Origin: Candidatus Methanoperedens sp.
Lineage (GTDB): Archaea > Halobacteriota > Methanosarcinia > Methanosarcinales > Methanoperedenaceae
Assembly: GCA_027460525.1 (NCBI GenBank)
Contig: JAPZAS010000036.1
Location: 62,001-126,000 of the forward strand
DNA: 64,000 nucleotides
Reading direction: 5' to 3'
Shown here: positions 1-64,000 of the stretch, piece after piece
How the letters are laid out: every line of letters begins with the position of its first letter
How positions within the stretch are numbered: position 1 is the first letter of the stretch
Position numbers and translations under genes: made by a program
The notes under the pieces: model-generated
The model's input: only the letters and a program-made list of their open reading frames with translations
What the model was told of the DNA's origin: nothing
The model's database searches: none

Positions 1-852
1 GCAGGCATATACTATGCGATTCATCAGACACCGTATCTTGGAGATTGGATAGATAAATTTGATGCAGGATACAAGTACAGGCACTTTATTCTCACTATTT
101 TCGGGACATGGACTGTTGCCACACTTGCAAAAGGATTCATAAGAGAATACGGTTACGAATTGGCAGCCAGGACAGACGGGCATGTGGATGAAAGGCTTGT
201 AGCCCTTGCCGACATGTCTGCAATGTACATCATCTGGTTTCTTGGTATTCTGATCGCCCTTGACGCGGTTGGAGTGCAGATAACACCTCTCATAACTGGC
301 ATGGGAATCGCGGGTCTTGCGATCGCCCTCGCTGCGCAGAATTTGCTTTCAAATGTGTTCGGAGGCGTTACTATCACCCTTGACCAGCTCTACAAGGTAG
401 GAGACAGGGTGGAGATGGGAAGTGTTTATGGCGATGTCTATGACATAAAACCCAGATACACCAAGATAAAAACGCTTAATAATACCATTATAACAATCCC
501 CAATTCCAGGGTGATTAACGAGCAGATAATCAATTATGCATTCCCTGATACCACGACGCGGGTTAAAATCCCGATTAGTGTGGCTTATGGGACAGACCCC
601 AGGAAAGTGGATGAGCTCCTGCTTGACATAGCAAATAGAACACCACTTGTCCTGAAACACCCAAAACCTCTTGTCCGTTTTACAGAATATGCCAATTCCT
701 CACAGAATTTCGAGCTTCTTGTATGGATTGGACATTACGACGACAGGCATCCTGTCCTGGACTGGATTTTCAGGGAGATGTTCACCCGATTCAAGAAGGA
801 AGGTATCGAGATACCATTTAACCAGATGGATGTACATATAAAGAAAGATTGA
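1..852 (+). CDS. MscS-family mechanosensitive channel, 5'-truncated by window edge
   Basis: Small-conductance mechanosensitive channel that opens on membrane tension to release osmolytes. The reading frame is open from base 1, so only the last 283 residues are seen and the true start lies outside the window. Two membrane segments come first, then the pore-lining helix with the small-residue pattern GLAIALAAQNLLSNVFGG. The cytoplasmic beta domain follows (PNSRVINEQIINY and the C-terminal alpha/beta part). These features are typical of MscS. A small membrane protein gene begins 1 nt after the stop, suggesting an operon. Confidence 0.9.
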   Translation, partial: AGIYYAIHQTPYLGDWIDKFDAGYKYRHFILTIFGTWTVATLAKGFIREYGYELAARTDGHVDERLVALADMSAMYIIWFLGILIALDAVGVQITPLITGMGIAGLAIALAAQNLLSNVFGGVTITLDQLYKVGDRVEMGSVYGDVYDIKPRYTKIKTLNNTIITIPNSRVINEQIINYAFPDTTTRVKIPISVAYGTDPRKVDELLLDIANRTPLVLKHPKPLVRFTEYANSSQNFELLVWIGHYDDRHPVLDWIFREMFTRFKKEGIEIPFNQMDVHIKKD

Positions 853-853
853 A

Positions 854-1267
854 ATGAACATTACACGAAAATCAATCCTATCGATGGGAAGCGGGATTGT
901 ACTCGCATGCGGGTTAATTGTTATTCTTGTTCTTATATCTGCGCCTTTTTCCTCTCGTTTTTCCTTGCCGGTTCAAAAGAGCGTACCGTATTTTATTTTC
1001 GTTCTCTCGTTGCTTGTGATAGCGCCTGTGATTGCACGAAGGTTGAACCGCCTTGCTGATATAAAGAGAGTATTAGGCTGGACTTTCATCGGAATCGGGA
1101 TGGAATTTATTGCTTTTCCGGTTTCTTTTCTATTCGTTGTAAAATCAGCGAATTCCACCGGTGCTTTAATGGCAAGTGCAATGATATTTATCTATTCTGT
1201 ACTTTTTGGGATGCCCGCAGGATTGATATGCATTGCTATCGGGATATTCCTGATAAAAAGTGGATAA
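854..1267 (+). CDS. small hypothetical membrane protein, four predicted TM segments
   Basis: 137 residues, very hydrophobic, with about four membrane helices (roughly residues 9-30, 42-60, 72-98 and 110-135). No family is recognised. It starts 1 nt after the MscS-family stop codon and is followed 1 nt after its own stop by a 25-codon ORF, so the three are probably co-transcribed. A role beside the channel is only a guess from context. Confidence 0.6.
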   Translation: MNITRKSILSMGSGIVLACGLIVILVLISAPFSSRFSLPVQKSVPYFIFVLSLLVIAPVIARRLNRLADIKRVLGWTFIGIGMEFIAFPVSFLFVVKSANSTGALMASAMIFIYSVLFGMPAGLICIAIGIFLIKSG

Positions 1268-1268
1268 C

Positions 1269-1346
1269 ATGACAGAAGACGACGAGCTTGCCCTGATAAG
1301 AAGGAAAAAACTTGAAGAATTGATGAAACGGCAGAAGAGCGACTAA
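1269..1346 (+). CDS. 25-residue ORF, charged helix; perhaps a truncated gene start
   Basis: ATG lies 1 nt after the preceding stop. The peptide is acidic at the start and then basic (MTEDDELALIRRKKLEELMK), a pattern seen at the N-termini of archaeal PDCD5-like DNA-binding proteins and some archaeal thioredoxins. It stops after 25 codons, and the next 70 bases show no continuation of either family in any frame. It may be a genuine coupled micro-protein or the 5' remnant of a lost gene. Too short to assign. Confidence 0.3.
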   Translation: MTEDDELALIRRKKLEELMKRQKSD

Positions 1347-1415
1347 GCCCCTCTAACGGAAAACAAGCGTTCGTGGGCGCACCGCCTTTTATCGAGGCAT
1401 TGCGGCAGGCAGTGG

Positions 1416-1877
1416 TTAAATCTCAAAAGGAATACGTTCAATCCTCCCGCCTCTTAGGTCACTGAACTCCACCCCTCCTTGTACCCCCGAAATTTCAATG
1501 CCGTCAAATTCATCGCTGCCGCATAATATATCCTGTTCAGGATGCGTCCCTGGAATTATGCTGCAGCTGATCCGTGTCCTGTCGCCGGCAGAAACCACAA
1601 TCTTCAGGCGCTTTGATGCAGGATGTTTTTTTGGCAGGACGATGAAAGGCGAACCCACTTCACGAATCATATAAAGCACGCACTTTAATCCGTTTATGGT
1701 TGTTTTATCAGCCCCGAATCCAGAGGCTACAAGCAGGTCGTCGGGTTCCAGCGCCAGGAGTATCTCCTCCTTCTCAGTTTCCAGGAAAAATTGGTTTTTC
1801 TCCCCTACTTTGACTATACCCAGGGTGCCTTCTTTTCCCCGCAAAAGAAGCATCTCATCATTATTGAGTGGGATCAT
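1416..1877 (-). CDS. hypothetical protein, 153 aa, translationally coupled to a zinc-ribbon gene
   Basis: Soluble beta-rich protein with no signal peptide or membrane helix and no motif I recognise. Its ATG overlaps the TAA of the upstream zinc-ribbon gene by one base (TAATG), which indicates translational coupling and probably a joint function. The two cysteines look scattered rather than metal-binding. Composition matches the neighbours. Confidence 0.6.
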   Translation of the reverse strand: MIPLNNDEMLLLRGKEGTLGIVKVGEKNQFFLETEKEEILLALEPDDLLVASGFGADKTTINGLKCVLYMIREVGSPFIVLPKKHPASKRLKIVVSAGDRTRISCSIIPGTHPEQDILCGSDEFDGIEISGVQGGVEFSDLRGGRIERIPFEI

Positions 1878-2044
1878 TATTCTTCAGCACACAGGCTCAC
1901 GTTTGCCGAATGACAGGAGGGGCATCTTAATTTATGTCCAAAGCCCTTGAACTCGTTATTGCAATCTCCGCACTTGTAATATTTAGCATCTGCATCCAGT
2001 TCTTTAATATCGAAATCGTATATTTCGCCGCCGACACTGCACAT
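1877..2044 (-). CDS. 55-residue zinc-ribbon protein
   Basis: Small archaeal zinc ribbon with two CxxC knuckles, CGDC near residues 25-28 and CPSC near 41-44, spaced as in rubredoxin-like zinc ribbons. A strong Shine-Dalgarno (GGAGGTG) sits 7 nt before the ATG and fixes the start. Its stop overlaps the start of the 153-residue gene by one base. Such ribbons usually act as nucleic-acid or protein interaction modules; the partner here is presumably the coupled downstream product. Confidence 0.75.
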   Translation of the reverse strand: MCSVGGEIYDFDIKELDADAKYYKCGDCNNEFKGFGHKLRCPSCHSANVSLCAEE

Positions 2045-2229
2045 GTTTTTTCACCTCCGTAATATCATGATTGTCATGTTTAATCCTGTTCTTATATTAA
2101 GCTTATGCAAGACACGTCCCATCCAGCCTCAGCCTCCACTCTGGCGGCAAGATGTTCCTTCTAAGCACCGCTTCACAAATTGATTTGAGGTTCATATCCT
2201 CTTCCGGTCAATCTTGAATTGCAGACCCG

Positions 2230-3423
2230 TCACGCATACTGTCCCGCTACAAAACCAGAAGCCCACGCCCACTGTAAATTGTATCCTCCAAGCTGCCCTG
2301 TCACATCGATAACCTCACCCGTAAAATAGAGACCTTTGACCCTTCTTGATTCCATTGTTTTGGATGAGAGTTCATTCGTATCAATTCCACCAAGTGTGAC
2401 CTCGGCAGTTTTGAAACCTTCGGTAGATTTCGGTTTAATCTCCCAGTTATGAACCTGATGAGCGATGTTCCTGAGTTCCTTTTCAGTATATTGGTTGAGT
2501 GGTTTTGACTGGAAACTCAATAAGCACCAGATCTTCGCAAAGCGCGAGGGCAGATACTGCGAAAGCAAGTTATGCATCTCGATTTTACTCTTGCTTTGCT
2601 GTTTTGCAATGAAAATACCGTATATATCAATTTCAGGCAATAGATCAATAACAATAGTATTACCCTCCTTCCAGTATGAAGAAATCTGGAGTATTGCAGG
2701 ACCGCTAAGTCCGCCGTGAGTAAAGAGGATGCTTCCACGAAACTCCATATGCTTGCATTTGACAGCGACGTCAATTGAAATACCGCTTAATTCGCCAAAT
2801 ATTTTCACGTCTTTTTGGGAAAAAACCAAAGGAACAAGCGCAGGTTTTAGCTCCACAACTTTAATACCGAACTGCTTTGCTATCATGTACCCTATACCTG
2901 AAGCTCCTGACTGGGGATAAGACAATCCCCCGGTAGCAATAACAAGCGACTCAGACTCAAAAATTCCATGATCAGTCGATACTATATAAGATTCTGCTTT
3001 TTTAACGTCCAGAATCTGGCAGTTTAAAATTATGTTTACACCAGCATCGTTACTTTCCTTCTCAAGCATTCGAATTATTTCCTCTCCGCTTTTTGCGCAG
3101 AATAATTGCCCCTGTTCTCTTTCTTCATATTTTATGCCATGTTTTTCAAGCAGGGCAATAATATCATGAGGTGTAAAACGGGAAAGCGCGGATTTGCAGA
3201 AATGAGGATTACTTGATAAATAATTAGTGGGGCTTATGTTGATATTGGTAAAATTACAGCTTCCGCCACCGGAAATACGGATTTTGTTTCCGAATTTTTT
3301 GGCGTGGTCAAGAACGAGAACCGAGCGACCTCTTTTTCCGGATTCGATGGCGCATATCATGCCCGATGCACCTGCTCCAATGATGATAACATCTTTTTCA
3401 ATCATATTTTTCTTAGGTTTCAC
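2230..3423 (-). CDS. FAD-dependent oxidoreductase of the HI0933/BaiN family
   Basis: 397 residues. The N-terminal Rossmann FAD-binding motif IIGAGASG (about residues 14-21) is followed by the family pattern KIRISGGGSCNFTN (about 47-60). The C-terminus has the FAD-contacting TGEVIDVTGQLGGYNLQWAWASG stretch. Length is normal for the family, whose members are NAD(P)/FAD flavoproteins of mostly unknown substrate. It is transcribed away from the MFS gene; about 185 bases between its stop and the zinc-ribbon gene show nothing. Confidence 0.88.
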   Translation of the reverse strand: MKPKKNMIEKDVIIIGAGASGMICAIESGKRGRSVLVLDHAKKFGNKIRISGGGSCNFTNINISPTNYLSSNPHFCKSALSRFTPHDIIALLEKHGIKYEEREQGQLFCAKSGEEIIRMLEKESNDAGVNIILNCQILDVKKAESYIVSTDHGIFESESLVIATGGLSYPQSGASGIGYMIAKQFGIKVVELKPALVPLVFSQKDVKIFGELSGISIDVAVKCKHMEFRGSILFTHGGLSGPAILQISSYWKEGNTIVIDLLPEIDIYGIFIAKQQSKSKIEMHNLLSQYLPSRFAKIWCLLSFQSKPLNQYTEKELRNIAHQVHNWEIKPKSTEGFKTAEVTLGGIDTNELSSKTMESRRVKGLYFTGEVIDVTGQLGGYNLQWAWASGFVAGQYA

Positions 3424-3542
3424 CTACGTTGCATTCTTTTGTATTATCCTTATCTCTTGTCTCTTTTGATGCGGTTTATTCGCACATAATCTTAAATATA
3501 CGAGAATTATTAAACAAGCCTTCAACTTTTATAAGAATTACT

Positions 3543-4997
3543 ATGAGCTCTAACATTGACAAAAAAATTCCGGAAGGCTATAAATGGACCGCCCTTTCCG
3601 TAACCTCTCTCGGGATGCTTGTCGGGATCCTCAATGCCAGCACCCTGATAATCGCCCTTCCCACTATGATGGTGAAACTGAAGACAGACCTCTTCGGGAT
3701 AATGTGGGTACTGATAAGTTATTCTCTTCTCCTCACGATACTCGCACCTGCCTGGGGCAGGCTTGCAGATATTTACGGGCGCAAGAAACTCTACGTCTAT
3801 GGATTGGCAGTTTTCACGATCGGGTCATTACTTTGCGGTTTTGCCGCTGACATAAACCAGCTTATCGCTTTCAGGGTATTGCAGGCTGTGGGAGGATCAA
3901 TGCTTGTATCCAACGGCACCATCATAGTCACCGATGCTTTCAGGCGGAATGAACTGGGAAAAGCAATGGGGATCCTCAGCATGATCATGGCTGCAGCATT
4001 CGTTGTGGGCCCGATACTGGGTGGTGTCCTTACGTTGATAGACTGGCGGCTGATTTTCTTTTTTAATGTTCCAATTGGTATCGTTACTACGGTTTGGGCG
4101 CATTTGAAATTGAAAGATGTGGCAGAGCTGCCGAAAGGAGAAAAATTCGATCTTAAGGGAATGGTCTTATTCACGATTGCCTTCATCACGACCATGATAT
4201 ATCTCACGGCAGGGTTTATTCTCGGCTTGACATCCTTTCCAATGCTTCTGTCGCTTATTATCGCTATCGTTAGTTTTGCCGCCTTCCTGCGCGTTGAAAA
4301 GCGAGCGATATATCCATTGATGGATCTGAACCTGTTCAAAATAAGAATCTTCTCCTACGGGCAGCTAAGCGCCCTATTGAATTCCATAGCCAGGGGAGCG
4401 GTAATGATTCTCCTCATCCTTTTCTTCCAGGGGCCGAGGGGCTATGACCCGCTTATGGCAAGCATACTCATCACGCCCCTTGCTATCGGTCTTGCAATAA
4501 CAGGTCCGATAGGCGGCGTACTTTCAGATAAATATGGTTCCAGGATCATCAGCACAGTTGGTCTGGCTATATCTCTCGTGGGTTTGCTGGGTCTTGCGAC
4601 GATGCACTACAATACGCCTTACTGGATACTTGCTGCGTGGATGTTCATCAACAGCTTCGGTTCAGGATTGTTCCAGCCCCCGAATACCAGCGCCATTATG
4701 TCGTCAGTATCCCCACAGCGGCGCGGCGTAGCCTCATCCATGAGGGCATTTTTCAACAGCGCCGGCATGGTGCTGAGCATGGGGATAGCTTTCCCGCTTA
4801 TCATGGGAACAATCTCTCTTGCACAGATGATGGATATGTTCGTTGTTGGCGGAGCGAACATGCCTGTAGCTGTACAGGAGGCTTTCACAGGCGGTATAAC
4901 CGGGGCATTTATTGTGTCTTCCATAATCACCGTGCCTGCAATTATTGTCTCAGCCATGCGAGGAAAGGAAAATCTGGGAAGTGAATTGGCTTCATAG
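3543..4997 (+). CDS. MFS drug-efflux type permease (DHA2-like)
   Basis: Proton-driven exporter of the major facilitator superfamily with about 14 membrane helices, as in the DHA2 drug:H+ antiporter group. Motif A is GRLADIYGRKK after helix 2. The antiporter motif C region is GPILGG in helix 5. I choose the ATG giving MSSNIDKK; an in-frame extension of 38 codons upstream is rich in leader-like sequence and overlaps the flavoprotein promoter. No operon partner, so the substrate cannot be inferred. Confidence 0.87.
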   Translation: MSSNIDKKIPEGYKWTALSVTSLGMLVGILNASTLIIALPTMMVKLKTDLFGIMWVLISYSLLLTILAPAWGRLADIYGRKKLYVYGLAVFTIGSLLCGFAADINQLIAFRVLQAVGGSMLVSNGTIIVTDAFRRNELGKAMGILSMIMAAAFVVGPILGGVLTLIDWRLIFFFNVPIGIVTTVWAHLKLKDVAELPKGEKFDLKGMVLFTIAFITTMIYLTAGFILGLTSFPMLLSLIIAIVSFAAFLRVEKRAIYPLMDLNLFKIRIFSYGQLSALLNSIARGAVMILLILFFQGPRGYDPLMASILITPLAIGLAITGPIGGVLSDKYGSRIISTVGLAISLVGLLGLATMHYNTPYWILAAWMFINSFGSGLFQPPNTSAIMSSVSPQRRGVASSMRAFFNSAGMVLSMGIAFPLIMGTISLAQMMDMFVVGGANMPVAVQEAFTGGITGAFIVSSIITVPAIIVSAMRGKENLGSELAS

Positions 4998-5064
4998 GAT
5001 GCGCAATGTATATTCCTACTCTCGTAGTAACAGTTTCATATCAACCTGCCTGCTTTGCAATACA

Positions 5065-5412
5065 TCAAGAGCGTATCATTGTCAGGATCATCTTAAATTT
5101 CCTTACCGCTCTTAATGAATGCGGTTGATGGGCAGGCATTATAATCGTCTCGCCTTCCTTCAAGCGAAGGGGTCTCCCCGAGATGACGATTTCAGCTTCA
5201 CCTTCAAGAAGATAAACAATGGCGTCAAAGGGCGCTGTATGTTCGCTTAACCCCTGCCCCTCATCAAAAGCAAAAAAAGTCACCGTCCCCGTCTTTTTGT
5301 CTATTATGGTTCGGCTCACCACCGAGCCCTCTTGATAGTCCCCAAGATCAATTAATCTCACCGCCTGCCCTACAAGTTTTTCAACGCCTGTTTGCGGTCC
5401 ATTGTGCTCCAT
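5065..5412 (-). CDS. single-domain cupin protein
   Basis: Small beta-barrel cupin. Motif 1 is degenerate (SEHTAPFDAIVYLLEGEAEI) and motif 2 is GETIIMPAHQPHSL, leaving conserved histidines for a metal site. An upstream in-frame ATG exists, but GGAGG lies 6 nt before the ATG giving MEHNGPQT, so the protein is 115 residues. It lies 61 nt downstream of the phosphoribosyltransferase and may be co-transcribed. Substrate unknown. Confidence 0.8.
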   Translation of the reverse strand: MEHNGPQTGVEKLVGQAVRLIDLGDYQEGSVVSRTIIDKKTGTVTFFAFDEGQGLSEHTAPFDAIVYLLEGEAEIVISGRPLRLKEGETIIMPAHQPHSLRAVRKFKMILTMIRS

Positions 5413-5473
5413 TTTTGCCTCCTTTATTGATTTATAGCGAATTAACGGGAAAAATTCAGTTTTGCAGTCTTCC

Positions 5474-6094
5474 TTACTTTCCTTGCGCCTGCATATCATT
5501 TAAAATTTCCATAAGGTCTTTCCTTGAAATTTTTATACCGAAATTGTTCTTCAGAGCCCTTCTAATATCCTCAGGCACCATGGAACTGGTTGACACCCTT
5601 CCAATAAAACCAGTCAGGTCTTCATAGACAGCCCATGGATATATTATCCACTTCCAGCCATCCTGCTTTTCTGCCCAGTAATCAGGAACGCAGGTTGAAC
5701 AGGTTTTGTAGTGCAGAACAGCGGTTTTAACCTCCGATGGGTTCTTTTCCTTTATGTAATCCATAACCACAGAAAAGGTATCCCCGCTATCTGCAACGTC
5801 ATCCACAATAAGTATCTTCTCACCTTTTATGTCTATTGGAAGAGGGAACTTTATTTCGGCTTTTCCAAGCATGGCTGCGATTCCCCAGTGCTCGACTTTT
5901 ATAGCTGCAAGGTCTTTTTTGAGAAGAAAATCACACACTACGCGCGCCGGCACAAGTCCTCCCCTGGCTATCCCTATTACAAGGTCAGGCTTAAATCCTG
6001 ATTTTTTGATCTTATGTGCTAAATTTTTTGCCAGCGTGTAAGCTTCATCCCAGCTTACCAGATAGCATTTAAATGTATCTTGCGGCTTTACCAT
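5474..6094 (-). CDS. purine-type phosphoribosyltransferase
   Basis: Type I phosphoribosyltransferase that transfers phosphoribose from PRPP to a nucleobase. The PRPP-binding loop is ILIVDDVADSGDT (about residues 94-106). An upstream VIGIARGGLVPAR loop is characteristic of xanthine/hypoxanthine-guanine enzymes. At 206 residues with a tryptophan-rich C-terminal half (WKWIIYPWAVYEDL), it fits the archaeal hypoxanthine/xanthine-guanine group. Base specificity cannot be read from sequence. Confidence 0.85.
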   Translation of the reverse strand: MVKPQDTFKCYLVSWDEAYTLAKNLAHKIKKSGFKPDLVIGIARGGLVPARVVCDFLLKKDLAAIKVEHWGIAAMLGKAEIKFPLPIDIKGEKILIVDDVADSGDTFSVVMDYIKEKNPSEVKTAVLHYKTCSTCVPDYWAEKQDGWKWIIYPWAVYEDLTGFIGRVSTSSMVPEDIRRALKNNFGIKISRKDLMEILNDMQAQGK

Positions 6095-6225
6095 CGTATT
6101 GTAATGGCTTATTGTAATACATATTCTTTCCGAATTAAAGCTCCGACCCGCGCCTGGGTCTGTTTGCGGCGGCGCAACTATAAATTATAGTTAAAAACTA
6201 AACATTTTAAACTTATCTTTGCGAC

Positions 6226-6282
6226 CTTTGCGCTCTCGGTGAATAAAATCAAGCACCGCGAAGAACACCAAGAACGCAAAAG
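6226..6282. repeat. imperfect inverted repeat of the CTTTGCG...GGTG / CACC...CGCAAAG type
   Basis: Left arm 6226-6241 (CTTTGCGCTCTCGGTG) pairs imperfectly with right arm 6266-6282 (CACCAAGAACGCAAAAG). A related, better-preserved inverted repeat occurs at 39924-39992. The 277-bp gene-free stretch before the tRNA also holds two AT-rich palindromes, AACTATAA-A-TTATAGTT at 6176-6192 and TTAACTATAGTTAA near 6315. Probably an intergenic repeat family acting as a transcript end. Confidence 0.5.
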
Positions 6283-6371
6283 TGTTTCATAAAATAAGTA
6301 TCGAAAATTGGTTCTTAACTATAGTTAAAGACAAGATTTAAATTAGATGGGGTTATATTGGCAAAAGTTTC

Positions 6372-6445
6372 GGGCCCGTAGCTTAGCCAGGTGGAGCGCT
6401 CGGCTGATAACCGAGAGGTCCTGCGTTCAAATCGCAGCGGGCCCA
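6372..6445 (+). tRNA. tRNA-Ile (anticodon GAT)
   Basis: 74-nt cloverleaf. The acceptor stem GGGCCCG pairs fully with CGGGCCC. The anticodon stem CTCGG/CCGAG encloses loop CTGATAA with anticodon GAT. The T stem CTGCG/CGCAG encloses TTCAAAT. The discriminator base is A and CCA is not encoded, as is common in archaea. No intron. Confidence 0.96.
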
Positions 6446-6588
6446 TATCGCTTGAAAAATTGGGGATTATTGAAGCTACAATAACCAATGACGATAAAGG
6501 AAAAAGGGTTAGATACAGGCTTACTGCGAAACGGAATAAAATAGCGCCTTTATTAATTGAAACAGTAAAGATATTTAGAGAATGCTGA
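6446..6588 (+). pseudogene. 3' remnant of a winged-helix transcriptional regulator abutting the tRNA
   Basis: Immediately after the tRNA 3' end an open frame encodes LEKLGIIEATITNDDKGKR, then VRYRLTAKRNKIAPLLIETVKIFREC and a stop. This is the recognition-wing and C-terminal helix of an HxlR/MarR-like winged-helix regulator. The N-terminal half is absent, because the frame runs straight into the tRNA. The join looks like a recombination or integration scar. The frame is otherwise intact, suggesting recent truncation. Confidence 0.55.
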
Positions 6589-6708
6589 AGAACCATTACG
6601 AGCATTGCATTTACCAAGAAAAAAGGTTTTAGGCATCCTCTCTATCTGATAGATACCCTGTCCTTTGAAAAGTAAGAGGCGGTCTGTGAATGGCAAATGT
6701 TCCATAAC

Positions 6709-7173
6709 TCAAGTAATTTTATAGATAATGTTATAATCCCCTGCACCGCCATATTGAAGTTGATAACTTCCGATATTTGAAGGTACATTGAATGCAACAC
6801 TTCCATTTATAGAGCCACCATCGGGTATATCAACTCTAGCCAATACATCATCCAATTGATAACTTCCAGATTCAACATATTTTATATTGTTAGCTATAAG
6901 GTCAAAAGTGGATGGACTTACGTGGAACTTCTCATATCCATGATTTTCTATGTTCATTGTGATAACTAAAAATACCATGCCTGAATTAGCTTCTCCATAT
7001 TGCCCAATCGTATTAACCTTTTTAGCTGAATAACTGATGATTATGTTTTGAGTTGCAACAGCCGATTTAGGATTTGATGAACTCGATTGAGATGTTATAC
7101 ATCCCATTGCGATAACAGATACCAAAACCATTATAATTATTCCAATACGATTTAATTTCATAATATTCATCAT
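6709..7173 (-). CDS. DUF4352-like secreted lipoprotein
   Basis: 154 residues with a signal peptide ending in a lipobox (VIAMGC, cysteine near residue 25). A serine-rich linker and an immunoglobulin-like beta domain follow (NSGMVFLVITMNIENHGYEKFHVSPSTFDL), resembling DUF4352/telomeric-repeat-like Ig folds found in extracellular lipoproteins. Probably membrane-anchored outside the cell. The start could instead be the second internal methionine (MKLNRIG). The 255 bases to argG hold no gene. Confidence 0.7.
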   Translation of the reverse strand: MMNIMKLNRIGIIIMVLVSVIAMGCITSQSSSSNPKSAVATQNIIISYSAKKVNTIGQYGEANSGMVFLVITMNIENHGYEKFHVSPSTFDLIANNIKYVESGSYQLDDVLARVDIPDGGSINGSVAFNVPSNIGSYQLQYGGAGDYNIIYKIT

Positions 7174-7428
7174 AACCTATTGATAAAAGTAATTCTTTAT
7201 TAATGTTCCTAAAAAAAGAGAAGGTATTAAAGCTCTATTATCCCATCCCTGCTGGCTTCCTCTCATTGAATGCCCTGTCATTCCCTTAAGCTTCTATAGT
7301 GCCCTTGCTGGCTGAGGCAATGAGAGCATTGGAAAAGGCAGAAGGAATTTTATAGCGGAAGCTTTATTTATAAGCATTATCATTTTTGCTTTGTTTTTGT
7401 TATTTTAAATCGGTAGCGAGCTCATTTT

Positions 7429-8601
7429 TTAGCACAACTTCCTGAACATCCGCGCCTGGAAGCCGTGGTACTTACAGACCCCCTCGGCATCCTTCTGGTC
7501 TATCGTCTTGCTGTCGAACGACGAGAGGTCGGCAGAATACAGAGCAAACGGCGAATCCCTCGCAACCACCTTCGCGCTGCCTTTGTAGAGCCTGACCTTC
7601 ACGTTTCCTGTCACTCTTTCCTGTGTCCTGTCAATAAAAGCATTCAAATCAGAATACAGGGGCTCATCCACAAGCCCTTTATATGCAAGCTCGCTCCACG
7701 TTTCATCCACGACGGACTTGAATCTAAGTTCCTCTCTGGTAAGCACAAGTTTTTCAAGGTCTTTGTGCGCTGTTAATAGTACCGTGGCAGCCGGATGCTC
7801 ATAGTTCTCCCTTGCCTTCAAGCCCAGCACCCTGTCCTCCATCATATCCGTGCGTCCCACGCCGTGTGAACCGCCTATTCTGTTGAGTTTCTGGATCAAC
7901 GAAACGCCCTCCAGCTTTTTGCCATCCAGGGATACAGGCACGCCGCATTCAAACCCGACGTCAATATTCTCTGCGTCCGGCGCTTTTTCAGGCGCTACAG
8001 TCCATTCAAATATCTCCTCAGGAGGGATGAAATCAGGCTCCTCAAGACGACCGCCCTCGATGCTGCGGCTCCATATATTCTCATCCACGCTCCACGGTTT
8101 TGATTTCGTGGCTGCCACAGGTATCCCGTGCTTCTTGGCATAATCCATCTCCCACTCGCGGGTGAGGTTCATGTCCCTCATGGGAGCTATGACCTCGAGG
8201 TCGGTGCTCCTGAACACGGCTTCGAATCGCAACTGGTCGTTGCCTTTGCCCGTGCATCCATGCGCAAGGGCGTGAGCTTTTTCTTTATGTGCGATCTCCA
8301 CGACTTTCTTCGCTATAAGGGGGCGGGCTATCGACGTGCCCAGAACATAGCCTTCGTAGCTGCCATTGGCTTTGATAAGTGGGAAGATGTAATCCTTTAC
8401 AAACTCCTCCTTGGCGTCTATGGTGTAATGTTTGTCGCTTATTTTTTCTGCTTTGTTCTGCGCCTGCTGGATCTCTTTTGTCGGCTGTCCCACATCCACG
8501 GTCACCGTGATGGCATAATCGCAGCCGTAATGTTCTTTCAGGAGGGGTATGCACACCGAGGTGTCAAGCCCGCCCGAATATGCAAGTACTACTTTTTTCA
8601 T
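7429..8601 (-). CDS. argG: argininosuccinate synthase
   Basis: Condenses citrulline and aspartate using ATP in arginine biosynthesis. The N-type ATP pyrophosphatase motif AYSGGLDTS is at residues 7-15. The citrulline/aspartate-binding segment [14 protein letters not shown] lies near 114-127, and [10 protein letters not shown] follows. The 390-residue length is standard. It stands alone, divergent from the thermosome gene, with no other arg gene in the window. Confidence 0.97.
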
Positions 8602-8786
8602 TGTCTCGCTAAATAGTGCGAGAAGATTAATAGTTTTTGTCTATCCTTGCAGGAAGCCACGATTCACCAAAATTAATTTACACTGACCGCCGAAGATTCA
8701 CCAGAACTTCAACCGTTATTCTTATATAGAACATCAAACATTGTTTTGCCACAACGGCATCCCGATATCTGTATAATTCTATACGG

Positions 8787-8796
8787 TTTATATAAT
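8787..8796 (+). promoter_or_regulatory. TATA box of the thermosome gene
   Basis: TTTATATAAT lies about 55 nt before the thermosome ATG, placing transcription start near 8820 and leaving a short leader that carries the Shine-Dalgarno AAGGAG (8835-8840). A second TATA-like element (CTTATATAG, about 8721-8729) lies further upstream. Two boxes would fit basal plus heat-induced expression, but that is inference. Confidence 0.6.
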
Positions 8797-8850
8797 TCGT
8801 CGGGTACTTAAAATCAGACTACATATGACAATACAAGGAGAACGATAATC

Positions 8851-10503
8851 ATGGCAGCACAACTTGGCGGACAGCCTATTATAATTTTGAGAGAAGGCAC
8901 TGAGAGAACGCGCGGACAGGAAGCCAGGAACAGCAACATCATGGCAGCAAAAGCCGTAGCCGATGCTGTGAGGACAACGCTGGGACCAAAGGGCATGGAC
9001 AAGATGCTTGTAAGCGGCGGGGATGTTACAATCACAAACGACGGCGTTACCATCCTCAGGGAGATGGACATCGAACATCCGGCTGCAAAAATGCTTGTTG
9101 AGGTAGCCAAGACCCAGGACGATGAAGTAGGGGACGGCACCACAACTGCTGCCGTGCTCACCGGGGAATTGCTTGAGCGCGCAGGGGAGCTGCTGGAACA
9201 GGGCGTGCATCCCACAATCATTGCCACAGGCTACAGAGCGGCTGCAGAGAAGGCTGCTGAAATACTGAAGGATATAACCCACAAAATTTCAGAGAATGAC
9301 GAGGAGGCGCTTCTTAATATTGCAAAAACAGCAATGACAGGGAAGGGGACCGAGGGCGCAAAAGGAAAACTTGCAGAAATTGCAGTAGCAGCGATAAAAT
9401 CCATAGTGGATGAGGAAGACGGAAAAAAAGTGGTGGATATCGATAATATAAAAATCGAGAAAAAAGTGGGAAAAAGCGTGGACGACAGCGAGCTTATAAA
9501 AGGCGTTGTTCTTGATAAGAATAAAGCACACCACAATATGCCAAACAAGGTGAAGGATGCAAGGATTGCACTCATCACTCGTCCCATAGAATTTAGCAAG
9601 ATGGAGCTTGAAGCCGAGATTAAGATTTCAACACCCGGCGAGCTTACCAGATATCTTGACCAGGAAGAGCAGATCGTTCACGATATCGTGAATCGAATCG
9701 CAGCTTCAGGGGCAAACGTTGTGCTCTGCCAGCTCGGCATAGAGGATATTGCCCAGCATTTCCTGGCAAAAGCGAATATTTTTGCAGTTGAACGCGTCGA
9801 GAAAAAGGACATGGAGAAAGTTGCCAGGGCTATCGGGGCAAATCTCATAACAAGCGTTGATGATTTTGACGCATCCGACCTGGGGAGCGCTGGACTAGTA
9901 GAGCTGAAGGGGCACGGCGAGGACAAGATGCTTTTCATCACAGAATGCAGCAATCCAAGGGCTGTATCCATCATAATCCACGGCGGCACGGAGCATGTCG
10001 TGGACAGCACGGAGCGGGCTCTTGAAGATGCATTGCGAGTTGTTGGCGTGGCGATAGAGGATGAGAAACTGGTTGCGGGCGCAGGTTCGCCTGAGATTGA
10101 GCTTGCCTTGAGATTGAAGGACTATGCTTCGGGGATGAAAGGCAGGGAGCAGATGGCGGTTTCGAAGTTTGCAGAAGCTCTTGAGGTCATTCCAAGAACT
10201 CTTGCTGAGAATGCAGGGCTTGACCCGATTGATATGCTTGTTGAGCTTCGAAGCCAGCACGAGAAAGGAAGGAAGGATGCCGGGCTGAACGTGTTCACCG
10301 GAAAGGTCGAGGATATGTGGAAGAACGGGGTTATTGAGCCCCTGCGCGTGAAGACGCAGGCTGTGAACTCAGCCACCGAGACTGCAATAATGATCCTGAG
10401 GATCGATGATGTGCTTGCCGCCACTGGAGGTACCGAAGGCGGGGCGTGCGGTCCAGGGGGCGCTCCGTGCGGTATGGGAGGAATGCCTCCTGGCATGATG
10501 TAA
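8851..10503 (+). CDS. thsA: thermosome subunit (group II chaperonin)
   Basis: ATP-driven protein-folding chamber subunit of the archaeal cytosol. It carries the nucleotide-binding motifs [11 protein letters not shown] (residues 43-53) and GDGTTT (near 92-97), the apical lid domain, and a Gly-Met-rich tail ([21 protein letters not shown], residues 530-550). The tail contains two cysteines, unusual among GGM repeats. Length 550 is normal. Monocistronic by spacing. Confidence 0.97.
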
Positions 10504-10579
10504 GTGTTCGTTGGTTTTCTCTGCTTATACCGCAACACGAATAAGTCGGTATGATAGCTTTTATTTTTCATTATTTATC

Positions 10580-10599
10580 CATGAATCTTTAGATTCATG
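10580..10599. terminator. perfect hairpin between thermosome and mre11
   Basis: CATGAATCT-TT-AGATTCATG forms a 9-bp perfect stem, 77 nt after the thermosome stop and 59 nt before the mre11 start. It could end the thermosome transcript or serve as a dimeric operator for the resection operon. No U-run follows directly. Confidence 0.4.
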
Positions 10600-10657
10600 A
10601 TTAGTTTCACCTTGCTCACACAACCATTTTTAACCCATAGAACTCTTATGTATCCCT

Positions 10658-11953
10658 ATGAACTTCCTGCACGCGAGCGACTTCCACCTCGGCTATGCGC
10701 AGTACGGTCTCCTCGAGCGCTTCAAGGACTACGCCCGCGCCTTCCAATATGTCATACAATACGCCATCGACCACAAGGTCGAATTCATCCTCATCTCAGG
10801 CGACCTCTTCCATAAAAGGAACATAAACGCGCCCACGTATGAACAGGCGTATAAGGTGCTTTCAGAACTCAGGGAGAAAAGCCCTTCCACTCAGGTGTAT
10901 GCCATTGAGGGAAACCATGACCTCGCTCTCTACCAGGACGGCAAAAGCTGGCTTGAGATACTCAACTCCCAGGGTTTGCTCAAACTCATAAGGCTGAAAG
11001 AAGCCAATGGTGTGAAACTGATGGGCGACTTCGTGGAGCTGGATAATTTCCGCATCTTCGGGGTGAAATACCTTGGCTCATCCACTGTTTCTGTAATTCC
11101 ACAGGTAGCAGAGGAGATAAAGAAAATAAATGCTGCGAATGGAGAAAAATATACCATCCTGATGATGCATTTTGGCATGGAAGGGCAGATAAAACAGGAG
11201 GTTGCCGGGGAGGTACCATATAATTCGCTCCTGCCCTTAAAAGAAGTGGTAGATTACCTTGCGCTCGGGCATTATCATACGAAATATGAACTTGATGGAT
11301 GGGTTTTCAACCCGGGCAGCGTTGAAATGATGTCCTTGAACGAGTATGATATGCCAAAGGGGTTCTATCATATCCGGGATAATGGTGCAAAACTCATATC
11401 CCCCATTACCCGTCCCGTCAGGCGCATCAGGCTTGACATGAGCGATATCGCCACTCTCGAAGACCTTTATTCGAAAATCAACGCTAAAATCGAAAGAGAA
11501 ACTACAGTCCAATCAGATAAGGCACCGCTTATCGAACTTATGCTCTATGGAGAGATGAACTTCCCGAAATCCGATGTGAACCTGGATCGCATCAGGAATA
11601 TGCTTATCGAACAATTTAAACCCCTGTGGTCGGAGGTCAAGCTCCAGCGAACAAATTCACCATACACCATCAAAGAAGGGGACGTGCGGGGGCTTACGCG
11701 CGAGCAGATAGAGCTTCGTGTATTCTCAGACCGGATAAAACTTGACGGGAGGTACAGGGATAATGTGGATGATGTCGTAAAGATAATGGTCGAAGTGAAA
11801 AAAATGGCTGCTGCGAATATCGAAGCGAACTCAGTCCTTAAAGAATTGAGATGGAGCTTTGCGAAAATAAAAAGCGATGTCTCAGAAAATAATATCAGGA
11901 CAGATAAGATGGAAAATCCTCAACAGACCTTACTTTCACGCATGGGGGAATGA
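10658..11953 (+). CDS. mre11: DNA double-strand break repair nuclease Mre11
   Basis: Mn-dependent 3'-5' exonuclease/endonuclease that, with Rad50, processes DNA ends. The five phosphoesterase motifs are present: DFHLG (D8, H10), GDLFH (48-52), GNHD (85-88), MMHFG and GHYHT. A C-terminal capping and Rad50-binding region follows. Length 431 is normal for archaea. The rad50 ATG follows the mre11 TGA directly (TGAATG), so translation is coupled. Confidence 0.96.
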   Translation: MNFLHASDFHLGYAQYGLLERFKDYARAFQYVIQYAIDHKVEFILISGDLFHKRNINAPTYEQAYKVLSELREKSPSTQVYAIEGNHDLALYQDGKSWLEILNSQGLLKLIRLKEANGVKLMGDFVELDNFRIFGVKYLGSSTVSVIPQVAEEIKKINAANGEKYTILMMHFGMEGQIKQEVAGEVPYNSLLPLKEVVDYLALGHYHTKYELDGWVFNPGSVEMMSLNEYDMPKGFYHIRDNGAKLISPITRPVRRIRLDMSDIATLEDLYSKINAKIERETTVQSDKAPLIELMLYGEMNFPKSDVNLDRIRNMLIEQFKPLWSEVKLQRTNSPYTIKEGDVRGLTREQIELRVFSDRIKLDGRYRDNVDDVVKIMVEVKKMAAANIEANSVLKELRWSFAKIKSDVSENNIRTDKMENPQQTLLSRMGE

Positions 11954-14272
11954 ATGCTTATCAAATCCGTGGAATTAAAGAACATCAAATCCTACCGTCA
12001 TGCAACCATCGAGTTCAAAGAAGGCATAAACGGCATCAGCGGCCAGAACGGGCACGGGAAAACTACCATCCTCGAAGCAATAGGATACGTCCTGTTTGAC
12101 TACCTGCCCTACAAAGATGCAGACTTCCTGCGCCGCGGGGAAAAATCAGGTATGGTTTCTGTTGAAGTTCTCGCAAATAATTTGACTTACATACTTACAA
12201 GAAAACTTGGTGGCGAATACAGTGTCCGGGGAGAGAATCTCCATATCACAGGCAAAAAAGACGTTCTCTCCTGGCTCATCAGCAGCATATTCCCTGTATC
12301 CACTGAAGATGAATTGCCGCGGATTTTTGAAAACACGATTGGAGTGCCGCAGGGCATGCTTACGGCAGCATTCATGGATACCCCAACGAAGAGAAGAAAG
12401 ACATTTGATGAGATGCTCAAGGTCGACGAGTACAGGAATGCCTACGAGAATCTCAGAAACACGATGATCCTGATAGATGAAAGCGTACGGAGCATAGAAA
12501 ATGACATCAGAGAGCTGCGCATCAGGACAGAGAATTATGAGCAAAAAAAGATTGAGAGGGATGAACTTGGAAAGACCATTGAGAGCATAAAGAAAATCCT
12601 GAAAGAGTGCAGTGAGACCCTGAAGGTAGCTAAGGGCAGGCGGGATGCGCTCAAAAAGCAGAAGGATGCGATGGATAAGCTTGAAAATGAGATAAAACAG
12701 GGTCGCATAAAACTAGAGGGATTGAAGCAGCTTCTTGAAAAGTCAAAAGACGAGCTTAAGAAATCCGAAGAAGCACAGAAGATAGTATCCGCACTTTTGG
12801 CGGATAAAGAAAGATACGAAGAAGAGAGAAAGAAACAGGAAAAGCTTGAGGGTATGCGAAAAGAACGTGATGTGCTGAAGGACAGGTTAAACGGGATTAA
12901 AAATGAGCTTGCAGGATTGAATGAAAAACGCATGCGTCTTGAGGCGTTGAAAGCCGAGATAGAAAAGAACGCATGTGAAAAGACGGCTCTCATACCTCTA
13001 TTGGAAAAGCAGGATGAGCTTGAAGAGAAGCTTGAAAACGTAAAAGGGGAACATGCAGTCGCGCTCAATGAGATTAAGGATATAAAAGGCAGGATGAGCA
13101 TCGCAGGCACTGAGAACCTTTGTCCTGTGATAAAAGGGATCAGGTGCAGCACAGTGGCGGATTTTTCTTCATATTTCAGGGAGCAGCTTGCAGAGGCACA
13201 GAAAAGACTTGGGGCTTCTGAAGATACACTGAAAGCCATGAATTCAGAATTAAATGTTCTTGGCGACCCGCGAAGTAAAATGAAGGCTCTGGAACTGCTT
13301 GCCAAAAAAGGTGCGCAGGATATTGAAAAAATATCCGGGGAAATAGAAAAAATCTCTGAAAAAGAAAGCGAAGCATCTCTACTTAAAACTGCCCTTGAAA
13401 GATACCTTTCTCTTGATATGGATGCAAGCGAGGTGAAGAAAAAGCTAACGGAACTTGAACCTCTATACCAGAGATATGTGCAGAACCAGCCGCTTGCAGC
13501 AAAGTCTGTGGAATATAGGAATGAGTGCGAGAAGCTTGGAAAAACAATCGTTGAGGATGATAATAGGCTTGTGCAATCCCAAAAGCTATATGACGGGATG
13601 GCTTTAGGTTTTAGCGCAAAGGCGCTTGAGGGCGCCGAACATGAATGTGTGGAGCTTGGGGCAAAAGTTCGCGGTTTTGAGGTGGAAATAAAAGAAAAAG
13701 ACCGCCAGTTCCTGAAGCTTGATAAAGAGATTGCTGAAATGATGAGCTATCTAACAAAGATTGGCGAATTTGAGGCAAAGCTTGAAAACGAGAAGCGCTT
13801 CGGGGATTTTGCAAAGTTCATCCGCGAGACACTGCGGGATTCTGCGCAGCATATCGTTCTTGAACTGATAAGTGAGATAAGCGAAGAGGCAAACAGTCTT
13901 TACTGCGCTATCATGGACGACTTCTCACAGGAATTGCGATGGAGCGAGGACTACGGGATATTAATTACCGAGAGCGGTGAGGAGAAAAATTTCCAGCAGT
14001 TAAGCGGGGGTGAGAAAATGGGGGCAGCGCTTGCTCTGCGACTTGCGCTCCTCAAGATGCTTTCCAACTCGGATTTCGTGTTTCTCGATGAACCCACGCA
14101 GAACATGGATGAGATACGAAGAGAGAACCTCTCAGAGCAGATAATGAACATCAAAGGCTTCAAACAAATTTTTGTTATATCCCACGATGACACGTTTAAT
14201 GAGAAATACGGACATGTTGTGAAAATCGAAAAAATCAATGGTGAAAGCAGGGTTATTCATGAAAAACTTTAA
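11954..14272 (+). CDS. rad50: Rad50 ATPase with a non-canonical zinc-hook
   Basis: SMC-like ABC ATPase that bridges and unwinds DNA ends with Mre11. Walker A is GQNGHGKTT (30-38), the Q-loop follows TIGVPQGML, the signature is LSGGEKMGAAL (about 682-692), and Walker B with D-loop is FLDEPTQNMD (about 708-717). Two long coiled coils flank the centre. At the coiled-coil tip the usual CPxC hook is replaced by C390-P-V-I-K-G-I-R-C398, a CX7C arrangement. At 772 residues the protein is somewhat shorter than usual for Rad50. The 3' end overlaps a repeated structured element. Confidence 0.95.
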   Translation: MLIKSVELKNIKSYRHATIEFKEGINGISGQNGHGKTTILEAIGYVLFDYLPYKDADFLRRGEKSGMVSVEVLANNLTYILTRKLGGEYSVRGENLHITGKKDVLSWLISSIFPVSTEDELPRIFENTIGVPQGMLTAAFMDTPTKRRKTFDEMLKVDEYRNAYENLRNTMILIDESVRSIENDIRELRIRTENYEQKKIERDELGKTIESIKKILKECSETLKVAKGRRDALKKQKDAMDKLENEIKQGRIKLEGLKQLLEKSKDELKKSEEAQKIVSALLADKERYEEERKKQEKLEGMRKERDVLKDRLNGIKNELAGLNEKRMRLEALKAEIEKNACEKTALIPLLEKQDELEEKLENVKGEHAVALNEIKDIKGRMSIAGTENLCPVIKGIRCSTVADFSSYFREQLAEAQKRLGASEDTLKAMNSELNVLGDPRSKMKALELLAKKGAQDIEKISGEIEKISEKESEASLLKTALERYLSLDMDASEVKKKLTELEPLYQRYVQNQPLAAKSVEYRNECEKLGKTIVEDDNRLVQSQKLYDGMALGFSAKALEGAEHECVELGAKVRGFEVEIKEKDRQFLKLDKEIAEMMSYLTKIGEFEAKLENEKRFGDFAKFIRETLRDSAQHIVLELISEISEEANSLYCAIMDDFSQELRWSEDYGILITESGEEKNFQQLSGGEKMGAALALRLALLKMLSNSDFVFLDEPTQNMDEIRRENLSEQIMNIKGFKQIFVISHDDTFNEKYGHVVKIEKINGESRVIHEKL

Positions 14273-14497
14273 GAAAGTTTTATCAAAAACTGTTGCGTCA
14301 GTTTACACCGCGCACACGTATGGCGAAGCCATACGTGGACACACCCTCCCGAGGCGTGACTCGGGATGTCATAAAGGGGCGTAACCCTTTATGAAAAACT
14401 TTAGGAAAGTTTTATCAAACGAAGGGGTATGCAAAGCATACCCCAACACGCCCTCCCGAGGCGTGACTCGGGACGTCATAAAGGGGCGTAACCCTTT
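14259..14497 (+). repeat. two imperfect tandem copies of a multi-hairpin element between rad50 and nurA
   Basis: Copy 1 (14259-14390) and copy 2 (14391-14497) share the opening ATGAAAAACTTTA and a long near-identical 3' half. They differ mainly in a central hairpin. Each can fold four hairpins: AAAACTTT/AAAGTTTT; a variable stem (CACGTATGGC/GCCATACGTG in copy 1, GGGGTATGC/GCATACCCC in copy 2); CCCGAG/CTCGGG; and AAAGGG/CCCTTT. Copy 1 includes the rad50 stop, and the end of copy 2 abuts the nurA ATG. Differing stems with preserved pairing suggest structure is kept, as RNA or as a mobile palindromic unit. Confidence 0.75.
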
Positions 14498-15643
14498 ATG
14501 ATAGACCTGAAAAACATCTCTTTGCAGTTTGATGCCAAGCTTGCCGCAATAAAATCGTACGATGTTGAGCGCTCAGAATTAACAGAGGAGTACAGGAAAG
14601 AACTTGCAAAATGGACGAGTATTGATATTTCAATGAACGGGCGTCTCCCTTCGTACAGCGGAGCTAAAATCCTTGAAGAGGGAAAACTCATCCATCCTTT
14701 TCAATATAACTGGAAAAACCGACATGAAGCGATGGAGTGGGTGGACTCTGTACTTTGCGGAGTTGCAGTTGGAGCAGTTGACGGAAGCCAGATATATTCG
14801 GATAAGAATTTTGAGATGCCAATTGCAGTGCTTCAGGCATCGTGCATATTTAACAGGCATACCGACAAAAGAGAGTATAAACAGGAAACAGAGGCTGCGA
14901 TAATAACACCTGATGAGTTCGAGGCTGCAAGCGTGTATTCCTTCGGAAGCGAATACGTGGATGCGCGCCGTTTTTCCATGGAATGCGATTCCATCATAGC
15001 GCTCATCAGGGAACATGAAAAGCTCTGCGTCCTGCTGGACGGGGCGCTTATTCTATCTCATATAAACGTGCTGAACAGGAATATCAGGCAGATTTACATA
15101 AACGCAATCATTAAGCTTCTTGATGCCTCTAAAAAAACAGAGAATCCTGTGATCGGTTTTATCGATACAACAATGCCGCGGGATATTACCCTTATGATGC
15201 ATTTCTTTTTCAAATTAAAAAAGAGTAAACTGTCTGACACGCATCTTTTTTCCAGCCTTCTATGGGGAGAGAGGACAGCAGCATTTGTTTGCGACAGGGA
15301 CGATAGAAGAGGCGGGGAATCCAGATCCGTGCTGGATAACTATGAATCGTTTAGGAATGATATAGCCTTTTTTTATATGAGATTGAGCAGCGGTCTTCCG
15401 GCGCGCGTTGAATTCCCGGCATGGGCATATGAAAAAGGGCTGGTTGATAAAATCGCAGACATCATACGCGCCCAGTGTGTGATCCGTGGCAATTACCCTG
15501 ATATCCTGATGCGGGCGCATGATGCGGCTATTATACGGTTGAATGAGCATACTTTGTTCTACGGGATGTTTGATAATTTCTGCAAGGCACATGGGATTAA
15601 GATACATAAGAGCGCAAAATATTTTCATAAAAGGGTGATATGA
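14498..15643 (+). CDS. nurA: NurA 5'-3' nuclease
   Basis: Nuclease that works with the HerA translocase to generate 3' single-stranded overhangs after Mre11-Rad50. The RNase H-like active site begins with VGAVDGSQ (D95). A second acidic motif is LLDGALI (near 178-184), and a late MRAHDAAI segment is present. Length 381 is in the family range. Its ATG directly follows the repeat element, and its TGA overlaps the next gene start. Part of the mre11-rad50-nurA-herA cluster. Confidence 0.93.
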   Translation: MIDLKNISLQFDAKLAAIKSYDVERSELTEEYRKELAKWTSIDISMNGRLPSYSGAKILEEGKLIHPFQYNWKNRHEAMEWVDSVLCGVAVGAVDGSQIYSDKNFEMPIAVLQASCIFNRHTDKREYKQETEAAIITPDEFEAASVYSFGSEYVDARRFSMECDSIIALIREHEKLCVLLDGALILSHINVLNRNIRQIYINAIIKLLDASKKTENPVIGFIDTTMPRDITLMMHFFFKLKKSKLSDTHLFSSLLWGERTAAFVCDRDDRRGGESRSVLDNYESFRNDIAFFYMRLSSGLPARVEFPAWAYEKGLVDKIADIIRAQCVIRGNYPDILMRAHDAAIIRLNEHTLFYGMFDNFCKAHGIKIHKSAKYFHKRVI

Positions 15644-16158
15644 TGGCATTAGGAGACATAATCCGGGTTGAAAACGCAAACACATATCTGGTAAAAATAC
15701 CGCCGGATGCACAAAAAGAGCGCATCGGCAGGTTTGTTAAAATTAAAAAGGATGATGGAATTATAATAGGTGTCATAAAAAACATCACGCACTCGATACG
15801 CGAAGACCTGATTCCTTATATCGAGCCTGACATGCAGCCAAAGTATGCCCCCTTTAATGAGGATTTCAGGAACAGTTATTATGTCATTCATGGATTGGGG
15901 GTAATGAGTAAGGGAGAGGCGAAATACGAACTAGATTCCCCACCGGATGTCAGGGACTGTGTTGAGATTTTGAATCCTGATGAGTTAAGGGAATTCCATA
16001 CCAGTAATGGCAAGCCCAGCATCGCATATTTCCATACTAACACGGAGCTTGATAAAAAAGTTCTCTTCAGCATGCTTGCACAGCTTGAGACCCAGTTTCC
16101 TGAATGCACAGCAATGCTCAGGCTGGTTAGAAAATATATTGAGAGGGATGGCAAATGA
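15643..16158 (+). CDS. stand-alone HAS-barrel-like protein in the nurA-herA operon
   Basis: 171-172 residues (ATGATG at the start gives two possible initiators). The N-terminal ~70 residues (GDIIRVENANTYLVKIP, then GRFVKIKKDDGIIIGVIKN) resemble the small beta barrel (HAS barrel) at the front of HerA/ATP synthases. The C-terminal half is helical and unrecognised. It overlaps nurA by 1-4 nt and herA by 4 nt, so the three are translated together. A role as an adaptor between NurA and HerA is inference. Confidence 0.7.
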   Translation: MALGDIIRVENANTYLVKIPPDAQKERIGRFVKIKKDDGIIIGVIKNITHSIREDLIPYIEPDMQPKYAPFNEDFRNSYYVIHGLGVMSKGEAKYELDSPPDVRDCVEILNPDELREFHTSNGKPSIAYFHTNTELDKKVLFSMLAQLETQFPECTAMLRLVRKYIERDGK

Positions 16159-17723
16159 TCGGGACTGTCAATTTTTCAGATGAACAGGGTTTCACTTTTA
16201 TTTCATGTGAGCGGCTCCCAAAAGGGATGTTCGTGTCCTATACCGATACTGGAAAAAAGATTCTGTGCAGGGTAAAACACGGCGAGCCAAGGAATCAATA
16301 TCCTGAGGAGTTCCTTACTGATATGAAAATCGAGGCAGAGGAAATATCGAGATTTTACGGCTTTGACCCTCAGGATTTTAAGTATTATTCATATTCAGCT
16401 TCGGTTATAGGTTATTTCGATAATGCCATGGGCGAATTCATAAACCCCAGGACAAATCCTGCATGCGGTGTAAAAATAGAACAAGCCGGTGATGATGTCC
16501 TGAAGGATGTGAACAAAGTTCAAAAAGGCACATCAGGCTCTGCATTTATGGGAACTATTCTGGGTTCCAATACGGATATGGTATTGTCTGTTCGCGATAT
16601 CGTGAGCCAGCATCTGTCTGTCATTGCATCCACAGGTGCAGGGAAATCATATACTGTCGGGGTTCTGGTTGAAGAGCTCTTGAAACCTTATAACATGGCG
16701 CCGGTTCTGATTTTTGATCCACACGGTGAATACTCCACGTTGAGCGAGGTTCAGAATAGACTGGAGTTCATCACGCCTTCTTATCGTCCAAAAGTAAAAA
16801 CCGTAAAGCCAAAGGATATAAAAATACGCATTAGTGACCTTCTTGTAAGCGATTTTATCAGTATAATGGACGACGGCACCATGTCTGATAAGATGAAAAC
16901 CATCTTTAGATCAGCCTATCATAACCTTAAAAACAACAGCAAGAAACCATTCACGCGCAATGAACTTAAAACTGAGATAGAGGCGCTGGGCGACGAAACA
17001 AACAAACCCACTATCGAAGGCATCCTATGGAGGTTTGGGAAGATTTACGCCAACATATTCGATGATTTCCAGACAATTCCACTTGCTGATTATTTCAAAG
17101 TAGGACAGCTTACGATACTGGATGTCTCAGGCATCGAGGAAGCCTTCCAGCAGTTGATAGCATCGGTCATGCTGCGCCGGCTGTTCGATGCGCGCGAGGG
17201 CACTGAGAACAACAGGTACAATGAATCCCATGTGGATAAGTTCCTGCCCTATCCTGTATTCGTGGTTATCGAAGAGGCGCACAGGTTTGCGCCGCACAGC
17301 GGCGAGGCGAAATCAAAGGGCATCCTTAAAACTATTCTATCTGAAGGCAGGAAGTTCGGCGTGGGCGTATGCCTGGTCTCCCAGCGCCCGAGCAAATTAG
17401 ATGCGGATTCGCTTTCCCAGTGCATGACCCAGATCACGATGCGAATAATCAACCCCACAGACCAGCAGCAGATCGCCCAGAGCATCGAGTCTGCGAGCAG
17501 GGAACTGATATCAGAGCTGCCAGCGCTTGCGAAGGGTCAGGCGATAATCTCAGGCGTGGGGATAAACACGCCAGCGCTTGTGAAAATAAGGAAGAGGCAC
17601 ACGAGTGATGTCAAGGGAAAGAGCAAGGATGCGCCGGCGCTGTGGCAGGCGCAGAGAAAGTATGAGGAGAAGAATGAGGCGCCGGAAGTGAGAGCGGATG
17701 AGGAGATGGATGTGGGGGTTTAG
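16155..17723 (+). CDS. herA: HerA hexameric DNA translocase
   Basis: FtsK/HerA-class ATPase that pumps DNA into NurA during end resection. An N-terminal HAS barrel (about 1-110) is followed by Walker A STGAGKS (159-165), LIFDPHGEYS, Walker B VFVVIEEAHRF, and an arginine-finger region SEGRKFGVGVCLVSQRPSK. Length 522 is normal. The acidic C-terminal tail is typical. The last 20 bases of the gene contain one copy of a 16-bp repeat that recurs beyond the VapBC module. Confidence 0.96.
   Translation: MIGTVNFSDEQGFTFISCERLPKGMFVSYTDTGKKILCRVKHGEPRNQYPEEFLTDMKIEAEEISRFYGFDPQDFKYYSYSASVIGYFDNAMGEFINPRTNPACGVKIEQAGDDVLKDVNKVQKGTSGSAFMGTILGSNTDMVLSVRDIVSQHLSVIASTGAGKSYTVGVLVEELLKPYNMAPVLIFDPHGEYSTLSEVQNRLEFITPSYRPKVKTVKPKDIKIRISDLLVSDFISIMDDGTMSDKMKTIFRSAYHNLKNNSKKPFTRNELKTEIEALGDETNKPTIEGILWRFGKIYANIFDDFQTIPLADYFKVGQLTILDVSGIEEAFQQLIASVMLRRLFDAREGTENNRYNESHVDKFLPYPVFVVIEEAHRFAPHSGEAKSKGILKTILSEGRKFGVGVCLVSQRPSKLDADSLSQCMTQITMRIINPTDQQQIAQSIESASRELISELPALAKGQAIISGVGINTPALVKIRKRHTSDVKGKSKDAPALWQAQRKYEEKNEAPEVRADEEMDVGV
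17704..17719 (+). repeat. 16-bp direct repeat, left copy (end of herA)
   Basis: AGATGGATGTGGGGGT is identical to 18776-18791. The two copies bracket the VapBC module. This copy is inside the last codons of herA. Confidence 0.6.
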
Positions 17724-17872
17724 TTATCAACCACTTTGTTTTCTGAGGGCATCAATTCGTGGCCACCTAATGTATCGTACAATGGGTATGTATATGGAGT
17801 AAATACAAACAATGGAAAAAGGCATGATGTTTCGAAAGCTATTCGCATATTTTATCATTTTTATTAGGGATT

Positions 17873-18283
17873 TCAAACCAGCTTCATCGCCGCTTTCAAG
17901 TCAATCGGCTTGATCAAATTCTTTGTAGCCTCGAAATGACGGGTATCGTCCGTGAGAATATTCCTGATATTTTCAACCACACCCGTTGCTGCAATCACAG
18001 AATCAACTGTGGGGATATCATATCTTAGACGCAGATCTCCGGCGCGCATTGCGATTGTACGGGTAACATTTACAAAAATCAATCTAGAAGATAATAGTTC
18101 TTGCCTAGTTTTACGCATTCGTTCCTCATCTATCATGCCCAGTCTTTTTGTTAATTCTGTGAGGGAGATAACCGAACATATTGCCTCGATATCCCCATCA
18201 GTTATTGCGCCGGCTAAGTCAAGATAAGAATCATCTTTGAAAAGTTTCGCCAGATGCATCGTATCTATTAAAATCCTATCCAT
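17873..18283 (-). CDS. VapC-type PIN-domain toxin
   Basis: Mg-dependent RNase toxin. The PIN-domain acidic set is visible: D7 in RILIDTMHL, the glutamate in SLTELTKRL, aspartates in TVDSVIAATG, and the DDTRHFE end. Length 136 is normal. It lies 12 nt downstream of an AbrB-type antitoxin gene, the classic antitoxin-first order. The 149 bases separating it from herA hold only a short gene-like frame of about 47 codons that I could not assign. Confidence 0.9.
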   Translation of the reverse strand: MDRILIDTMHLAKLFKDDSYLDLAGAITDGDIEAICSVISLTELTKRLGMIDEERMRKTRQELLSSRLIFVNVTRTIAMRAGDLRLRYDIPTVDSVIAATGVVENIRNILTDDTRHFEATKNLIKPIDLKAAMKLV

Positions 18284-18295
18284 CCGATCACTTCT

Positions 18296-18577
18296 TCAAG
18301 TTCTTCTTAATGTCTTTTCTATTAACCTCTCCCTCTCTTTTTCTATCTCTTCATCGCGCTCCCGATCTTCTATTATTTCTTTTGTCAAAGCTTCCACGTC
18401 AAGGTCTGGCCACGAACCACAAAGTTTTCTAAGATCTGTCGGAGGTAACATCTTAATATAGCCCTCCTCCTCCATAAGTACCAGCTTCTTGCCTTTTTTA
18501 AGCCCGTACTTTTTCCTGAGTCTTGCAGGGATGATCACTTGTCCCTTTGTGCTCATTATTACTGTTTCTATTCCCAT
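18296..18577 (-). CDS. AbrB/SpoVT-type antitoxin (VapB)
   Basis: DNA-binding antitoxin. The swapped-hairpin AbrB domain fills the N-terminus (TVIMSTKGQVIIPARLRKK, residues 4-22, then YGLKKGKKLVLMEEE). A helical, charged C-terminal tail that would wrap the toxin follows (EEIEKERERLIEKTL). The adjacent palindrome at 18580-18605 is a likely autoregulatory operator. Confidence 0.9.
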   Translation of the reverse strand: MGIETVIMSTKGQVIIPARLRKKYGLKKGKKLVLMEEEGYIKMLPPTDLRKLCGSWPDLDVEALTKEIIEDRERDEEIEKERERLIEKTLRRT

Positions 18578-18579
18578 GT

Positions 18580-18605
18580 GTCTTACTCCACTTACTATGT
18601 AAGAC
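18580..18605 (-). promoter_or_regulatory. candidate VapB operator
   Basis: Perfect inverted repeat GTCTTAC-N12-GTAAGAC, starting 3 nt upstream of the vapB ATG. Position and symmetry fit autorepression by the VapBC complex. The next 290 bases up to the TIM-barrel gene contain no recognisable gene, only the right copy of the 16-bp repeat. Confidence 0.5.
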
Positions 18606-18775
18606 TAACACTATAAATCTGTTTCGCTCCTTCTTGAGTAATATAATCAAGTAAAATCTATTTCCCCCAACTCTGCCTTCACCACCTTAATCACCCAATA
18701 ATCCTACTGGACAACTTCAATGCCAAGATTTAATCGTTTTGCTTGTTTTATTAGTATAGCATCGCAAGTAAGGGA

Positions 18776-18791
18776 AGATGGATGTGGGGGT
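18776..18791 (+). repeat. 16-bp direct repeat, right copy
   Basis: Identical to 17704-17719 at the end of herA. It lies 185 bp upstream of vapB in gene-free DNA. Confidence 0.6.
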
Positions 18792-18907
18792 GTGAAGTTT
18801 ATAGATGGCAGATACTCCTTTCATGCAGCGCTTCTTACAAATTTCTGTGGGATTGCTACCCAATTTATCCAAATAATCCTTATATCATTAAAGCAAATAT
18901 GACCCTC

Positions 18908-19672
18908 ATGAAAGTCAGCTTCTCATCCCTTGCCCTCGTGAACAACCCTTTTGACTGGGCTTATGACCTTGAAGACCTGGGCTTTTCGGGCTGGGAAGTG
19001 GTGAGCGAAGGCAGGCAGCAGTTAAATGAAGGAACACTGTCAGAAATAAGGAATGTTGTCGAAACCACGCATCTTGTACTTACGCTTCATCTTCCCTTCT
19101 CCGACCTTAATCTTGGAAGTTTGAATCATCCCATCTGGAAAGAGACAATCCGGCAGATGACCAAGTGCATCGAAAGAGCCTCGGACTTCGTGGAGCTTGC
19201 TGTTGTTCATCCCGGTCATCTCTCTCCTCTCGGGATGCAATTGCCTGATATGGCATGGCAGCAGAGTCTTGAAGGCTTGCGGTCAATCTGCGATTTTGCG
19301 GATGAGCTCAGCATTACAATTGGAGTGGAGAACATGGTAAACATGCAGCATGTCTTCGGAAAACAGCCGGGTGAGATTCTGGGGATGATTGAATCCCTGG
19401 AGAGGGAGAACGTTGGATTGACGCTTGATATTGGACACGCCAATACAAACGGCAATGTTTTTGAATTCCTGGAAGATTTGAGTAAAGTTGTGCATGTGCA
19501 TCTCCACGATAACAAGGGGAAAAGCGATGAACATCTCGAACTCGGCAAAGGTAACATAAACTGGAAAGAGGTCATGAGGAAACTCAAGGGATATAAAGGC
19601 AGGTTCGTGACCGAGGCTAGGACAGTGGAAGAGGGGACTGCGAGTTTAAAATATTTGAACAGTATTAAATAA
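18908..19672 (+). CDS. sugar phosphate isomerase/epimerase family TIM barrel
   Basis: AP endonuclease 2-like TIM barrel (COG1082-type). Metal-binding residues are spread through VHPGHLS, GVENMVN, LTLDIGHANTNG, HVHLHDNKGKSDEHLELGKG and RFVTEART. A TATA-like CTTATATC lies about 25 nt before the ATG giving MKVSFSSL, pointing to a leaderless mRNA. An ATG 9 nt earlier is possible. Substrate unknown; no sugar-metabolism neighbours. Confidence 0.85.
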   Translation: MKVSFSSLALVNNPFDWAYDLEDLGFSGWEVVSEGRQQLNEGTLSEIRNVVETTHLVLTLHLPFSDLNLGSLNHPIWKETIRQMTKCIERASDFVELAVVHPGHLSPLGMQLPDMAWQQSLEGLRSICDFADELSITIGVENMVNMQHVFGKQPGEILGMIESLERENVGLTLDIGHANTNGNVFEFLEDLSKVVHVHLHDNKGKSDEHLELGKGNINWKEVMRKLKGYKGRFVTEARTVEEGTASLKYLNSIK

Positions 19673-19693
19673 ATTAAAAATATTACCCAAACC

Positions 19694-19701
19694 TTATATA
19701 G
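19694..19701 (+). promoter_or_regulatory. TATA box for the KaiC-like/two-component cluster
   Basis: CTTATATAG lies about 40 nt before the first gene of the 19.7-25.1 kb cluster. A strong Shine-Dalgarno (AGGAGGG, 19728-19734) precedes the ATG. Confidence 0.5.
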
Positions 19702-19738
19702 AATTTAACCTATTATTTAATCAGAACAGGAGGGTATA

Positions 19739-21220
19739 ATGAACATCGTTCCTTCGTATATTCCTGAATTGGATGACATCCTTGAAGGTGGCTTCAATAA
19801 GCCTTCGGTTGTACTGGTAGCAGGGGCTGCAGGAAGCGGGAAGACCACATTCGCGGCCGAATCGCTCTTCAATGCAGCAAAATCAGGCGAGACATGTCTT
19901 TTTATTTCAACCCTCTCCGAACCCCCTGCGATGATTAACAGCTACATGTCGCGCTTTTCCTTCTATGACCAGTCGCTGTATGAAACTAACAAAATGAACA
20001 TCGTCAGCATAAGCGAATCCTTATTAAAGCAGGGACATGATGCGATTCTGGAATTCATTAACACGAGAATATCCTTACTTAAGCCCTCAAGGATCGTCAT
20101 CGACCCGCTGACGGTACTCGGAGACATTCTTAAATCGTTTGAGGGAAGACCGGTTAGCGATGATGAGCGGCGCGGGTTCTATTTTGATTTATTCACTTCC
20201 ATGAAAAGCTGGAACACGCTGGTAATTATAACAGGCGAATTCGTACTCGAAGACCTTCGCAAAAATGTGGTGGGGTACCTTGCAGATGCGATAATATATC
20301 TTTCCGAGGAAACCGTGGGCATGCGGGTGGAACGGAATATTCGCATCCTTAAAATGAGGGGACAAAAGTACATCGCAGGGAAGCATTCTTTTGATATCAG
20401 GGATAAGGGCATAGTTGTCTTTCCGCGGCTTTTACCTGCAGCGGAAGAAAAGCCTGCCCTGTCTGTCAAAGTCAGTACAGGCATCCTTGGACTTGATAAG
20501 ATGCTGAAAGGAGGAATTCTGAAAGACGATGTCTTATTGATTTCAGGAACAACAGGCACAGGCAAAACCACATTTGGTCTACATTTTATTTGTGATGGTC
20601 TTCTCAAGGGAGAGAATGCGTTGGTAATTTCCCTGGAAGAGCGCCCTTCGAAGCTCATACGGAATGCAAAAACCTTTGGCTTGAGGCTTGAACCATATAT
20701 AAACAAAAAAATGCTGGAAGTCCTGTATATTTCTCCTGTTTTGTATATGCCTGATGAAGAGGCTTTGATATTAAAAAGAAAAATAATAAAAAATAATGTG
20801 AAACGCATTTTATTTGACGGTATAGAAAACCTTGAGACATCGATTCCCGAGGATATAGAACGTAAAAACTATATCACCGTGCTGCTCGATCTCTTTTCAT
20901 CCATGAGCGTGACAACCTGCGTCAGCAGCGAGATTTCTGAACTTTTCGGGGCAGTCAAATTAACCCATGAAGCTCTGTCAGGTGCGGTCGATAACATTAT
21001 TCTCCTGCGGCATGTTGAGATCGATGGAAAGATATACGGCGTCCTGAGCATACTGAAATCCCGCGGCATCGAGCACGACACCGAGATACGGGAATTTGAA
21101 ATCACAGAAAAGGGCATCAATGTCAAGGCTGCAATGAAAGGGTATGAAAGCGTACTCAGCGGGAGTGCGCGCAAAACGCCTGCGGATGTATTCAAAGAAG
21201 CGTTCGGTGAAAAGCGTTGA
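19739..21220 (+). CDS. KaiC-like protein with two RecA/KaiC ATPase domains
   Basis: 493 residues with two tandem KaiC/RAD55 domains: Walker A GAAGSGKTT (29-37) and GTTGTGKTT (270-278). The second domain keeps the post-Walker glutamate pair (SLEERPSKL). The first has SEPP instead, so the second is the likelier active ATPase. Archaeal KaiC-like proteins act in signal transduction or motility rather than clocks. It heads a set of overlapping genes with two small membrane proteins, a response regulator and a histidine kinase. Confidence 0.85.
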   Translation: MNIVPSYIPELDDILEGGFNKPSVVLVAGAAGSGKTTFAAESLFNAAKSGETCLFISTLSEPPAMINSYMSRFSFYDQSLYETNKMNIVSISESLLKQGHDAILEFINTRISLLKPSRIVIDPLTVLGDILKSFEGRPVSDDERRGFYFDLFTSMKSWNTLVIITGEFVLEDLRKNVVGYLADAIIYLSEETVGMRVERNIRILKMRGQKYIAGKHSFDIRDKGIVVFPRLLPAAEEKPALSVKVSTGILGLDKMLKGGILKDDVLLISGTTGTGKTTFGLHFICDGLLKGENALVISLEERPSKLIRNAKTFGLRLEPYINKKMLEVLYISPVLYMPDEEALILKRKIIKNNVKRILFDGIENLETSIPEDIERKNYITVLLDLFSSMSVTTCVSSEISELFGAVKLTHEALSGAVDNIILLRHVEIDGKIYGVLSILKSRGIEHDTEIREFEITEKGINVKAAMKGYESVLSGSARKTPADVFKEAFGEKR

Positions 21221-21501
21221 TCAATAATACGATTTTTCTAATCTTGATTCTGGTTCTGGGTATTACATACGTGTTTCTTATCGGATTTCCTTTTAGTATT
21301 GCTTATTTTTATGAGAAAGTTTTTAAAAAGCGTGTATTCCCTTATCTTTTTATCATATCGGGTGGTTTATTCATCGTTTCTTTTTTAATTTTTCTTTATG
21401 ACTTTTTCAGTGACACAGGAAGCGTCTTTTTTGCCTCAGGTGGCATTTTATTAGCCGCTGCAAGCCTGCGGCTTTACTATGTAATGACAGGGAGGGATTA
21501 G
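21217..21501 (+). CDS. small three-TM membrane protein
   Basis: 94 residues, starting at TTG inside the TTGA overlap with the KaiC-like gene. Three hydrophobic helices (about 2-24, 42-62 and 70-88) and a short basic loop (YEKVFKKRVFPY). No family recognised. Its placement between an ATPase and a two-component pair suggests a membrane partner of that signalling unit. Confidence 0.6.
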   Translation: MINNTIFLILILVLGITYVFLIGFPFSIAYFYEKVFKKRVFPYLFIISGGLFIVSFLIFLYDFFSDTGSVFFASGGILLAAASLRLYYVMTGRD

Positions 21502-21526
21502 GATTACACCAGAGCTGCATCTGCTG

Positions 21527-21847
21527 TTGCTATCGGTTGGGACGATTGGTATTGTCATTTTTTATCTTGTGCTGGCGAAGCTCAGTGCACGAATGGGGAA
21601 CGGGCTTGGGCTTGCACCTTATTATCTATGGGATTATGTAGCATGTATTATCGCTTTATCAAGCATATATGTTCATGCACAGTTGCACCCCATACCGCAG
21701 CACGCTTCTCTTGATGTGCAGGGACTCTATATATCCCTGCTTCTCTTAAGTAATGTTATCGTTGTTATTGTTTCCTTTAAGTATTGGTGGTGGTTAAAGG
21801 ATGAACTTGGGGGTAAATCAGAGCAAGGAGGTAAATCAAATGAGTAA
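21527..21847 (+). CDS. small membrane protein
   Basis: About 106 residues, three membrane helices and a charged glycine-rich tail (DELGGKSEQGGKSNE). The start is uncertain: TTG at 21527 is shown, but a GGAGGG 6-8 nt before an ATT at 21503 would add eight residues. The pattern resembles the membrane input regions of some archaeal sensor proteins, but no family is clear. Its stop lies 8 nt inside the response regulator gene. Confidence 0.55.
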   Translation: MLSVGTIGIVIFYLVLAKLSARMGNGLGLAPYYLWDYVACIIALSSIYVHAQLHPIPQHASLDVQGLYISLLLLSNVIVVIVSFKYWWWLKDELGGKSEQGGKSNE

Positions 21848-22205
21848 AAAAATAATGGTTGTGGACGATGAGCCAGACACCGTGGATTTGATTAAACTGG
21901 TTCTTGAGACCGAGGGGTATGAGGTTATTCCGGCATACAGCGGCAGGGAGTGTCTTGAAAAACTCGAAATAGAAAAACCTGCGGCAGTGCTGCTGGATAT
22001 AATGATGCCAGAAATGGATGGGTGGGAGGTTTTCAAAAAAATCAGAAAAAAATATGAGGATCTTCCTGTGGCTATGCTCACGGTAAGGAACCAGGATATA
22101 GATAAAATGCTCGGACTGCATGTGCTTAAAGTGAATGATTATATAACCAAACCATTTGGAAGAAAAGATCTGGTGGAAAGGGTCAAAAAGCTGGTTGAGT
22201 TGTGA
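21840..22205 (+). CDS. single-domain response regulator (CheY/Rec-like)
   Basis: Receiver domain only, 121 residues: acidic pair D9-D10, phosphoacceptor D53 (LLDIMMPEMDG), T81 and K104 (TKPF). AAGGAGG precedes the ATG. With no output domain it probably acts by protein contact, for instance on the KaiC-like ATPase or the MinD/pilus genes. Its stop overlaps the GTG start of the kinase, which should phosphorylate it. Confidence 0.92.
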   Translation: MSKKIMVVDDEPDTVDLIKLVLETEGYEVIPAYSGRECLEKLEIEKPAAVLLDIMMPEMDGWEVFKKIRKKYEDLPVAMLTVRNQDIDKMLGLHVLKVNDYITKPFGRKDLVERVKKLVEL

Positions 22206-25093
22206 AAAACCTGAGTATAAGATATAAGTTAATAATTTTTCTAATAGCAATCTCAATCCTGCCCTATGCGGTAATAAGCTACATCAATTATTCAACAGAA
22301 AAGGATACCCTTGAGAAAAAGGTATTCGAAGATCTAAGTGGACTTGTTGAGGCAAAGAGCACCCATATCTCAACAGTTGTGAACTTCAGGATAGAGCAGG
22401 TTAAGGAAGTTGCCACCGCCAACTTCCTGCAGCAGCTTGAAAATAGAAATACGGGTGATATCAATCTAAATCTTTTGAGAGTAAAACGGGAGATTCCAGA
22501 ATTCTTTGAAATATCTGCCCTTGACGTAAACGGCATAGTTCTGGCTTCTACGGAAAGCGGGCTTCTAAATAAAAACTACAGCGAAGAAGAGTTTTTTAAA
22601 AAAGGCAAAGAAGCTCTGTATCTTGGAAATATAAATTATTACGATAACAATACCGGATATATACTATCGTATCCTGTATTTAATAGAAGCACGGGTAGAT
22701 TCATAGGTGTAATTGCAGCCACCGTTTATCCAATGTTCATATACGATGTTACAAACGATTATACCGCTCTGGGTGAAAGCGGCGAGGCTCTTCTTGTCCA
22801 GAAAAGAGGGAACGAGGTCGTCTTTTTGAATCCTTTACGCCATAATCCTGATGCTGCGCTGCGCATGAAATTTCCCATGGATTCTAACCTTGCCATTCCC
22901 GCAATTCTTGCTGCAGAAGGAAAGAACGGAACCATCCAGGCGTTCGATTACCGCGGAAAGGAGGTTTTTGCCGCGTATTCCTATATCCCTGCAGGGGACT
23001 GGGGTCTTGTGGTAAAGATGGATGCGTCCGAAGCATTGATGCCAGTAACCAGGTTTGAGGAGAGATCCATTGCACTTGGTATGTTCTATTTTGCCGTAGT
23101 TGTTGTGCTGGCATACATGCTCGGGAGAAGGTTTACAGCTCCTCTCGTAAGACTTACAGATGCATCAAAAAAAGTTGCCAAAGGTTACCTGACAGTGGAG
23201 ATAGAACCTGAGAGCAGGGATGAAATCGGCGAACTTGCAGGGTCTTTCAATATCATGGTGCAAAAATTGAGGGAGGTATATGAGGGTCTGGAGCAGAAGG
23301 TAAAGGAAAGAACCAAGGATTTAAACAGGAGAAACCTTGAGCTTGCTGCGCTTATAAAAACTAACCAGAGCATTTCAAGCGGTCTGGATTTAAATAAAGT
23401 TCTGGGAATAGCGGTCAGGGAAGCGGTAAGAATAGTCAATGTCTCCTATTGTTCCATCGCACTTGTGGAAGGAGGAAAGGATTACGGGACTGTGGCTTCT
23501 GAATACAGCCCCGGAAACCAATTGAAGCCGTCCCAGGGAGAAATATTGTACCTTAAGGACTTTCCATCACTGAGTGAAGCATATACCAGAAAGCAGTATG
23601 TGCTTGTGCCGGATACCAAAAAGGCGGACCTCTCTCCAAAAGAAAAAGAGATGGCGGACAGGCTGAATATCAGGTCTATCCTTGTAATGCCGCTTATTAT
23701 CGGGGAGAAAACGCTTGGGACAATGCAGTTGAGCAGCCTTGGTGAAGTTAAAGAATTCACTGTGGAGGAAATCGGGGTCTGCCAGACGATTGCAAACCAG
23801 GCGGCAATTGCCATTGAAAATGCCCATCTGTACTCAGAACTCCAGTACCATGACAAAACTCTCGAGACGCTTTTTGAAATAGACAGGGTGGTGAGCCAGT
23901 CATTAGACCTGGATGAAATCTTCAAAGAGGCGCTTGCCAAGACCATCCAGGTGACTTCATCCGATGCAGGTGCCATCTATCTGCTTGAAGAAACTGAAAA
24001 GAAACTGAAATTTAAAACTTCGATAGGCTTGTCAGAGACTTTTGTCAGGGCAGTTTCTGAGATAAAATTGGGTGAAGGTATAGCAGGAACTGCTGCCCAA
24101 AATAAAAAGCCTTTCGTTACTGATATAGATCATTTCCCCACTCGTGAACTTCTGCCCTACTTAGAAAAAGAAGGGCTGATTACGCTTGTAGGTACACCTC
24201 TAATTGCTAAAGGCAAGGTTGTGGGAGCCATGAACCTTGCCAACCGCAGGCGCAGGGTATTCTCGAAAGATGATATTGATGTCCTTGCATCCATAGGCAG
24301 CCAGATAGGAGTGGCAATTGAAAACGCAAGGTTGTATCAGGAAGCCAGGGTCTCTTATGAAAAATTGCAGTCGGCTTACGACGAGCTTAAATCCCTGGAT
24401 AGGATGAAGAGCGAGTTCCTTTCAAACGTTTCCCATGAACTCAAGACTCCGCTTGTCTCAATTCGCGGATACAGCGAGTTGATGTACGATGAAAAATTAG
24501 GCACCATACCAGAGACTCAGAAAAAAGCACTGGAAGCCATAATCAGAAATACGGACAGGCTCACGCGGCTGATCGACAGTCTTTTGTTTTTGAGCATACA
24601 GCAGATGGGCAAGCCTGAGATTAAGATGAAGCCAAAACCACAGCTCATCGATGAAATAATAACCGCTTCCATGGCAGATATGAATGTTCTGGCAGGGAAA
24701 AAGAACATAAGCATTATAAAAGACGTACCTTCAAACCTTGCGGCTATGGGAGACAGGGACAGGTTGACAGAGGTATTCCTGAACCTTATGGACAATGCCA
24801 TAAAATTCACACCAGTGGGAGGCAAAATCACAATAAAAGCCTGGGAAGAAAAGAACAGTGTGCATACGAGCGTTACAGATACGGGCGTGGGTATTCCCAA
24901 GAGTGTGCTCCCCTTTCTTTTCCAGAGATTTTACCAGGCTGATGCCTCCCTGGCCAGGAAATACGGAGGAACGGGTCTTGGGCTTTATATATGCAAGAGT
25001 ATTGTTGATGCACATAAAGGCGAAATCTGGATCGAAAGCGAGGTCGGAAAAGGGGCGACGGTTCATGTACTCTTACCGCGAATTAAAAGTTAA
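22202..25093 (+). CDS. membrane histidine kinase: Cache-HAMP-GAF-GAF-HisKA-HATPase
   Basis: 963 residues. TM1 (about 9-28), an extracellular Cache-like sensor (about 35-285, with YILSYPVFNRSTGRFIGVIA), TM2 (about 290-310), HAMP, then two GAF domains (about 395-545 and 565-715). The phosphoacceptor is H745 in SHELKTP. The ATPase has N861 (NLMDNAIKF), DTGVGIP and GTGLGLYI. It would sense one extracellular and up to two cytoplasmic signals. GTG start overlaps the regulator stop. Confidence 0.93.
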   Translation: MKNLSIRYKLIIFLIAISILPYAVISYINYSTEKDTLEKKVFEDLSGLVEAKSTHISTVVNFRIEQVKEVATANFLQQLENRNTGDINLNLLRVKREIPEFFEISALDVNGIVLASTESGLLNKNYSEEEFFKKGKEALYLGNINYYDNNTGYILSYPVFNRSTGRFIGVIAATVYPMFIYDVTNDYTALGESGEALLVQKRGNEVVFLNPLRHNPDAALRMKFPMDSNLAIPAILAAEGKNGTIQAFDYRGKEVFAAYSYIPAGDWGLVVKMDASEALMPVTRFEERSIALGMFYFAVVVVLAYMLGRRFTAPLVRLTDASKKVAKGYLTVEIEPESRDEIGELAGSFNIMVQKLREVYEGLEQKVKERTKDLNRRNLELAALIKTNQSISSGLDLNKVLGIAVREAVRIVNVSYCSIALVEGGKDYGTVASEYSPGNQLKPSQGEILYLKDFPSLSEAYTRKQYVLVPDTKKADLSPKEKEMADRLNIRSILVMPLIIGEKTLGTMQLSSLGEVKEFTVEEIGVCQTIANQAAIAIENAHLYSELQYHDKTLETLFEIDRVVSQSLDLDEIFKEALAKTIQVTSSDAGAIYLLEETEKKLKFKTSIGLSETFVRAVSEIKLGEGIAGTAAQNKKPFVTDIDHFPTRELLPYLEKEGLITLVGTPLIAKGKVVGAMNLANRRRRVFSKDDIDVLASIGSQIGVAIENARLYQEARVSYEKLQSAYDELKSLDRMKSEFLSNVSHELKTPLVSIRGYSELMYDEKLGTIPETQKKALEAIIRNTDRLTRLIDSLLFLSIQQMGKPEIKMKPKPQLIDEIITASMADMNVLAGKKNISIIKDVPSNLAAMGDRDRLTEVFLNLMDNAIKFTPVGGKITIKAWEEKNSVHTSVTDTGVGIPKSVLPFLFQRFYQADASLARKYGGTGLGLYICKSIVDAHKGEIWIESEVGKGATVHVLLPRIKS

Positions 25094-25280
25094 AGGCATG
25101 TTTGTAAATAGTTTCATCTTGAATCGCAGGAACTATTTTCAAAACGTGAGAAGGCGTTCATATGATTATAACAATGATGCTTATAATTGATAAAGGTTAT
25201 AAACCTTTAATGAGTATAGTCAAATCAAATATAGCAGGAAAAAGGATGCTTAATGTTAGCATTTGGTTGAAGGAACAAAC

Positions 25281-26069
25281 ATGACAGTTCGGGTATATGC
25301 CATTGCCTCTGGAAAAGGAGGAACTGGTAAAACTACAACAACTCTGAACCTTGGTACTTCACTGGCAATGCTTGGGAAAAAAGTCATAGTCGTAGATGCC
25401 GATATAGGCATGGCAAATCTTGGACTTTTAGTCGGGCTTGAAAATAGCAAAATAACATTGCACGAAGTATTAAGCGGGGAGGCTGATATAAAAGATGCCA
25501 TCTATAATGGACCTTCGGGTCTTAAGGTGGTGCCGAGCGGATTATCTTTAAAAGGATTCCAGAAATCCAATCCCGATAAATTAAAGCAGGTGATACCCAT
25601 TCTTTCAGAGGGCATGGATTTTGTATTAATAGATGCGCCTGCAGGCATAAGCAAGGATGGTCTAATTCCGCTTTCTGTTTCAGACAGGGTTCTTCTTGTG
25701 GTAAATCCCGACCTTTCCTCCCTGGCAGATGCCATAAAAACAAAAACATTGGCTGAACTTCTCGGCAAGAGTGTGGAAGGTGTAGTCCTGAACTGCACTC
25801 AGCTTGAAAAAACAGAAATCAATCGAAATAAAGTCCAGGAACTCCTGGGCGCGCAGGTACTTGAAATGATACCTGAGGATGCAAATGTAAGATGTTCTGC
25901 CGCATTAAAGATGCCCGTGGTCATGAGGATTCCAACATCCCCGGCTTCAATTGCCTTTAGAAGGCTTGCAGCAAAGATAGCAGGTGAGAAGTTTATTGAA
26001 CCTAAAGAGAAAAAGAGAAGTTTTTTTGACATCGCTAAGACAATCTTTGGAGGAAAAAAAGCGGAATAA
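25281..26069 (+). CDS. MinD/ParA-family ATPase
   Basis: Deviant Walker A ATPase (SGKGGTGKTT, residues 10-19) with VVDADIGMANLG and LIDAPAGIS switch motifs, about 262 residues. The C-terminal KKRSFFDIAKTIFGG is a possible membrane-targeting amphipathic helix. I start at the ATG giving MTVRVYAI. A TTATAAAC box near 25197 may be the promoter. Placed just before a pilus-type ATPase and platform, it may position that machine, as FlhG/MinD relatives do. Confidence 0.88.
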   Translation: MTVRVYAIASGKGGTGKTTTTLNLGTSLAMLGKKVIVVDADIGMANLGLLVGLENSKITLHEVLSGEADIKDAIYNGPSGLKVVPSGLSLKGFQKSNPDKLKQVIPILSEGMDFVLIDAPAGISKDGLIPLSVSDRVLLVVNPDLSSLADAIKTKTLAELLGKSVEGVVLNCTQLEKTEINRNKVQELLGAQVLEMIPEDANVRCSAALKMPVVMRIPTSPASIAFRRLAAKIAGEKFIEPKEKKRSFFDIAKTIFGGKKAE

Positions 26070-26144
26070 AGATAATTTTAACAATGATATTGTATATTTC
26101 AGAAGTCTAGTTTTTAATGATTTGAAGAAATAAGATATAGTAAT

Positions 26145-28385
26145 ATGGAAGAAATACGCGAAAAAGTGCGTGGATTCTTAACTGAATTTACGAGTCCTGG
26201 TGAGAAGGATGTAGAGAGGTTTGTGAGCAATATAGCTGCAGAAAACCCCTCTCTTGAAATCGGGCTTTTCAGGAAGAATTTGATCAAGCTCGTAAAGCAG
26301 GCAAGAGAAATTACAGCTTATAAAAAAGGGCTTTCTTTTTTAGAAAAGGACTCGCCTTATTATAATGAACTTGAAACTGCTTTAAAAAAAGCTAAAGAAG
26401 GGCAGCTGAATCTGGAAGATATTTCCGAAGAATTAAAAACGGTAAAAAGAATCCTGAAATCGGTTAAAAAAGCAGAAGGCGCAGAGAAACTAAAAACTAT
26501 AGAGAAAATAGAGGATTCTCCAAGACTCGAAGAGACGATTGAAAAAGAGGAAGAAAAAAGGCCAGAGAAGCCAAGAAAGGATGAAAAAACCGTAAAAAAG
26601 AGGGGAAAAAGAAAAGAAGAAAGAACAGAGAAAGGTGAACTTGAGGGGATGGAAGGGCTGGTGCAGCACCTCGATGCGGATACGACTCGTGAAATAATAA
26701 AGGAGGGGATGACACCTGAAAAACATGCCAGATTCGAACAACTTCAAGAAAAATTATTATCAGATGTCGAAACCGGCATGAAAAAGCTTAAAGAGGCTCC
26801 CCCCGAAACACCGGTGACTTTGTTTGGGAGGATAAAAACTTTTTTCACAAAAGAAGCTGAAGAAATAGAGGGATACAACCAGGCATTGCACGGTCCGCTA
26901 GTCACCTTTGAAGGCATGAAAGGGTATAATGAAGTTGAGCGCTACTGGGTAAATGAACCTTATGCTTTTGTGGTAATGCTCTTTAATCTTGAAAAAAACT
27001 CCTATCTGTATTATGTGGCAGAGCCAAAACTTTCAGATTTCGAGGATTTATTCCTGAAAGAAATTAAAGACAGACTAAAAGATGTCCTTCTTTTTGAAGA
27101 TATAAAGAGCGATGAAGATAAGGAAAAAATTCTAACATCTAAAGTCAGACGCCTGGTAAAGGATTATGCTATTGATATAAACCCGGTGACCCTTGAAAAA
27201 ATATTATACTATACACGGAGAGATTTCATCAAATTCGGCAAGATCGACCCGCTTATGCATGACAACAATATTGAAGATATTTCTTCCAACGGCTACGACA
27301 TCCCGATATATCTTTACCATAAGAAATACACCAACATGCCCACAAACGTTTATTATACCGAGAACGAGCTTGATTCGTATGTAATAAGGCTTGCCCAACG
27401 CTGCGGAAAGCATATCTCGATAGCTGAGCCAATGGTTGACGCCACCATGCCCGATGGTTCGCGTATCCAGATGACGCTCGGCACTCAAGTGACAACCCAC
27501 GGTGCAACGTTTACCATTCGAAAGTTCAGCGAAGTCCCGATAACGCCAGTTGACCTGATTAACTGGAGTACGTTCTCGGCAGAGGAAATGGCATATCTCT
27601 GGCTCTGCATTGAAAACAATAAGAGTTTGATTTTCTCTGGTGGCACAGCTTCAGGAAAAACTTCCTCGCTCAATGCAGTTTCCATTTTCATTCCATGGCA
27701 GGCAAAAATAATCTCACTTGAAGACACCCGTGAACTGAAACTTCCACATCCCAACTGGATTCCAGGAGTAACCAGGGACTCCTTCACTGCTGACGGAAAG
27801 GGAACCATCGATATGTACGATCTCTTAAGAGCCGCGCTGCGCCAGAGGCCAGAATACCTGCTGGTGGGCGAGGTCAGGGGTAAAGAAGCACTCACACTAT
27901 TCCAGGCGATGAGCACAGGTCACACCACGTTCTCAACCATGCATGCCGATTCGGTTTCGAGCGCTATACACCGTCTTGAGAATCCTCCCATCAGCGTTCC
28001 AAGGAGCATGATTCAAGCCCTTAATATTATGAGCATTCAGGCGCAGACCTATGTAAACGGAAAAAGAGCACGCCGCAACATGAAACTCGTTGAGATTACC
28101 GATATAGACCCCACAACCAGGAACATAAGGACTAATGATATATTTGCATGGGACGCTTTAACAGATAAATTCCACAGGGTTGGGGAGTCAAAAGCCTTGA
28201 ATGATATAGTGATCAGGAGAGGCTGGAATATTACGGATTTGAAAAAAGAATTATCTAACAGGCAAAAAATACTCGAGTTCATGGTTAATAATAAAATAAC
28301 AGATTTTAACGCGATTTCTACCATTGTCCATGATTATCAGGTAGCTCCTGACAAGGTTCTCAAAAATTTGAACATCTCAGGATGA
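26145..28385 (+). CDS. type II/IV secretion-family ATPase (TadA/FlaI-like) with charged N-terminal extension
   Basis: 746 residues. The C-terminal ~480 residues are a secretion/pilus assembly ATPase: N2 domain, Walker A GGTASGKTS (499-507), an Asp box (LEDTRELKLPH), Walker B LLVGEVRGKE and His box STGHTTFSTMHAD. The first ~230 residues are lysine/glutamate-rich and probably coiled coil, longer than in FlaI. It powers assembly of a pilus-like filament with the overlapping TadC-like gene. No pilin gene is visible nearby. Confidence 0.9.
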   Translation: MEEIREKVRGFLTEFTSPGEKDVERFVSNIAAENPSLEIGLFRKNLIKLVKQAREITAYKKGLSFLEKDSPYYNELETALKKAKEGQLNLEDISEELKTVKRILKSVKKAEGAEKLKTIEKIEDSPRLEETIEKEEEKRPEKPRKDEKTVKKRGKRKEERTEKGELEGMEGLVQHLDADTTREIIKEGMTPEKHARFEQLQEKLLSDVETGMKKLKEAPPETPVTLFGRIKTFFTKEAEEIEGYNQALHGPLVTFEGMKGYNEVERYWVNEPYAFVVMLFNLEKNSYLYYVAEPKLSDFEDLFLKEIKDRLKDVLLFEDIKSDEDKEKILTSKVRRLVKDYAIDINPVTLEKILYYTRRDFIKFGKIDPLMHDNNIEDISSNGYDIPIYLYHKKYTNMPTNVYYTENELDSYVIRLAQRCGKHISIAEPMVDATMPDGSRIQMTLGTQVTTHGATFTIRKFSEVPITPVDLINWSTFSAEEMAYLWLCIENNKSLIFSGGTASGKTSSLNAVSIFIPWQAKIISLEDTRELKLPHPNWIPGVTRDSFTADGKGTIDMYDLLRAALRQRPEYLLVGEVRGKEALTLFQAMSTGHTTFSTMHADSVSSAIHRLENPPISVPRSMIQALNIMSIQAQTYVNGKRARRNMKLVEITDIDPTTRNIRTNDIFAWDALTDKFHRVGESKALNDIVIRRGWNITDLKKELSNRQKILEFMVNNKITDFNAISTIVHDYQVAPDKVLKNLNISG

Positions 28386-30340
28386 GAGCGATGGCGAGTA
28401 AAATCGAATTATTTTTTCAGAAATTAAAGATATTGCCATTTGTCCTGCTCGGCGACAGGATGAGAGCGAGGAAGGAAGAGTTCCGAGACCTGCGGACGGC
28501 ATTGAGACAGGCGCGTATCCCCATATCCTATGAAATGTATATATCAAATGCTGTGTTTTACTCGGTGCTCGCGGGTCTTGTGGGGGCAGCCCTGGGTTTG
28601 ATAACAGCTTATATTGTGGTAAGTATGCTTCCGGCACAAATCACCCGTCTCACATTCACTCCATCGACTGTATGGCTGCTCCAGTATAGAGAAATATCAG
28701 TTTCTATTTTTATCGTGGTATTTCTTGCCCTGCTGTTTGGCGGTATTACTTACATGCTCTTTCTTGTCTACCCAGCTTTCACCGCAGGAGAGAGAAAAGG
28801 CTCAATTGATAAAAACCTGCCCTATGCCGTTACCTTCATGTATGCATTAAGCCGGGGCGGAATGAATGTTATTGAGATATTACGCTCCATGAGCAAATGC
28901 ACCGACACGTATGGCGAAGTAGCCAAGGAAGTGGATGTTGTGGTGCGTGACATGGATTTTTTCGGGAACGACCTCCGAACCGCGCTTCACAGTATATGCG
29001 AGGTTACACCGTCTGAGAATTTCAGGGACCTTATGTACAATCTTCTTACGGTGATAGACAGCGGCGGAAATATTTCCACCTATTTTCGGGATAAATCCGA
29101 GCAATACCTCAACAGAGCCAAGATCGAGCAGAAAGGATTCCTTGAAACACTGGGATTGATAGCAGAGTCATACGTGACAGCCTTTGTGGCAGGTCCCCTG
29201 TTTATTATAATTCTTGGGGTGATGATGTCGGTAATGGGTTCAGGCAGTCAGATAATGATATATGCTATAATATATGCTGTGATACCAATCGGTTCAATGA
29301 TGTTTGTAGTAATGGTGAGTATAATAACCCCCGGTTCCACGGACGAGGCGCCGCTTCTGCCAACTCATAATTACGTTGGTGAAATAGTTGTTCCTGAAAC
29401 AGACGAAAAGACTATATTTTTTAAATTTATCAAATCGAGAAACTCTCTAAAAATAAGACAGATGCTCCGCGACCCATTAAAGCCCATGAAAGAAAAGCCG
29501 GAGTATTCTTTGGTAGTAAGCGGACCTATTGCTCTTATCTTCCTTGTAATTTCAATTTTTAGTGCGATGAAAGCACCGGACTTTATAGACTTCATAGATG
29601 ATAGAATAGTTTTTACAGTCTTTATCCTGATCATCCCCCTGATGTTTTTTCACGAATACAAGAAAAGAAGGGAAGACAAATTACAATCTCAGATGCCCGA
29701 TTTCTTGAAAAAACTTGCCAGTACCAATGAGACTGGAATGACACTTCGAGATTCTCTCAAATTGATAACGCGCACAGATATCGGTTTGGGCAAGGATATT
29801 AAGAAAATATGGAATGATATTGAGTGGGGACTTGCAATTAATGAAGCACTTGTGCGCTTCGCAAACAGGATAAGGACACATATCGTGGCTCGTTCTATTA
29901 CTTTATTGACAAAAGCCAACGAATCCAGTGGCGATATGAGCGAAGTGCTGAATGTCGCGGCAAGGGATGTCGCTGCAGAGCAGGAATTAAAAAACGAACG
30001 CAGGGTTAATATGTTTATTTACGTTGTAATTATTTACATATCGTTCCTCGTATTCATTGGTATCATTTACATAATCTCTACAACATTCCTTGCGGAGATG
30101 GTAAAGGCGGGAGAAAAAGTTTCAAGCAGCAGCGGTGCAGGGGGTGCGGTTCCCCTCAGTCTAAGTCGGGAAAAATTGAATGTGTATAACCGCATATTCT
30201 TCCACGGCGCCCTGATACAGGGTTTTTCCTCTGGATTGATTGCAGGAGTAATGGGAGAAGGCAGCGCTCTCTCAGGCTTAAAGCATTCTGTGATAATGGT
30301 AACTATTGGCTATCTCTTATTTACGCTGTTTGTGCTTTAA
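28382..30340 (+). CDS. TadC/FlaJ-like membrane platform protein with two T2SSF modules
   Basis: 652 residues with two type II secretion F domains. Cytoplasmic modules (AVTFMYALSRGGMN, then FLKKLASTNETGMTLRD) alternate with clusters of membrane helices, about nine in all. It overlaps the ATPase by 4 nt (ATGA). As the inner platform of an archaeal type IV pilus-like machine it would convert ATPase motion into filament assembly. The duplicated layout is the archaeal norm for non-archaellum systems. Confidence 0.88.
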   Translation: MRAMASKIELFFQKLKILPFVLLGDRMRARKEEFRDLRTALRQARIPISYEMYISNAVFYSVLAGLVGAALGLITAYIVVSMLPAQITRLTFTPSTVWLLQYREISVSIFIVVFLALLFGGITYMLFLVYPAFTAGERKGSIDKNLPYAVTFMYALSRGGMNVIEILRSMSKCTDTYGEVAKEVDVVVRDMDFFGNDLRTALHSICEVTPSENFRDLMYNLLTVIDSGGNISTYFRDKSEQYLNRAKIEQKGFLETLGLIAESYVTAFVAGPLFIIILGVMMSVMGSGSQIMIYAIIYAVIPIGSMMFVVMVSIITPGSTDEAPLLPTHNYVGEIVVPETDEKTIFFKFIKSRNSLKIRQMLRDPLKPMKEKPEYSLVVSGPIALIFLVISIFSAMKAPDFIDFIDDRIVFTVFILIIPLMFFHEYKKRREDKLQSQMPDFLKKLASTNETGMTLRDSLKLITRTDIGLGKDIKKIWNDIEWGLAINEALVRFANRIRTHIVARSITLLTKANESSGDMSEVLNVAARDVAAEQELKNERRVNMFIYVVIIYISFLVFIGIIYIISTTFLAEMVKAGEKVSSSSGAGGAVPLSLSREKLNVYNRIFFHGALIQGFSSGLIAGVMGEGSALSGLKHSVIMVTIGYLLFTLFVL

Positions 30341-30393
30341 CACGGGAAGGAATAAGTCTTCATAGTTCCCTCTATTTATCATGAGGCGCTGCA

Positions 30394-32322
30394 TTGGAAT
30401 TTAGACTTGTTTCTGGTTTTGAACCCAAGGGAGACCAGATAAAAGCGATTGAAATCCTTATTTTCGGCATAGAACAGGGTATGAAGCACCAGACCCTGCT
30501 CGGCGTGACGGGTTCGGGAAAAACATTCACGGTTGCGAATGTTATAAACAAGGTGCAAAGACCCACGCTCGTGATTTCACACAACAAGACCCTTGCAGCA
30601 CAGTTATACTCCGAGTTCAAGGCATTTTTTCCTGAAAATGCAGTGGAATATTTTGTGAGCTATTATGATTACTACCAGCCTGAAGCGTATATTCCGCAGA
30701 CAGATACGTATATCGAAAAAGATGCATCGATAAACCAGGAAATCAACAGGATGCGCCTTTCCGCCACACGCTCACTCTTTGAGCGGCGGGACGTGATTGT
30801 TGTGGCAAGTGTGTCCTGCATCTACGGCATCGGTTCGCCTCAGGAATGGCAGGAGATGTCCATTTTGCTTAAGAAGGGAGAAGAGATTGAGCGGCGGGTT
30901 TTACTTTCAAGCCTTGTGGATATGCAGTATGAGCGCAATGACCTTGATTTCAGCACCGGAAAATTCCGGGCGCGGGGAGATACAATCGAGGTATTCCCGT
31001 CGTATGCTTCAAACGGTGTCAGGATAGAACTTTTTGGCGATGAAATCGATAGAATTTCCGAATTTGACACCCTGACAGGAAAAACATTGAGGGAGAGCGA
31101 TGCTGTGGTTATATACCCGGCAAAACATTTCGTGATGCCTCAGGAAAAGATAGAGGCTGCTATCGAGTCGATCGAAGCCGAACTCAGGGACAGGCTCCAT
31201 GAGTTAAAATCCATGGGGAAAATTCTTGAAGCCGCCCGCCTTGAGCAGCGAACGAAGTTCGATATCGAGATGATGCATGAAATCGGTTACTGCCAGGGGA
31301 TAGAGAACTACAGCCGCCACATGGATGGGCGCAGAGCCGGCGAGCCGCCTTACACATTACTCGATTATTTCCCGAAAGACTTTCTTATCGTTATCGATGA
31401 ATCGCATGTCACGCTGCCGCAGCTGCGAGGAATGCACGCCGGCGACCGCGCAAGGAAAGGTTCGCTTGTGGATTATGGTTTCAGGATGCCTTCAGCTTAT
31501 GATAACCGCCCGCTGACTTTCGATGAGTTCAGTTCCAGGGTGAACCAGGTGCTGTATGTTTCTGCCACGCCTGCCGAATATGAAATAGAGCAGAGCGCAC
31601 AGGTTGTTGAGCAGATCATCCGCCCCACAGGGCTTGTGGATCCCGAGATTGTGGTAAAACCAGTACAGGGGCAGATAGATGACCTGATGGCTGAAATCCA
31701 TGCGAAGACCGCAAAAAAACACAGGGTGCTTGTCACCACGCTTACAAAAAGGATGGCAGAAGACCTGACAGAATATCTCATCGGCGCAGGAATCAAGGCA
31801 AGGTACATGCATTCAGAGATTGAGACGCTTGAGCGCATTGAGATTATCAGGGGGCTGCGCCTCGGCGAGTTCGATGTGCTTGTGGGAATTAACCTCCTGC
31901 GTGAGGGGCTTGATTTACCAGAGGTTGCACTGGTTGCGATACTCGATGCAGACAAGGAAGGCTTCCTGCGCTCCGACCGCTCACTGTTGCAGACCATAGG
32001 CAGGACATCGAGGAATATCGAAGGCAGGGTTGTGATGTATGCAGAAAGGATTACGGGTTCGATGCAGAGGGCGATGGATGAGACAAACCGCAGGCGAGCG
32101 ATGCAGGTAAAGTACAACGAGGAGCATGATATCACCCCGCAGACCATCAGGAAGGCGGTGGAACCGAGGGCGATAACCGAGGAAGCTGCGCTGCCAAAAG
32201 AGGAGATGTTCAATTATATTGTTGAGCTTGAGGCTGAAATGCACAGGGCTGCGAAGAACCTTGAATTCGAGAAGGCTGCGAAGATAAGGGACAGGATTGC
32301 GAAATTGAGGAAAGATATCTGA
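30394..32322 (+). CDS. uvrB: excinuclease ABC subunit B
   Basis: Damage-verifying helicase-like subunit of bacterial-type nucleotide excision repair. Walker A is GVTGSGKTF (37-45), the beta-hairpin [12 protein letters not shown] (about 90-101) is intact, and [10 protein letters not shown] and helicase motifs are present. The C-terminal UVR domain that binds UvrC closes the protein. TTG start; 642 residues is normal. Archaea that carry UvrABC, including Methanosarcina, got it from bacteria. uvrA and uvrC are not in this window. Confidence 0.96.
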
Positions 32323-32339
32323 GACTTCAGTATCAGCAA

Positions 32340-32708
32340 TCACTTGACGTATTCCACGTTCGGAACATCTTCAAATGCAATATCGCCTGTGAGGAATCGT
32401 ATTTTCATTCTATTGGCGATTGTGTATCCAAGTGCATCGACATAGCTCAGCGCCTTCTTCTTTTTCTTCATTTTTAACCTGAACTTCATGGCGCCTTTAA
32501 TGTCCTTATCAGTGAACTCTATTGAATAGCCGATAGTTTCATCGTAGTATTTCTCAGCAGTCGCTTCTCCATAATCCCTCAGCAGGTGATAATATATCTC
32601 CATAAGATTCAGGCGGGTAGTAACAACCTCTGAATCAAGGTATTTCAAATAATTCTCATTTCCAAAAAATATTTCAAACAGTGCATAGGTGTCGAAGAAA
32701 TAGATCAT
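32340..32708 (-). CDS. VapC-type PIN-domain toxin
   Basis: 122 residues: first PIN aspartate in YFFDTYALFE, a glutamate in NLMEIYYHLL, aspartates in SYVDALGYTIA and FLTGDIAFED. Overlaps the upstream antitoxin gene by 4 nt. Convergent with uvrB, 17 nt from its stop. Confidence 0.88.
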   Translation of the reverse strand: MIYFFDTYALFEIFFGNENYLKYLDSEVVTTRLNLMEIYYHLLRDYGEATAEKYYDETIGYSIEFTDKDIKGAMKFRLKMKKKKKALSYVDALGYTIANRMKIRFLTGDIAFEDVPNVEYVK

Positions 32709-32917
32709 TCTTCCCAGCCTGTCCTTATCTCTTCCTTGAGCTTCTGTGCGGTTATCTTTCTGCTTAGTGTTCCAAATAATCGTTTAAGAGGTTCATTCTT
32801 TTTTTTGATTTCAATCTCAATTATCTCGTTTTCAACTATCTCTTTGTTTCTTATGATATCTACTGGCAGTGTAATTCCAAGGCTATTTCCCCATTTTTTT
32901 ATTTTGACATAAACCAT
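32705..32917 (-). CDS. AbrB-type antitoxin (VapB)
   Basis: 70 residues. The AbrB/MazE-like fold is visible as KIKKWGNSLGITLPVDIIR (residues 5-23) followed by the beta strand ENEIIEIEIKKK. The short helical tail (KITAQKLKEEIRTGWEE) would bind the toxin. Direct repeats in the promoter (32925-32944) may be its operator. Confidence 0.88.
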   Translation of the reverse strand: MVYVKIKKWGNSLGITLPVDIIRNKEIVENEIIEIEIKKKNEPLKRLFGTLSRKITAQKLKEEIRTGWEE

Positions 32918-32924
32918 AGTTTTA

Positions 32925-32944
32925 AGTTATACAATTAGTTATAC
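32925..32944 (-). promoter_or_regulatory. paired AGTTATAC sites upstream of vapB
   Basis: Two identical AGTTATAC octamers, 12 bp start to start, begin 8 nt upstream of the antitoxin ATG. They could be half-sites for autorepression and also contain the AT-rich promoter core. Confidence 0.4.
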
Positions 32945-33063
32945 TTATATCTATTGCAGGGAATCAACCGAAAACTCATAATTATCATAAAGGCAACGGT
33001 TATATATTATAATGATTAATATTTAATTTGGTGCAGGGATACATGCTCTAATGGGAGGAAAAC

Positions 33064-33279
33064 ATGCAAATCAAACCCGTTTCAGGATGTGCTATCGGCA
33101 AAGGGTTATTTGCCTCTTTTGCCGGTTATGAGCGAGCCGACATACTGCCTTTGCGTCTCGTGACCGAGTGCATGCTGAAACTAACAAAAGATTGCAATAT
33201 AGATATCTGCCCGAGATTCAGAACAGGGATTATGGGTTCACACAGGATATCATGGCAGAATGAAGGCGCAAGAATTTGA
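33064..33279 (+). CDS. hypothetical protein, 71 aa
   Basis: No family recognised. The gene is supported by a TATA-like ATATATTAT box (33001-33009) and a strong GGAGG 6 nt before the ATG. The start (VSGCAIGKGLFASFAGYERAD) faintly recalls the entry strand of SET domains, but the rest does not. It could be the 5' part of a truncated gene that kept its signals. The 133 bases after it hold only a TATA box for the lipoate operon. Confidence 0.45.
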   Translation: MQIKPVSGCAIGKGLFASFAGYERADILPLRLVTECMLKLTKDCNIDICPRFRTGIMGSHRISWQNEGARI

Positions 33280-33412
33280 CATCTTTCGAATAAAGGATGA
33301 ATTTTTCACTGCCACCTAACTCAGTTTTTTATCACGTATCCTGGATACATAACCGAAAGGGCAATGATATTTTTTTATATAATCATGCCATTTCTGAAAG
33401 CGCTGGAATAAT

Positions 33413-33703
33413 ATGGAACTATTTAAAACGAAACAAGGTATCCATAAATCAAAAGGCGGACTGATCAGGTCATTCGTAACAGTGGAAGATGGCGTTATCA
33501 AGGACATAACTCTCTCAGGTGATTTCTTTCTGTTTCCTGAGGAGGCGTTCTTCAAGATTCTCGAACAATTAAAAGGAACGTCGGCAAACCGTGAGGAAAT
33601 ACAGAAAAATATAGAAAAGATATACAAAAAAGAGCACATCCAGTCCCCAGGAACCTTGCCTTCCGATTTCACAGAATCCATAATGAAAGCGCTGGAGAAC
33701 TAA
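33413..33703 (+). CDS. lplB: lipoate-protein ligase accessory subunit (C-terminal domain protein)
   Basis: 96 residues matching the small C-terminal domain of lipoate-protein ligases (GGLIRSFVTVEDGVIKDITL, then GDFFLFPEEAF). In archaea such as Thermoplasma this domain is a separate subunit needed for lipoyl-AMP formation. A TTTATATAAT box about 40 nt upstream is the likely promoter. The catalytic subunit gene starts 1 nt after its stop. Confidence 0.85.
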   Translation: MELFKTKQGIHKSKGGLIRSFVTVEDGVIKDITLSGDFFLFPEEAFFKILEQLKGTSANREEIQKNIEKIYKKEHIQSPGTLPSDFTESIMKALEN

Positions 33704-33704
33704 T

Positions 33705-34448
33705 ATGGAAGAGTGGCGCTTCATCGACTTCGGACTTGTGGACATACGCGATATGATGGCAATGGACGAAGCTATATTGAAAGGGGATGAAGGCAATACC
33801 TTCTTTTTCTGGACACCCAAAAAATCCATAATCCTGGGGTTTTTCCAGAAGGCAGGCGTGGAATTGAACCTTGCCAACTGCAGAGATTATACAATTACAA
33901 GAAGAATAAGCGGGGGCGGGATAGCGTTCTCGGATGACATGGGAAGACAGATCAATTACGGCGTTGTGGGAACAATCGACAACGACTTATTTCCGCTTGA
34001 TATAATCGAATCGTATGAACAGATATGCGGCGTCATAATAGATGCGCTTCTTCATTATGGTCTGAATGCAGCGTTTCGCCCCATCAACGATGTCGTGGTG
34101 GACAACAAGAAAATCTCAGGCAATGCCCAGACAAGGTGGGAAGGGAAACTGCTCCAGAACGGCACCTTGCTCCTTGATTTTGATATAGAGGAGATGCTCA
34201 GGATATCGAATATACCAAAGGAAAAATTCCTTGATAAAAAAATAGCATCCATCAGGGAAGGGCTTACCTGGCTTGACCGCGAACTTGGGGAAAGGCGCGA
34301 TATGGAAGAGATCAAATCCATAATAAAAAGAAAATTCGAAGAGCGTTTCCATGTCAGATTAAAAACCGGAATCCCAAGCGAAAGAGAAAAGACACTTGCC
34401 GACAGACTTTTGCCAAAGTATTACTCGTATGAGTGGGTATATAGATGA
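33705..34448 (+). CDS. lplA: lipoate-protein ligase catalytic subunit
   Basis: Attaches lipoate to the lysine of lipoyl-domain proteins. The biotin/lipoate ligase core shows RRISGGGIAFSDD (lipoate-loop RR-GGG), then DVVVDNKKISGNAQTR with the catalytic lysine. 247 residues; it lacks the C-terminal domain supplied by the preceding gene. Implies lipoylated proteins (glycine cleavage H or 2-oxoacid dehydrogenase E2) elsewhere in the genome. Overlaps the next gene by 4 nt. Confidence 0.92.
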   Translation: MEEWRFIDFGLVDIRDMMAMDEAILKGDEGNTFFFWTPKKSIILGFFQKAGVELNLANCRDYTITRRISGGGIAFSDDMGRQINYGVVGTIDNDLFPLDIIESYEQICGVIIDALLHYGLNAAFRPINDVVVDNKKISGNAQTRWEGKLLQNGTLLLDFDIEEMLRISNIPKEKFLDKKIASIREGLTWLDRELGERRDMEEIKSIIKRKFEERFHVRLKTGIPSEREKTLADRLLPKYYSYEWVYR

Positions 34449-35470
34449 GCTATGATGCGATTGTGGTGGGAGCGGGACCTGCAGGGTCTGTTACCGCAAA
34501 AACTGTAGCTGCAGCAGGCTTTAGCGTGCTGGTGCTTGAAAAAAACACCACGTGCAGGTCGCCGTGCGCCGGATACATCAGCCGCACCATCAATCTTGAG
34601 CTGCCCGAAAACTGCATCATCCAATCAAAAATAACAACAATGCGCACCTATTTTCCTGATTTATCGTTCCATGATTTCCAGCTTGATGGGTTCGTGGTGG
34701 ATAGACCTTCGTTTGACACGGCTCTTGTAATGAAAGCGAAAGAATCGGGTGCAGAATTCAAATGGGATTCGCCTCTTTCGAACCTGATTCCAGGAGGTGT
34801 TGAATTCCGGGGCGGAAAGGCTTCTGGAAAGGTAATAGTTGGAGCAGATGGGGTTTTTTCAAAAACAGCGACGCTTCTGGGGATGGAGAGACAAAAAGTT
34901 GCGGTGTGCGCCCAGTATCACGTAAAAGGCATCAGACTTTTATCAGAAACAGGTGAGATTTTTTTTGATAACAATTACGCACCGGGAGGATATGTATGGG
35001 TATACCCGACAGGGGAAGATTCTGCGAAAATAGGTCTGGGTCTCACGAAAGGAAACCCGCGTGAATATCTGGATGCTTTTATTGGAGACCGAATCGCAGA
35101 CCGGTTTGCCGGTCGGAAAAAAGAATACATCACCGGTGCCCTTCCTGTCGCAGGACTCCGGGAAAAACTCGTTTTTAACAATGTTCTTCTTGCCGGAGAT
35201 AGTGCAGGAATGGCTGACCCGATAACTGGCGCAGGTATCAACAATGCTGTACTTTCCGGCGAGATAGCTGGAAGAACAATAATAGAAGCACTTGAAAATG
35301 ATGACGTGGCAGTGCTTTTGAATTACGAAACCAGAATTAGAAGGCTGCTTGGAAAGCCGCTTGCAAGAGCGCTTGAAAAAAGAAAGAGGCTGGATGCCTG
35401 TGTTAATAATGAGTTATTACAGGAGCATCTGCCTGAATTTTGGGTTACTTTTAAGCAGTACTGGGCATGA
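34445..35470 (+). CDS. geranylgeranyl reductase family FAD-dependent oxidoreductase
   Basis: Flavoprotein of the digeranylgeranylglycerophospholipid reductase group that saturates isoprenoid chains of archaeal lipids or quinones. FAD motif VVGAGPAGS (7-15), the family [10 protein letters not shown] cysteines near 37-46, and [15 protein letters not shown] near 257-271. 341 residues, slightly short. Co-transcribed with lplBA. The 3' end overlaps the convergent rps8e by 20 nt. The exact substrate is uncertain. Confidence 0.88.
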
Positions 35471-35837
35471 GGACAGCATTGATACTGCCATCCTGCCCGG
35501 GTCTATTTGTCACGCGGGCGCTGCCGATCTCTGTTTTTATGATAGAGCCTTTTGTCACAATGTTTCGCCTGACATAGTGTATATTAGCCGGGTTGCCCGT
35601 CACTGTCTCTATCTTGACCCTCTTAGATTTCTTTGTTCTTGGGTCTGTCACTATAGCAGTACTGTCTCTTAAGAGCCTGACTTTTTCCCGACCGCCCAGG
35701 GTTTTAACTGTTTTCCTTATAGTTTCACCAAGATGTGTATTTGCGGGTTCTCCGCCAATTTCAAATTTTCTTTTTCCTCTCGCCCGTATTATTCTCCCGC
35801 CTGTGTATTTGCGCGTTGGTTTGCCTTGCCATCTCAT
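35451..35837 (-). CDS. rps8e: 30S ribosomal protein S8e
   Basis: Archaeal/eukaryotic-type ribosomal protein, 128 residues, with the diagnostic [15 protein letters not shown] start, EIGGEP and a basic body. Its 3' end overlaps the reductase gene on the other strand by 20 nt. No other ribosomal gene adjoins. 90 bases to the NfeD gene are empty. Confidence 0.96.
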
Positions 35838-35927
35838 AATAATCCTCTTTAATTTTCCTGTTATTTTTAAATTATAAACATCATTAAATCCGGTTTGCCT
35901 CTTATTTGGTTGGGAGATTATATACCT

Positions 35928-37199
35928 TTAGGTTTCTTTAACCCTGACAATCAACACAGCCCCGTCCTTTCCTGTTATGACCACTTTAGTTCCCGGCTCG
36001 ATCATCTCCTCTGACCTTGCCTTCCAGTATTCTCCCTGGTACCTCACAAAACCTGTTGCTTCGGGAGTTATAACATCGATTGTCTCTGCAACGTCCCCCG
36101 CAATTTCTCCAATCACAGGTTTTTTCCTTCGTATCTGCATCATCTTGTAGATCGCAAAGGCAAGAAACCCGCCAAAGACAATAGCAGGCGCAAGCAGGCT
36201 TATCAGCATGGTTGTCTGGAATTCGATTGAATACATACCTGGATAACCCAATGGCACAAGCAGTATACTTCCCACAACAACGCATACTATTCCTGCTATG
36301 CCTATGAGTCCGAATGTCGAGATGTGCAGTTCGAATAATAACAGTGCCATCCCAAGAGCAATCAGGAACAGCGCTGCTATATTCACCGAGAAACCAAGCC
36401 CAATCAGCCCGAGGCTTATGGAAATAACGCCGAATATCTCTGCGCCGAAGCCCGGACTTGTAAGCCCGAATACGAGTGAATAGATGCCGACGAGTAAAAG
36501 AAGAGCCGCTAGAATCGGGTTTGAAAGGATATTCATGATTGAGAGGCGAATCGAGGGCGAATAATAGCTAAAGGCAGCCCCTGATGTGGCAAGCACCCTC
36601 CCCTTTACCTTCATCCCATCCACCTTTGTCAGCAGTTCTTCGATGCTGGGCGAAACAACCTCTATTACAGTCGCATTTTTTGCCTGTTCAGCATCCAGGT
36701 TCAGGTTTTTCGTGATAAATTCACCCGCTGCGCTCACATTCCTTCCATGCTGCCTTGCCTTTTCTTCCGCAAGTGCAACAACCGCATTTACAATCTTTTC
36801 TTCCGTGACAGGCGTCAAGCCTTGCGAAGTTACTTCCACTGGCTGTGCCGAGCCGATTATCGTATTCGGCGCCATGGCTGCAATATCTGTTCCGAGAAGT
36901 ATTATCGTTCCGGCAGACCATGCAGTGGCGCCTTTTGGATACACGTAGCCTATTACAGGCACAGGCGAGGCATCGATGGCATCAAGGATTTTTTTAGTTT
37001 CATCAAGCCCGCCGCCCGGTGTATTCAGGGTGATTACGAGTGCCTGGGCGTGCTCAAGCCTGGCAGTTTCAAGCGCTTCGTTCACAATACTGACGCTGGC
37101 AGAAGTTATGGTATCCTTAAGTTCTACCACCACAACCTGTGCGCTCGCGGTCTGTACGAAAAAGGAAAAAATTAATAAAGCAGCAGCCAGAAGCTTCAT
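35928..37199 (-). CDS. NfeD-type membrane-bound serine protease (ClpP-class)
   Basis: Signal peptide (1-20), then a ClpP/SppA-like protease domain with serine S95 in ATAWSAGT and a candidate general-base lysine K135 in TEEKIVNAV, spaced as in the Pyrococcus PH1510 Ser-Lys dyad. Five or six membrane helices (about 230-370) and a C-terminal OB-fold NfeD domain follow. Such proteases cleave stomatin C-termini. It overlaps the slipin gene by 4 nt, confirming the pair. Confidence 0.92.
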   Translation of the reverse strand: MKLLAAALLIFSFFVQTASAQVVVVELKDTITSASVSIVNEALETARLEHAQALVITLNTPGGGLDETKKILDAIDASPVPVIGYVYPKGATAWSAGTIILLGTDIAAMAPNTIIGSAQPVEVTSQGLTPVTEEKIVNAVVALAEEKARQHGRNVSAAGEFITKNLNLDAEQAKNATVIEVVSPSIEELLTKVDGMKVKGRVLATSGAAFSYYSPSIRLSIMNILSNPILAALLLLVGIYSLVFGLTSPGFGAEIFGVISISLGLIGLGFSVNIAALFLIALGMALLLFELHISTFGLIGIAGIVCVVVGSILLVPLGYPGMYSIEFQTTMLISLLAPAIVFGGFLAFAIYKMMQIRRKKPVIGEIAGDVAETIDVITPEATGFVRYQGEYWKARSEEMIEPGTKVVITGKDGAVLIVRVKET

Positions 37200-38002
37200 T
37201 TATTTTCAGCCTTCGTTCCACCCTTTGCGAAAGCGCCTGTCAAACCCGCGATATTACTGATGTCGCTTCCCGGCGCGCCGGTCGTGACAACGATCATGTT
37301 CTTTTCTCTTGCAATCTCTGCAAGCGTCTGGAGTTCTCGCAGCTTCATGGCGATGGGCACCTTCTGGTACAACTCGGCAGCTTCCATCATCTTCTGGCTT
37401 GCCTGGAATTCTCCCTCTGCAAGTATGATCCTTGAGCGGCGCTCCCTCTCAGCTTCTGCCTGCTTCGCTATGGCGCGCATCATGGATTCAGGCAGGCTCA
37501 CATCCCGTATCGTGACTGCTGTGATCTTTATACCCCACGGCTCCGTTGCCACATCAAGGACAGCCTGGAGTTTCTTGTTCAGATCTTCCCGCTTTGCGAG
37601 CAGGTCATCCAGTTCTATCTGTCCCAGGATATCCCGCAGCGTGGTCTGCCCAAGCATGCTTGTGGCTATCCTGTAGTTCTCCACCTTTGTGATCGCATTC
37701 GTGGGTTCTACGACCCGGTAGTATATGACGGCATCAACGTCAACGCTCACGTTATCCCGTGTGATTATGGTCTGTTTTGGCACATCGATTGTGATTATCC
37801 GAAGATCCACCTTCACGGGGCTGTCCATGATTGGGATTATCAGGAATATCCCTGGCCCTTTTGCCCCGAATAATCTGCCCATCCTGAAGATGACAACGCG
37901 CTCGTATTCTCGGACAACCTTGATGGACTGTGCGAGTATTATTACTATTAATATCACGACGATTACTGTTGCTATTATGTCTACCATATATCCTGCACCC
38001 AT
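37196..38002 (-). CDS. slipin/stomatin-like SPFH-domain membrane protein
   Basis: N-terminal membrane helix (about 8-28), SPFH/band 7 domain (EYERVVIFRMGRLFGAKGPG, then TRDNVSVDVDAVIYYRV), a coiled-coil region (AEAERERRSRI) and a hydrophobic C-terminus that is the usual NfeD target. 268 residues. Forms oligomeric membrane scaffolds. Operon with nfeD. Confidence 0.95.
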   Translation of the reverse strand: MGAGYMVDIIATVIVVILIVIILAQSIKVVREYERVVIFRMGRLFGAKGPGIFLIIPIMDSPVKVDLRIITIDVPKQTIITRDNVSVDVDAVIYYRVVEPTNAITKVENYRIATSMLGQTTLRDILGQIELDDLLAKREDLNKKLQAVLDVATEPWGIKITAVTIRDVSLPESMMRAIAKQAEAERERRSRIILAEGEFQASQKMMEAAELYQKVPIAMKLRELQTLAEIAREKNMIVVTTGAPGSDISNIAGLTGAFAKGGTKAENK

Positions 38003-38052
38003 TTTTTATATGACGCAATTGCATAAATAGTTTGGTAATGTTTACCAGGTCT

Positions 38053-38787
38053 TTACGGAATCATGAACTTCACGCCCGCAATAACAAGCACTACTGCGAG
38101 CAGACAAAACAGGGTTGCATTAGCAAGCCTGCGGCTGCCGAGGCTTGAGCCGATTAAGCCGCCAAATACTGCGGCAAATGACAGCATGTAGATGGCATCT
38201 GGTAAAAATTTCACACTTGCGAGATGTCCGGCGATGCCTGCTATGGAGTTTACAAGAATAAATGCAGCCGAAACCCCGGCGGTTTGCTTTGTTCCAGCCC
38301 AGCCCATCAGCAGAATTAAAGGGCTTAAGAAAATACCTCCGCCCACACCTACTGCTCCAGACAATAATCCAATGCTGGCGCCGAAAAGGACGGCAGCAAG
38401 AACCGGTACTGGTTTTGTTTTATCCGCAATTGCAGATTCCCTGTATCGAAAAAAACGATAGGCAGCGAAGAGGAGGATAAGACCAACGACCTGTTTATAG
38501 AAATAACCCGGAAGAGATATCGCGCCTCCTATAAACGCAAACGGGATGGAACCCGCAGCAAACGGCCAGAAGATATTCCACGAAAAAAAACCTGCACGTA
38601 AGAACTGAACTGCGGCAATCAATGCTACAAGAATGTTCAAAACAAGAGCCGTTGGCTTCATTACATCAGGTGCGAGACCGAACAGCGCCATTGCTGCCAG
38701 ATATCCGGATGCTCCGGCATGTCCTACCGAGGAATAAAGCAGTCCTGCGGCAAAGATCAGGATAGAGAGAAGTATGATGTCGTCCAT
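38053..38787 (-). CDS. TauE/SafE-family permease
   Basis: About eight membrane helices in two inverted halves, each starting with the family glycine/serine pattern (AAGLLYSSVGHAGASGYLA; SIGLLSGAVGVGGGIFLSPL). The family exports or imports sulfur oxyanions and organosulfonates. It follows the amidotransferase gene by 8 nt. Substrate not deducible. Confidence 0.9.
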   Translation of the reverse strand: MDDIILLSILIFAAGLLYSSVGHAGASGYLAAMALFGLAPDVMKPTALVLNILVALIAAVQFLRAGFFSWNIFWPFAAGSIPFAFIGGAISLPGYFYKQVVGLILLFAAYRFFRYRESAIADKTKPVPVLAAVLFGASIGLLSGAVGVGGGIFLSPLILLMGWAGTKQTAGVSAAFILVNSIAGIAGHLASVKFLPDAIYMLSFAAVFGGLIGSSLGSRRLANATLFCLLAVVLVIAGVKFMIP

Positions 38788-38795
38788 GTTGCTTA

Positions 38796-39503
38796 TCAGG
38801 GATAACCAAATTCTTTTTCAATATTATCCAGCAGCAAATACAGCAGTTTACGTATTTCCTGCACATTGCTGATATGCGATACGATTTCATCGGGCTTCTG
38901 TATGTATTTCCCATCCACGATCTCATCGCTGCAGTTCTGGAACATGAGAGCAATGCTTTGCGCCGAATAATCAAGATGGAACTGCAATCCTGTCACTCTT
39001 CCGTTGTTATACTCGAAGGCTTGATTTGCACACCCTTCGCTTTCTGCTATTTTTTTGGCACCTGGCGGCGTATTGAATATATCACCGTGCCAGTGGAAAG
39101 CCATGAATTTCCTGGGAAATGTACTGAAAATCAAGGAACTTCCTGCATCTTTAGTTAATGTCACAGGAAACCATCCGATTTCCCTGTAGTTATTCCTGCT
39201 GACTTTGCCGTCGAGAACATCGGCAATGAGCTGGGCTCCGAGGCATACTCCCAGAACGAGTTTTTTGCGCGCGATTGCATCAGCTATGAATTTTTTCTCC
39301 TGCACAAGCCAGGGATATTTATCTTCTTCGTAGATGTTCATTGAGCCGCCCATGATGATAAGCCAGTCGAAGTCATCGATATCTGGGAGTTCTTCGTTAT
39401 TGAAGAGCAATGTTCTGGATATAGTGTGACCTTTATTATTTGCCCATACTTCGATATTCGCCAGACCTTCAAAGGGTTCATGCTGCAAGGAATGGATTCT
39501 CAT
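38796..39503 (-). CDS. class I glutamine amidotransferase-like protein
   Basis: GATase1 domain with oxyanion-strand GGSMNIYE, nucleophile cysteine in LGVCLGAQ (about residue 87) and histidine in LQFHLD. The usual HxE dyad reads HLD. It resembles the GMP synthase glutaminase half but is a stand-alone protein with a helical tail (235 residues). Its start overlaps the CBS gene end by 26 nt. Confidence 0.88.
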   Translation of the reverse strand: MRIHSLQHEPFEGLANIEVWANNKGHTISRTLLFNNEELPDIDDFDWLIIMGGSMNIYEEDKYPWLVQEKKFIADAIARKKLVLGVCLGAQLIADVLDGKVSRNNYREIGWFPVTLTKDAGSSLIFSTFPRKFMAFHWHGDIFNTPPGAKKIAESEGCANQAFEYNNGRVTGLQFHLDYSAQSIALMFQNCSDEIVDGKYIQKPDEIVSHISNVQEIRKLLYLLLDNIEKEFGYP

Positions 39504-39903
39504 CGTTTTTCTCCAGTGCGATATTATGGTGCTCTATCTTAAACCTGTACGTATGCAGTATATCCTCAGCCCTTATAATTCCCACTTTTTCTCCATTCTC
39601 TACCACCGCTAAATGCGAAACATTATGGCGCCTGAACAGCTCCAGAGCATCAGTAATCCATTTATTGGATTCGATAGTTAGCTCAGGAGAGTGCATGATT
39701 TCATCCACTGAAATATCCCCTTTTCCACTTGAGGCGCTGTAAGCAATATCCACCACAGAAACAATGCCGGCAAGCTTGTTATTTCTGCTCACCAGCACGC
39801 TTCCGATGGTGTTTTTCTTCATTAGCTTCGTTATTTCAATGAGTGTTGTCCCGGTGGGAACCACCACCGGGTTTTTCAGGAGGATGTGGCTTATTTTGGA
39901 CAT
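39478..39903 (-). CDS. two-CBS-domain protein
   Basis: A pair of CBS motifs (NPVVVPTGTTLIEITKLM; HSPELTIESNKWITDALEL) forming an adenosyl-nucleotide sensing Bateman module, 141 residues. GGAG precedes the ATG giving MSKISHIL, so I drop the five-codon extension. First gene of a leftward operon with the amidotransferase and the permease. Confidence 0.92.
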   Translation of the reverse strand: MSKISHILLKNPVVVPTGTTLIEITKLMKKNTIGSVLVSRNNKLAGIVSVVDIAYSASSGKGDISVDEIMHSPELTIESNKWITDALELFRRHNVSHLAVVENGEKVGIIRAEDILHTYRFKIEHHNIALEKNDENPFLAA

Positions 39904-39923
39904 TTGTACTCCTTTCATTCATT

Positions 39924-39992
39924 CACCGCAAAGACGCGGAGGGCGCAAAGAATAGGAGCAACAACCTTTGCGCTCTTAGCGCCTCTGCGGTG
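39924..39992. terminator. 27-bp-arm inverted repeat after the nif operon
   Basis: Arms 39924-39950 and 39966-39992 match at 22 of 27 positions (most mismatches are G-U compatible) around a 15-nt loop. It sits between the ferredoxin stop, the last gene of the nif operon, and the CBS gene start. It probably ends the nif transcript. Sequence is related to the inverted repeat at 6226-6282. Confidence 0.55.
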
Positions 39993-40010
39993 TTTCATCT
40001 CCCCAACCTG

Positions 40011-40280
40011 TCACCTTGCTTTTGGTTCGCACAAGATATTCTTCTTCGGGCATCCCCGCGCACATGCACCGCAGCCGATGCAGTTCTCAGGATGCGCCAC
40101 TGTCATGACCTTTGCACCGCACAGGTCATCAGCATTGGGATGATCGATGTACTCGAAAACCCCGCGCCCGCATATCTTGAAGCATTTTCCGCAGCAGCCG
40201 CAGTCGTTGATATTGCTTCTCACAACAAAAGTGGGAGTCCATGTTCCGCCAGAAGCTGTTATTCCTGTTACGTATTCCAT
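40011..40280 (-). CDS. nif-associated 2[4Fe-4S]-type ferredoxin
   Basis: 89 residues with two cysteine clusters, DCGCCGKCFKIC and NCIGCGACARGCPKKN, resembling the nif-specific ferredoxin III group. It begins 9 nt after nifK and is last in the nif operon, so it is a likely electron donor to NifH. A glycine-rich N-terminal segment (ASGGTWTP) is typical of this group. Confidence 0.88.
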   Translation of the reverse strand: MEYVTGITASGGTWTPTFVVRSNINDCGCCGKCFKICGRGVFEYIDHPNADDLCGAKVMTVAHPENCIGCGACARGCPKKNILCEPKAR

Positions 40281-40289
40281 ATTTTCACC

Positions 40290-41606
40290 TCACTGATGCA
40301 GTTTGTTGGGGTCGTACTTGTGCCCCAGTATGGCGTTCGTCATCTGGTCAAGCAGGTAGATTGAGCCGTTGTAGCCCATGATGGAATAGCGATACACGCC
40401 CACGCGGTCGTACACGGGGAACCCGAAGCGCACTAAAGGAACGCCCTCATCATCCGCTATGTCCTTTCCCTTGGAGTTGCCAAGTATCAGCTCAGCGCCG
40501 TGGGTTTTTACAACCTCGTGGAATTCATACAGGTCAGTGCCTTCAAGAATCTGCGTATCGGCCTTATATTCGCCGTTCACCGCTTTGATGTCCGGGGCAA
40601 AGTCCTTATGCTTCGTTGCGGTCATCGCTACTGTGGGGTTCATCCCGGCTTCTGCGCAGAACCTAACGATAGCAGACACAAGATCAGGATCGCCGAATAT
40701 CGCAACCTTTCTGCCAAACATGTAGTGATGCACGTCCACCATGCTGTCTATCAGGCGCCCGCGTTCGATCACAATTTCATTCGGGATTGGCGCTTTACTC
40801 AAACGGCTTATATTCTGCACGAACCTGTCCGTGTTTGCAACGCCGATTGGCGCAGGGTCAAGCACTGCGGGGACGTTGAACTTGTTTTTAAGATATACGG
40901 CAGCAGAGCCTGCTGTCCTGCATATCGCTATGGTACCAAGCGAGTTCGCCGAGTCTGCGATGTCGGCAATCTTTGTTCCGCCATCAGGGAGCATTGGTTT
41001 ATGTCCGCCTGGCAATATGGGAGTATCAAGGGTTTCGGAGATATCTGACAGGAAGATGCTTTGCACATTCATTAAGCGCAGCATGTTCTTTAACTCCCTG
41101 ATATCGCCGGGATTGATTATGCCCGTGATAATGTTTACCTTATTGTTAGGTTCACCCTTTACTGCCAGTGTTTCCACAAGCGTCCTGAGGGCATTGTCAT
41201 ATCCTGTGAGATGCGTGCCAACATAGCTTGGCGTGGACGCGGGGAATATCTTCATCGTATCATCAGCCAGCGCCTTCTTTGCGATCAATTTCACATCATC
41301 GCCTATCGTCTCGCTCATGCACGTGGTACAGATACCAATGGCAACCGGGTTCAGCCTGGACTTGATGTTCTTTATGGCTTCTGTCAGGTTCTTGGCTCCA
41401 CCATAAACAGCGGCATCTTCAGCCAACGAGGAGACAGCAACCTCAGCAGATTCCCTGAAATGCCGGGCGATATTGTAGCGTGGGTAGGTGCTGCATCCCT
41501 GAGAGCCGTGCACCAGCGGGACGCAGCCGTGCACTCCCATGTAGGCGAGTATTGCACCCATGGGCTGACACATCTTGGGAGGATTGATAGTAACGCTTCG
41601 TGCCAT
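40290..41606 (-). CDS. nifK: nitrogenase beta subunit
   Basis: 438 residues, short for NifK (about 520 in Azotobacter) because the N-terminal extension is missing. P-cluster cysteines C13, C38 and C96 keep the exact 25- and 58-residue spacing of Azotobacter C70, C95 and C153. Nearby motifs PLVHGSQGC and SSLAEDAAVYGG are typical. ATG follows the nifD TAA without a gap; GGAGGTG in the nifD end is its Shine-Dalgarno. No delta-subunit gene intervenes. Confidence 0.95.
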   Translation of the reverse strand: MARSVTINPPKMCQPMGAILAYMGVHGCVPLVHGSQGCSTYPRYNIARHFRESAEVAVSSLAEDAAVYGGAKNLTEAIKNIKSRLNPVAIGICTTCMSETIGDDVKLIAKKALADDTMKIFPASTPSYVGTHLTGYDNALRTLVETLAVKGEPNNKVNIITGIINPGDIRELKNMLRLMNVQSIFLSDISETLDTPILPGGHKPMLPDGGTKIADIADSANSLGTIAICRTAGSAAVYLKNKFNVPAVLDPAPIGVANTDRFVQNISRLSKAPIPNEIVIERGRLIDSMVDVHHYMFGRKVAIFGDPDLVSAIVRFCAEAGMNPTVAMTATKHKDFAPDIKAVNGEYKADTQILEGTDLYEFHEVVKTHGAELILGNSKGKDIADDEGVPLVRFGFPVYDRVGVYRYSIMGYNGSIYLLDQMTNAILGHKYDPNKLHQ

Positions 41607-42977
41607 TTAGCTCACCTCCAGGGGCTTGTTTATGAACTTCCATACAGGGCTGTTGACCGCAACGTCGATGTCCCTTGCAAAGTTCACGAATCCCTCAAAT
41701 CCCGCATACGGTCCTTCTTCGTAGGAATGACCGTTGATAAAGGGTATGCCGAGCTTGTATGTCAGGTATTTCTCCTTCAAGCCCCCGATAAAGAAATCGG
41801 GCCTGAGCTTGACCAGGTATTCCTCGATCTCAAGGGCATTCGGGTTATCAATGCAGATATGTCCTGGCTTTGCCTTTGACATGATCTTCTCGTAATCGTC
41901 CTTGTGCCCGAAGGTAGTTGCTGTAAGGATGGTCTCGATGCCCAGTTCCCTCATCGGCTCAATCCAGTGCCATGCACGAGGCGCACCCTGGTATATGAAG
42001 CACTTCTTGCCTTCAAGCCTCTTTCTGTAATAATCGATATTCTTCTGATATTTTGCAAGCTCCTCTGCTATCACCTTATCCGCGTTTTCTTCAAGGTGGA
42101 AGAATTTCCCGACATCGCGAAGGGCTTCTGCCGTTTGCTTCATGCCGAACAGGGATACGTTGATGTATGGAATGTTGTACTTGTCCTGTATCATTTTGGC
42201 GATATAGGTGGACGACCTTTGGCACTGCACTATATTCAATTTCGCACGATGCATTGGCGGCAGATCAGCATACGAGGCATTCCCTGTAAACACGGAAAGG
42301 ACTCTAACACCCATTCTTTCAAACAGCGGCTTGACTATCCAGGCATCGCCGTCGATGTTGAATTCCCCGATTATGCACATGTCGTAAGGCGTGGTGGTCT
42401 CGGGCTCCTTTGTTCCAACCACTTTCTCAAACAGCGTTCGGTTGGCGATGTGGTGTCCAAGGGACTGGCTCACGCCCCTGAAGCCCTCGCAATGGAAAGG
42501 CACAACGGGTATTCCGATCTTTTCCTGGGCCTGCTTGCATATAGCTTCGGTATCGTCGCCTATGAGTCCGACCACGCATGTGGAATACACAAAAACTGCC
42601 TTGGCTTCGGGAAACAGTTCATGCGCCTCTATAATGGATTTTAATAGCTTTTTTGCACCTCCGTATATCACGCTTTCTTCGGTCAGGTCTGTACTGAAGC
42701 AGTACTTCCTGTGCAGCTTTACATCTGAAAGGTTCCTGCGCGTGCCCCACGTATAATAAGCGCATCCTATCGGACCGTGCACCAGCTGAATTACATCCTT
42801 CACGGGACCTCCCACTACGCCCCTGCACCCCGCAAACGTGCAGCCGCGCTCGGTCATGTCACCCGGCACTGTCTGGATATTGCACATGGGCAATATGATG
42901 TTCCCGGGCTCATGGCAAACAATATGCGGTCGGCGCTGTGGTATGGGGATGTCGCATTCAGGTAAAATTGTTGTCAT
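41607..42977 (-). CDS. nifD: nitrogenase alpha subunit, mosaic NifD/VnfD-like
   Basis: 456 residues. P-cluster ligands C46, C72, C134. Cofactor ligands C252 (NIVQCQRS) and H417 (INGHSYEEGPY). FeMo-co surroundings Q171 and H175 (SQSLGHHIAN), R334 and K401 (GLKEKY). So the active-site set of an authentic nitrogenase is complete. Some stretches (TGNASYADLPPMHRAKLN, GAPRAWHW, FEGFVNFARD) look more like VnfD/AnfD than NifD. Pairs with nifK to form the catalytic component. Confidence 0.93.
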   Translation of the reverse strand: MTTILPECDIPIPQRRPHIVCHEPGNIILPMCNIQTVPGDMTERGCTFAGCRGVVGGPVKDVIQLVHGPIGCAYYTWGTRRNLSDVKLHRKYCFSTDLTEESVIYGGAKKLLKSIIEAHELFPEAKAVFVYSTCVVGLIGDDTEAICKQAQEKIGIPVVPFHCEGFRGVSQSLGHHIANRTLFEKVVGTKEPETTTPYDMCIIGEFNIDGDAWIVKPLFERMGVRVLSVFTGNASYADLPPMHRAKLNIVQCQRSSTYIAKMIQDKYNIPYINVSLFGMKQTAEALRDVGKFFHLEENADKVIAEELAKYQKNIDYYRKRLEGKKCFIYQGAPRAWHWIEPMRELGIETILTATTFGHKDDYEKIMSKAKPGHICIDNPNALEIEEYLVKLRPDFFIGGLKEKYLTYKLGIPFINGHSYEEGPYAGFEGFVNFARDIDVAVNSPVWKFINKPLEVS

Positions 42978-43007
42978 TTCTTTTCTCCTTTTTTAGTAAA
43001 TTTTTAA

Positions 43008-43035
43008 CCGCAGATGAACGCAGATAAACGCAGAT
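43008..43035. repeat. three CGCAGAT copies at 10-bp period between nifI2 and nifD
   Basis: CGCAGAT occurs at about 43009, 43019 and 43029, one DNA turn apart, in the 86-bp gap of the nif operon. It resembles a CCGCAGA-type intergenic repeat seen in many genomes. nifD has its own Shine-Dalgarno (AAGGAGA) after it. Confidence 0.5.
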
Positions 43036-43063
43036 TTGTTGTCTGTATACCTACGATTTGTTT

Positions 43064-43420
43064 TCACTTCAAAGCCTGTTCTCCTATCTCTCCTGTTCTC
43101 ACTCTTACAGCGTCCTCGACAGGGCATACGAAGATCTTTCCGTCTCCAATCTGCCCGGTCTGGTTTGTCCTTATTAATGTCTCAACGACTTTTGGGACAT
43201 CGCTGTCCTCGACCACTGTATATATCATCCTCTTAGGAATGAACTGGAGTTTAGTTTCCATTTTTGCCTCGTTCATCTCATCATCAGGTTCGATCAAACC
43301 GCGCTGTTTTCCCCTGCCCTCAACGCTTATCATCGTAAGGGCAGGAACACCAATACCCAGAAGACCTGCCTTGGTTTCCTGTATTTTATGTCTTCGTATT
43401 ATGGCGATAACTTCCTTCAT
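43064..43420 (-). CDS. nifI2: PII-like nitrogenase regulator NifI2
   Basis: 118-residue PII-family protein (VEGRGKQRG T-loop entry, then IGDGKIFVCPVEDAVRVRTGE). In methanogens NifI1 and NifI2 form a complex that binds the nitrogenase and blocks it when ammonium is present, relieved by 2-oxoglutarate. Order nifH-nifI1-nifI2-nifD is the conserved archaeal arrangement. Confidence 0.94.
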   Translation of the reverse strand: MKEVIAIIRRHKIQETKAGLLGIGVPALTMISVEGRGKQRGLIEPDDEMNEAKMETKLQFIPKRMIYTVVEDSDVPKVVETLIRTNQTGQIGDGKIFVCPVEDAVRVRTGEIGEQALK

Positions 43421-43428
43421 GATCTCAC

Positions 43429-43746
43429 CTATAATCCTGATTCTCCAGTCCTCACAGTGTAAGCCTCTGAAACATCGGTCACGAAGATCTTGCCGTCGCC
43501 GATATTCCCGGTGCGAGCGCTGTTCTGGATAACGTTCACAGCCTTTGGGACGTCCTCGTCATTCACAACAAGCATCAGCATCACCTTGGGCAGTTCATCG
43601 TAACATACCGTCCCTACCCTGATTCCCTTCTGTTTGCCACGCCCGAAAACATTCATCTTTGTGAGGGAATAAAACCCCTCTTTTTCCAGGTGCTCCACGA
43701 CTTTTTCTTCCTTGTTTGGTCTGATTATTGCACGTATCATCTTCAT
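43429..43746 (-). CDS. nifI1: PII-like nitrogenase regulator NifI1
   Basis: 105 residues from the ATG giving MKMIRAIIRP, preceded by GGAGAGGTG; an upstream in-frame ATG has no ribosome site. PII fold with GRGKQKGIRVG at the T-loop and IGDGKIFVTDVSEAYTVRTGE. Partner of NifI2 in 2-oxoglutarate-controlled switch-off of nitrogenase. Starts 4 nt after nifH ends. Confidence 0.94.
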   Translation of the reverse strand: MKMIRAIIRPNKEEKVVEHLEKEGFYSLTKMNVFGRGKQKGIRVGTVCYDELPKVMLMLVVNDEDVPKAVNVIQNSARTGNIGDGKIFVTDVSEAYTVRTGESGL

Positions 43747-43750
43747 GTTC

Positions 43751-44635
<885 letters not shown>

Positions 44636-44664
44636 TCAGTATAAAGATGTTGATTATGATAAAC

Positions 44665-44716
44665 TTTATATAATATTAGATGTCCCTTGGATAGCCGTAT
44701 GCCTTTAATGAGGCAT
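44665..44716 (+). promoter_or_regulatory. amt promoter and ATGCCT-N6-AGGCAT inverted repeat
   Basis: TATA box TTTATATAAT (44665-44674) is followed at the expected start site by ATGCCT-TTAATG-AGGCAT (44699-44716), then the amt Shine-Dalgarno AGGAGG. The repeat could be a repressor operator or a short leader hairpin controlling the nitrogen operon. Confidence 0.5.
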
Positions 44717-44728
44717 CATAGGAGGATA

Positions 44729-46395
<1,667 letters not shown>

Positions 46396-46432
46396 TGAGG
46401 TTTCTTAAAAAAACGTTATAGGAGAAGATATA

Positions 46433-47878
46433 ATGACGACAACACCTCAAAAGCTTCTGGAATTCATAAAAGAAAAGACAGTAAAATGGGTAGACCTCCA
46501 GTTCATGGACATCCCGGGCTACATACAGCACATCACGATCCCTTCATACACATTGAAAGAAGAGGATTTCACAGACGGCATAGGAAAGCTGGACGGCTCT
46601 TCCATCAAGGGCTTTAAGGCCATCTTCGAGTCTGATATGAGGATGTTCCCAGACCCGAGTACCTGCGGCATCCTCCCATGGACCGACAACACGCCGCACA
46701 GGACGATACGCCTGATATGCGACCTCTACGATGCCTTCGGAGGACCGCGATTCTCACGCGACCCCAGGCACATAGCACAGAGGGCAGAGCAGGCTGTAAA
46801 CAAAGCGGGTTTTGACCTCTCATACTGGGGACCTGAGCTTGAGTTCTTCGTGTTCGACTCGTTCAGGATGTATCCAAGCTTCTCCACGGCACGCGATGCC
46901 TGGTCTGGCACAGGATATGAAATCGAATCAAAAGAAGCCCCCTGGTCGCAAGCGAGCGGCATAAACCACCCGATCCGGTTCAAGGAAGGCTACTATCCTG
47001 CACCCCCACAGGACACTCTGCAGGAATACCGCAGCGAGGTAACAGGGCAGCTCTACGACTACTTCGGCATAATCTGCGATGCGCACCACCACGAGGTAGC
47101 GACCGCAGGACAGTGCGAGATCGACATGAAGTACGACACGCTCACGAAGATGGCTGATAACGTGCTCACGTACAAGAACGTGGTCAAGAACGTGGCATAC
47201 AATATGAAAATGGTCGCCACCTTCATGCCCAAGCCGATATTCGGAGACAATGCCTCTGGCATGCACATCCACCAGTCGCTCTGGAAGAAAGGGAGGAACA
47301 CCTTCTATGACCCTGACGACGAATACGCTGAAATATCGCAGACCTGCCGCTACTACATCGGCGGACTGATGGAGCATTCAAGGGCACTGTGCGCCATCAC
47401 CTCACCCACCACAAACTCGTACAAGAGGCTTGTTCCTGGCTACGAGGCTCCTGTCTATATCGCATGGAGCAAGCGCAACCGCTCGGCAAGCATAAGGGTA
47501 CCTGTGTACGAGAAGGGCAAAGAGGCTCCGAAGAGGATCGAGTTCAGACCGCCTGATACGAGCTGCAATACCTACTATGCGTTTGCAGCACTCACTGCAG
47601 CAGGGCTTGACGGCATCAAGAGAAAGACCGACCCCGGGGACCCGTGCGACGAGAACATCTACCACCTCACGCCTGAGCGGAGGAAGCAGATGGGAATCAA
47701 GGAGTGCCCGGGCTCGCTGCTTGAGGCACTTGGTGAGCTTGAGTCGGACAGGAAATTCCTTGAGCCGATCTTCCCGGGTGATGCCATCGATATGTGGATA
47801 GAGCTCAAATCCGAGGAATACAAGCAGAACTCGATAAGACCAACGCCGTACGAGTTCTACCAGTACTTCGATATATAA
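46433..47878 (+). CDS. glnA: glutamine synthetase type I
   Basis: Makes glutamine from glutamate, ammonium and ATP. 481 residues, 12-mer type. Active-site motifs: DGSSIKGF, GPELEFFVFD, AGQCEIDMKYD, NASGMHIHQSLW, SPTTNSYKRLVPGYEAP and RIEFRPPDTS. NIYHL occupies the adenylylation-loop position and keeps the tyrosine, although no adenylyltransferase is nearby. GGAGA precedes the ATG. Third gene of the nitrogen operon. Confidence 0.96.
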   Translation: MTTTPQKLLEFIKEKTVKWVDLQFMDIPGYIQHITIPSYTLKEEDFTDGIGKLDGSSIKGFKAIFESDMRMFPDPSTCGILPWTDNTPHRTIRLICDLYDAFGGPRFSRDPRHIAQRAEQAVNKAGFDLSYWGPELEFFVFDSFRMYPSFSTARDAWSGTGYEIESKEAPWSQASGINHPIRFKEGYYPAPPQDTLQEYRSEVTGQLYDYFGIICDAHHHEVATAGQCEIDMKYDTLTKMADNVLTYKNVVKNVAYNMKMVATFMPKPIFGDNASGMHIHQSLWKKGRNTFYDPDDEYAEISQTCRYYIGGLMEHSRALCAITSPTTNSYKRLVPGYEAPVYIAWSKRNRSASIRVPVYEKGKEAPKRIEFRPPDTSCNTYYAFAALTAAGLDGIKRKTDPGDPCDENIYHLTPERRKQMGIKECPGSLLEALGELESDRKFLEPIFPGDAIDMWIELKSEEYKQNSIRPTPYEFYQYFDI

Positions 47879-47890
47879 TTCAGTTCCATT

Positions 47891-47914
47891 CCAGCATGAT
47901 CGAAGACATGCTGG
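47891..47914 (+). terminator. terminator-like hairpin after glnA
   Basis: CCAGCATG-N8-CATGCTGG, a perfect 8-bp stem 13 nt after the glnA stop, followed by a T-containing stretch (TCCTTTTAT). Likely end of the amt-glnK-glnA transcript. Confidence 0.6.
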
Positions 47915-48013
47915 AGATGTCCTTTTATCCACATCATATGATATGCGTATAAGATGTGAGTTCATCGAAGTTACTATTTAATTTGGCTTCCTATTGACCT
48001 TAACCGAAATCCT

Positions 48014-48901
48014 CTACAGTATAGGTGAACCTGTAATCAGGCTCCCTGCCACATATCCCAGGATAGCCCCTCCGTTCAGGAAGGGAAGACCTGCCTGGGG
48101 TTTACCTTTTATTACCAATACCATAAGTATAGAGAATCCCACGAAAGTTCCAAGCATGGCGCCGACCGCTGGAATATTCACAGCTCCGAGGAGCGGGATG
48201 GAACCAGCCCTAAAAGTGTTTGCTGAAATTACAAGTATTGTGGGCATTACCACATCACCGAGTCCCATGAAGAAGGCTTCCCGTTCTTCTTTATCGAACT
48301 TATCTGTAAGAAAAGAATAACTCCAGTGCTTTGGTATTACCAGTAAAATCGGAAGCCTCAAATCCATTACACCTTCGGCAAGCGCAATCATGTGTTTTGT
48401 TCTATAGACTGCGATATAATCGTAAACAGCCAGCAGAACAAGTAAAAGCAATGTCGGAATAATAGCAAGTGATATACCGAAAATCGAGGCTGCCCCGGCG
48501 CCGATTATCACGCCTGTTATATCTACAACATACCATTCCGGGAATTTATAGAGGAAAATAGTCAGAGCTATTGAAAGCGCGATGGTCAAGAAAATGTTTA
48601 TTTCCAGAGGTAAAAACATAGAGAATATTGCAAAAAAAACATAGTTTAAGGTTGAAAATACGGTAAAGAGGATAAATGCCTGTATTATCCATTTTTTGTT
48701 CATCTTAACAATTATCAATATAAAGACAGTAAAAACGAGGATGATAGCAACCCACCATAGAACATTGCTTGTGGCTTCCGGGTTGGAAAATGCCTTTATG
48801 TCGTTTACCTCAAAAGGTTCGCTCAGGGCAACCGCAATTAACTGGACGAGAAAAAGCAAGAACGCCATGCCTATGAATGGTATATATTTCGTTATTTTCA
48901 A
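48014..48901 (-). CDS. presenilin-like A22 intramembrane aspartyl protease
   Basis: 295 residues, about nine membrane helices. The catalytic pair is D161 in VYDYIAVY and D216 in GLGDVVMP (GxGD), and the conserved PAL-like motif is GLPFLNGG near 271-278, as in the structurally known Methanoculleus presenilin homologue PSH. It would cleave membrane helices of unknown substrates. Monocistronic; divergent from a KaiC-like gene. Confidence 0.92.
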   Translation of the reverse strand: MKITKYIPFIGMAFLLFLVQLIAVALSEPFEVNDIKAFSNPEATSNVLWWVAIILVFTVFILIIVKMNKKWIIQAFILFTVFSTLNYVFFAIFSMFLPLEINIFLTIALSIALTIFLYKFPEWYVVDITGVIIGAGAASIFGISLAIIPTLLLLVLLAVYDYIAVYRTKHMIALAEGVMDLRLPILLVIPKHWSYSFLTDKFDKEEREAFFMGLGDVVMPTILVISANTFRAGSIPLLGAVNIPAVGAMLGTFVGFSILMVLVIKGKPQAGLPFLNGGAILGYVAGSLITGSPIL

Positions 48902-49063
48902 ATTAATCTCCGCTTATAATATCGGGGAAGGCTTTAAAAGTTTGCTACATGATTTGATTTTTCTGAAATCCAAATCCTTAGGGATGCCACACCGATTTTC
49001 CCTAAAAACGCCACTCAAATGAAACATAAAGTATATAGCAATTAGAATAATATAGTGTAATGT

Positions 49064-49801
49064 ATGGAAGCAGGAGTCAAACTCAGTACTGGGATTAGCG
49101 GGCTGGATGAGATGCTTGATGGCGGTATAAATCACGGCAGTATTGTAGCAGCGGTCGGGCCTCCGGGAAGCGGCAAGACTATTTTTTCACTTCAGTTTCT
49201 CCATGCATCCTTGAGCAGCGGCAGGACGTGCCTCTATATCTCGGCGAACCACAGGGTGGAAGAGCTGATGCGGTATTCACAGAGCTATGGCTGGGACTTT
49301 TCGCAGTTCATCACGAGCAAACAGCTCGTGCTCATGCAGATACCTCCGGTTCAACTCATGCAGAGGGGTGGAGAGATGCATCTTGTTTCCGAATACCTCG
49401 ATGAGTTGCCGCGCGTGGTAAACGAGATCAAGATGGAGGTCGTGATAATAGACTCGGTCACGGACTTCCTCATGCTCTGCAAGAGCCAATTCGAAAGCCG
49501 AAGCAGGCTGCTCAACCTATTTACGATAATTTCGGATAACGGCTCTTCAGCACTGATAACAGCCGAAACTGATGTGAACTCAGACTCATCGAAGTATGGC
49601 ATAGTTGAGTACGCGGCTGACGGACTTATTGTGCTGCGCAGGGTACAGTCAGCCGACCTGAGTGAGATAGTACCTGTAATTCAGGTTGCCAAGATGCGCT
49701 GGAGTAAGCACATGAGGGAGATACGGCAGTATGACTTCACAGACAGGGGAATAGTGGTGTATAACAGGTACAATGTAATGCTCAGTGATATGCATGGATG
49801 A
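49064..49801 (+). CDS. single-domain KaiC/RAD55-like ATPase
   Basis: 245 residues: STGISGLDEMLDGGI entry, Walker A GPPGSGKTI (about 32-40), Walker B VEVVIIDSVTD region and a C-terminal DFTDRGIVVYNRY strand, all typical of RAD55/KaiC-like proteins. The glutamate pair after Walker A is replaced by NHRVEEL. Overlaps the next gene by 8 nt. Confidence 0.87.
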   Translation: MEAGVKLSTGISGLDEMLDGGINHGSIVAAVGPPGSGKTIFSLQFLHASLSSGRTCLYISANHRVEELMRYSQSYGWDFSQFITSKQLVLMQIPPVQLMQRGGEMHLVSEYLDELPRVVNEIKMEVVIIDSVTDFLMLCKSQFESRSRLLNLFTIISDNGSSALITAETDVNSDSSKYGIVEYAADGLIVLRRVQSADLSEIVPVIQVAKMRWSKHMREIRQYDFTDRGIVVYNRYNVMLSDMHG

Positions 49802-50513
49802 TAAGTTTTTTGACGATATCATGTTGAAAGGGAGCGTATTGCTCACAGCATCACTTACGCCATCCTCTGAGGAGCAGCTCTACAGCATGGTTTACAAATC
49901 CTCAAAAAACACAGTTATTAACGGCGTTGTGTGGGTCTGCTACCAGCACTCTCCAGAGGAGGTAGAGAAAAAGCTTAACTCGTATGGTATTGCCATTCCC
50001 AACCTCCAGTATATAGACATGATAAGCCAGACGATGGGATTAAAACGGGAGAAAGAGAATGTGCTCTGCTGCACGTCACCCACTGATTACGGTTGTCTCT
50101 CCAGGTCGATTGATGAAAAGCTTGACAGATGCGGCACTTGCCTTATCGTGATCGACAACCTCAATGCAATGATGTCGTATGACAACATGCTTGAGCGATT
50201 TATAAAAGCACTCCGGAGTTTAAACAACAGGATACCTCAGAGGAATTCGACTATAATTTATACCGCAATTTCAGGGGCATGCGATGGACAGACCGAGGTA
50301 GCCATACAGACCACGATGAATTATGTAGTGCCGATAAACGGTAAGGTAAAGGGAAAGAACGATATCGAATGGCAGAGTTTCAAAAATAAATCATGGGAGG
50401 AGGTCTTTTCACTCAAGGCGCCCGTCCTGTTTGGAATGATAGTCTTAATGTTTGCTATAATCATATTTCTTTCATCACTATTGATATATTTAATTTTAAA
50501 ATTGCAGGTATGA
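49794..50513 (+). CDS. degenerate RecA-fold protein with C-terminal membrane anchor
   Basis: 239 residues. The layout echoes the preceding KaiC-like protein (GSVLLTASLTPSSEEQL at the P-loop site, TCLIVIDNLNAM like Walker B, STIIYTAISGAC) but no P-loop lysine is present, so it should not hydrolyse ATP. One membrane helix closes the protein (FGMIVLMFAIIIFLSSLLIY), tail outward. Probably tethers the overlapping KaiC-like ATPase to the membrane. That role is inference. Confidence 0.65.
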   Translation: MDDKFFDDIMLKGSVLLTASLTPSSEEQLYSMVYKSSKNTVINGVVWVCYQHSPEEVEKKLNSYGIAIPNLQYIDMISQTMGLKREKENVLCCTSPTDYGCLSRSIDEKLDRCGTCLIVIDNLNAMMSYDNMLERFIKALRSLNNRIPQRNSTIIYTAISGACDGQTEVAIQTTMNYVVPINGKVKGKNDIEWQSFKNKSWEEVFSLKAPVLFGMIVLMFAIIIFLSSLLIYLILKLQV

Positions 50514-50553
50514 TGCAACAAACTATTTCTTTTAACCTTCAATATATAGAGCG

Positions 50554-51360
50554 ATGATAATCGGGACTTTAGGACCAGAGGGCTCCTTCTCAGAAAAAGC
50601 CGCAAAACAGTGGAATGACAGGGCAGAGCTGCGATATTACGATGATATATTCGATACTGTAGATGCGCTTCGGGGCAATGAGGTGGATTACAGCATTGTT
50701 CCGATTGAGAATTCCTTGGAGGGTTCGGTTACGCTCACTCTTGACCTTCTTATGGAACGGCAGTTGAAAATAGCAGGCGAGGTAATAGTCCAGGTTAGAC
50801 ACTGTCTTCTTTCAAAAGGCAAGCTTGCGGACTTAAAAATTCTCATGTCGATTCCACAGGCTCTATCCCAGTGCAAAAAATACATTAAAAAGAATTTCAG
50901 GAATATAGAAGTGCGTTCAACATTAAGCACATCCCAGGCTGCAAAGCTGGCTTCAGAAGCAAAGCATATCGCAGCCATTGCATCCAGGGAATCAGCCCAA
51001 ATATATGGTCTGGAAATACTGGATGAAGATATACAGGATATGAACGAGAACTTCACCCGATTCATCGTGATAGGGAAGGCTACGCCTCATGCAACTGGTA
51101 ATGATAAGACATCAATTATCGTGTACCTTGAAAAAAATAGACCGGGAGCACTCTACGAGATTCTCGGGGAATTTGCAAAAAGAGGGATTGATTTAACAAA
51201 AATCGAATCCCGCCCAACAAAGAAAGTACTCGGGGATTACCTTTTTTACATAGACCTGAAAGGGCATATCGAAGACAGGATGATAAAAGATACGCTTGAC
51301 CAGGTGAAGAGTAAAGTCGGGATGTTAAAAATGCTGGGCTCGTATCCTGCGGCTCGATGA
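50554..51360 (+). CDS. pheA: prephenate dehydratase
   Basis: Converts prephenate to phenylpyruvate in phenylalanine synthesis. Periplasmic-binding-like catalytic domain (GTLGPEGSFSEKAA at the start, PIENSLEGSV, NFTRFIVIG with the catalytic T-R-F) and a C-terminal ACT domain (NRPGALYEILGEF, ESRP) for phenylalanine feedback. 268 residues, normal. Confidence 0.95.
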   Translation: MIIGTLGPEGSFSEKAAKQWNDRAELRYYDDIFDTVDALRGNEVDYSIVPIENSLEGSVTLTLDLLMERQLKIAGEVIVQVRHCLLSKGKLADLKILMSIPQALSQCKKYIKKNFRNIEVRSTLSTSQAAKLASEAKHIAAIASRESAQIYGLEILDEDIQDMNENFTRFIVIGKATPHATGNDKTSIIVYLEKNRPGALYEILGEFAKRGIDLTKIESRPTKKVLGDYLFYIDLKGHIEDRMIKDTLDQVKSKVGMLKMLGSYPAAR

Positions 51361-51417
51361 AAAGTTTTATCCCTCAGTAAATCCATAATTGAGTAGCATC
51401 CCAAAAATGAGTGGACT

Positions 51418-52065
51418 ATGGATATACAGTCTTTGAAAAAACTTGCGCTTCTCGGCGCGCATAATAAGCCTGTGGCGCTGTCATCGATTGAATTTGCATC
51501 GCATATACATTCAAGCCAGCAAACCGCAGCAAGAAGGTTCAAAAGCCTTGAAGAGGAAAAGCTCATCACGAGGCGGATTTTACATAACGGACAACTGATA
51601 TCCATAACAAAAAATGGTCTTGCGGCGTTGCAAAAGGAATTAAATGATTACCAGAATATATTTTCAGGGAATGGAGCAATTAAAATCCTGAACGGAAAGG
51701 TGATCACGGGGCTGGGAGAAGGTCAGTATTACATTTCTCTGGAAGGATACAGGACGCAGTTCAGGGAAAAACTCGGCTTCGAACCATTCCCGGGCACGTT
51801 GAATATAAAACTCGATCCGCAGAGCATTGAGCTTAGAAAAAGAATAAGCGCACATATCAAAATTTCAGGATTTAAGAACCTGAACAGGACATTTGGAAGA
51901 GGCTCATGCTTTAATGTCAGGATTTCCGATATTAAAGGGGCGGTAATCCTTCCCGAGCGAACGCATTATCCTGAGGATATAATTGAGGTAATTGCACCTG
52001 TGAATCTCAGACAGTATTTAAATGTGGTGGATGGAAGCACGGTAGCCGTGGAGGTAACAGGATGA
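51418..52065 (+). CDS. ribK: CTP-dependent riboflavin kinase with N-terminal winged helix
   Basis: Makes FMN from riboflavin using CTP, an archaeal enzyme. The N-terminal ~85 residues are a winged-helix DNA-binding domain (SSQQTAARRFKSLEEEKLI). The kinase barrel follows (GLGEGQYYISLEGY, PFPGTLNIKL, ERTHYPEDIIEVIAP). The fused form suggests the enzyme may also regulate rib genes. Overlaps ribB by 4 nt. Confidence 0.93.
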   Translation: MDIQSLKKLALLGAHNKPVALSSIEFASHIHSSQQTAARRFKSLEEEKLITRRILHNGQLISITKNGLAALQKELNDYQNIFSGNGAIKILNGKVITGLGEGQYYISLEGYRTQFREKLGFEPFPGTLNIKLDPQSIELRKRISAHIKISGFKNLNRTFGRGSCFNVRISDIKGAVILPERTHYPEDIIEVIAPVNLRQYLNVVDGSTVAVEVTG

Positions 52066-52748
52066 GCGGCAATGCGCCTGTTATTGAAAAAGCAATCAAA
52101 GCTCTGCGCAACGGCAGAATGATACTCCTGTTCGACGCCGAGGAAAGGGAAGGTGAAACCGATCTGGTAATACCAGCACTTAGCGCCGCTCCACAGGATA
52201 TTGCCCGCATGCGCCGCGACGGCGGTGGACTGATATGCGTTGCAATACATAGCGCTGCGGCTGAAAAGCTGGGACTGCCCTTCATGTCTGAAATCCTAAG
52301 AAGCGTCTGTTTGAACGGTCATAAGTCCCTGCGTACACTTATCGAGAAGAAAGGGGATATACCATACGATTCACGCTCCTCCTTCTCCCTCTGGGTAAAC
52401 TACAGGGGCACTTTTACCGGTATAACGGATAACGATAGGTCTCTTACAATCAATAAGATAGGTGAGGCTGTGAAGAAGGTCTTGAACGGAGAAAGTATTG
52501 ATTTTGGCAGGGAATTCAGGTCTCCGGGACATGTAGCGCTGCTTCGTGCAGCGTCAGGCCTTTTAAATGAGCGGTGCGGTCAGACCGAGCTGTCCATCGA
52601 ATTAGCATTAAGGGCCGGTATATCCCCTTCAATGGTGGTATGCGAGATGCTTGATGAAAAAACAGGATATGCCCTTTCAAAGGAGGATGCCAAAAGGTAT
52701 TCTATCCGTCATAATATGCCTTTTATAGAGGGAAAAAATTTTCTATAG
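52062..52748 (+). CDS. ribB: 3,4-dihydroxy-2-butanone 4-phosphate synthase
   Basis: Makes the four-carbon precursor of riboflavin from ribulose 5-phosphate. Motifs LFDAEEREGETDLVIPA (Mg site), MRRDGGGLICVA and GHVALLRAASGLLNERCGQTEL. Length 228 is normal for a single-function archaeal enzyme. Coupled to ribK. Confidence 0.95.
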   Translation: MSGNAPVIEKAIKALRNGRMILLFDAEEREGETDLVIPALSAAPQDIARMRRDGGGLICVAIHSAAAEKLGLPFMSEILRSVCLNGHKSLRTLIEKKGDIPYDSRSSFSLWVNYRGTFTGITDNDRSLTINKIGEAVKKVLNGESIDFGREFRSPGHVALLRAASGLLNERCGQTELSIELALRAGISPSMVVCEMLDEKTGYALSKEDAKRYSIRHNMPFIEGKNFL

Positions 52749-52778
52749 ATACGCTTATCCCCCACTCCTGCTATCAGG

Positions 52779-53153
52779 TTATTTTGTCAGCTCTTTCAGG
52801 CGTTTGATGCTTGCCATCATGGCCTGTGATTCCTTTTTCTTCTGGTTTTCAAGATGTTCTATGATTGAATCAATACTGGTCTTGAGCTGATATATCTTAT
52901 AGGGTCTGCCTTTTCCCGGCTTTTTCTCCTCCCTCTCAGAAATCCATCCAAGCTCTTCCAGTTCCCGCATCGCGATACTGACCTCAGGCTGCCTCAAATC
53001 AGAGCCCATTTCAAGGTCCCGGGAAGTAACATCTTTAACATTTTTCAGATAAGTAAGTACTTTTGCCACATTTCTTTTCAATCCCAACTCAATAAGAGTA
53101 TCAGCGAACTCTTCATCCGCCTTGTCAAGAACATTAACTGAAAGACTTTTCAT
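52779..53153 (-). CDS. winged-helix transcriptional regulator (TrmB/MarR-like)
   Basis: 124 residues: helix-turn-helix LMSDL-like core (VTSRDLEMGSDLRQPEVSIA, MRELEELGWISERE) with a wing (GKGRPYKIYQLK) and a C-terminal coiled coil (LENQKKKESQAMMASIKRL) for dimerisation. Effector unknown. It is divergent from ilvE and convergent with ribB. Confidence 0.82.
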   Translation of the reverse strand: MKSLSVNVLDKADEEFADTLIELGLKRNVAKVLTYLKNVKDVTSRDLEMGSDLRQPEVSIAMRELEELGWISEREEKKPGKGRPYKIYQLKTSIDSIIEHLENQKKKESQAMMASIKRLKELTK

Positions 53154-53299
53154 ATTTTCACCCTTCTGCTTTAAATGTATTCATTAAATATAAATCTTAC
53201 GTTTTAATAAAATCTTAAAAAGAAAAGTCATTATAATAATGAAAGAGAGAGCATCAAAACGCATATATCTATGGGTTTCCCTATGTGACTGGGATTTAC

Positions 53300-54172
53300 A
53301 TGGAGCTATTAATCTATTTCAACGGCAGATTTGTGCCAAAACATGAGGCAAGGACTTCCATCTATGATCACGGTTTCTTATATGGCGATGGCGTTTTTGA
53401 AGGTATCAGGGCATACAACGGCAGGGTATTCAGGCTGGATGAGCATCTTGAGCGGATGTACGATTCTGCAAAAGCGATAGACCTGAAAATTCCTCTCTCA
53501 AAAGAAGAGATGAAGAAGGCTATTCTAGAAACGCTCAAGAAAAACAACCTGAAGGACGCTTACATCCGTCCAATTGTTACCCGGGGAGACGGCGACCTCG
53601 GTCTTGACCCCAGAAAATGCCCCAAGCCCAATGTTTTCATCATCACGCAGGAGTGGGGCGCAATGTACGGCGACCTGTATGAAAAAGGTCTTACTGCCGT
53701 TACCGTGGGAATAAGAAGAAATGCGCCAGAGGCTCTGCCCCCGAACATAAAATCATTGAATTACCTTAACAACATCCTGGCTAAGATCGAAGCAAATGCA
53801 AAAGGGGGAGACGAGGCAATTATATTCGATGTGCATGGCAATATCTCGGAAGGTTCGGGGGACAATATTTTTGTGGTAAAGAACAACAGGATTATCACCC
53901 CGCCCACGCTCAATAACCTTCGCGGAATAACAAGGGCTGCTGCAATAGAGCTTGCCCGCAGGGATGGGATAGAAGTATCAGAGACCAATATCGGTTTGTT
54001 CGATATTTATACTGCTGATGAGGTTTTTGTGACAGGTACAGCCGCTGAAATAGCCCCGATAACAAAAATAGACGGACGTTTAATCGCAGACGGAATGCCA
54101 GGCAACATTACAAAAAAGTTAATGTCTGCCTTCAAGGAATTAACAAAAACCGAAGGCACGGTCATTATTTAG
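53300..54172 (+). CDS. ilvE: branched-chain amino acid aminotransferase
   Basis: Fold-type IV PLP enzyme, 290 residues: [16 protein letters not shown], catalytic K151 ([10 protein letters not shown]), [13 protein letters not shown] and [20 protein letters not shown] box about 35 nt before the ATG suggests a nearly leaderless transcript; an upstream GTG would add five residues. Last step of Ile, Leu and Val synthesis. Confidence 0.94.
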
Positions 54173-54174
54173 TA

Positions 54175-54381
54175 CTAAAGTTCCCTGACGATGTGAATAT
54201 TTGAGAACGGTATATAGTGTTTCTTTCCTGCATATTCTCCCTCAAGCGGATAAAACACCAGATACTGCTCATTGTGTTTTACTTCTATGACCTTTGAGCT
54301 TGTGACCCAGCTATCGAATGCCATTTTACCATCGTCTGCTTTGTATCTCCGGGATTCTATTACATATTTTCTTTCCACCAT
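54175..54381 (-). CDS. 68-residue hypothetical protein
   Basis: Beta-rich soluble protein with no recognised family. An almost perfect Shine-Dalgarno (AAAGGAGGTG) sits 5 nt before the ATG, arguing for real and strong translation. Convergent with ilvE, 2 nt from its stop. The fold may be a small SH3-like barrel (ends KKHYIPFSNIHIV), but this is a guess. Confidence 0.55.
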   Translation of the reverse strand: MVERKYVIESRRYKADDGKMAFDSWVTSSKVIEVKHNEQYLVFYPLEGEYAGKKHYIPFSNIHIVREL

Positions 54382-54443
54382 GGTTCACCTCCTTTAGAAT
54401 AAGTATATGATGGTATTTCAATGTTACTGAAGACTTAAAACCG

Positions 54444-55265
54444 CTAAAAAAAATGTGAGTTCAAACTGACTTGAGACCAAGCTATGATGACAATTGTAAT
54501 CGCAAGAAAAAAAACGTCGGAGATGCTTATCTTTTTCTTTTCCACATACACGTGCGCGTCCGCGCTGTAACCACGGCAGAGCATGCTCTGGTATGTCCGC
54601 TCACCCTGCTCGTACGAGCGGACAAATAAGGAACTGATTGTATAGCCAATCTGTTCAAGTGTCCATTTTCTCGATACTTTTCTGTTCCAGATATCAAAAC
54701 ACCTCGTTTTTTGCGCTGTCCTTATCCGCCCGAGCATGTGCCAGAAAACAAAAAGATAGCGCACCATCATGGTAAAGAGCAGCGCAAGTTCCTTTGGCAA
54801 GCCAAGGCGCCGTGCCGAGGACACAAGTTCGCTCATGGATGTTGTTGAGGAGAGAAGTATCACCGCGCTTATGCATACCAGGAATTTTGCGAGTAGAATG
54901 GCGCCAAAAAGCACGCCTTCACGGGTCACCTCAATTCCTAATGGAAAGGTATGCAGCACTGTAAAATTTGATATAAACGGCTGCCTTAGAAATGGCTGGA
55001 GAACCGCAATACCAAAGCCGAAGGGAAGTGCAATGGCGAACCTGAGAACAAGATAGGAGAACTCAAGTTGAGCAAGCAGCATGAGAATAACAAGATAAGC
55101 CAGAAGTGCAGTGAGTTTTGCAAAATCAAGCGTATCCATGCGCGGAAGAGCGACTGCATATACTATAATTGCAAGAGTGATGAAGATTTTAATCCTTCCG
55201 TCTATATTGTGTATAGGGGATTTCCTGTAGGCTTCGCGCTCAAGTTCGGTGAGGGAGATGTGCAT
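54444..55265 (-). CDS. cbiQ: ECF metal transporter transmembrane protein (CbiQ/NikQ)
   Basis: T-component of an energy-coupling factor importer, about six membrane helices, with the ATPase-coupling helices carrying ARRLGLPKE and (Q)SMLCRGYSAD, the two family Ala-Arg-Gly motifs. 273 residues. Starts 1 nt after the ATPase gene stop. Confidence 0.92.
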   Translation of the reverse strand: MHISLTELEREAYRKSPIHNIDGRIKIFITLAIIVYAVALPRMDTLDFAKLTALLAYLVILMLLAQLEFSYLVLRFAIALPFGFGIAVLQPFLRQPFISNFTVLHTFPLGIEVTREGVLFGAILLAKFLVCISAVILLSSTTSMSELVSSARRLGLPKELALLFTMMVRYLFVFWHMLGRIRTAQKTRCFDIWNRKVSRKWTLEQIGYTISSLFVRSYEQGERTYQSMLCRGYSADAHVYVEKKKISISDVFFLAITIVIIAWSQVSLNSHFF

Positions 55266-55266
55266 T

Positions 55267-56091
55267 TTATTTCACTACCTTCAGCAGCTCATCCCTTGCC
55301 TCTTCAAGGGTGAATTTCACGCCGACATTTACGCCCTCCTCCTGCAGCATCTCCAGGAGCTGTGCCACAATAGGCAAACGCAGGTGGGTTTTCTTAATCA
55401 GTTCGGGAGAGGAGAATATCTCAAGCGGCGTGCCCTCACCTATGATTCTGCCCATGGACATGATGCATACCCTATCTGCAAGCAATGGTACTATGTCCAC
55501 TTCGTGGGTTGCGATTATTGTTGTTATCCCGAGGTACCTGTTCATCTCGTTTATGAGGTTGATGAAGCGCATTGCCCCTCCGGGGTCAAGTCCTGCTGTG
55601 GGTTCATCCAGCACAAGAACCTCGGGCTGCATCGCCAGTATGCCTGCTATTGCAACCTTCTTTTTCTCACCTGTGCTGAGGTGGTGCGGTGCCCTTTCCT
55701 CAAAGCCTGTGAGCCTCACGGTTTCAAGCGACTCGCGCACACGCTTTTCTATTTCCTCTGGGCTTAAGCCCAGATTCATAGGACCGAAAGCCACGTCCTG
55801 TTTGACCGTGGGAGCAAATATCTGGTCATCAGGGTCCTGGAATACCAGACCTACGGTTTTGCGAACATCCAGGATGTTTTTGCTGCTTATGGATTCACCT
55901 TTAATCAGAACATCGCCGCTTGTTGGTTTAAGTATCCCGTTGAAGTGCTTGAACAGTGTGGATTTCCCTGCACCGTTCGCTCCGATTATGGCAATCCGCT
56001 CACCTGGTTTTGTTTCGAAGTTGATGCTATCCAGTGCTTTGATTTTTCCCCGATAGATATGGGTAAGGTCAAGAGTTTCGATTATGTTCAT
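55267..56091 (-). CDS. cbiO: ECF metal transporter ATPase (CbiO/NikO)
   Basis: ABC ATPase, 274 residues: Walker A GANGAGKST (about 37-45), Q-loop GLVFQDPDDQIF, signature LSTGEKKKVAIA, Walker B VLVLDEPTAGLDP and switch histidine ATHEVD. Drives Ni or Co uptake with CbiM and CbiQ. Separated from cbiM by 1 nt. Confidence 0.95.
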   Translation of the reverse strand: MNIIETLDLTHIYRGKIKALDSINFETKPGERIAIIGANGAGKSTLFKHFNGILKPTSGDVLIKGESISSKNILDVRKTVGLVFQDPDDQIFAPTVKQDVAFGPMNLGLSPEEIEKRVRESLETVRLTGFEERAPHHLSTGEKKKVAIAGILAMQPEVLVLDEPTAGLDPGGAMRFINLINEMNRYLGITTIIATHEVDIVPLLADRVCIMSMGRIIGEGTPLEIFSSPELIKKTHLRLPIVAQLLEMLQEEGVNVGVKFTLEEARDELLKVVK

Positions 56092-56092
56092 A

Positions 56093-57028
56093 TTATACCC
56101 TTTTCAGGAGCTTTGCAGCACCCAGCCATAATAAAATTATCGCGGTAAATCCGATTACCACAGCAGCCACTCTTCCCTCCAGTCCCATACCAGGTATGGA
56201 GTAATTCGGGAATAGAGGTGTTATTGGGGCTATCATGCTGTTTATCCCATTTTTTATGACAATGCTGGCGGTCTGTTGGAGACCATCGGGGTTGCTTGAT
56301 GCCAGAAACGGCGCTGCCAGAGCAAGTCCTAATACTGCAACAATGCCTGCTGCAGCCACTTTAATGGTACTGACCTTCCTGTGGGCATCCTCTGCAACTA
56401 TATCAGGTCTTGCCCTTGTTATGGCGCCGAACACGATGACGGTTATTATGCCTTCCCCTATCCCTGCCACGCCCTGGAATGTGCCCATGAGGAGCATGCC
56501 CTTCTTTAGCGGGAATGTGCCGGCAAACCATAGCTCGAATGCGAGTGCGATTGCGGGCAAAATCATACTGAGCCACCCACCTGCGAACAGAGCAACAGGC
56601 CGCTTTACAGACAGCTTGGAAAGACCTATGAAGCTGTAGTATCCAAGGAAGCCCCCAATAATTCCCATGTTCATTATATTCGCCCCCATAGCAGTTACCC
56701 CTCCGTCCCCGAAGAGGGACTGCACCGCGAGCACAAGTGTCATCAGCAGGACTGCCGCCCAGGGACTTGCGAATATTATTGCTGTGAGCGCTGCTCCAAC
56801 CACATGCCAGCTTACGCCTCCAAGCATGGGTATTGGTATGAGCAGGTTGGCTGCGATGTTAATGGTTTGAAGTACGAACATCCCTGCCGCAAGCACTCCG
56901 AAGAGCGGTATCATGTTCTCGTTCATGTCGTTACGCGCCCATTTTACTGACCGGGCGATGAAAATTATGGCTATTATCCAGTACACTGCAGCCTGTGATA
57001 GCGGGATGTACCCGTCAGGAATGTGCAA
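56093..57028 (-). CDS. cbiM: ECF nickel/cobalt substrate-binding protein, CbiM/NikM with fused PDGLE-type domain
   Basis: Substrate-capture subunit. TTG start after GGAGG gives the obligatory MHIPDG N-terminus whose histidine binds the metal. Seven or so helices form CbiM (IPMLGGVSWHVVGAAL). The C-terminal ~90 residues are a NikN/CbiN-like PDGLE domain (SSNPDGLQQTA), so the accessory subunit is fused, a layout common in NikMN. The upstream NikR-type palindrome favours nickel. Confidence 0.93.
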   Translation of the reverse strand: MHIPDGYIPLSQAAVYWIIAIIFIARSVKWARNDMNENMIPLFGVLAAGMFVLQTINIAANLLIPIPMLGGVSWHVVGAALTAIIFASPWAAVLLMTLVLAVQSLFGDGGVTAMGANIMNMGIIGGFLGYYSFIGLSKLSVKRPVALFAGGWLSMILPAIALAFELWFAGTFPLKKGMLLMGTFQGVAGIGEGIITVIVFGAITRARPDIVAEDAHRKVSTIKVAAAGIVAVLGLALAAPFLASSNPDGLQQTASIVIKNGINSMIAPITPLFPNYSIPGMGLEGRVAAVVIGFTAIILLWLGAAKLLKRV

Positions 57029-57082
57029 TTTTATACCTCCTAAACTAATATTTATTAATAATTTTTAAATATTGCTTATAAA

Positions 57083-57110
57083 GTATTACTAATTTATAAT
57101 TTCGTAATAC
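57083..57110 (-). promoter_or_regulatory. NikR-like operator overlapping the cbiM promoter
   Basis: Perfect palindrome GTATTAC-N14-GTAATAC, 28 bp overall, the same span as the E. coli NikR site GTATGA-N16-TCATAC. The spacer contains the minus-strand AT-rich box (AAATTATAAATT), so a bound NikR would cover the promoter of cbiMOQ. No nikR gene is in the window. Confidence 0.65.
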
Positions 57111-57157
57111 TCCAAGCGCATAATAAATCTTTATAGTATATGTAGATTGTGGCACAT

Positions 57158-57529
57158 TCAGAGTGTTATCACAAGCTGCCCATCATTGCAGTACTGCAGC
57201 ATAAGGTCAGCCACTTCATAGGATTGTATCATTTCCACGCCCTCGATCAGTTCATCCTTCTCAAAACCTATCATCGCAGATGCCAGCTCGCAGCACTTGA
57301 ATTTAACCCCCAGGTCTATGCATTCCCTGACACGTTCATCATACGGAGGCGTTCCACGCTTCCCTTTTTTTCCAAGGATGACGCCCATGGGACCCCAGAG
57401 AACCACCACTACGTCCAGTCCTGTTTTGCGGTAGTATTTTGCAAAGCGCAGGATTTCCATCGGGCTTGTGCTCTCATATACCATGTTTTTTAGAAACAGG
57501 AGTACTTTTGAGACTTTATTTGCAGCCAT
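57158..57529 (-). CDS. DsrE/F-like small sulfur-relay family protein
   Basis: 123 residues with a Rossmann-like DsrE fold (VLLFLKNMVYESTSP; GLDVVVVLWGPMGVILGKKG) and cysteines in KFKCCELA near residues 78-79 at the usual active site. Proteins of this fold carry persulfides or serve as chaperone-like partners; the function here is unknown. Follows the flippase-like gene by 27 nt on the same strand. Confidence 0.75.
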   Translation of the reverse strand: MAANKVSKVLLFLKNMVYESTSPMEILRFAKYYRKTGLDVVVVLWGPMGVILGKKGKRGTPPYDERVRECIDLGVKFKCCELASAMIGFEKDELIEGVEMIQSYEVADLMLQYCNDGQLVITL

Positions 57530-57556
57530 AATTGTTATATCTTAAATAATAGATAA

Positions 57557-58543
57557 TTAACTTATCTCTCGTATGTAGTTCATACCCATTTCCTTGGATG
57601 CAGTTACTACTGTTTTTAAACCTATTACGTCAACCAACAATATATTGACCCTCACTAGAATAAAAAAGGCTAATGCGGATTCTGGAGCAATTTTTAATAA
57701 TAAAAAGATTCCGATTCCTCCTGCTTCCATCAGTCCGAGACCTGCTGGTGACACTGGCACGAACATCAATATAGTGATCAATGGATGCAGCAAAAAGAAA
57801 GCAAAAAAAGAAAGCGGAATTCCCAGGGCTTTACCAATATAAAACCACTGCAAACCTGCAAAAATCCATCCAATCATATACAAGATTAAAATGGCATTAA
57901 TGCTGCCCTTAATCTGGATACTTCGTTCTTTGAAAGAAGAAAGGTTTTCTGCGAATTTGTTGAAAAAGGGCAGTCTACGAAAAAATTTTATCGTCACACT
58001 TTCGTTCTGCCATGAAATAATCAGCATTACAATCCCTACAATCAGTAGAAAAATAATGCCAAGCAAGGCAGAAGTTAGCAAATCCTTATTGATACCTGAA
58101 AGTTTAGAGATATAAAAAATCGCCGCGACCGCCCCGCCAACTTTTAGAATAAATTCAATAGCCTGTGGTGCAAAAATGCATGCCATTCCATCGGTTATTC
58201 TGGTTCCTGCATTTTTTTTCAGGATTGAGGGTGTTAAAAAATATCCGCTCCTTCCAGGGGTGATGTCACCAACAATCATTCCTCCCATGTGCGAAAGGAA
58301 TACAGTCGGAAATTTAATCCGATAGCCTATTCTGCCCAATAAATAGCGCAGGCGGGTGGCCAGAACCAGATTGAGGCAGAAATAGGATATATAAGCCAGG
58401 ATGAAAAAGAAAGGATCTGTTTTCCCCAGACTCGATATCACCTCGTTTATGTTAAGTTTATACAAAATAAAAATAACAATGGATATACCGATAATTATTT
58501 GAATTAATGTCCCGGTTTTTTTCATTCCGAAGACGTAATACAT
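57557..58543 (-). CDS. UPF0104 / lysylphosphatidylglycerol synthase-like membrane protein
   Basis: 328 residues, about eight membrane helices, with the family pattern ILAYISYFCLNLVLATRLRYLL, GDITPGRSGYFLTPSIL and VPVSPAGLGLMEAGG. Archaeal members (AglD/AglR-like) act in lipid-linked sugar handling or flipping. Overlaps the upstream metallopeptidase gene by 22 nt. Confidence 0.88.
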   Translation of the reverse strand: MYYVFGMKKTGTLIQIIIGISIVIFILYKLNINEVISSLGKTDPFFFILAYISYFCLNLVLATRLRYLLGRIGYRIKFPTVFLSHMGGMIVGDITPGRSGYFLTPSILKKNAGTRITDGMACIFAPQAIEFILKVGGAVAAIFYISKLSGINKDLLTSALLGIIFLLIVGIVMLIISWQNESVTIKFFRRLPFFNKFAENLSSFKERSIQIKGSINAILILYMIGWIFAGLQWFYIGKALGIPLSFFAFFLLHPLITILMFVPVSPAGLGLMEAGGIGIFLLLKIAPESALAFFILVRVNILLVDVIGLKTVVTASKEMGMNYIREIS

Positions 58544-59172
58544 CTTTTGGGATTAAATGCTTTGCATCGGAACTTTTTCACAAGTTTTGAACGGGGAATG
58601 CGAATCATATCACCGTAGATAGCGCCGTATTTCCGCCTTAATTCAGAATACTTATATTTTAGAAATGCGCTTAAATCAGCACGATTCGTTGAGCTAATGT
58701 ATTCATCGGCATAGACTTTTATTAGCTCATCATAGTTCTTGCGTGAATTTCCATGGGCATAATTCTTACCCGGAAAGCGCCTTATGTCCCCGTTAAATAA
58801 AGGAGAGATATGGTATAATTCATGCAATACAGTCGAAAGTTTGGTTTGATATTTCCCATGATTCATGAAACGCGGTAAATGAAAATATACGATATACAGA
58901 ATATTGTTCCCGTTAATATTTACCTCGGGTGCTGAATATTCTATCCCGCGAATTAATTTTGTTTTTGAGCCCCCCGCAAAGCGCATGGGTCGAAGTTTTG
59001 CTACAACGCCGTTCCTGCTTCCGTTTGAAAGGGATATGACTATGAGGGTATTATCGGGAATTATGTGGGTGAAAGCAGGATGGGTTTTAACAATATCTTT
59101 CACAAGCAGGTTCATGCTGCCTGTGAAATCAAAACCTGCCGAGCTATTTTTGTCTGAATCTCCAAGCCGCAT
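58522..59172 (-). CDS. putative zinc metallopeptidase (HExxH)
   Basis: 216 residues with a zinc-binding HELYH (STVLHELYHISPLF). A downstream acidic/histidine stretch (YAHGNSRKNYDELIKVYADEY) could give the third ligand. The basic cysteine-containing C-terminus (KKFRCKAFNPKRC) is unusual. It resembles archaeal predicted metallopeptidases of unknown substrate. Overlaps the pgk end by 29 nt. Confidence 0.75.
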   Translation of the reverse strand: MRLGDSDKNSSAGFDFTGSMNLLVKDIVKTHPAFTHIIPDNTLIVISLSNGSRNGVVAKLRPMRFAGGSKTKLIRGIEYSAPEVNINGNNILYIVYFHLPRFMNHGKYQTKLSTVLHELYHISPLFNGDIRRFPGKNYAHGNSRKNYDELIKVYADEYISSTNRADLSAFLKYKYSELRRKYGAIYGDMIRIPRSKLVKKFRCKAFNPKRCITSSE

Positions 59173-60367
59173 CCTTTAGCGCCTCTATCCCCGGGAGTTT
59201 TTCACCTGCCAGAAAATCAATGCATGCTCCGCCTCCTGTGCTCACATGGGAGAATTTACTGGAAATGTCGAGCTGCAGAGCTGCGGCTGCAATATGCCCG
59301 CCACCTATGACCGAAAATCCTGATTTTGTCCCGGCTTTTATGAGTTCATGCGTCCCCAGTGCAAAAGCCTCTTTTTCAAACACCCCCGCAGGTCCGTTCA
59401 TTATTACAGTCTTTGCGCTGCTGATTTCTTTGGAGAATTTTACCATCGTCTCGATGCCGATATCGTGTATGGGTAATTCGGTGTCCAAGTTGCGGACTTT
59501 CTCTTCCACCCGCTCATCATTTTTGTTCAATGCCACATCAAGGGGCAGCCCGATATGTTCACCAAAACGCGAAAGTAATTCACGGGCGATATCTATCTGG
59601 GGTAAATAGCCCTGTTTTTCAATAAAGCTCATATTCGCGTTTCCAATCTTCACGCCTTTTGCAGCAAGAAACACATTGGCAACGACGCCTGTGACCAGAA
59701 CTCTGTCTGCGCAGCCCTTTTCCAGCACGTTTTTTGTGACCTTGATTGAATCGTCCACCTTCGTGCCGCCGAGAACATAGATGCACGGGCGCTCGCCGCA
59801 GGATAATCCTTTGTTCAGCGAGTCTATTTCTTTTTCCATCACCCTGCCTGCAATGCTGGGCAATACCTCCGTAAATCCTGTTACCGAAAGATGCGACCTG
59901 TGGGAAACAGAAAAGGCATCGTTCATGAAAATATCGCAAACTCGCGACAGACGCTGCACCAGGTGGGTTCTGGTATGTTCTTTAGGCGTGCGTTCAAGGG
60001 ATTCTTCAGAATAAAACCGTGTATTCTCAAGCAGGATGATGTCGCCCGTACTCATTTTCTTGATAGAATTAATGGCATGGGAACCGAAAATGTCATCGAC
60101 GTAATCAATGCCTCGGCGCATTAATTTCGATAATAGTTTTGAATGCGGCTCCATGGTGGTAAAATCGCTTTTACCTGGACGGCTCTGGTGGGATAGAATC
60201 ACTACTTTTGAATCTTCAAGCTCCTTGAGGGTTGTAAGGTGGCTTCTGAATCTGCTGTCATCAAGGATGATCCCTTTTGGATCCATGGGCGAGTTTAAAT
60301 CAAGCCTGCATAGAACCGTTTTTCCCTTGGGGTCTATGTCATCGATGGTAAGATAATCCCGAATCAT
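59144..60367 (-). CDS. pgk: phosphoglycerate kinase
   Basis: Interconverts 1,3-bisphosphoglycerate/ADP and 3-phosphoglycerate/ATP. 407 residues with RLDLNSPMDPKG, LSHQSRPGK, LLENTRFYSEE, LGGTKVDDS and the C-terminal GGGHIAAAA and STGGGACIDFLAG loops. The first loop has S-P where bacteria have V-P, common in archaea. First gene of the leftward pgk-peptidase-flippase-DsrE run. Confidence 0.97.
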   Translation of the reverse strand: MIRDYLTIDDIDPKGKTVLCRLDLNSPMDPKGIILDDSRFRSHLTTLKELEDSKVVILSHQSRPGKSDFTTMEPHSKLLSKLMRRGIDYVDDIFGSHAINSIKKMSTGDIILLENTRFYSEESLERTPKEHTRTHLVQRLSRVCDIFMNDAFSVSHRSHLSVTGFTEVLPSIAGRVMEKEIDSLNKGLSCGERPCIYVLGGTKVDDSIKVTKNVLEKGCADRVLVTGVVANVFLAAKGVKIGNANMSFIEKQGYLPQIDIARELLSRFGEHIGLPLDVALNKNDERVEEKVRNLDTELPIHDIGIETMVKFSKEISSAKTVIMNGPAGVFEKEAFALGTHELIKAGTKSGFSVIGGGHIAAAALQLDISSKFSHVSTGGGACIDFLAGEKLPGIEALKDAAWRFRQK

Positions 60368-60481
60368 ATAGAGTGGATTTAATTCTAAGAGGATAGCTAT
60401 ATAAATAACGGAAGAATTTTCTTTACACCAGCATCGATAGGGTTATTTATGAACAATGCCATATTAATACTGGTGTGGTGC

Positions 60482-61009
60482 ATGAAAATTAATAAATTAA
60501 TCCTGATGTTCATTGTTATGTCTTTTTTTCTGGGCTGTGTTCAGCCCCCGGTTGGAACTCCTGCACCAACAGCAACTCCAACAGCAATTCCAACCGCAAC
60601 ACAGACCTCGCAGCCTACCGTATTTCCAACCTTATCACCAACATCTACCCCGGTGCCTATCTCAACTCCTTCGCTGGAACCTATCATGTATAGGATCTGG
60701 GTGGACAGCGATTTTGGATTTTACATAGCAAGGGCGATTAGAGGGAATTCTTCTTATGACCTGGCGCCGAGTTTTGATATACTGAATTTTACCATTCGGG
60801 TGGGAGACAGCGTCAGATGGATAAATGACGACAGCTATGATTATCCTCTTACTATAGTAAGCAATGAAGGGCTGTGGAGCGGGAGGACGGGGCTTATGCG
60901 CTACCAGACCGAGCGCTTTGATTACACGTTTAACCGGACAGGAACCTATACGTTTTCTATCAGAGAGTACCCAAATATCCAGAACCAGAAAATAACAGTA
61001 ATACCATGA
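60482..61009 (+). CDS. cupredoxin-fold lipoprotein without copper ligands
   Basis: Signal peptide with lipobox (FFLGC), a Thr/Pro-rich stalk of about 45 residues, then a beta domain with the cupredoxin layout ([29 protein letters not shown]). The positions that hold His, Cys, His, Met in blue copper proteins read Y (DDSYDYPL), I (FSIREYP) and N (NIQNQ), so no copper site is possible. ATG of MKINKL chosen by lipoprotein logic. Outer-surface anchored. Confidence 0.75.
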
Positions 61010-61016
61010 TTAAACC

Positions 61017-61060
61017 CCGCCGCAAGGCGGCGCTTCTGTGGGGTCTGGGGCTTGCCCCAG
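61017..61060. terminator. two GC-rich hairpins between convergent genes
   Basis: CGCC-GCAA-GGCG (about 61019-61030) and CTGGGGC-TT-GCCCCAG (61045-61060) lie in the 77-bp gap between convergent genes. Likely a bidirectional transcript end or a repetitive palindromic unit. Confidence 0.5.
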
Positions 61061-61086
61061 CGCTTATTACTGATGAAGATTGCATG

Positions 61087-61926
61087 TTAAATGTTAATTT
61101 CCACACCATACACTTTTTCAGGATTCTCTTTGTGGATTTTCCAGAACACCTCCTCGCCCCATTCTGGTATAAGTTGTTTTGTCCTCTTCGGAACGGTCTT
61201 GGGTCCAAGCACCGAACCTGGTCTTTTGAGGTCGTCGATGTAATCCGTTTCCATCATGAAGCGCGCGCCTTCGCCGAGGGCTTTCAGAATAGCTTCTTCA
61301 CCTGCAAGCACGCTTGGAAAAATACCGATTTTCTCACAGATTTTCACCATCGGCGGCGCAAAGTGCTTGATTACTTTCTCAGGAAGTAATCCCGCATCTC
61401 TGGCAATTCCCGCTATTTCAGCCAGCCCTTCTTCGGTGGCGCTCTCGGTATGCAGTTGCACAGCACAGCCCGCATCCTTTGCAAGCTCGAAACTGCGGCG
61501 CATGATGTCATTGGAGGCATCCCAAAGTTTTGGCTCCACCTCATAGTGGGGGCGCCCGGATTTCAATCCCACAGCTTTGCCTTCTCTCACATATTCGGAG
61601 GCAATTTCAAGCCCGCCTTTCATCAGCTCAACAGCGCGCGCAAGTCCAAGTCTTCCATAATATTTGGTCAGTTCGGCAGGGTGCACGCCCAGCACAACGA
61701 ACACTTTTACTTTTTCCGCCTCTTCGGCGCGCCGCGCAATTTTCAGGACTTTATCAAAAACCTGCCTGTAGTCCTCGGGCGCATTTATCTCAATGCCAAG
61801 CGACCAGGGCGGGAGCGAGACGAGCATGATATGCGTTCCCCCGGCTCGCGCGAATTCGCGGATGGCATCGAGGCATCTGCCGGAGGGGTTGAGGTGCATG
61901 TGGTTGTCGAGGATGGGGAGGGTCAT
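61087..61926 (-). CDS. TatD-related TIM-barrel metal-dependent hydrolase
   Basis: 279 residues from the ATG giving MTLPILDNHMHL. Metal-site motifs DNHMHL, VLGVHPAEL, AVQLHTES, VIKHFAPP and METDYIDD follow the amidohydrolase order of the archaeal TatD-like COG1099 group. Substrate unknown. The start of a degenerate small gene ends 4 nt upstream. Confidence 0.87.
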   Translation of the reverse strand: MTLPILDNHMHLNPSGRCLDAIREFARAGGTHIMLVSLPPWSLGIEINAPEDYRQVFDKVLKIARRAEEAEKVKVFVVLGVHPAELTKYYGRLGLARAVELMKGGLEIASEYVREGKAVGLKSGRPHYEVEPKLWDASNDIMRRSFELAKDAGCAVQLHTESATEEGLAEIAGIARDAGLLPEKVIKHFAPPMVKICEKIGIFPSVLAGEEAILKALGEGARFMMETDYIDDLKRPGSVLGPKTVPKRTKQLIPEWGEEVFWKIHKENPEKVYGVEINI

Positions 61927-61930
61927 TATT

Positions 61931-62041
61931 TTATTCCCTCGCCACCCGCGCCGCCTCCTCCACGTACGCCTCAAGCTTGCCGCGCTCGATGCAGGGCGCG
62001 AGTTTTTGGAGGAACTCCTCGGTTTTGTTATTATCGGACAT
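61931..62041 (-). pseudogene. 36-codon N-terminal fragment of a repeat-family protein, copy 1
   Basis: Encodes MSDNNKTEEFLQKLAPC followed by IERGKLEAYVEEAARVARE and a stop. The same start, nearly identical in DNA, recurs at 63596-63679. The helical pattern looks like the N-terminal cap of a TPR-like repeat protein; the rest is missing. Probably a truncated member of a multicopy family. Confidence 0.5.
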
Positions 62042-62048
62042 TACCTTA

Positions 62049-62471
62049 TTACCAATCTTCAACTTCTTTTATCCTGATTATTGATTTTGATCGCTCAAGC
62101 ATCTCACTATCCAGACTCACCAGCGGCACATTGAACTCTCTGGCTATCTGGATGACTATTGCATCCATTCCCCTGACCCCAATTTCTTTTGCTATATCAG
62201 CAGCCTCATGCGCTCTATAAGACACAACCTCCATAAAAACTATTGAATCTATATTGCATAAGTCAGTTTTAACTCTCTCTGCAAGACGGGAAGAACCTGT
62301 CCTTCTTTTTATTGCAGCAACAACTTCTACCAAAACGATAAATGGCTCGATGGCTAAATATTCGCCATTCTTAACTTTTTCAAATAAACTCTTGCATTCT
62401 TTGTGTTTTACTTCTTTTTCATGAAGAGCGGCAACTATAACTGAACTATCTATAGTTATACGAGCTACCAT
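62049..62471 (-). CDS. PIN-domain toxin (VapC-like)
   Basis: 140 residues from the ATG giving MVARITIDSSV. PIN acidic residues: D8 (TIDSSVIVAAL), a glutamate in VLVEVVAAIKRR, aspartate in RGMDAIVIQIA, and VSLDSEM. ATG overlaps the antitoxin-candidate TAA by one base (TAATG). Confidence 0.88.
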   Translation of the reverse strand: MVARITIDSSVIVAALHEKEVKHKECKSLFEKVKNGEYLAIEPFIVLVEVVAAIKRRTGSSRLAERVKTDLCNIDSIVFMEVVSYRAHEAADIAKEIGVRGMDAIVIQIAREFNVPLVSLDSEMLERSKSIIRIKEVEDW

Positions 62472-62680
62472 TATTTTTCTCTCTGGCTTTGAATTTCCTC
62501 TAATGCGGTAAGGCCTTTCCATTCCATAGAAATTTGTCTGGACGCATCCATAAGATCGTTCCAAGCTCTTTCCGCCTTTATTTTATCCACAACTTTAAGG
62601 TCAATAGTTATTTTCTTGATTTTTGAAAGCTCTTCACTTATATGTTCCAGATGCTCTTCGATTTCCTGTAAATTTTGCAT
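62471..62680 (-). CDS. antitoxin candidate for the PIN toxin
   Basis: 69-residue, entirely helical, charged protein (LEHISEELSKIKKITIDL; RAWNDLMDASRQI). No AbrB or RHH motif. Assigned by position: antitoxin-first order, AGAGG ribosome site and one-base overlap with the PIN gene. Confidence 0.65.
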   Translation of the reverse strand: MQNLQEIEEHLEHISEELSKIKKITIDLKVVDKIKAERAWNDLMDASRQISMEWKGLTALEEIQSQREK

Positions 62681-62767
62681 TATTTCCTCTAACAGTTCTT
62701 AGTATTGTTCTTTCTTATAACTATCGTTACAGGAATTAATCATTTTTGATGCAGCTTTCTTCTGCAA

Positions 62768-62905
62768 CTACTGCCACAACCCCCGCCTCCATCGCACCCT
62801 TGCTTTAATTGACTGAACCGGGGGTTCAATATTGATTTCTATGATTTTTAAATCATCAATAAAATCGCATGCTGAAAGTATCGTTATAATATGCGATACA
62901 GTCAT
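62768..62905 (-). pseudogene. 45-codon remnant of a toxin-like partner gene
   Basis: ATG overlaps the stop of the upstream gene (ATGA). The peptide includes SACDFIDDLKIIEINIEPP then VQSIKARVRWRRGLWQ and a stop, similar in style to the first half of DUF6516-like toxins of archaea, which normally continue for another 60 residues. Probably truncated, leaving the partner without a toxin. Confidence 0.4.
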
Positions 62906-63201
62906 GCCATTTTGCTCCAGTACTGAAGCGCTTTAACGTAACTTTTCCAGAGGATGTAGTCATCCCATTCTTCAAAATTCTCTTTATTGGCGGTTCTCTT
63001 AATTTTAGCTTCAAAATCAGAAAAAGCCATGTTATATTTCTTTTCCATTTCTTTTATCTTCTTACTATAATGTTCTACTTTGAACATGGCTTGGTCATGG
63101 ACAAGCGCAGATATAGCTTCCTGCTCATTTTTATATAAACCAATTTTGATTAAATCCTCTATTGGCGCAAAGACATTGCGGTGGATTTTTACATACGACA
63201 T
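62902..63201 (-). CDS. hypothetical antitoxin-like protein, 99 aa
   Basis: Helical, lysine/glutamate-rich protein. The first 35 residues (VFAPIEDLIKIGLYKNEQEAISALVHD) look like a short dimerisation/regulatory unit found in archaeal antitoxin-type proteins. GAGG lies upstream of the ATG. Overlaps the truncated toxin-like ORF by 4 nt. Exact family not recognised. Confidence 0.6.
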   Translation of the reverse strand: MSYVKIHRNVFAPIEDLIKIGLYKNEQEAISALVHDQAMFKVEHYSKKIKEMEKKYNMAFSDFEAKIKRTANKENFEEWDDYILWKSYVKALQYWSKMA

Positions 63202-63273
63202 AACATAACCTCGTTAATATTTTGGGCTCCTTGGCAGATTAAATGCAAATTGTTCTTAAAACCCATATTTCAA

Positions 63274-63480
63274 TTAGCCGTATTTTTTCTTTGTCTCTTT
63301 CCATGCCTCTTCTCTTGCTATTTCCAGTTCTTCCATATCTTTCTCACTCAATGAAAGCTCTTCAATGCATTTCTCAAACAAAGCCCATCTTATTTCCTCT
63401 TCTTTTACCAGCTCATCGATTTTTCTTTTTAGATTGGATACTGGAATTTCTTTCGGAACTTGTATGATCATTTCGCTCAT
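63274..63480 (-). CDS. small antitoxin-like protein, 68 aa
   Basis: MSEMIIQVPKEIPVSNLKRK followed by an acidic coiled helix, the pattern of archaeal VapB-type antitoxins without AbrB fold. No toxin ORF of adequate length follows within the 72 bases to the next gene, so this is an orphan. Confidence 0.6.
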   Translation of the reverse strand: MSEMIIQVPKEIPVSNLKRKIDELVKEEEIRWALFEKCIEELSLSEKDMEELEIAREEAWKETKKKYG

Positions 63481-63595
63481 TTAAATTACCTAATGTTCTT
63501 GCAGTGTTATATAAACTTGGAAGATGAGATAGACATTCTAACATTCATCCCAAACCATCAGTTTCCCCCATCTCCCGCGCCACTCGCGCCTCCTC

Positions 63596-63679
63596 CTACA
63601 CGCACTTCTCAAGCTCGCCTCGCTCGATGCAGGGCGCGAGTTTTTGCAGGAACTCCTCGGTATTGTTATTTTCTGACAT
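63596..63679 (-). pseudogene. 27-codon fragment of the same repeat-family protein, copy 2
   Basis: MSENNNTEEFLQKLAPC, IERGELEKCV, then an in-frame TAG. Similarity to copy 1 (61931-62041) continues past the stop for about ten codons (EEARVAREMGET in a shared frame). A point mutation and loss of the rest have inactivated it. Confidence 0.5.
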
Positions 63680-63793
63680 AATTTTCAAGTTCGTTATTTT
63701 TCTGATTATTATCCAAAAATTTAAACAGTATTTTTATATTCGTGTTAGAAGAAACTTTTGGATTTTGTGCGTGCCATGTTACAACTTCAGTTT

Positions 63794-63931
63794 TTATTTT
63801 TTCCAAAGCCCTTTTTTAATCCTTTCCAAATTTTTTAAGTCCCGCTCTCTAATATCTAATTTTTCTTTTGTCTCTTCGATAATCTCACATTTTTTCTGAT
63901 TTTTGATATTATTATCCAACCGCAACACCAT
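63794..63931 (-). CDS. 45-residue ORF overlapping the nucleotidyltransferase end
   Basis: Charged helical peptide (CEIIEETKEKLDIRERDL; ERIKKGLWKK). It starts inside the 3' end of the MNT-type gene. It may be a small partner or the start of a truncated HEPN-like gene. Weak evidence. Confidence 0.3.
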   Translation of the reverse strand: MVLRLDNNIKNQKKCEIIEETKEKLDIRERDLKNLERIKKGLWKK

Positions 63932-64000
63932 CCTTTGCAGAGTAGAGTAATTTACCTTTAAGAATTTCATTCACGAATGGAGTCCCTTTTCTTTCCATTT
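63912..64000 (-). CDS. C-terminus of a MNT-type nucleotidyltransferase, partial
   Basis: The last ~29 codons on the minus strand read GTPFVNEILKGKLLYSAKDG, the characteristic end of minimal nucleotidyltransferases (antitoxins of MNT-HEPN pairs), then stop. The remainder lies beyond the window edge. Confidence 0.5.
   Translation of the reverse strand, partial: MERKGTPFVNEILKGKLLYSAKDGVAVG

Follow-up and report, generated by a model that had tools for sequence, protein, structure and literature searches.

A 64,000-nucleotide stretch of Candidatus Methanoperedens sp. DNA (GCA_027460525.1, JAPZAS010000036.1, positions 62,001 to 126,000; the window hereafter) encodes what is probably a functional Mo-type nitrogenase, NifHDK with the regulators NifI1 and NifI2, belonging to a NifEN-less lineage on the Methanoperedens chromosome and expected to mature FeMo-co on apo-NifDK itself. 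The absence of NifE and NifN is the main feature of the system, and was invisible to the initial annotation, which was drawn from the window alone. The lineage itself is already known, as the enzyme groups with the ANME "methane seep group" and with Chloroflexi enzymes in the best trees; new here are a genus-wide census, the split between Methanoperedens and the remaining ANME nitrogenases, a marker residue in the cofactor pocket, a second nif type in the genus, and a hint of NifEN polyphyly.

The nif Locus and Its Neighbors

The cluster runs along the minus strand from nifH (43751..44575), which encodes a 274-residue Fe protein (TIGR01287, 453 bits; cut-off 394) and whose start we set from sequence at the ATG at 44573-44575, behind a ribosome-binding site, rather than at the GTG at 44608. 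Two PII-type regulators follow, nifI1 (43429..43746; PF00543, 97.5 bits), the position of which is conserved among relatives, and nifI2 (43064..43420; PF00543, 90 bits), and then nifD (41607..42977) for the catalytic alpha subunit and nifK (40290..41606) for the beta subunit. Behind nifK on the same strand lies a tail of four genes: fdx (40011..40280), whose product is a 2[4Fe-4S]-type ferredoxin resembling nif-specific ferredoxin III (TIGR02936, 64 bits, below the cut-off of 80.6) and is proposed as a candidate electron donor; a CBS-domain protein (39478..39918; PF00571); a class-I glutamine-amidotransferase (GATase)-like protein (38796..39503; PF00117); and, last, a TauE-type membrane transporter (38053..38787), named from sequence and conserved across Methanoperedens loci. 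Most Methanoperedens loci that are long enough carry this tail. A ferredoxin directly after nifK was seen in Methanoperedens only, and the tail is missing from ANME-2, Chloroflexi and the other loci compared.

Divergent from nifH, on the plus strand, are an amtB-type ammonium transporter (44729..46036, named from sequence), a glnK-type PII protein (46047..46385; 94 bits by similarity to NifI1) and a glutamine-synthetase-like (glnA-like) protein (46433..47878, also named from sequence). An NrpR-type operator (GGWA-N6-TWCC) was considered and dropped, with five matches in the window against 3.1 by chance and none in the nifH-amtB gap.

The closest NifD relatives (91-96% identity) all belong to Candidatus Methanoperedens or to archaeal bins that group with it, which identifies the window as a Methanoperedens (ANME-2d) segment; we take it as chromosomal because housekeeping genes share it. 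Borg extrachromosomal elements of Methanoperedens carry nif clusters too (PMC11208441), which is a possible route of spread.

Subunits, Motifs and the Cofactor Pocket

NifD (456 aa) scores 591 bits against TIGR01862, "nitrogenase component I subunit alpha" (cut-off 486), and PF00148 matches NifD at 359 bits and NifK (438 aa) at 427.5 bits, bearing out the view that these are genuine nitrogenase subunits. Every ligand and key residue that the initial annotation had listed for NifD is in place (C46, C72, C134, Q171, H175, C252, R334, K401 and H417), and NifK keeps the exact 25- and 58-residue cysteine spacing (C13, C38, C96). Both subunits are indeed short, as is usual for the lineage, and nifD and nifK have no delta-subunit gene between them; PF03139 has no match in the whole genome.

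The same annotation had also read NifD as a mosaic of NifD- and VnfD-like motifs, and here only part of the claim survives: the similarity of the strings is real, but it does not reflect mixed ancestry. In our alignment GxPRxWHW, FTGNxS and a GFVNFARD-type C-terminus are present in all or most relatives on the same side of the tree, and the VnfD/AnfD-like motifs recur, whole or nearly so, in NifD of ANME-2, Roseiflexus, Archaeoglobi and Moorella. GxPRxWH has been listed for "uncharacterised" nitrogenases (PMC3578447). Because these motifs are common to a whole lineage that includes Roseiflexus, a proven Mo-nitrogenase, they do not make a mosaic.

A more specific signature emerges when 33 NifEN-less NifDs are compared with 27 others, the groups being set by gene content and not by the columns in question. 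At NifD position 330, equivalent to alpha-Ile355 of A. vinelandii, 31 of the 33 have Gln (as does the window's protein, Gln330) and two have Glu, and neither residue occurs in the other 27. At position 416, beside the His ligand, all 32 NifEN-less proteins with a residue there have Gly, which otherwise occurs only in the two VnfD compared. Since members of the NifEN-less group are related, Gln/Glu at alpha-355 is a marker, not proof of function. Alpha-355 is the first residue of the IGGLRP loop, which is well established to contact the cofactor in nitrogenase structures; G356, G357 and R359 of the same loop are discussed elsewhere (PMC11573651). Separately, residue 206 is Phe at the nearly universal alpha-Tyr229 position, a substitution seen in seven of the 33 NifEN-less NifDs (six Methanoperedens rows and SZUA-191) and in A. 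vinelandii VnfD. The structure predicted by AlphaFold (mean pLDDT 76, with low values at residues 32-56 and 70-89) is good enough to confirm the fold but not to judge pocket geometry.

Proposed Cofactor Assembly without a Scaffold

The genome is a draft of 2.44 Mb in 37 contigs, 99.5% complete. Only three of its proteins match PF00148. Two are NifD and NifK; the third, encoded on contig 16, is the CfbD of F430 synthesis (542 bits; cut-off 268), with a NifH-like CfbC candidate adjoining. NifE and NifN are absent on this basis; that they were missed owing to the draft state of the genome is unlikely but possible. The genome search likewise found no NifX/NafY-type protein. What is present is a NifB on contig 6, a short form scoring 289 bits against TIGR01290 (the cut-off of 343.65 fits the longer form) with its HPC motif, radical-SAM CxxxCxxC and C-terminal Cys motif intact, together with four proteins of the isopropylmalate/citramalate/homocitrate synthase family. 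One of these (at L140) has good scores on both homocitrate models, though below the cut-offs, and is likely an AksA-type homocitrate source.

From these parts a route to the cofactor can be proposed. NifB would make NifB-co ([Fe8S9C]), which, without NifEN, would be loaded straight into P-cluster-containing apo-NifDK and converted there to FeMo-co by NifH, molybdate and homocitrate, the last supplied by an AksA/NifV-type synthase also required for coenzyme B synthesis. N2 reduction would then be driven by NifH, with the co-encoded ferredoxin as its probable electron source, and NifI1/I2 would switch the enzyme off when ammonium is available. The precedent is Roseiflexus, in which NifB and NifH suffice for FeMo-co to be matured on NifDK, without NifEN (PMC11573651, 2024), and we infer on-enzyme maturation in Methanoperedens from gene content, residues and kinship with Roseiflexus. 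The literature searched gave no report that Methanoperedens itself fixes N2.

Phylogenetic Placement

A NifDK tree (55 rows, 942 columns) has two sides, one made up of Nif I/II (100/100). Opposite them are Vnf/Anf, joined by the Mb-Mc-like and F-Mc sequences (98/97), and the NifEN-less group (80/61), and this weak support for the latter as one clade counts against the reading proposed here. Three groupings within the NifEN-less sequences are well supported: Methanoperedens with Schekmanbacteria, ANME-2/Argoarchaeum with UBA8915/UBA186, and Bathyarchaeota with Hydrothermarchaeota/Chloroflexi. The best trees place Methanoperedens with ANME and Chloroflexi, but with support of no more than 77/82 and 80/61. 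In AU tests, a clade of Methanoperedens and Schekmanbacteria with Vnf/Anf is rejected (p = 0.0078), as is a union of Methanoperedens with ANME-2/Argoarchaeum that leaves out Schekmanbacteria (p = 0.0072 for NifD, 1e-5 for NifDK). On these sequences, the Methanoperedens nitrogenase branch is sister to Schekmanbacteria and not to other ANME. ANME NifD has been reported as monophyletic (PMC9012536); the placement of Schekmanbacteria qualifies that report, the tree of which may have omitted ANME-2d or Schekmanbacteria.

Rooted with Nif I/II NifEN as outgroup, Methanoperedens plus Schekmanbacteria form the first branch on their own side (85/87), which weakly supports the earlier description of the lineage as early-branching. 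None of the rooting claims draws on a further quick tree with distant PF00148 proteins as its root, in which long branches came together. The placement outside standard Nif also holds, and the sequences fall neither inside Nif I/II nor with NflD/CfbD. In profile scores, the standard nifD equivalog (TIGR01282) reaches 515 bits against a cut-off of 653.6, the VnfD and AnfD equivalogs 484 against 823 and 421 against 874, and the CfbD/NflD model (TIGR03282) 38 against 268, the genome having its separate CfbC/CfbD pair on contig 16. The label "uncharacterised" needs qualifying, as the ANME methane seep group and its lack of nifEN were described in 2022 (PMC9012536) and a relative from Roseiflexus was shown in 2024 to be a Mo-nitrogenase that matures without NifEN (PMC11573651).

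Relation to Known Systems

The methane seep group (Chadwick et al. 2022, PMC9012536) shares with the Methanoperedens locus the nifHI1I2DK order, the lack of nifE and nifN, intact ligands, and nearest outside kin that include Roseiflexus; NifD of ANME-2 and Argoarchaeum is about 61-63% identical to that of the window. Methanoperedens differs in forming its own branch with Schekmanbacteria and in adding the ferredoxin-CBS-GATase-TauE tail. Roseiflexus sp. RS-1 (Clfx clade; Paya-Tormo et al. 2024, PMC11573651) has in common with Methanoperedens NifB without NifEN, the Mo-type markers and pocket residues including Gln at alpha-355, with NifD 57-58% identical to the window's. Its loci, however, place nifB between nifH and nifD and lack NifI1/I2, whereas in Methanoperedens nifB lies elsewhere in the genome; and the biochemistry comes from Roseiflexus only. 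The best sequence match in the PDB is 9spz/9sq3 (Mb-Mc-like, grouping with Archaeoglobi; NifD 568 bits, 55% identity), for which (9spz) our literature search found no paper. It shares the PRxWHW loop but has Val at alpha-355 where Methanoperedens has Gln, and its Archaeoglobi relatives possess nifE and nifN.

Metal Type and Rival Explanations

The initial annotation's assignment to the Mo type stands, in that all applicable published residue tests for Mo versus V/Fe (PMC3578447, PMC11573651) are passed: NifD has A65, G69, R96, CQRS, T380, K426, E427 and K428, the rule for the last position allowing either K or R. The CxRS rule is not absolute, as CARS, the V/Fe form, occurs in five of the 33 NifEN-less NifDs. 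A genome search for ModA was negative and the only oxyanion-binding (PF13531) protein is TupA-like, so transport cannot argue metal identity, and Mo remains the inferred metal.

An alternative V- or Fe-only (Vnf/Anf) enzyme, or a promiscuous one, has some features to recommend it: NifD passes the subfamily-level model for alternative nitrogenase alpha subunits (TIGR01284, 553 against 512.8 bits), NifK scores best on vnfK (394 bits, yet far below that cut-off), the closest fold match is VnfD, and the Pro358 loop (Vnf), the GFVN/FARD-type C-terminus and the FTGN motif all recall VnfDK/AnfDK. We nevertheless consider it highly improbable. Those enzymes need a delta subunit, which the genome lacks, and have C65, L/H69, K96, K380, R426 and G428, none of which is found here; the joint clade is rejected, as described above; and the Pro358 loop is no sign of V, being present in Roseiflexus, whose enzyme depends on Mo and shows no activation by V (PMC11573651). 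Somewhat less remote, though still unlikely, is that a scaffold too divergent for PF00148 fills the NifEN role, or that NifEN resides on a Borg or other unassembled element. Nif genes on Borgs (PMC11208441) and an assembly in 37 contigs leave room for this, but 20 genomes of the genus hold exactly D, K and CfbD, the absence is repeated in other phyla, and Roseiflexus offers biochemical precedent without any scaffold.

Nitrate is often available to Methanoperedens as a nitrogen source, and this, with Phe replacing the usual alpha-Tyr229, might favor a decayed or repurposed nitrogenase-like reductase over a working nitrogenase. That view has very little probability in our estimation, given that the ligands are all intact and that the nif genes are open and 89-96% identical across the genus, accompanied by NifI1/I2 and usually by an adjoining amtB-glnK; the proteins are also far from the methylthio-alkane reductase and CfbD models. 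ANME-2 with related genes assimilated 15N2, according to Dekas 2009 as cited in PMC9012536.

Distribution in the Genus and Beyond

Window-type NifD occurs in 25 of 31 Methanoperedens genomes, the window's own included, and in 20 of these 25 the count of PF00148 proteins is exactly three. The remaining five showed no NifE/NifN pair either; their counts depart from three through genes broken by contig ends (G001, G028), a pair resembling methylthio-alkane reductase (G008, G010) or a fourth match (G025). Beyond the genus, PF00148 matches two proteins in each of the Schekmanbacteria, Bathyarchaeota, Hydrothermarchaeota and Euryarchaeota SZUA-158 genomes; those of Chloroflexi encode four to six additional ones, taken to be the chlorophyll-synthesis homologues of phototrophs.

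Other nif-like loci were encountered along the way. One G008 cluster (L121:2458-7202, G008:C1) combines nifH-like, nifD/K-like and nifB-like genes, with similar genes in G010:C206; its alpha subunit is closest to PDB 9d9u/9fmg, which we regard as methylthio-alkane reductase, a surprising find in a methane oxidizer. One Methanoperedens genome (L119, L120; G020:C57:74500-101000) has eight clustered PF00148 matches plus nifB- and nifH-like genes, without window-type NifDK. In one ANME-2 genome, broken nifK-like fragments with stop codons (L066:14160-14900; G108:C114:142060-142768), perhaps the remains of a duplication, lie near an intact nif operon. In a Schekmanbacteria MAG and a bacterium MAG (L056, L057), where nifB sits between nifI2 and nifD, NifD shares 70-71% identity with that of the window; the similarity may reflect either archaeon-bacterium transfer or misbinned contigs.

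Methanosarcina-type nifHI1I2DKEN, not the window type, was seen at L116 (G004:C24, same genus) and L118 (G031:C176, same family). Two nif types thus alternate within Methanoperedens, at least one member having the Methanosarcina type. NifE/NifN beside NifK has been reported in ANME-2a (PMC12622379); as some members of the order, family and genus (G046, G031, G004) carry Methanosarcina-type nifHDKEN, that report and the NifEN-less reports may both be right.

Origin of NifEN and Significance

Archaeoglobaceae possess nifB-nifE-nifN (L106:8473-12029; nifE and nifN of G123 at L145). Their NifE and NifN fall among NifEN-less NifD and NifK, not among other NifE and NifN (98/98 in the concatenated tree), and the pair lacks the His442 ligand, with Arg instead. 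A single clade is rejected for all NifE (p = 0.024) and for concatenated NifEN (p = 0.016), but not for all NifN (p = 0.19). Covering two Archaeoglobaceae pairs and one model, this result suggests that the NifEN scaffold may have arisen more than once. A broader conjecture, which we offer tentatively and think rather doubtful as a whole, is that self-maturing NifDK, far from being peculiar to Chloroflexi, constitutes a broad archaeal and bacterial lineage with Methanoperedens and Schekmanbacteria among its deepest members, that its alpha-355 Gln/Glu signature may aid maturation, and that Archaeoglobaceae NifEN was recruited from it independently.

A NifEN-less nitrogenase departs from the minimum of six genes given in textbooks. 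It touches on the question of which came first, scaffold or enzyme, and is attractive for transferring N2 fixation to new hosts with a smaller set of genes. Bioreactor enrichments of Methanoperedens are maintained (PMC9012536), so its version could be tested as a mesophilic counterpart to the enzyme of thermophilic Roseiflexus. For the organism itself, such an enzyme would connect N2 fixation with nitrate- and metal-dependent methane oxidation.
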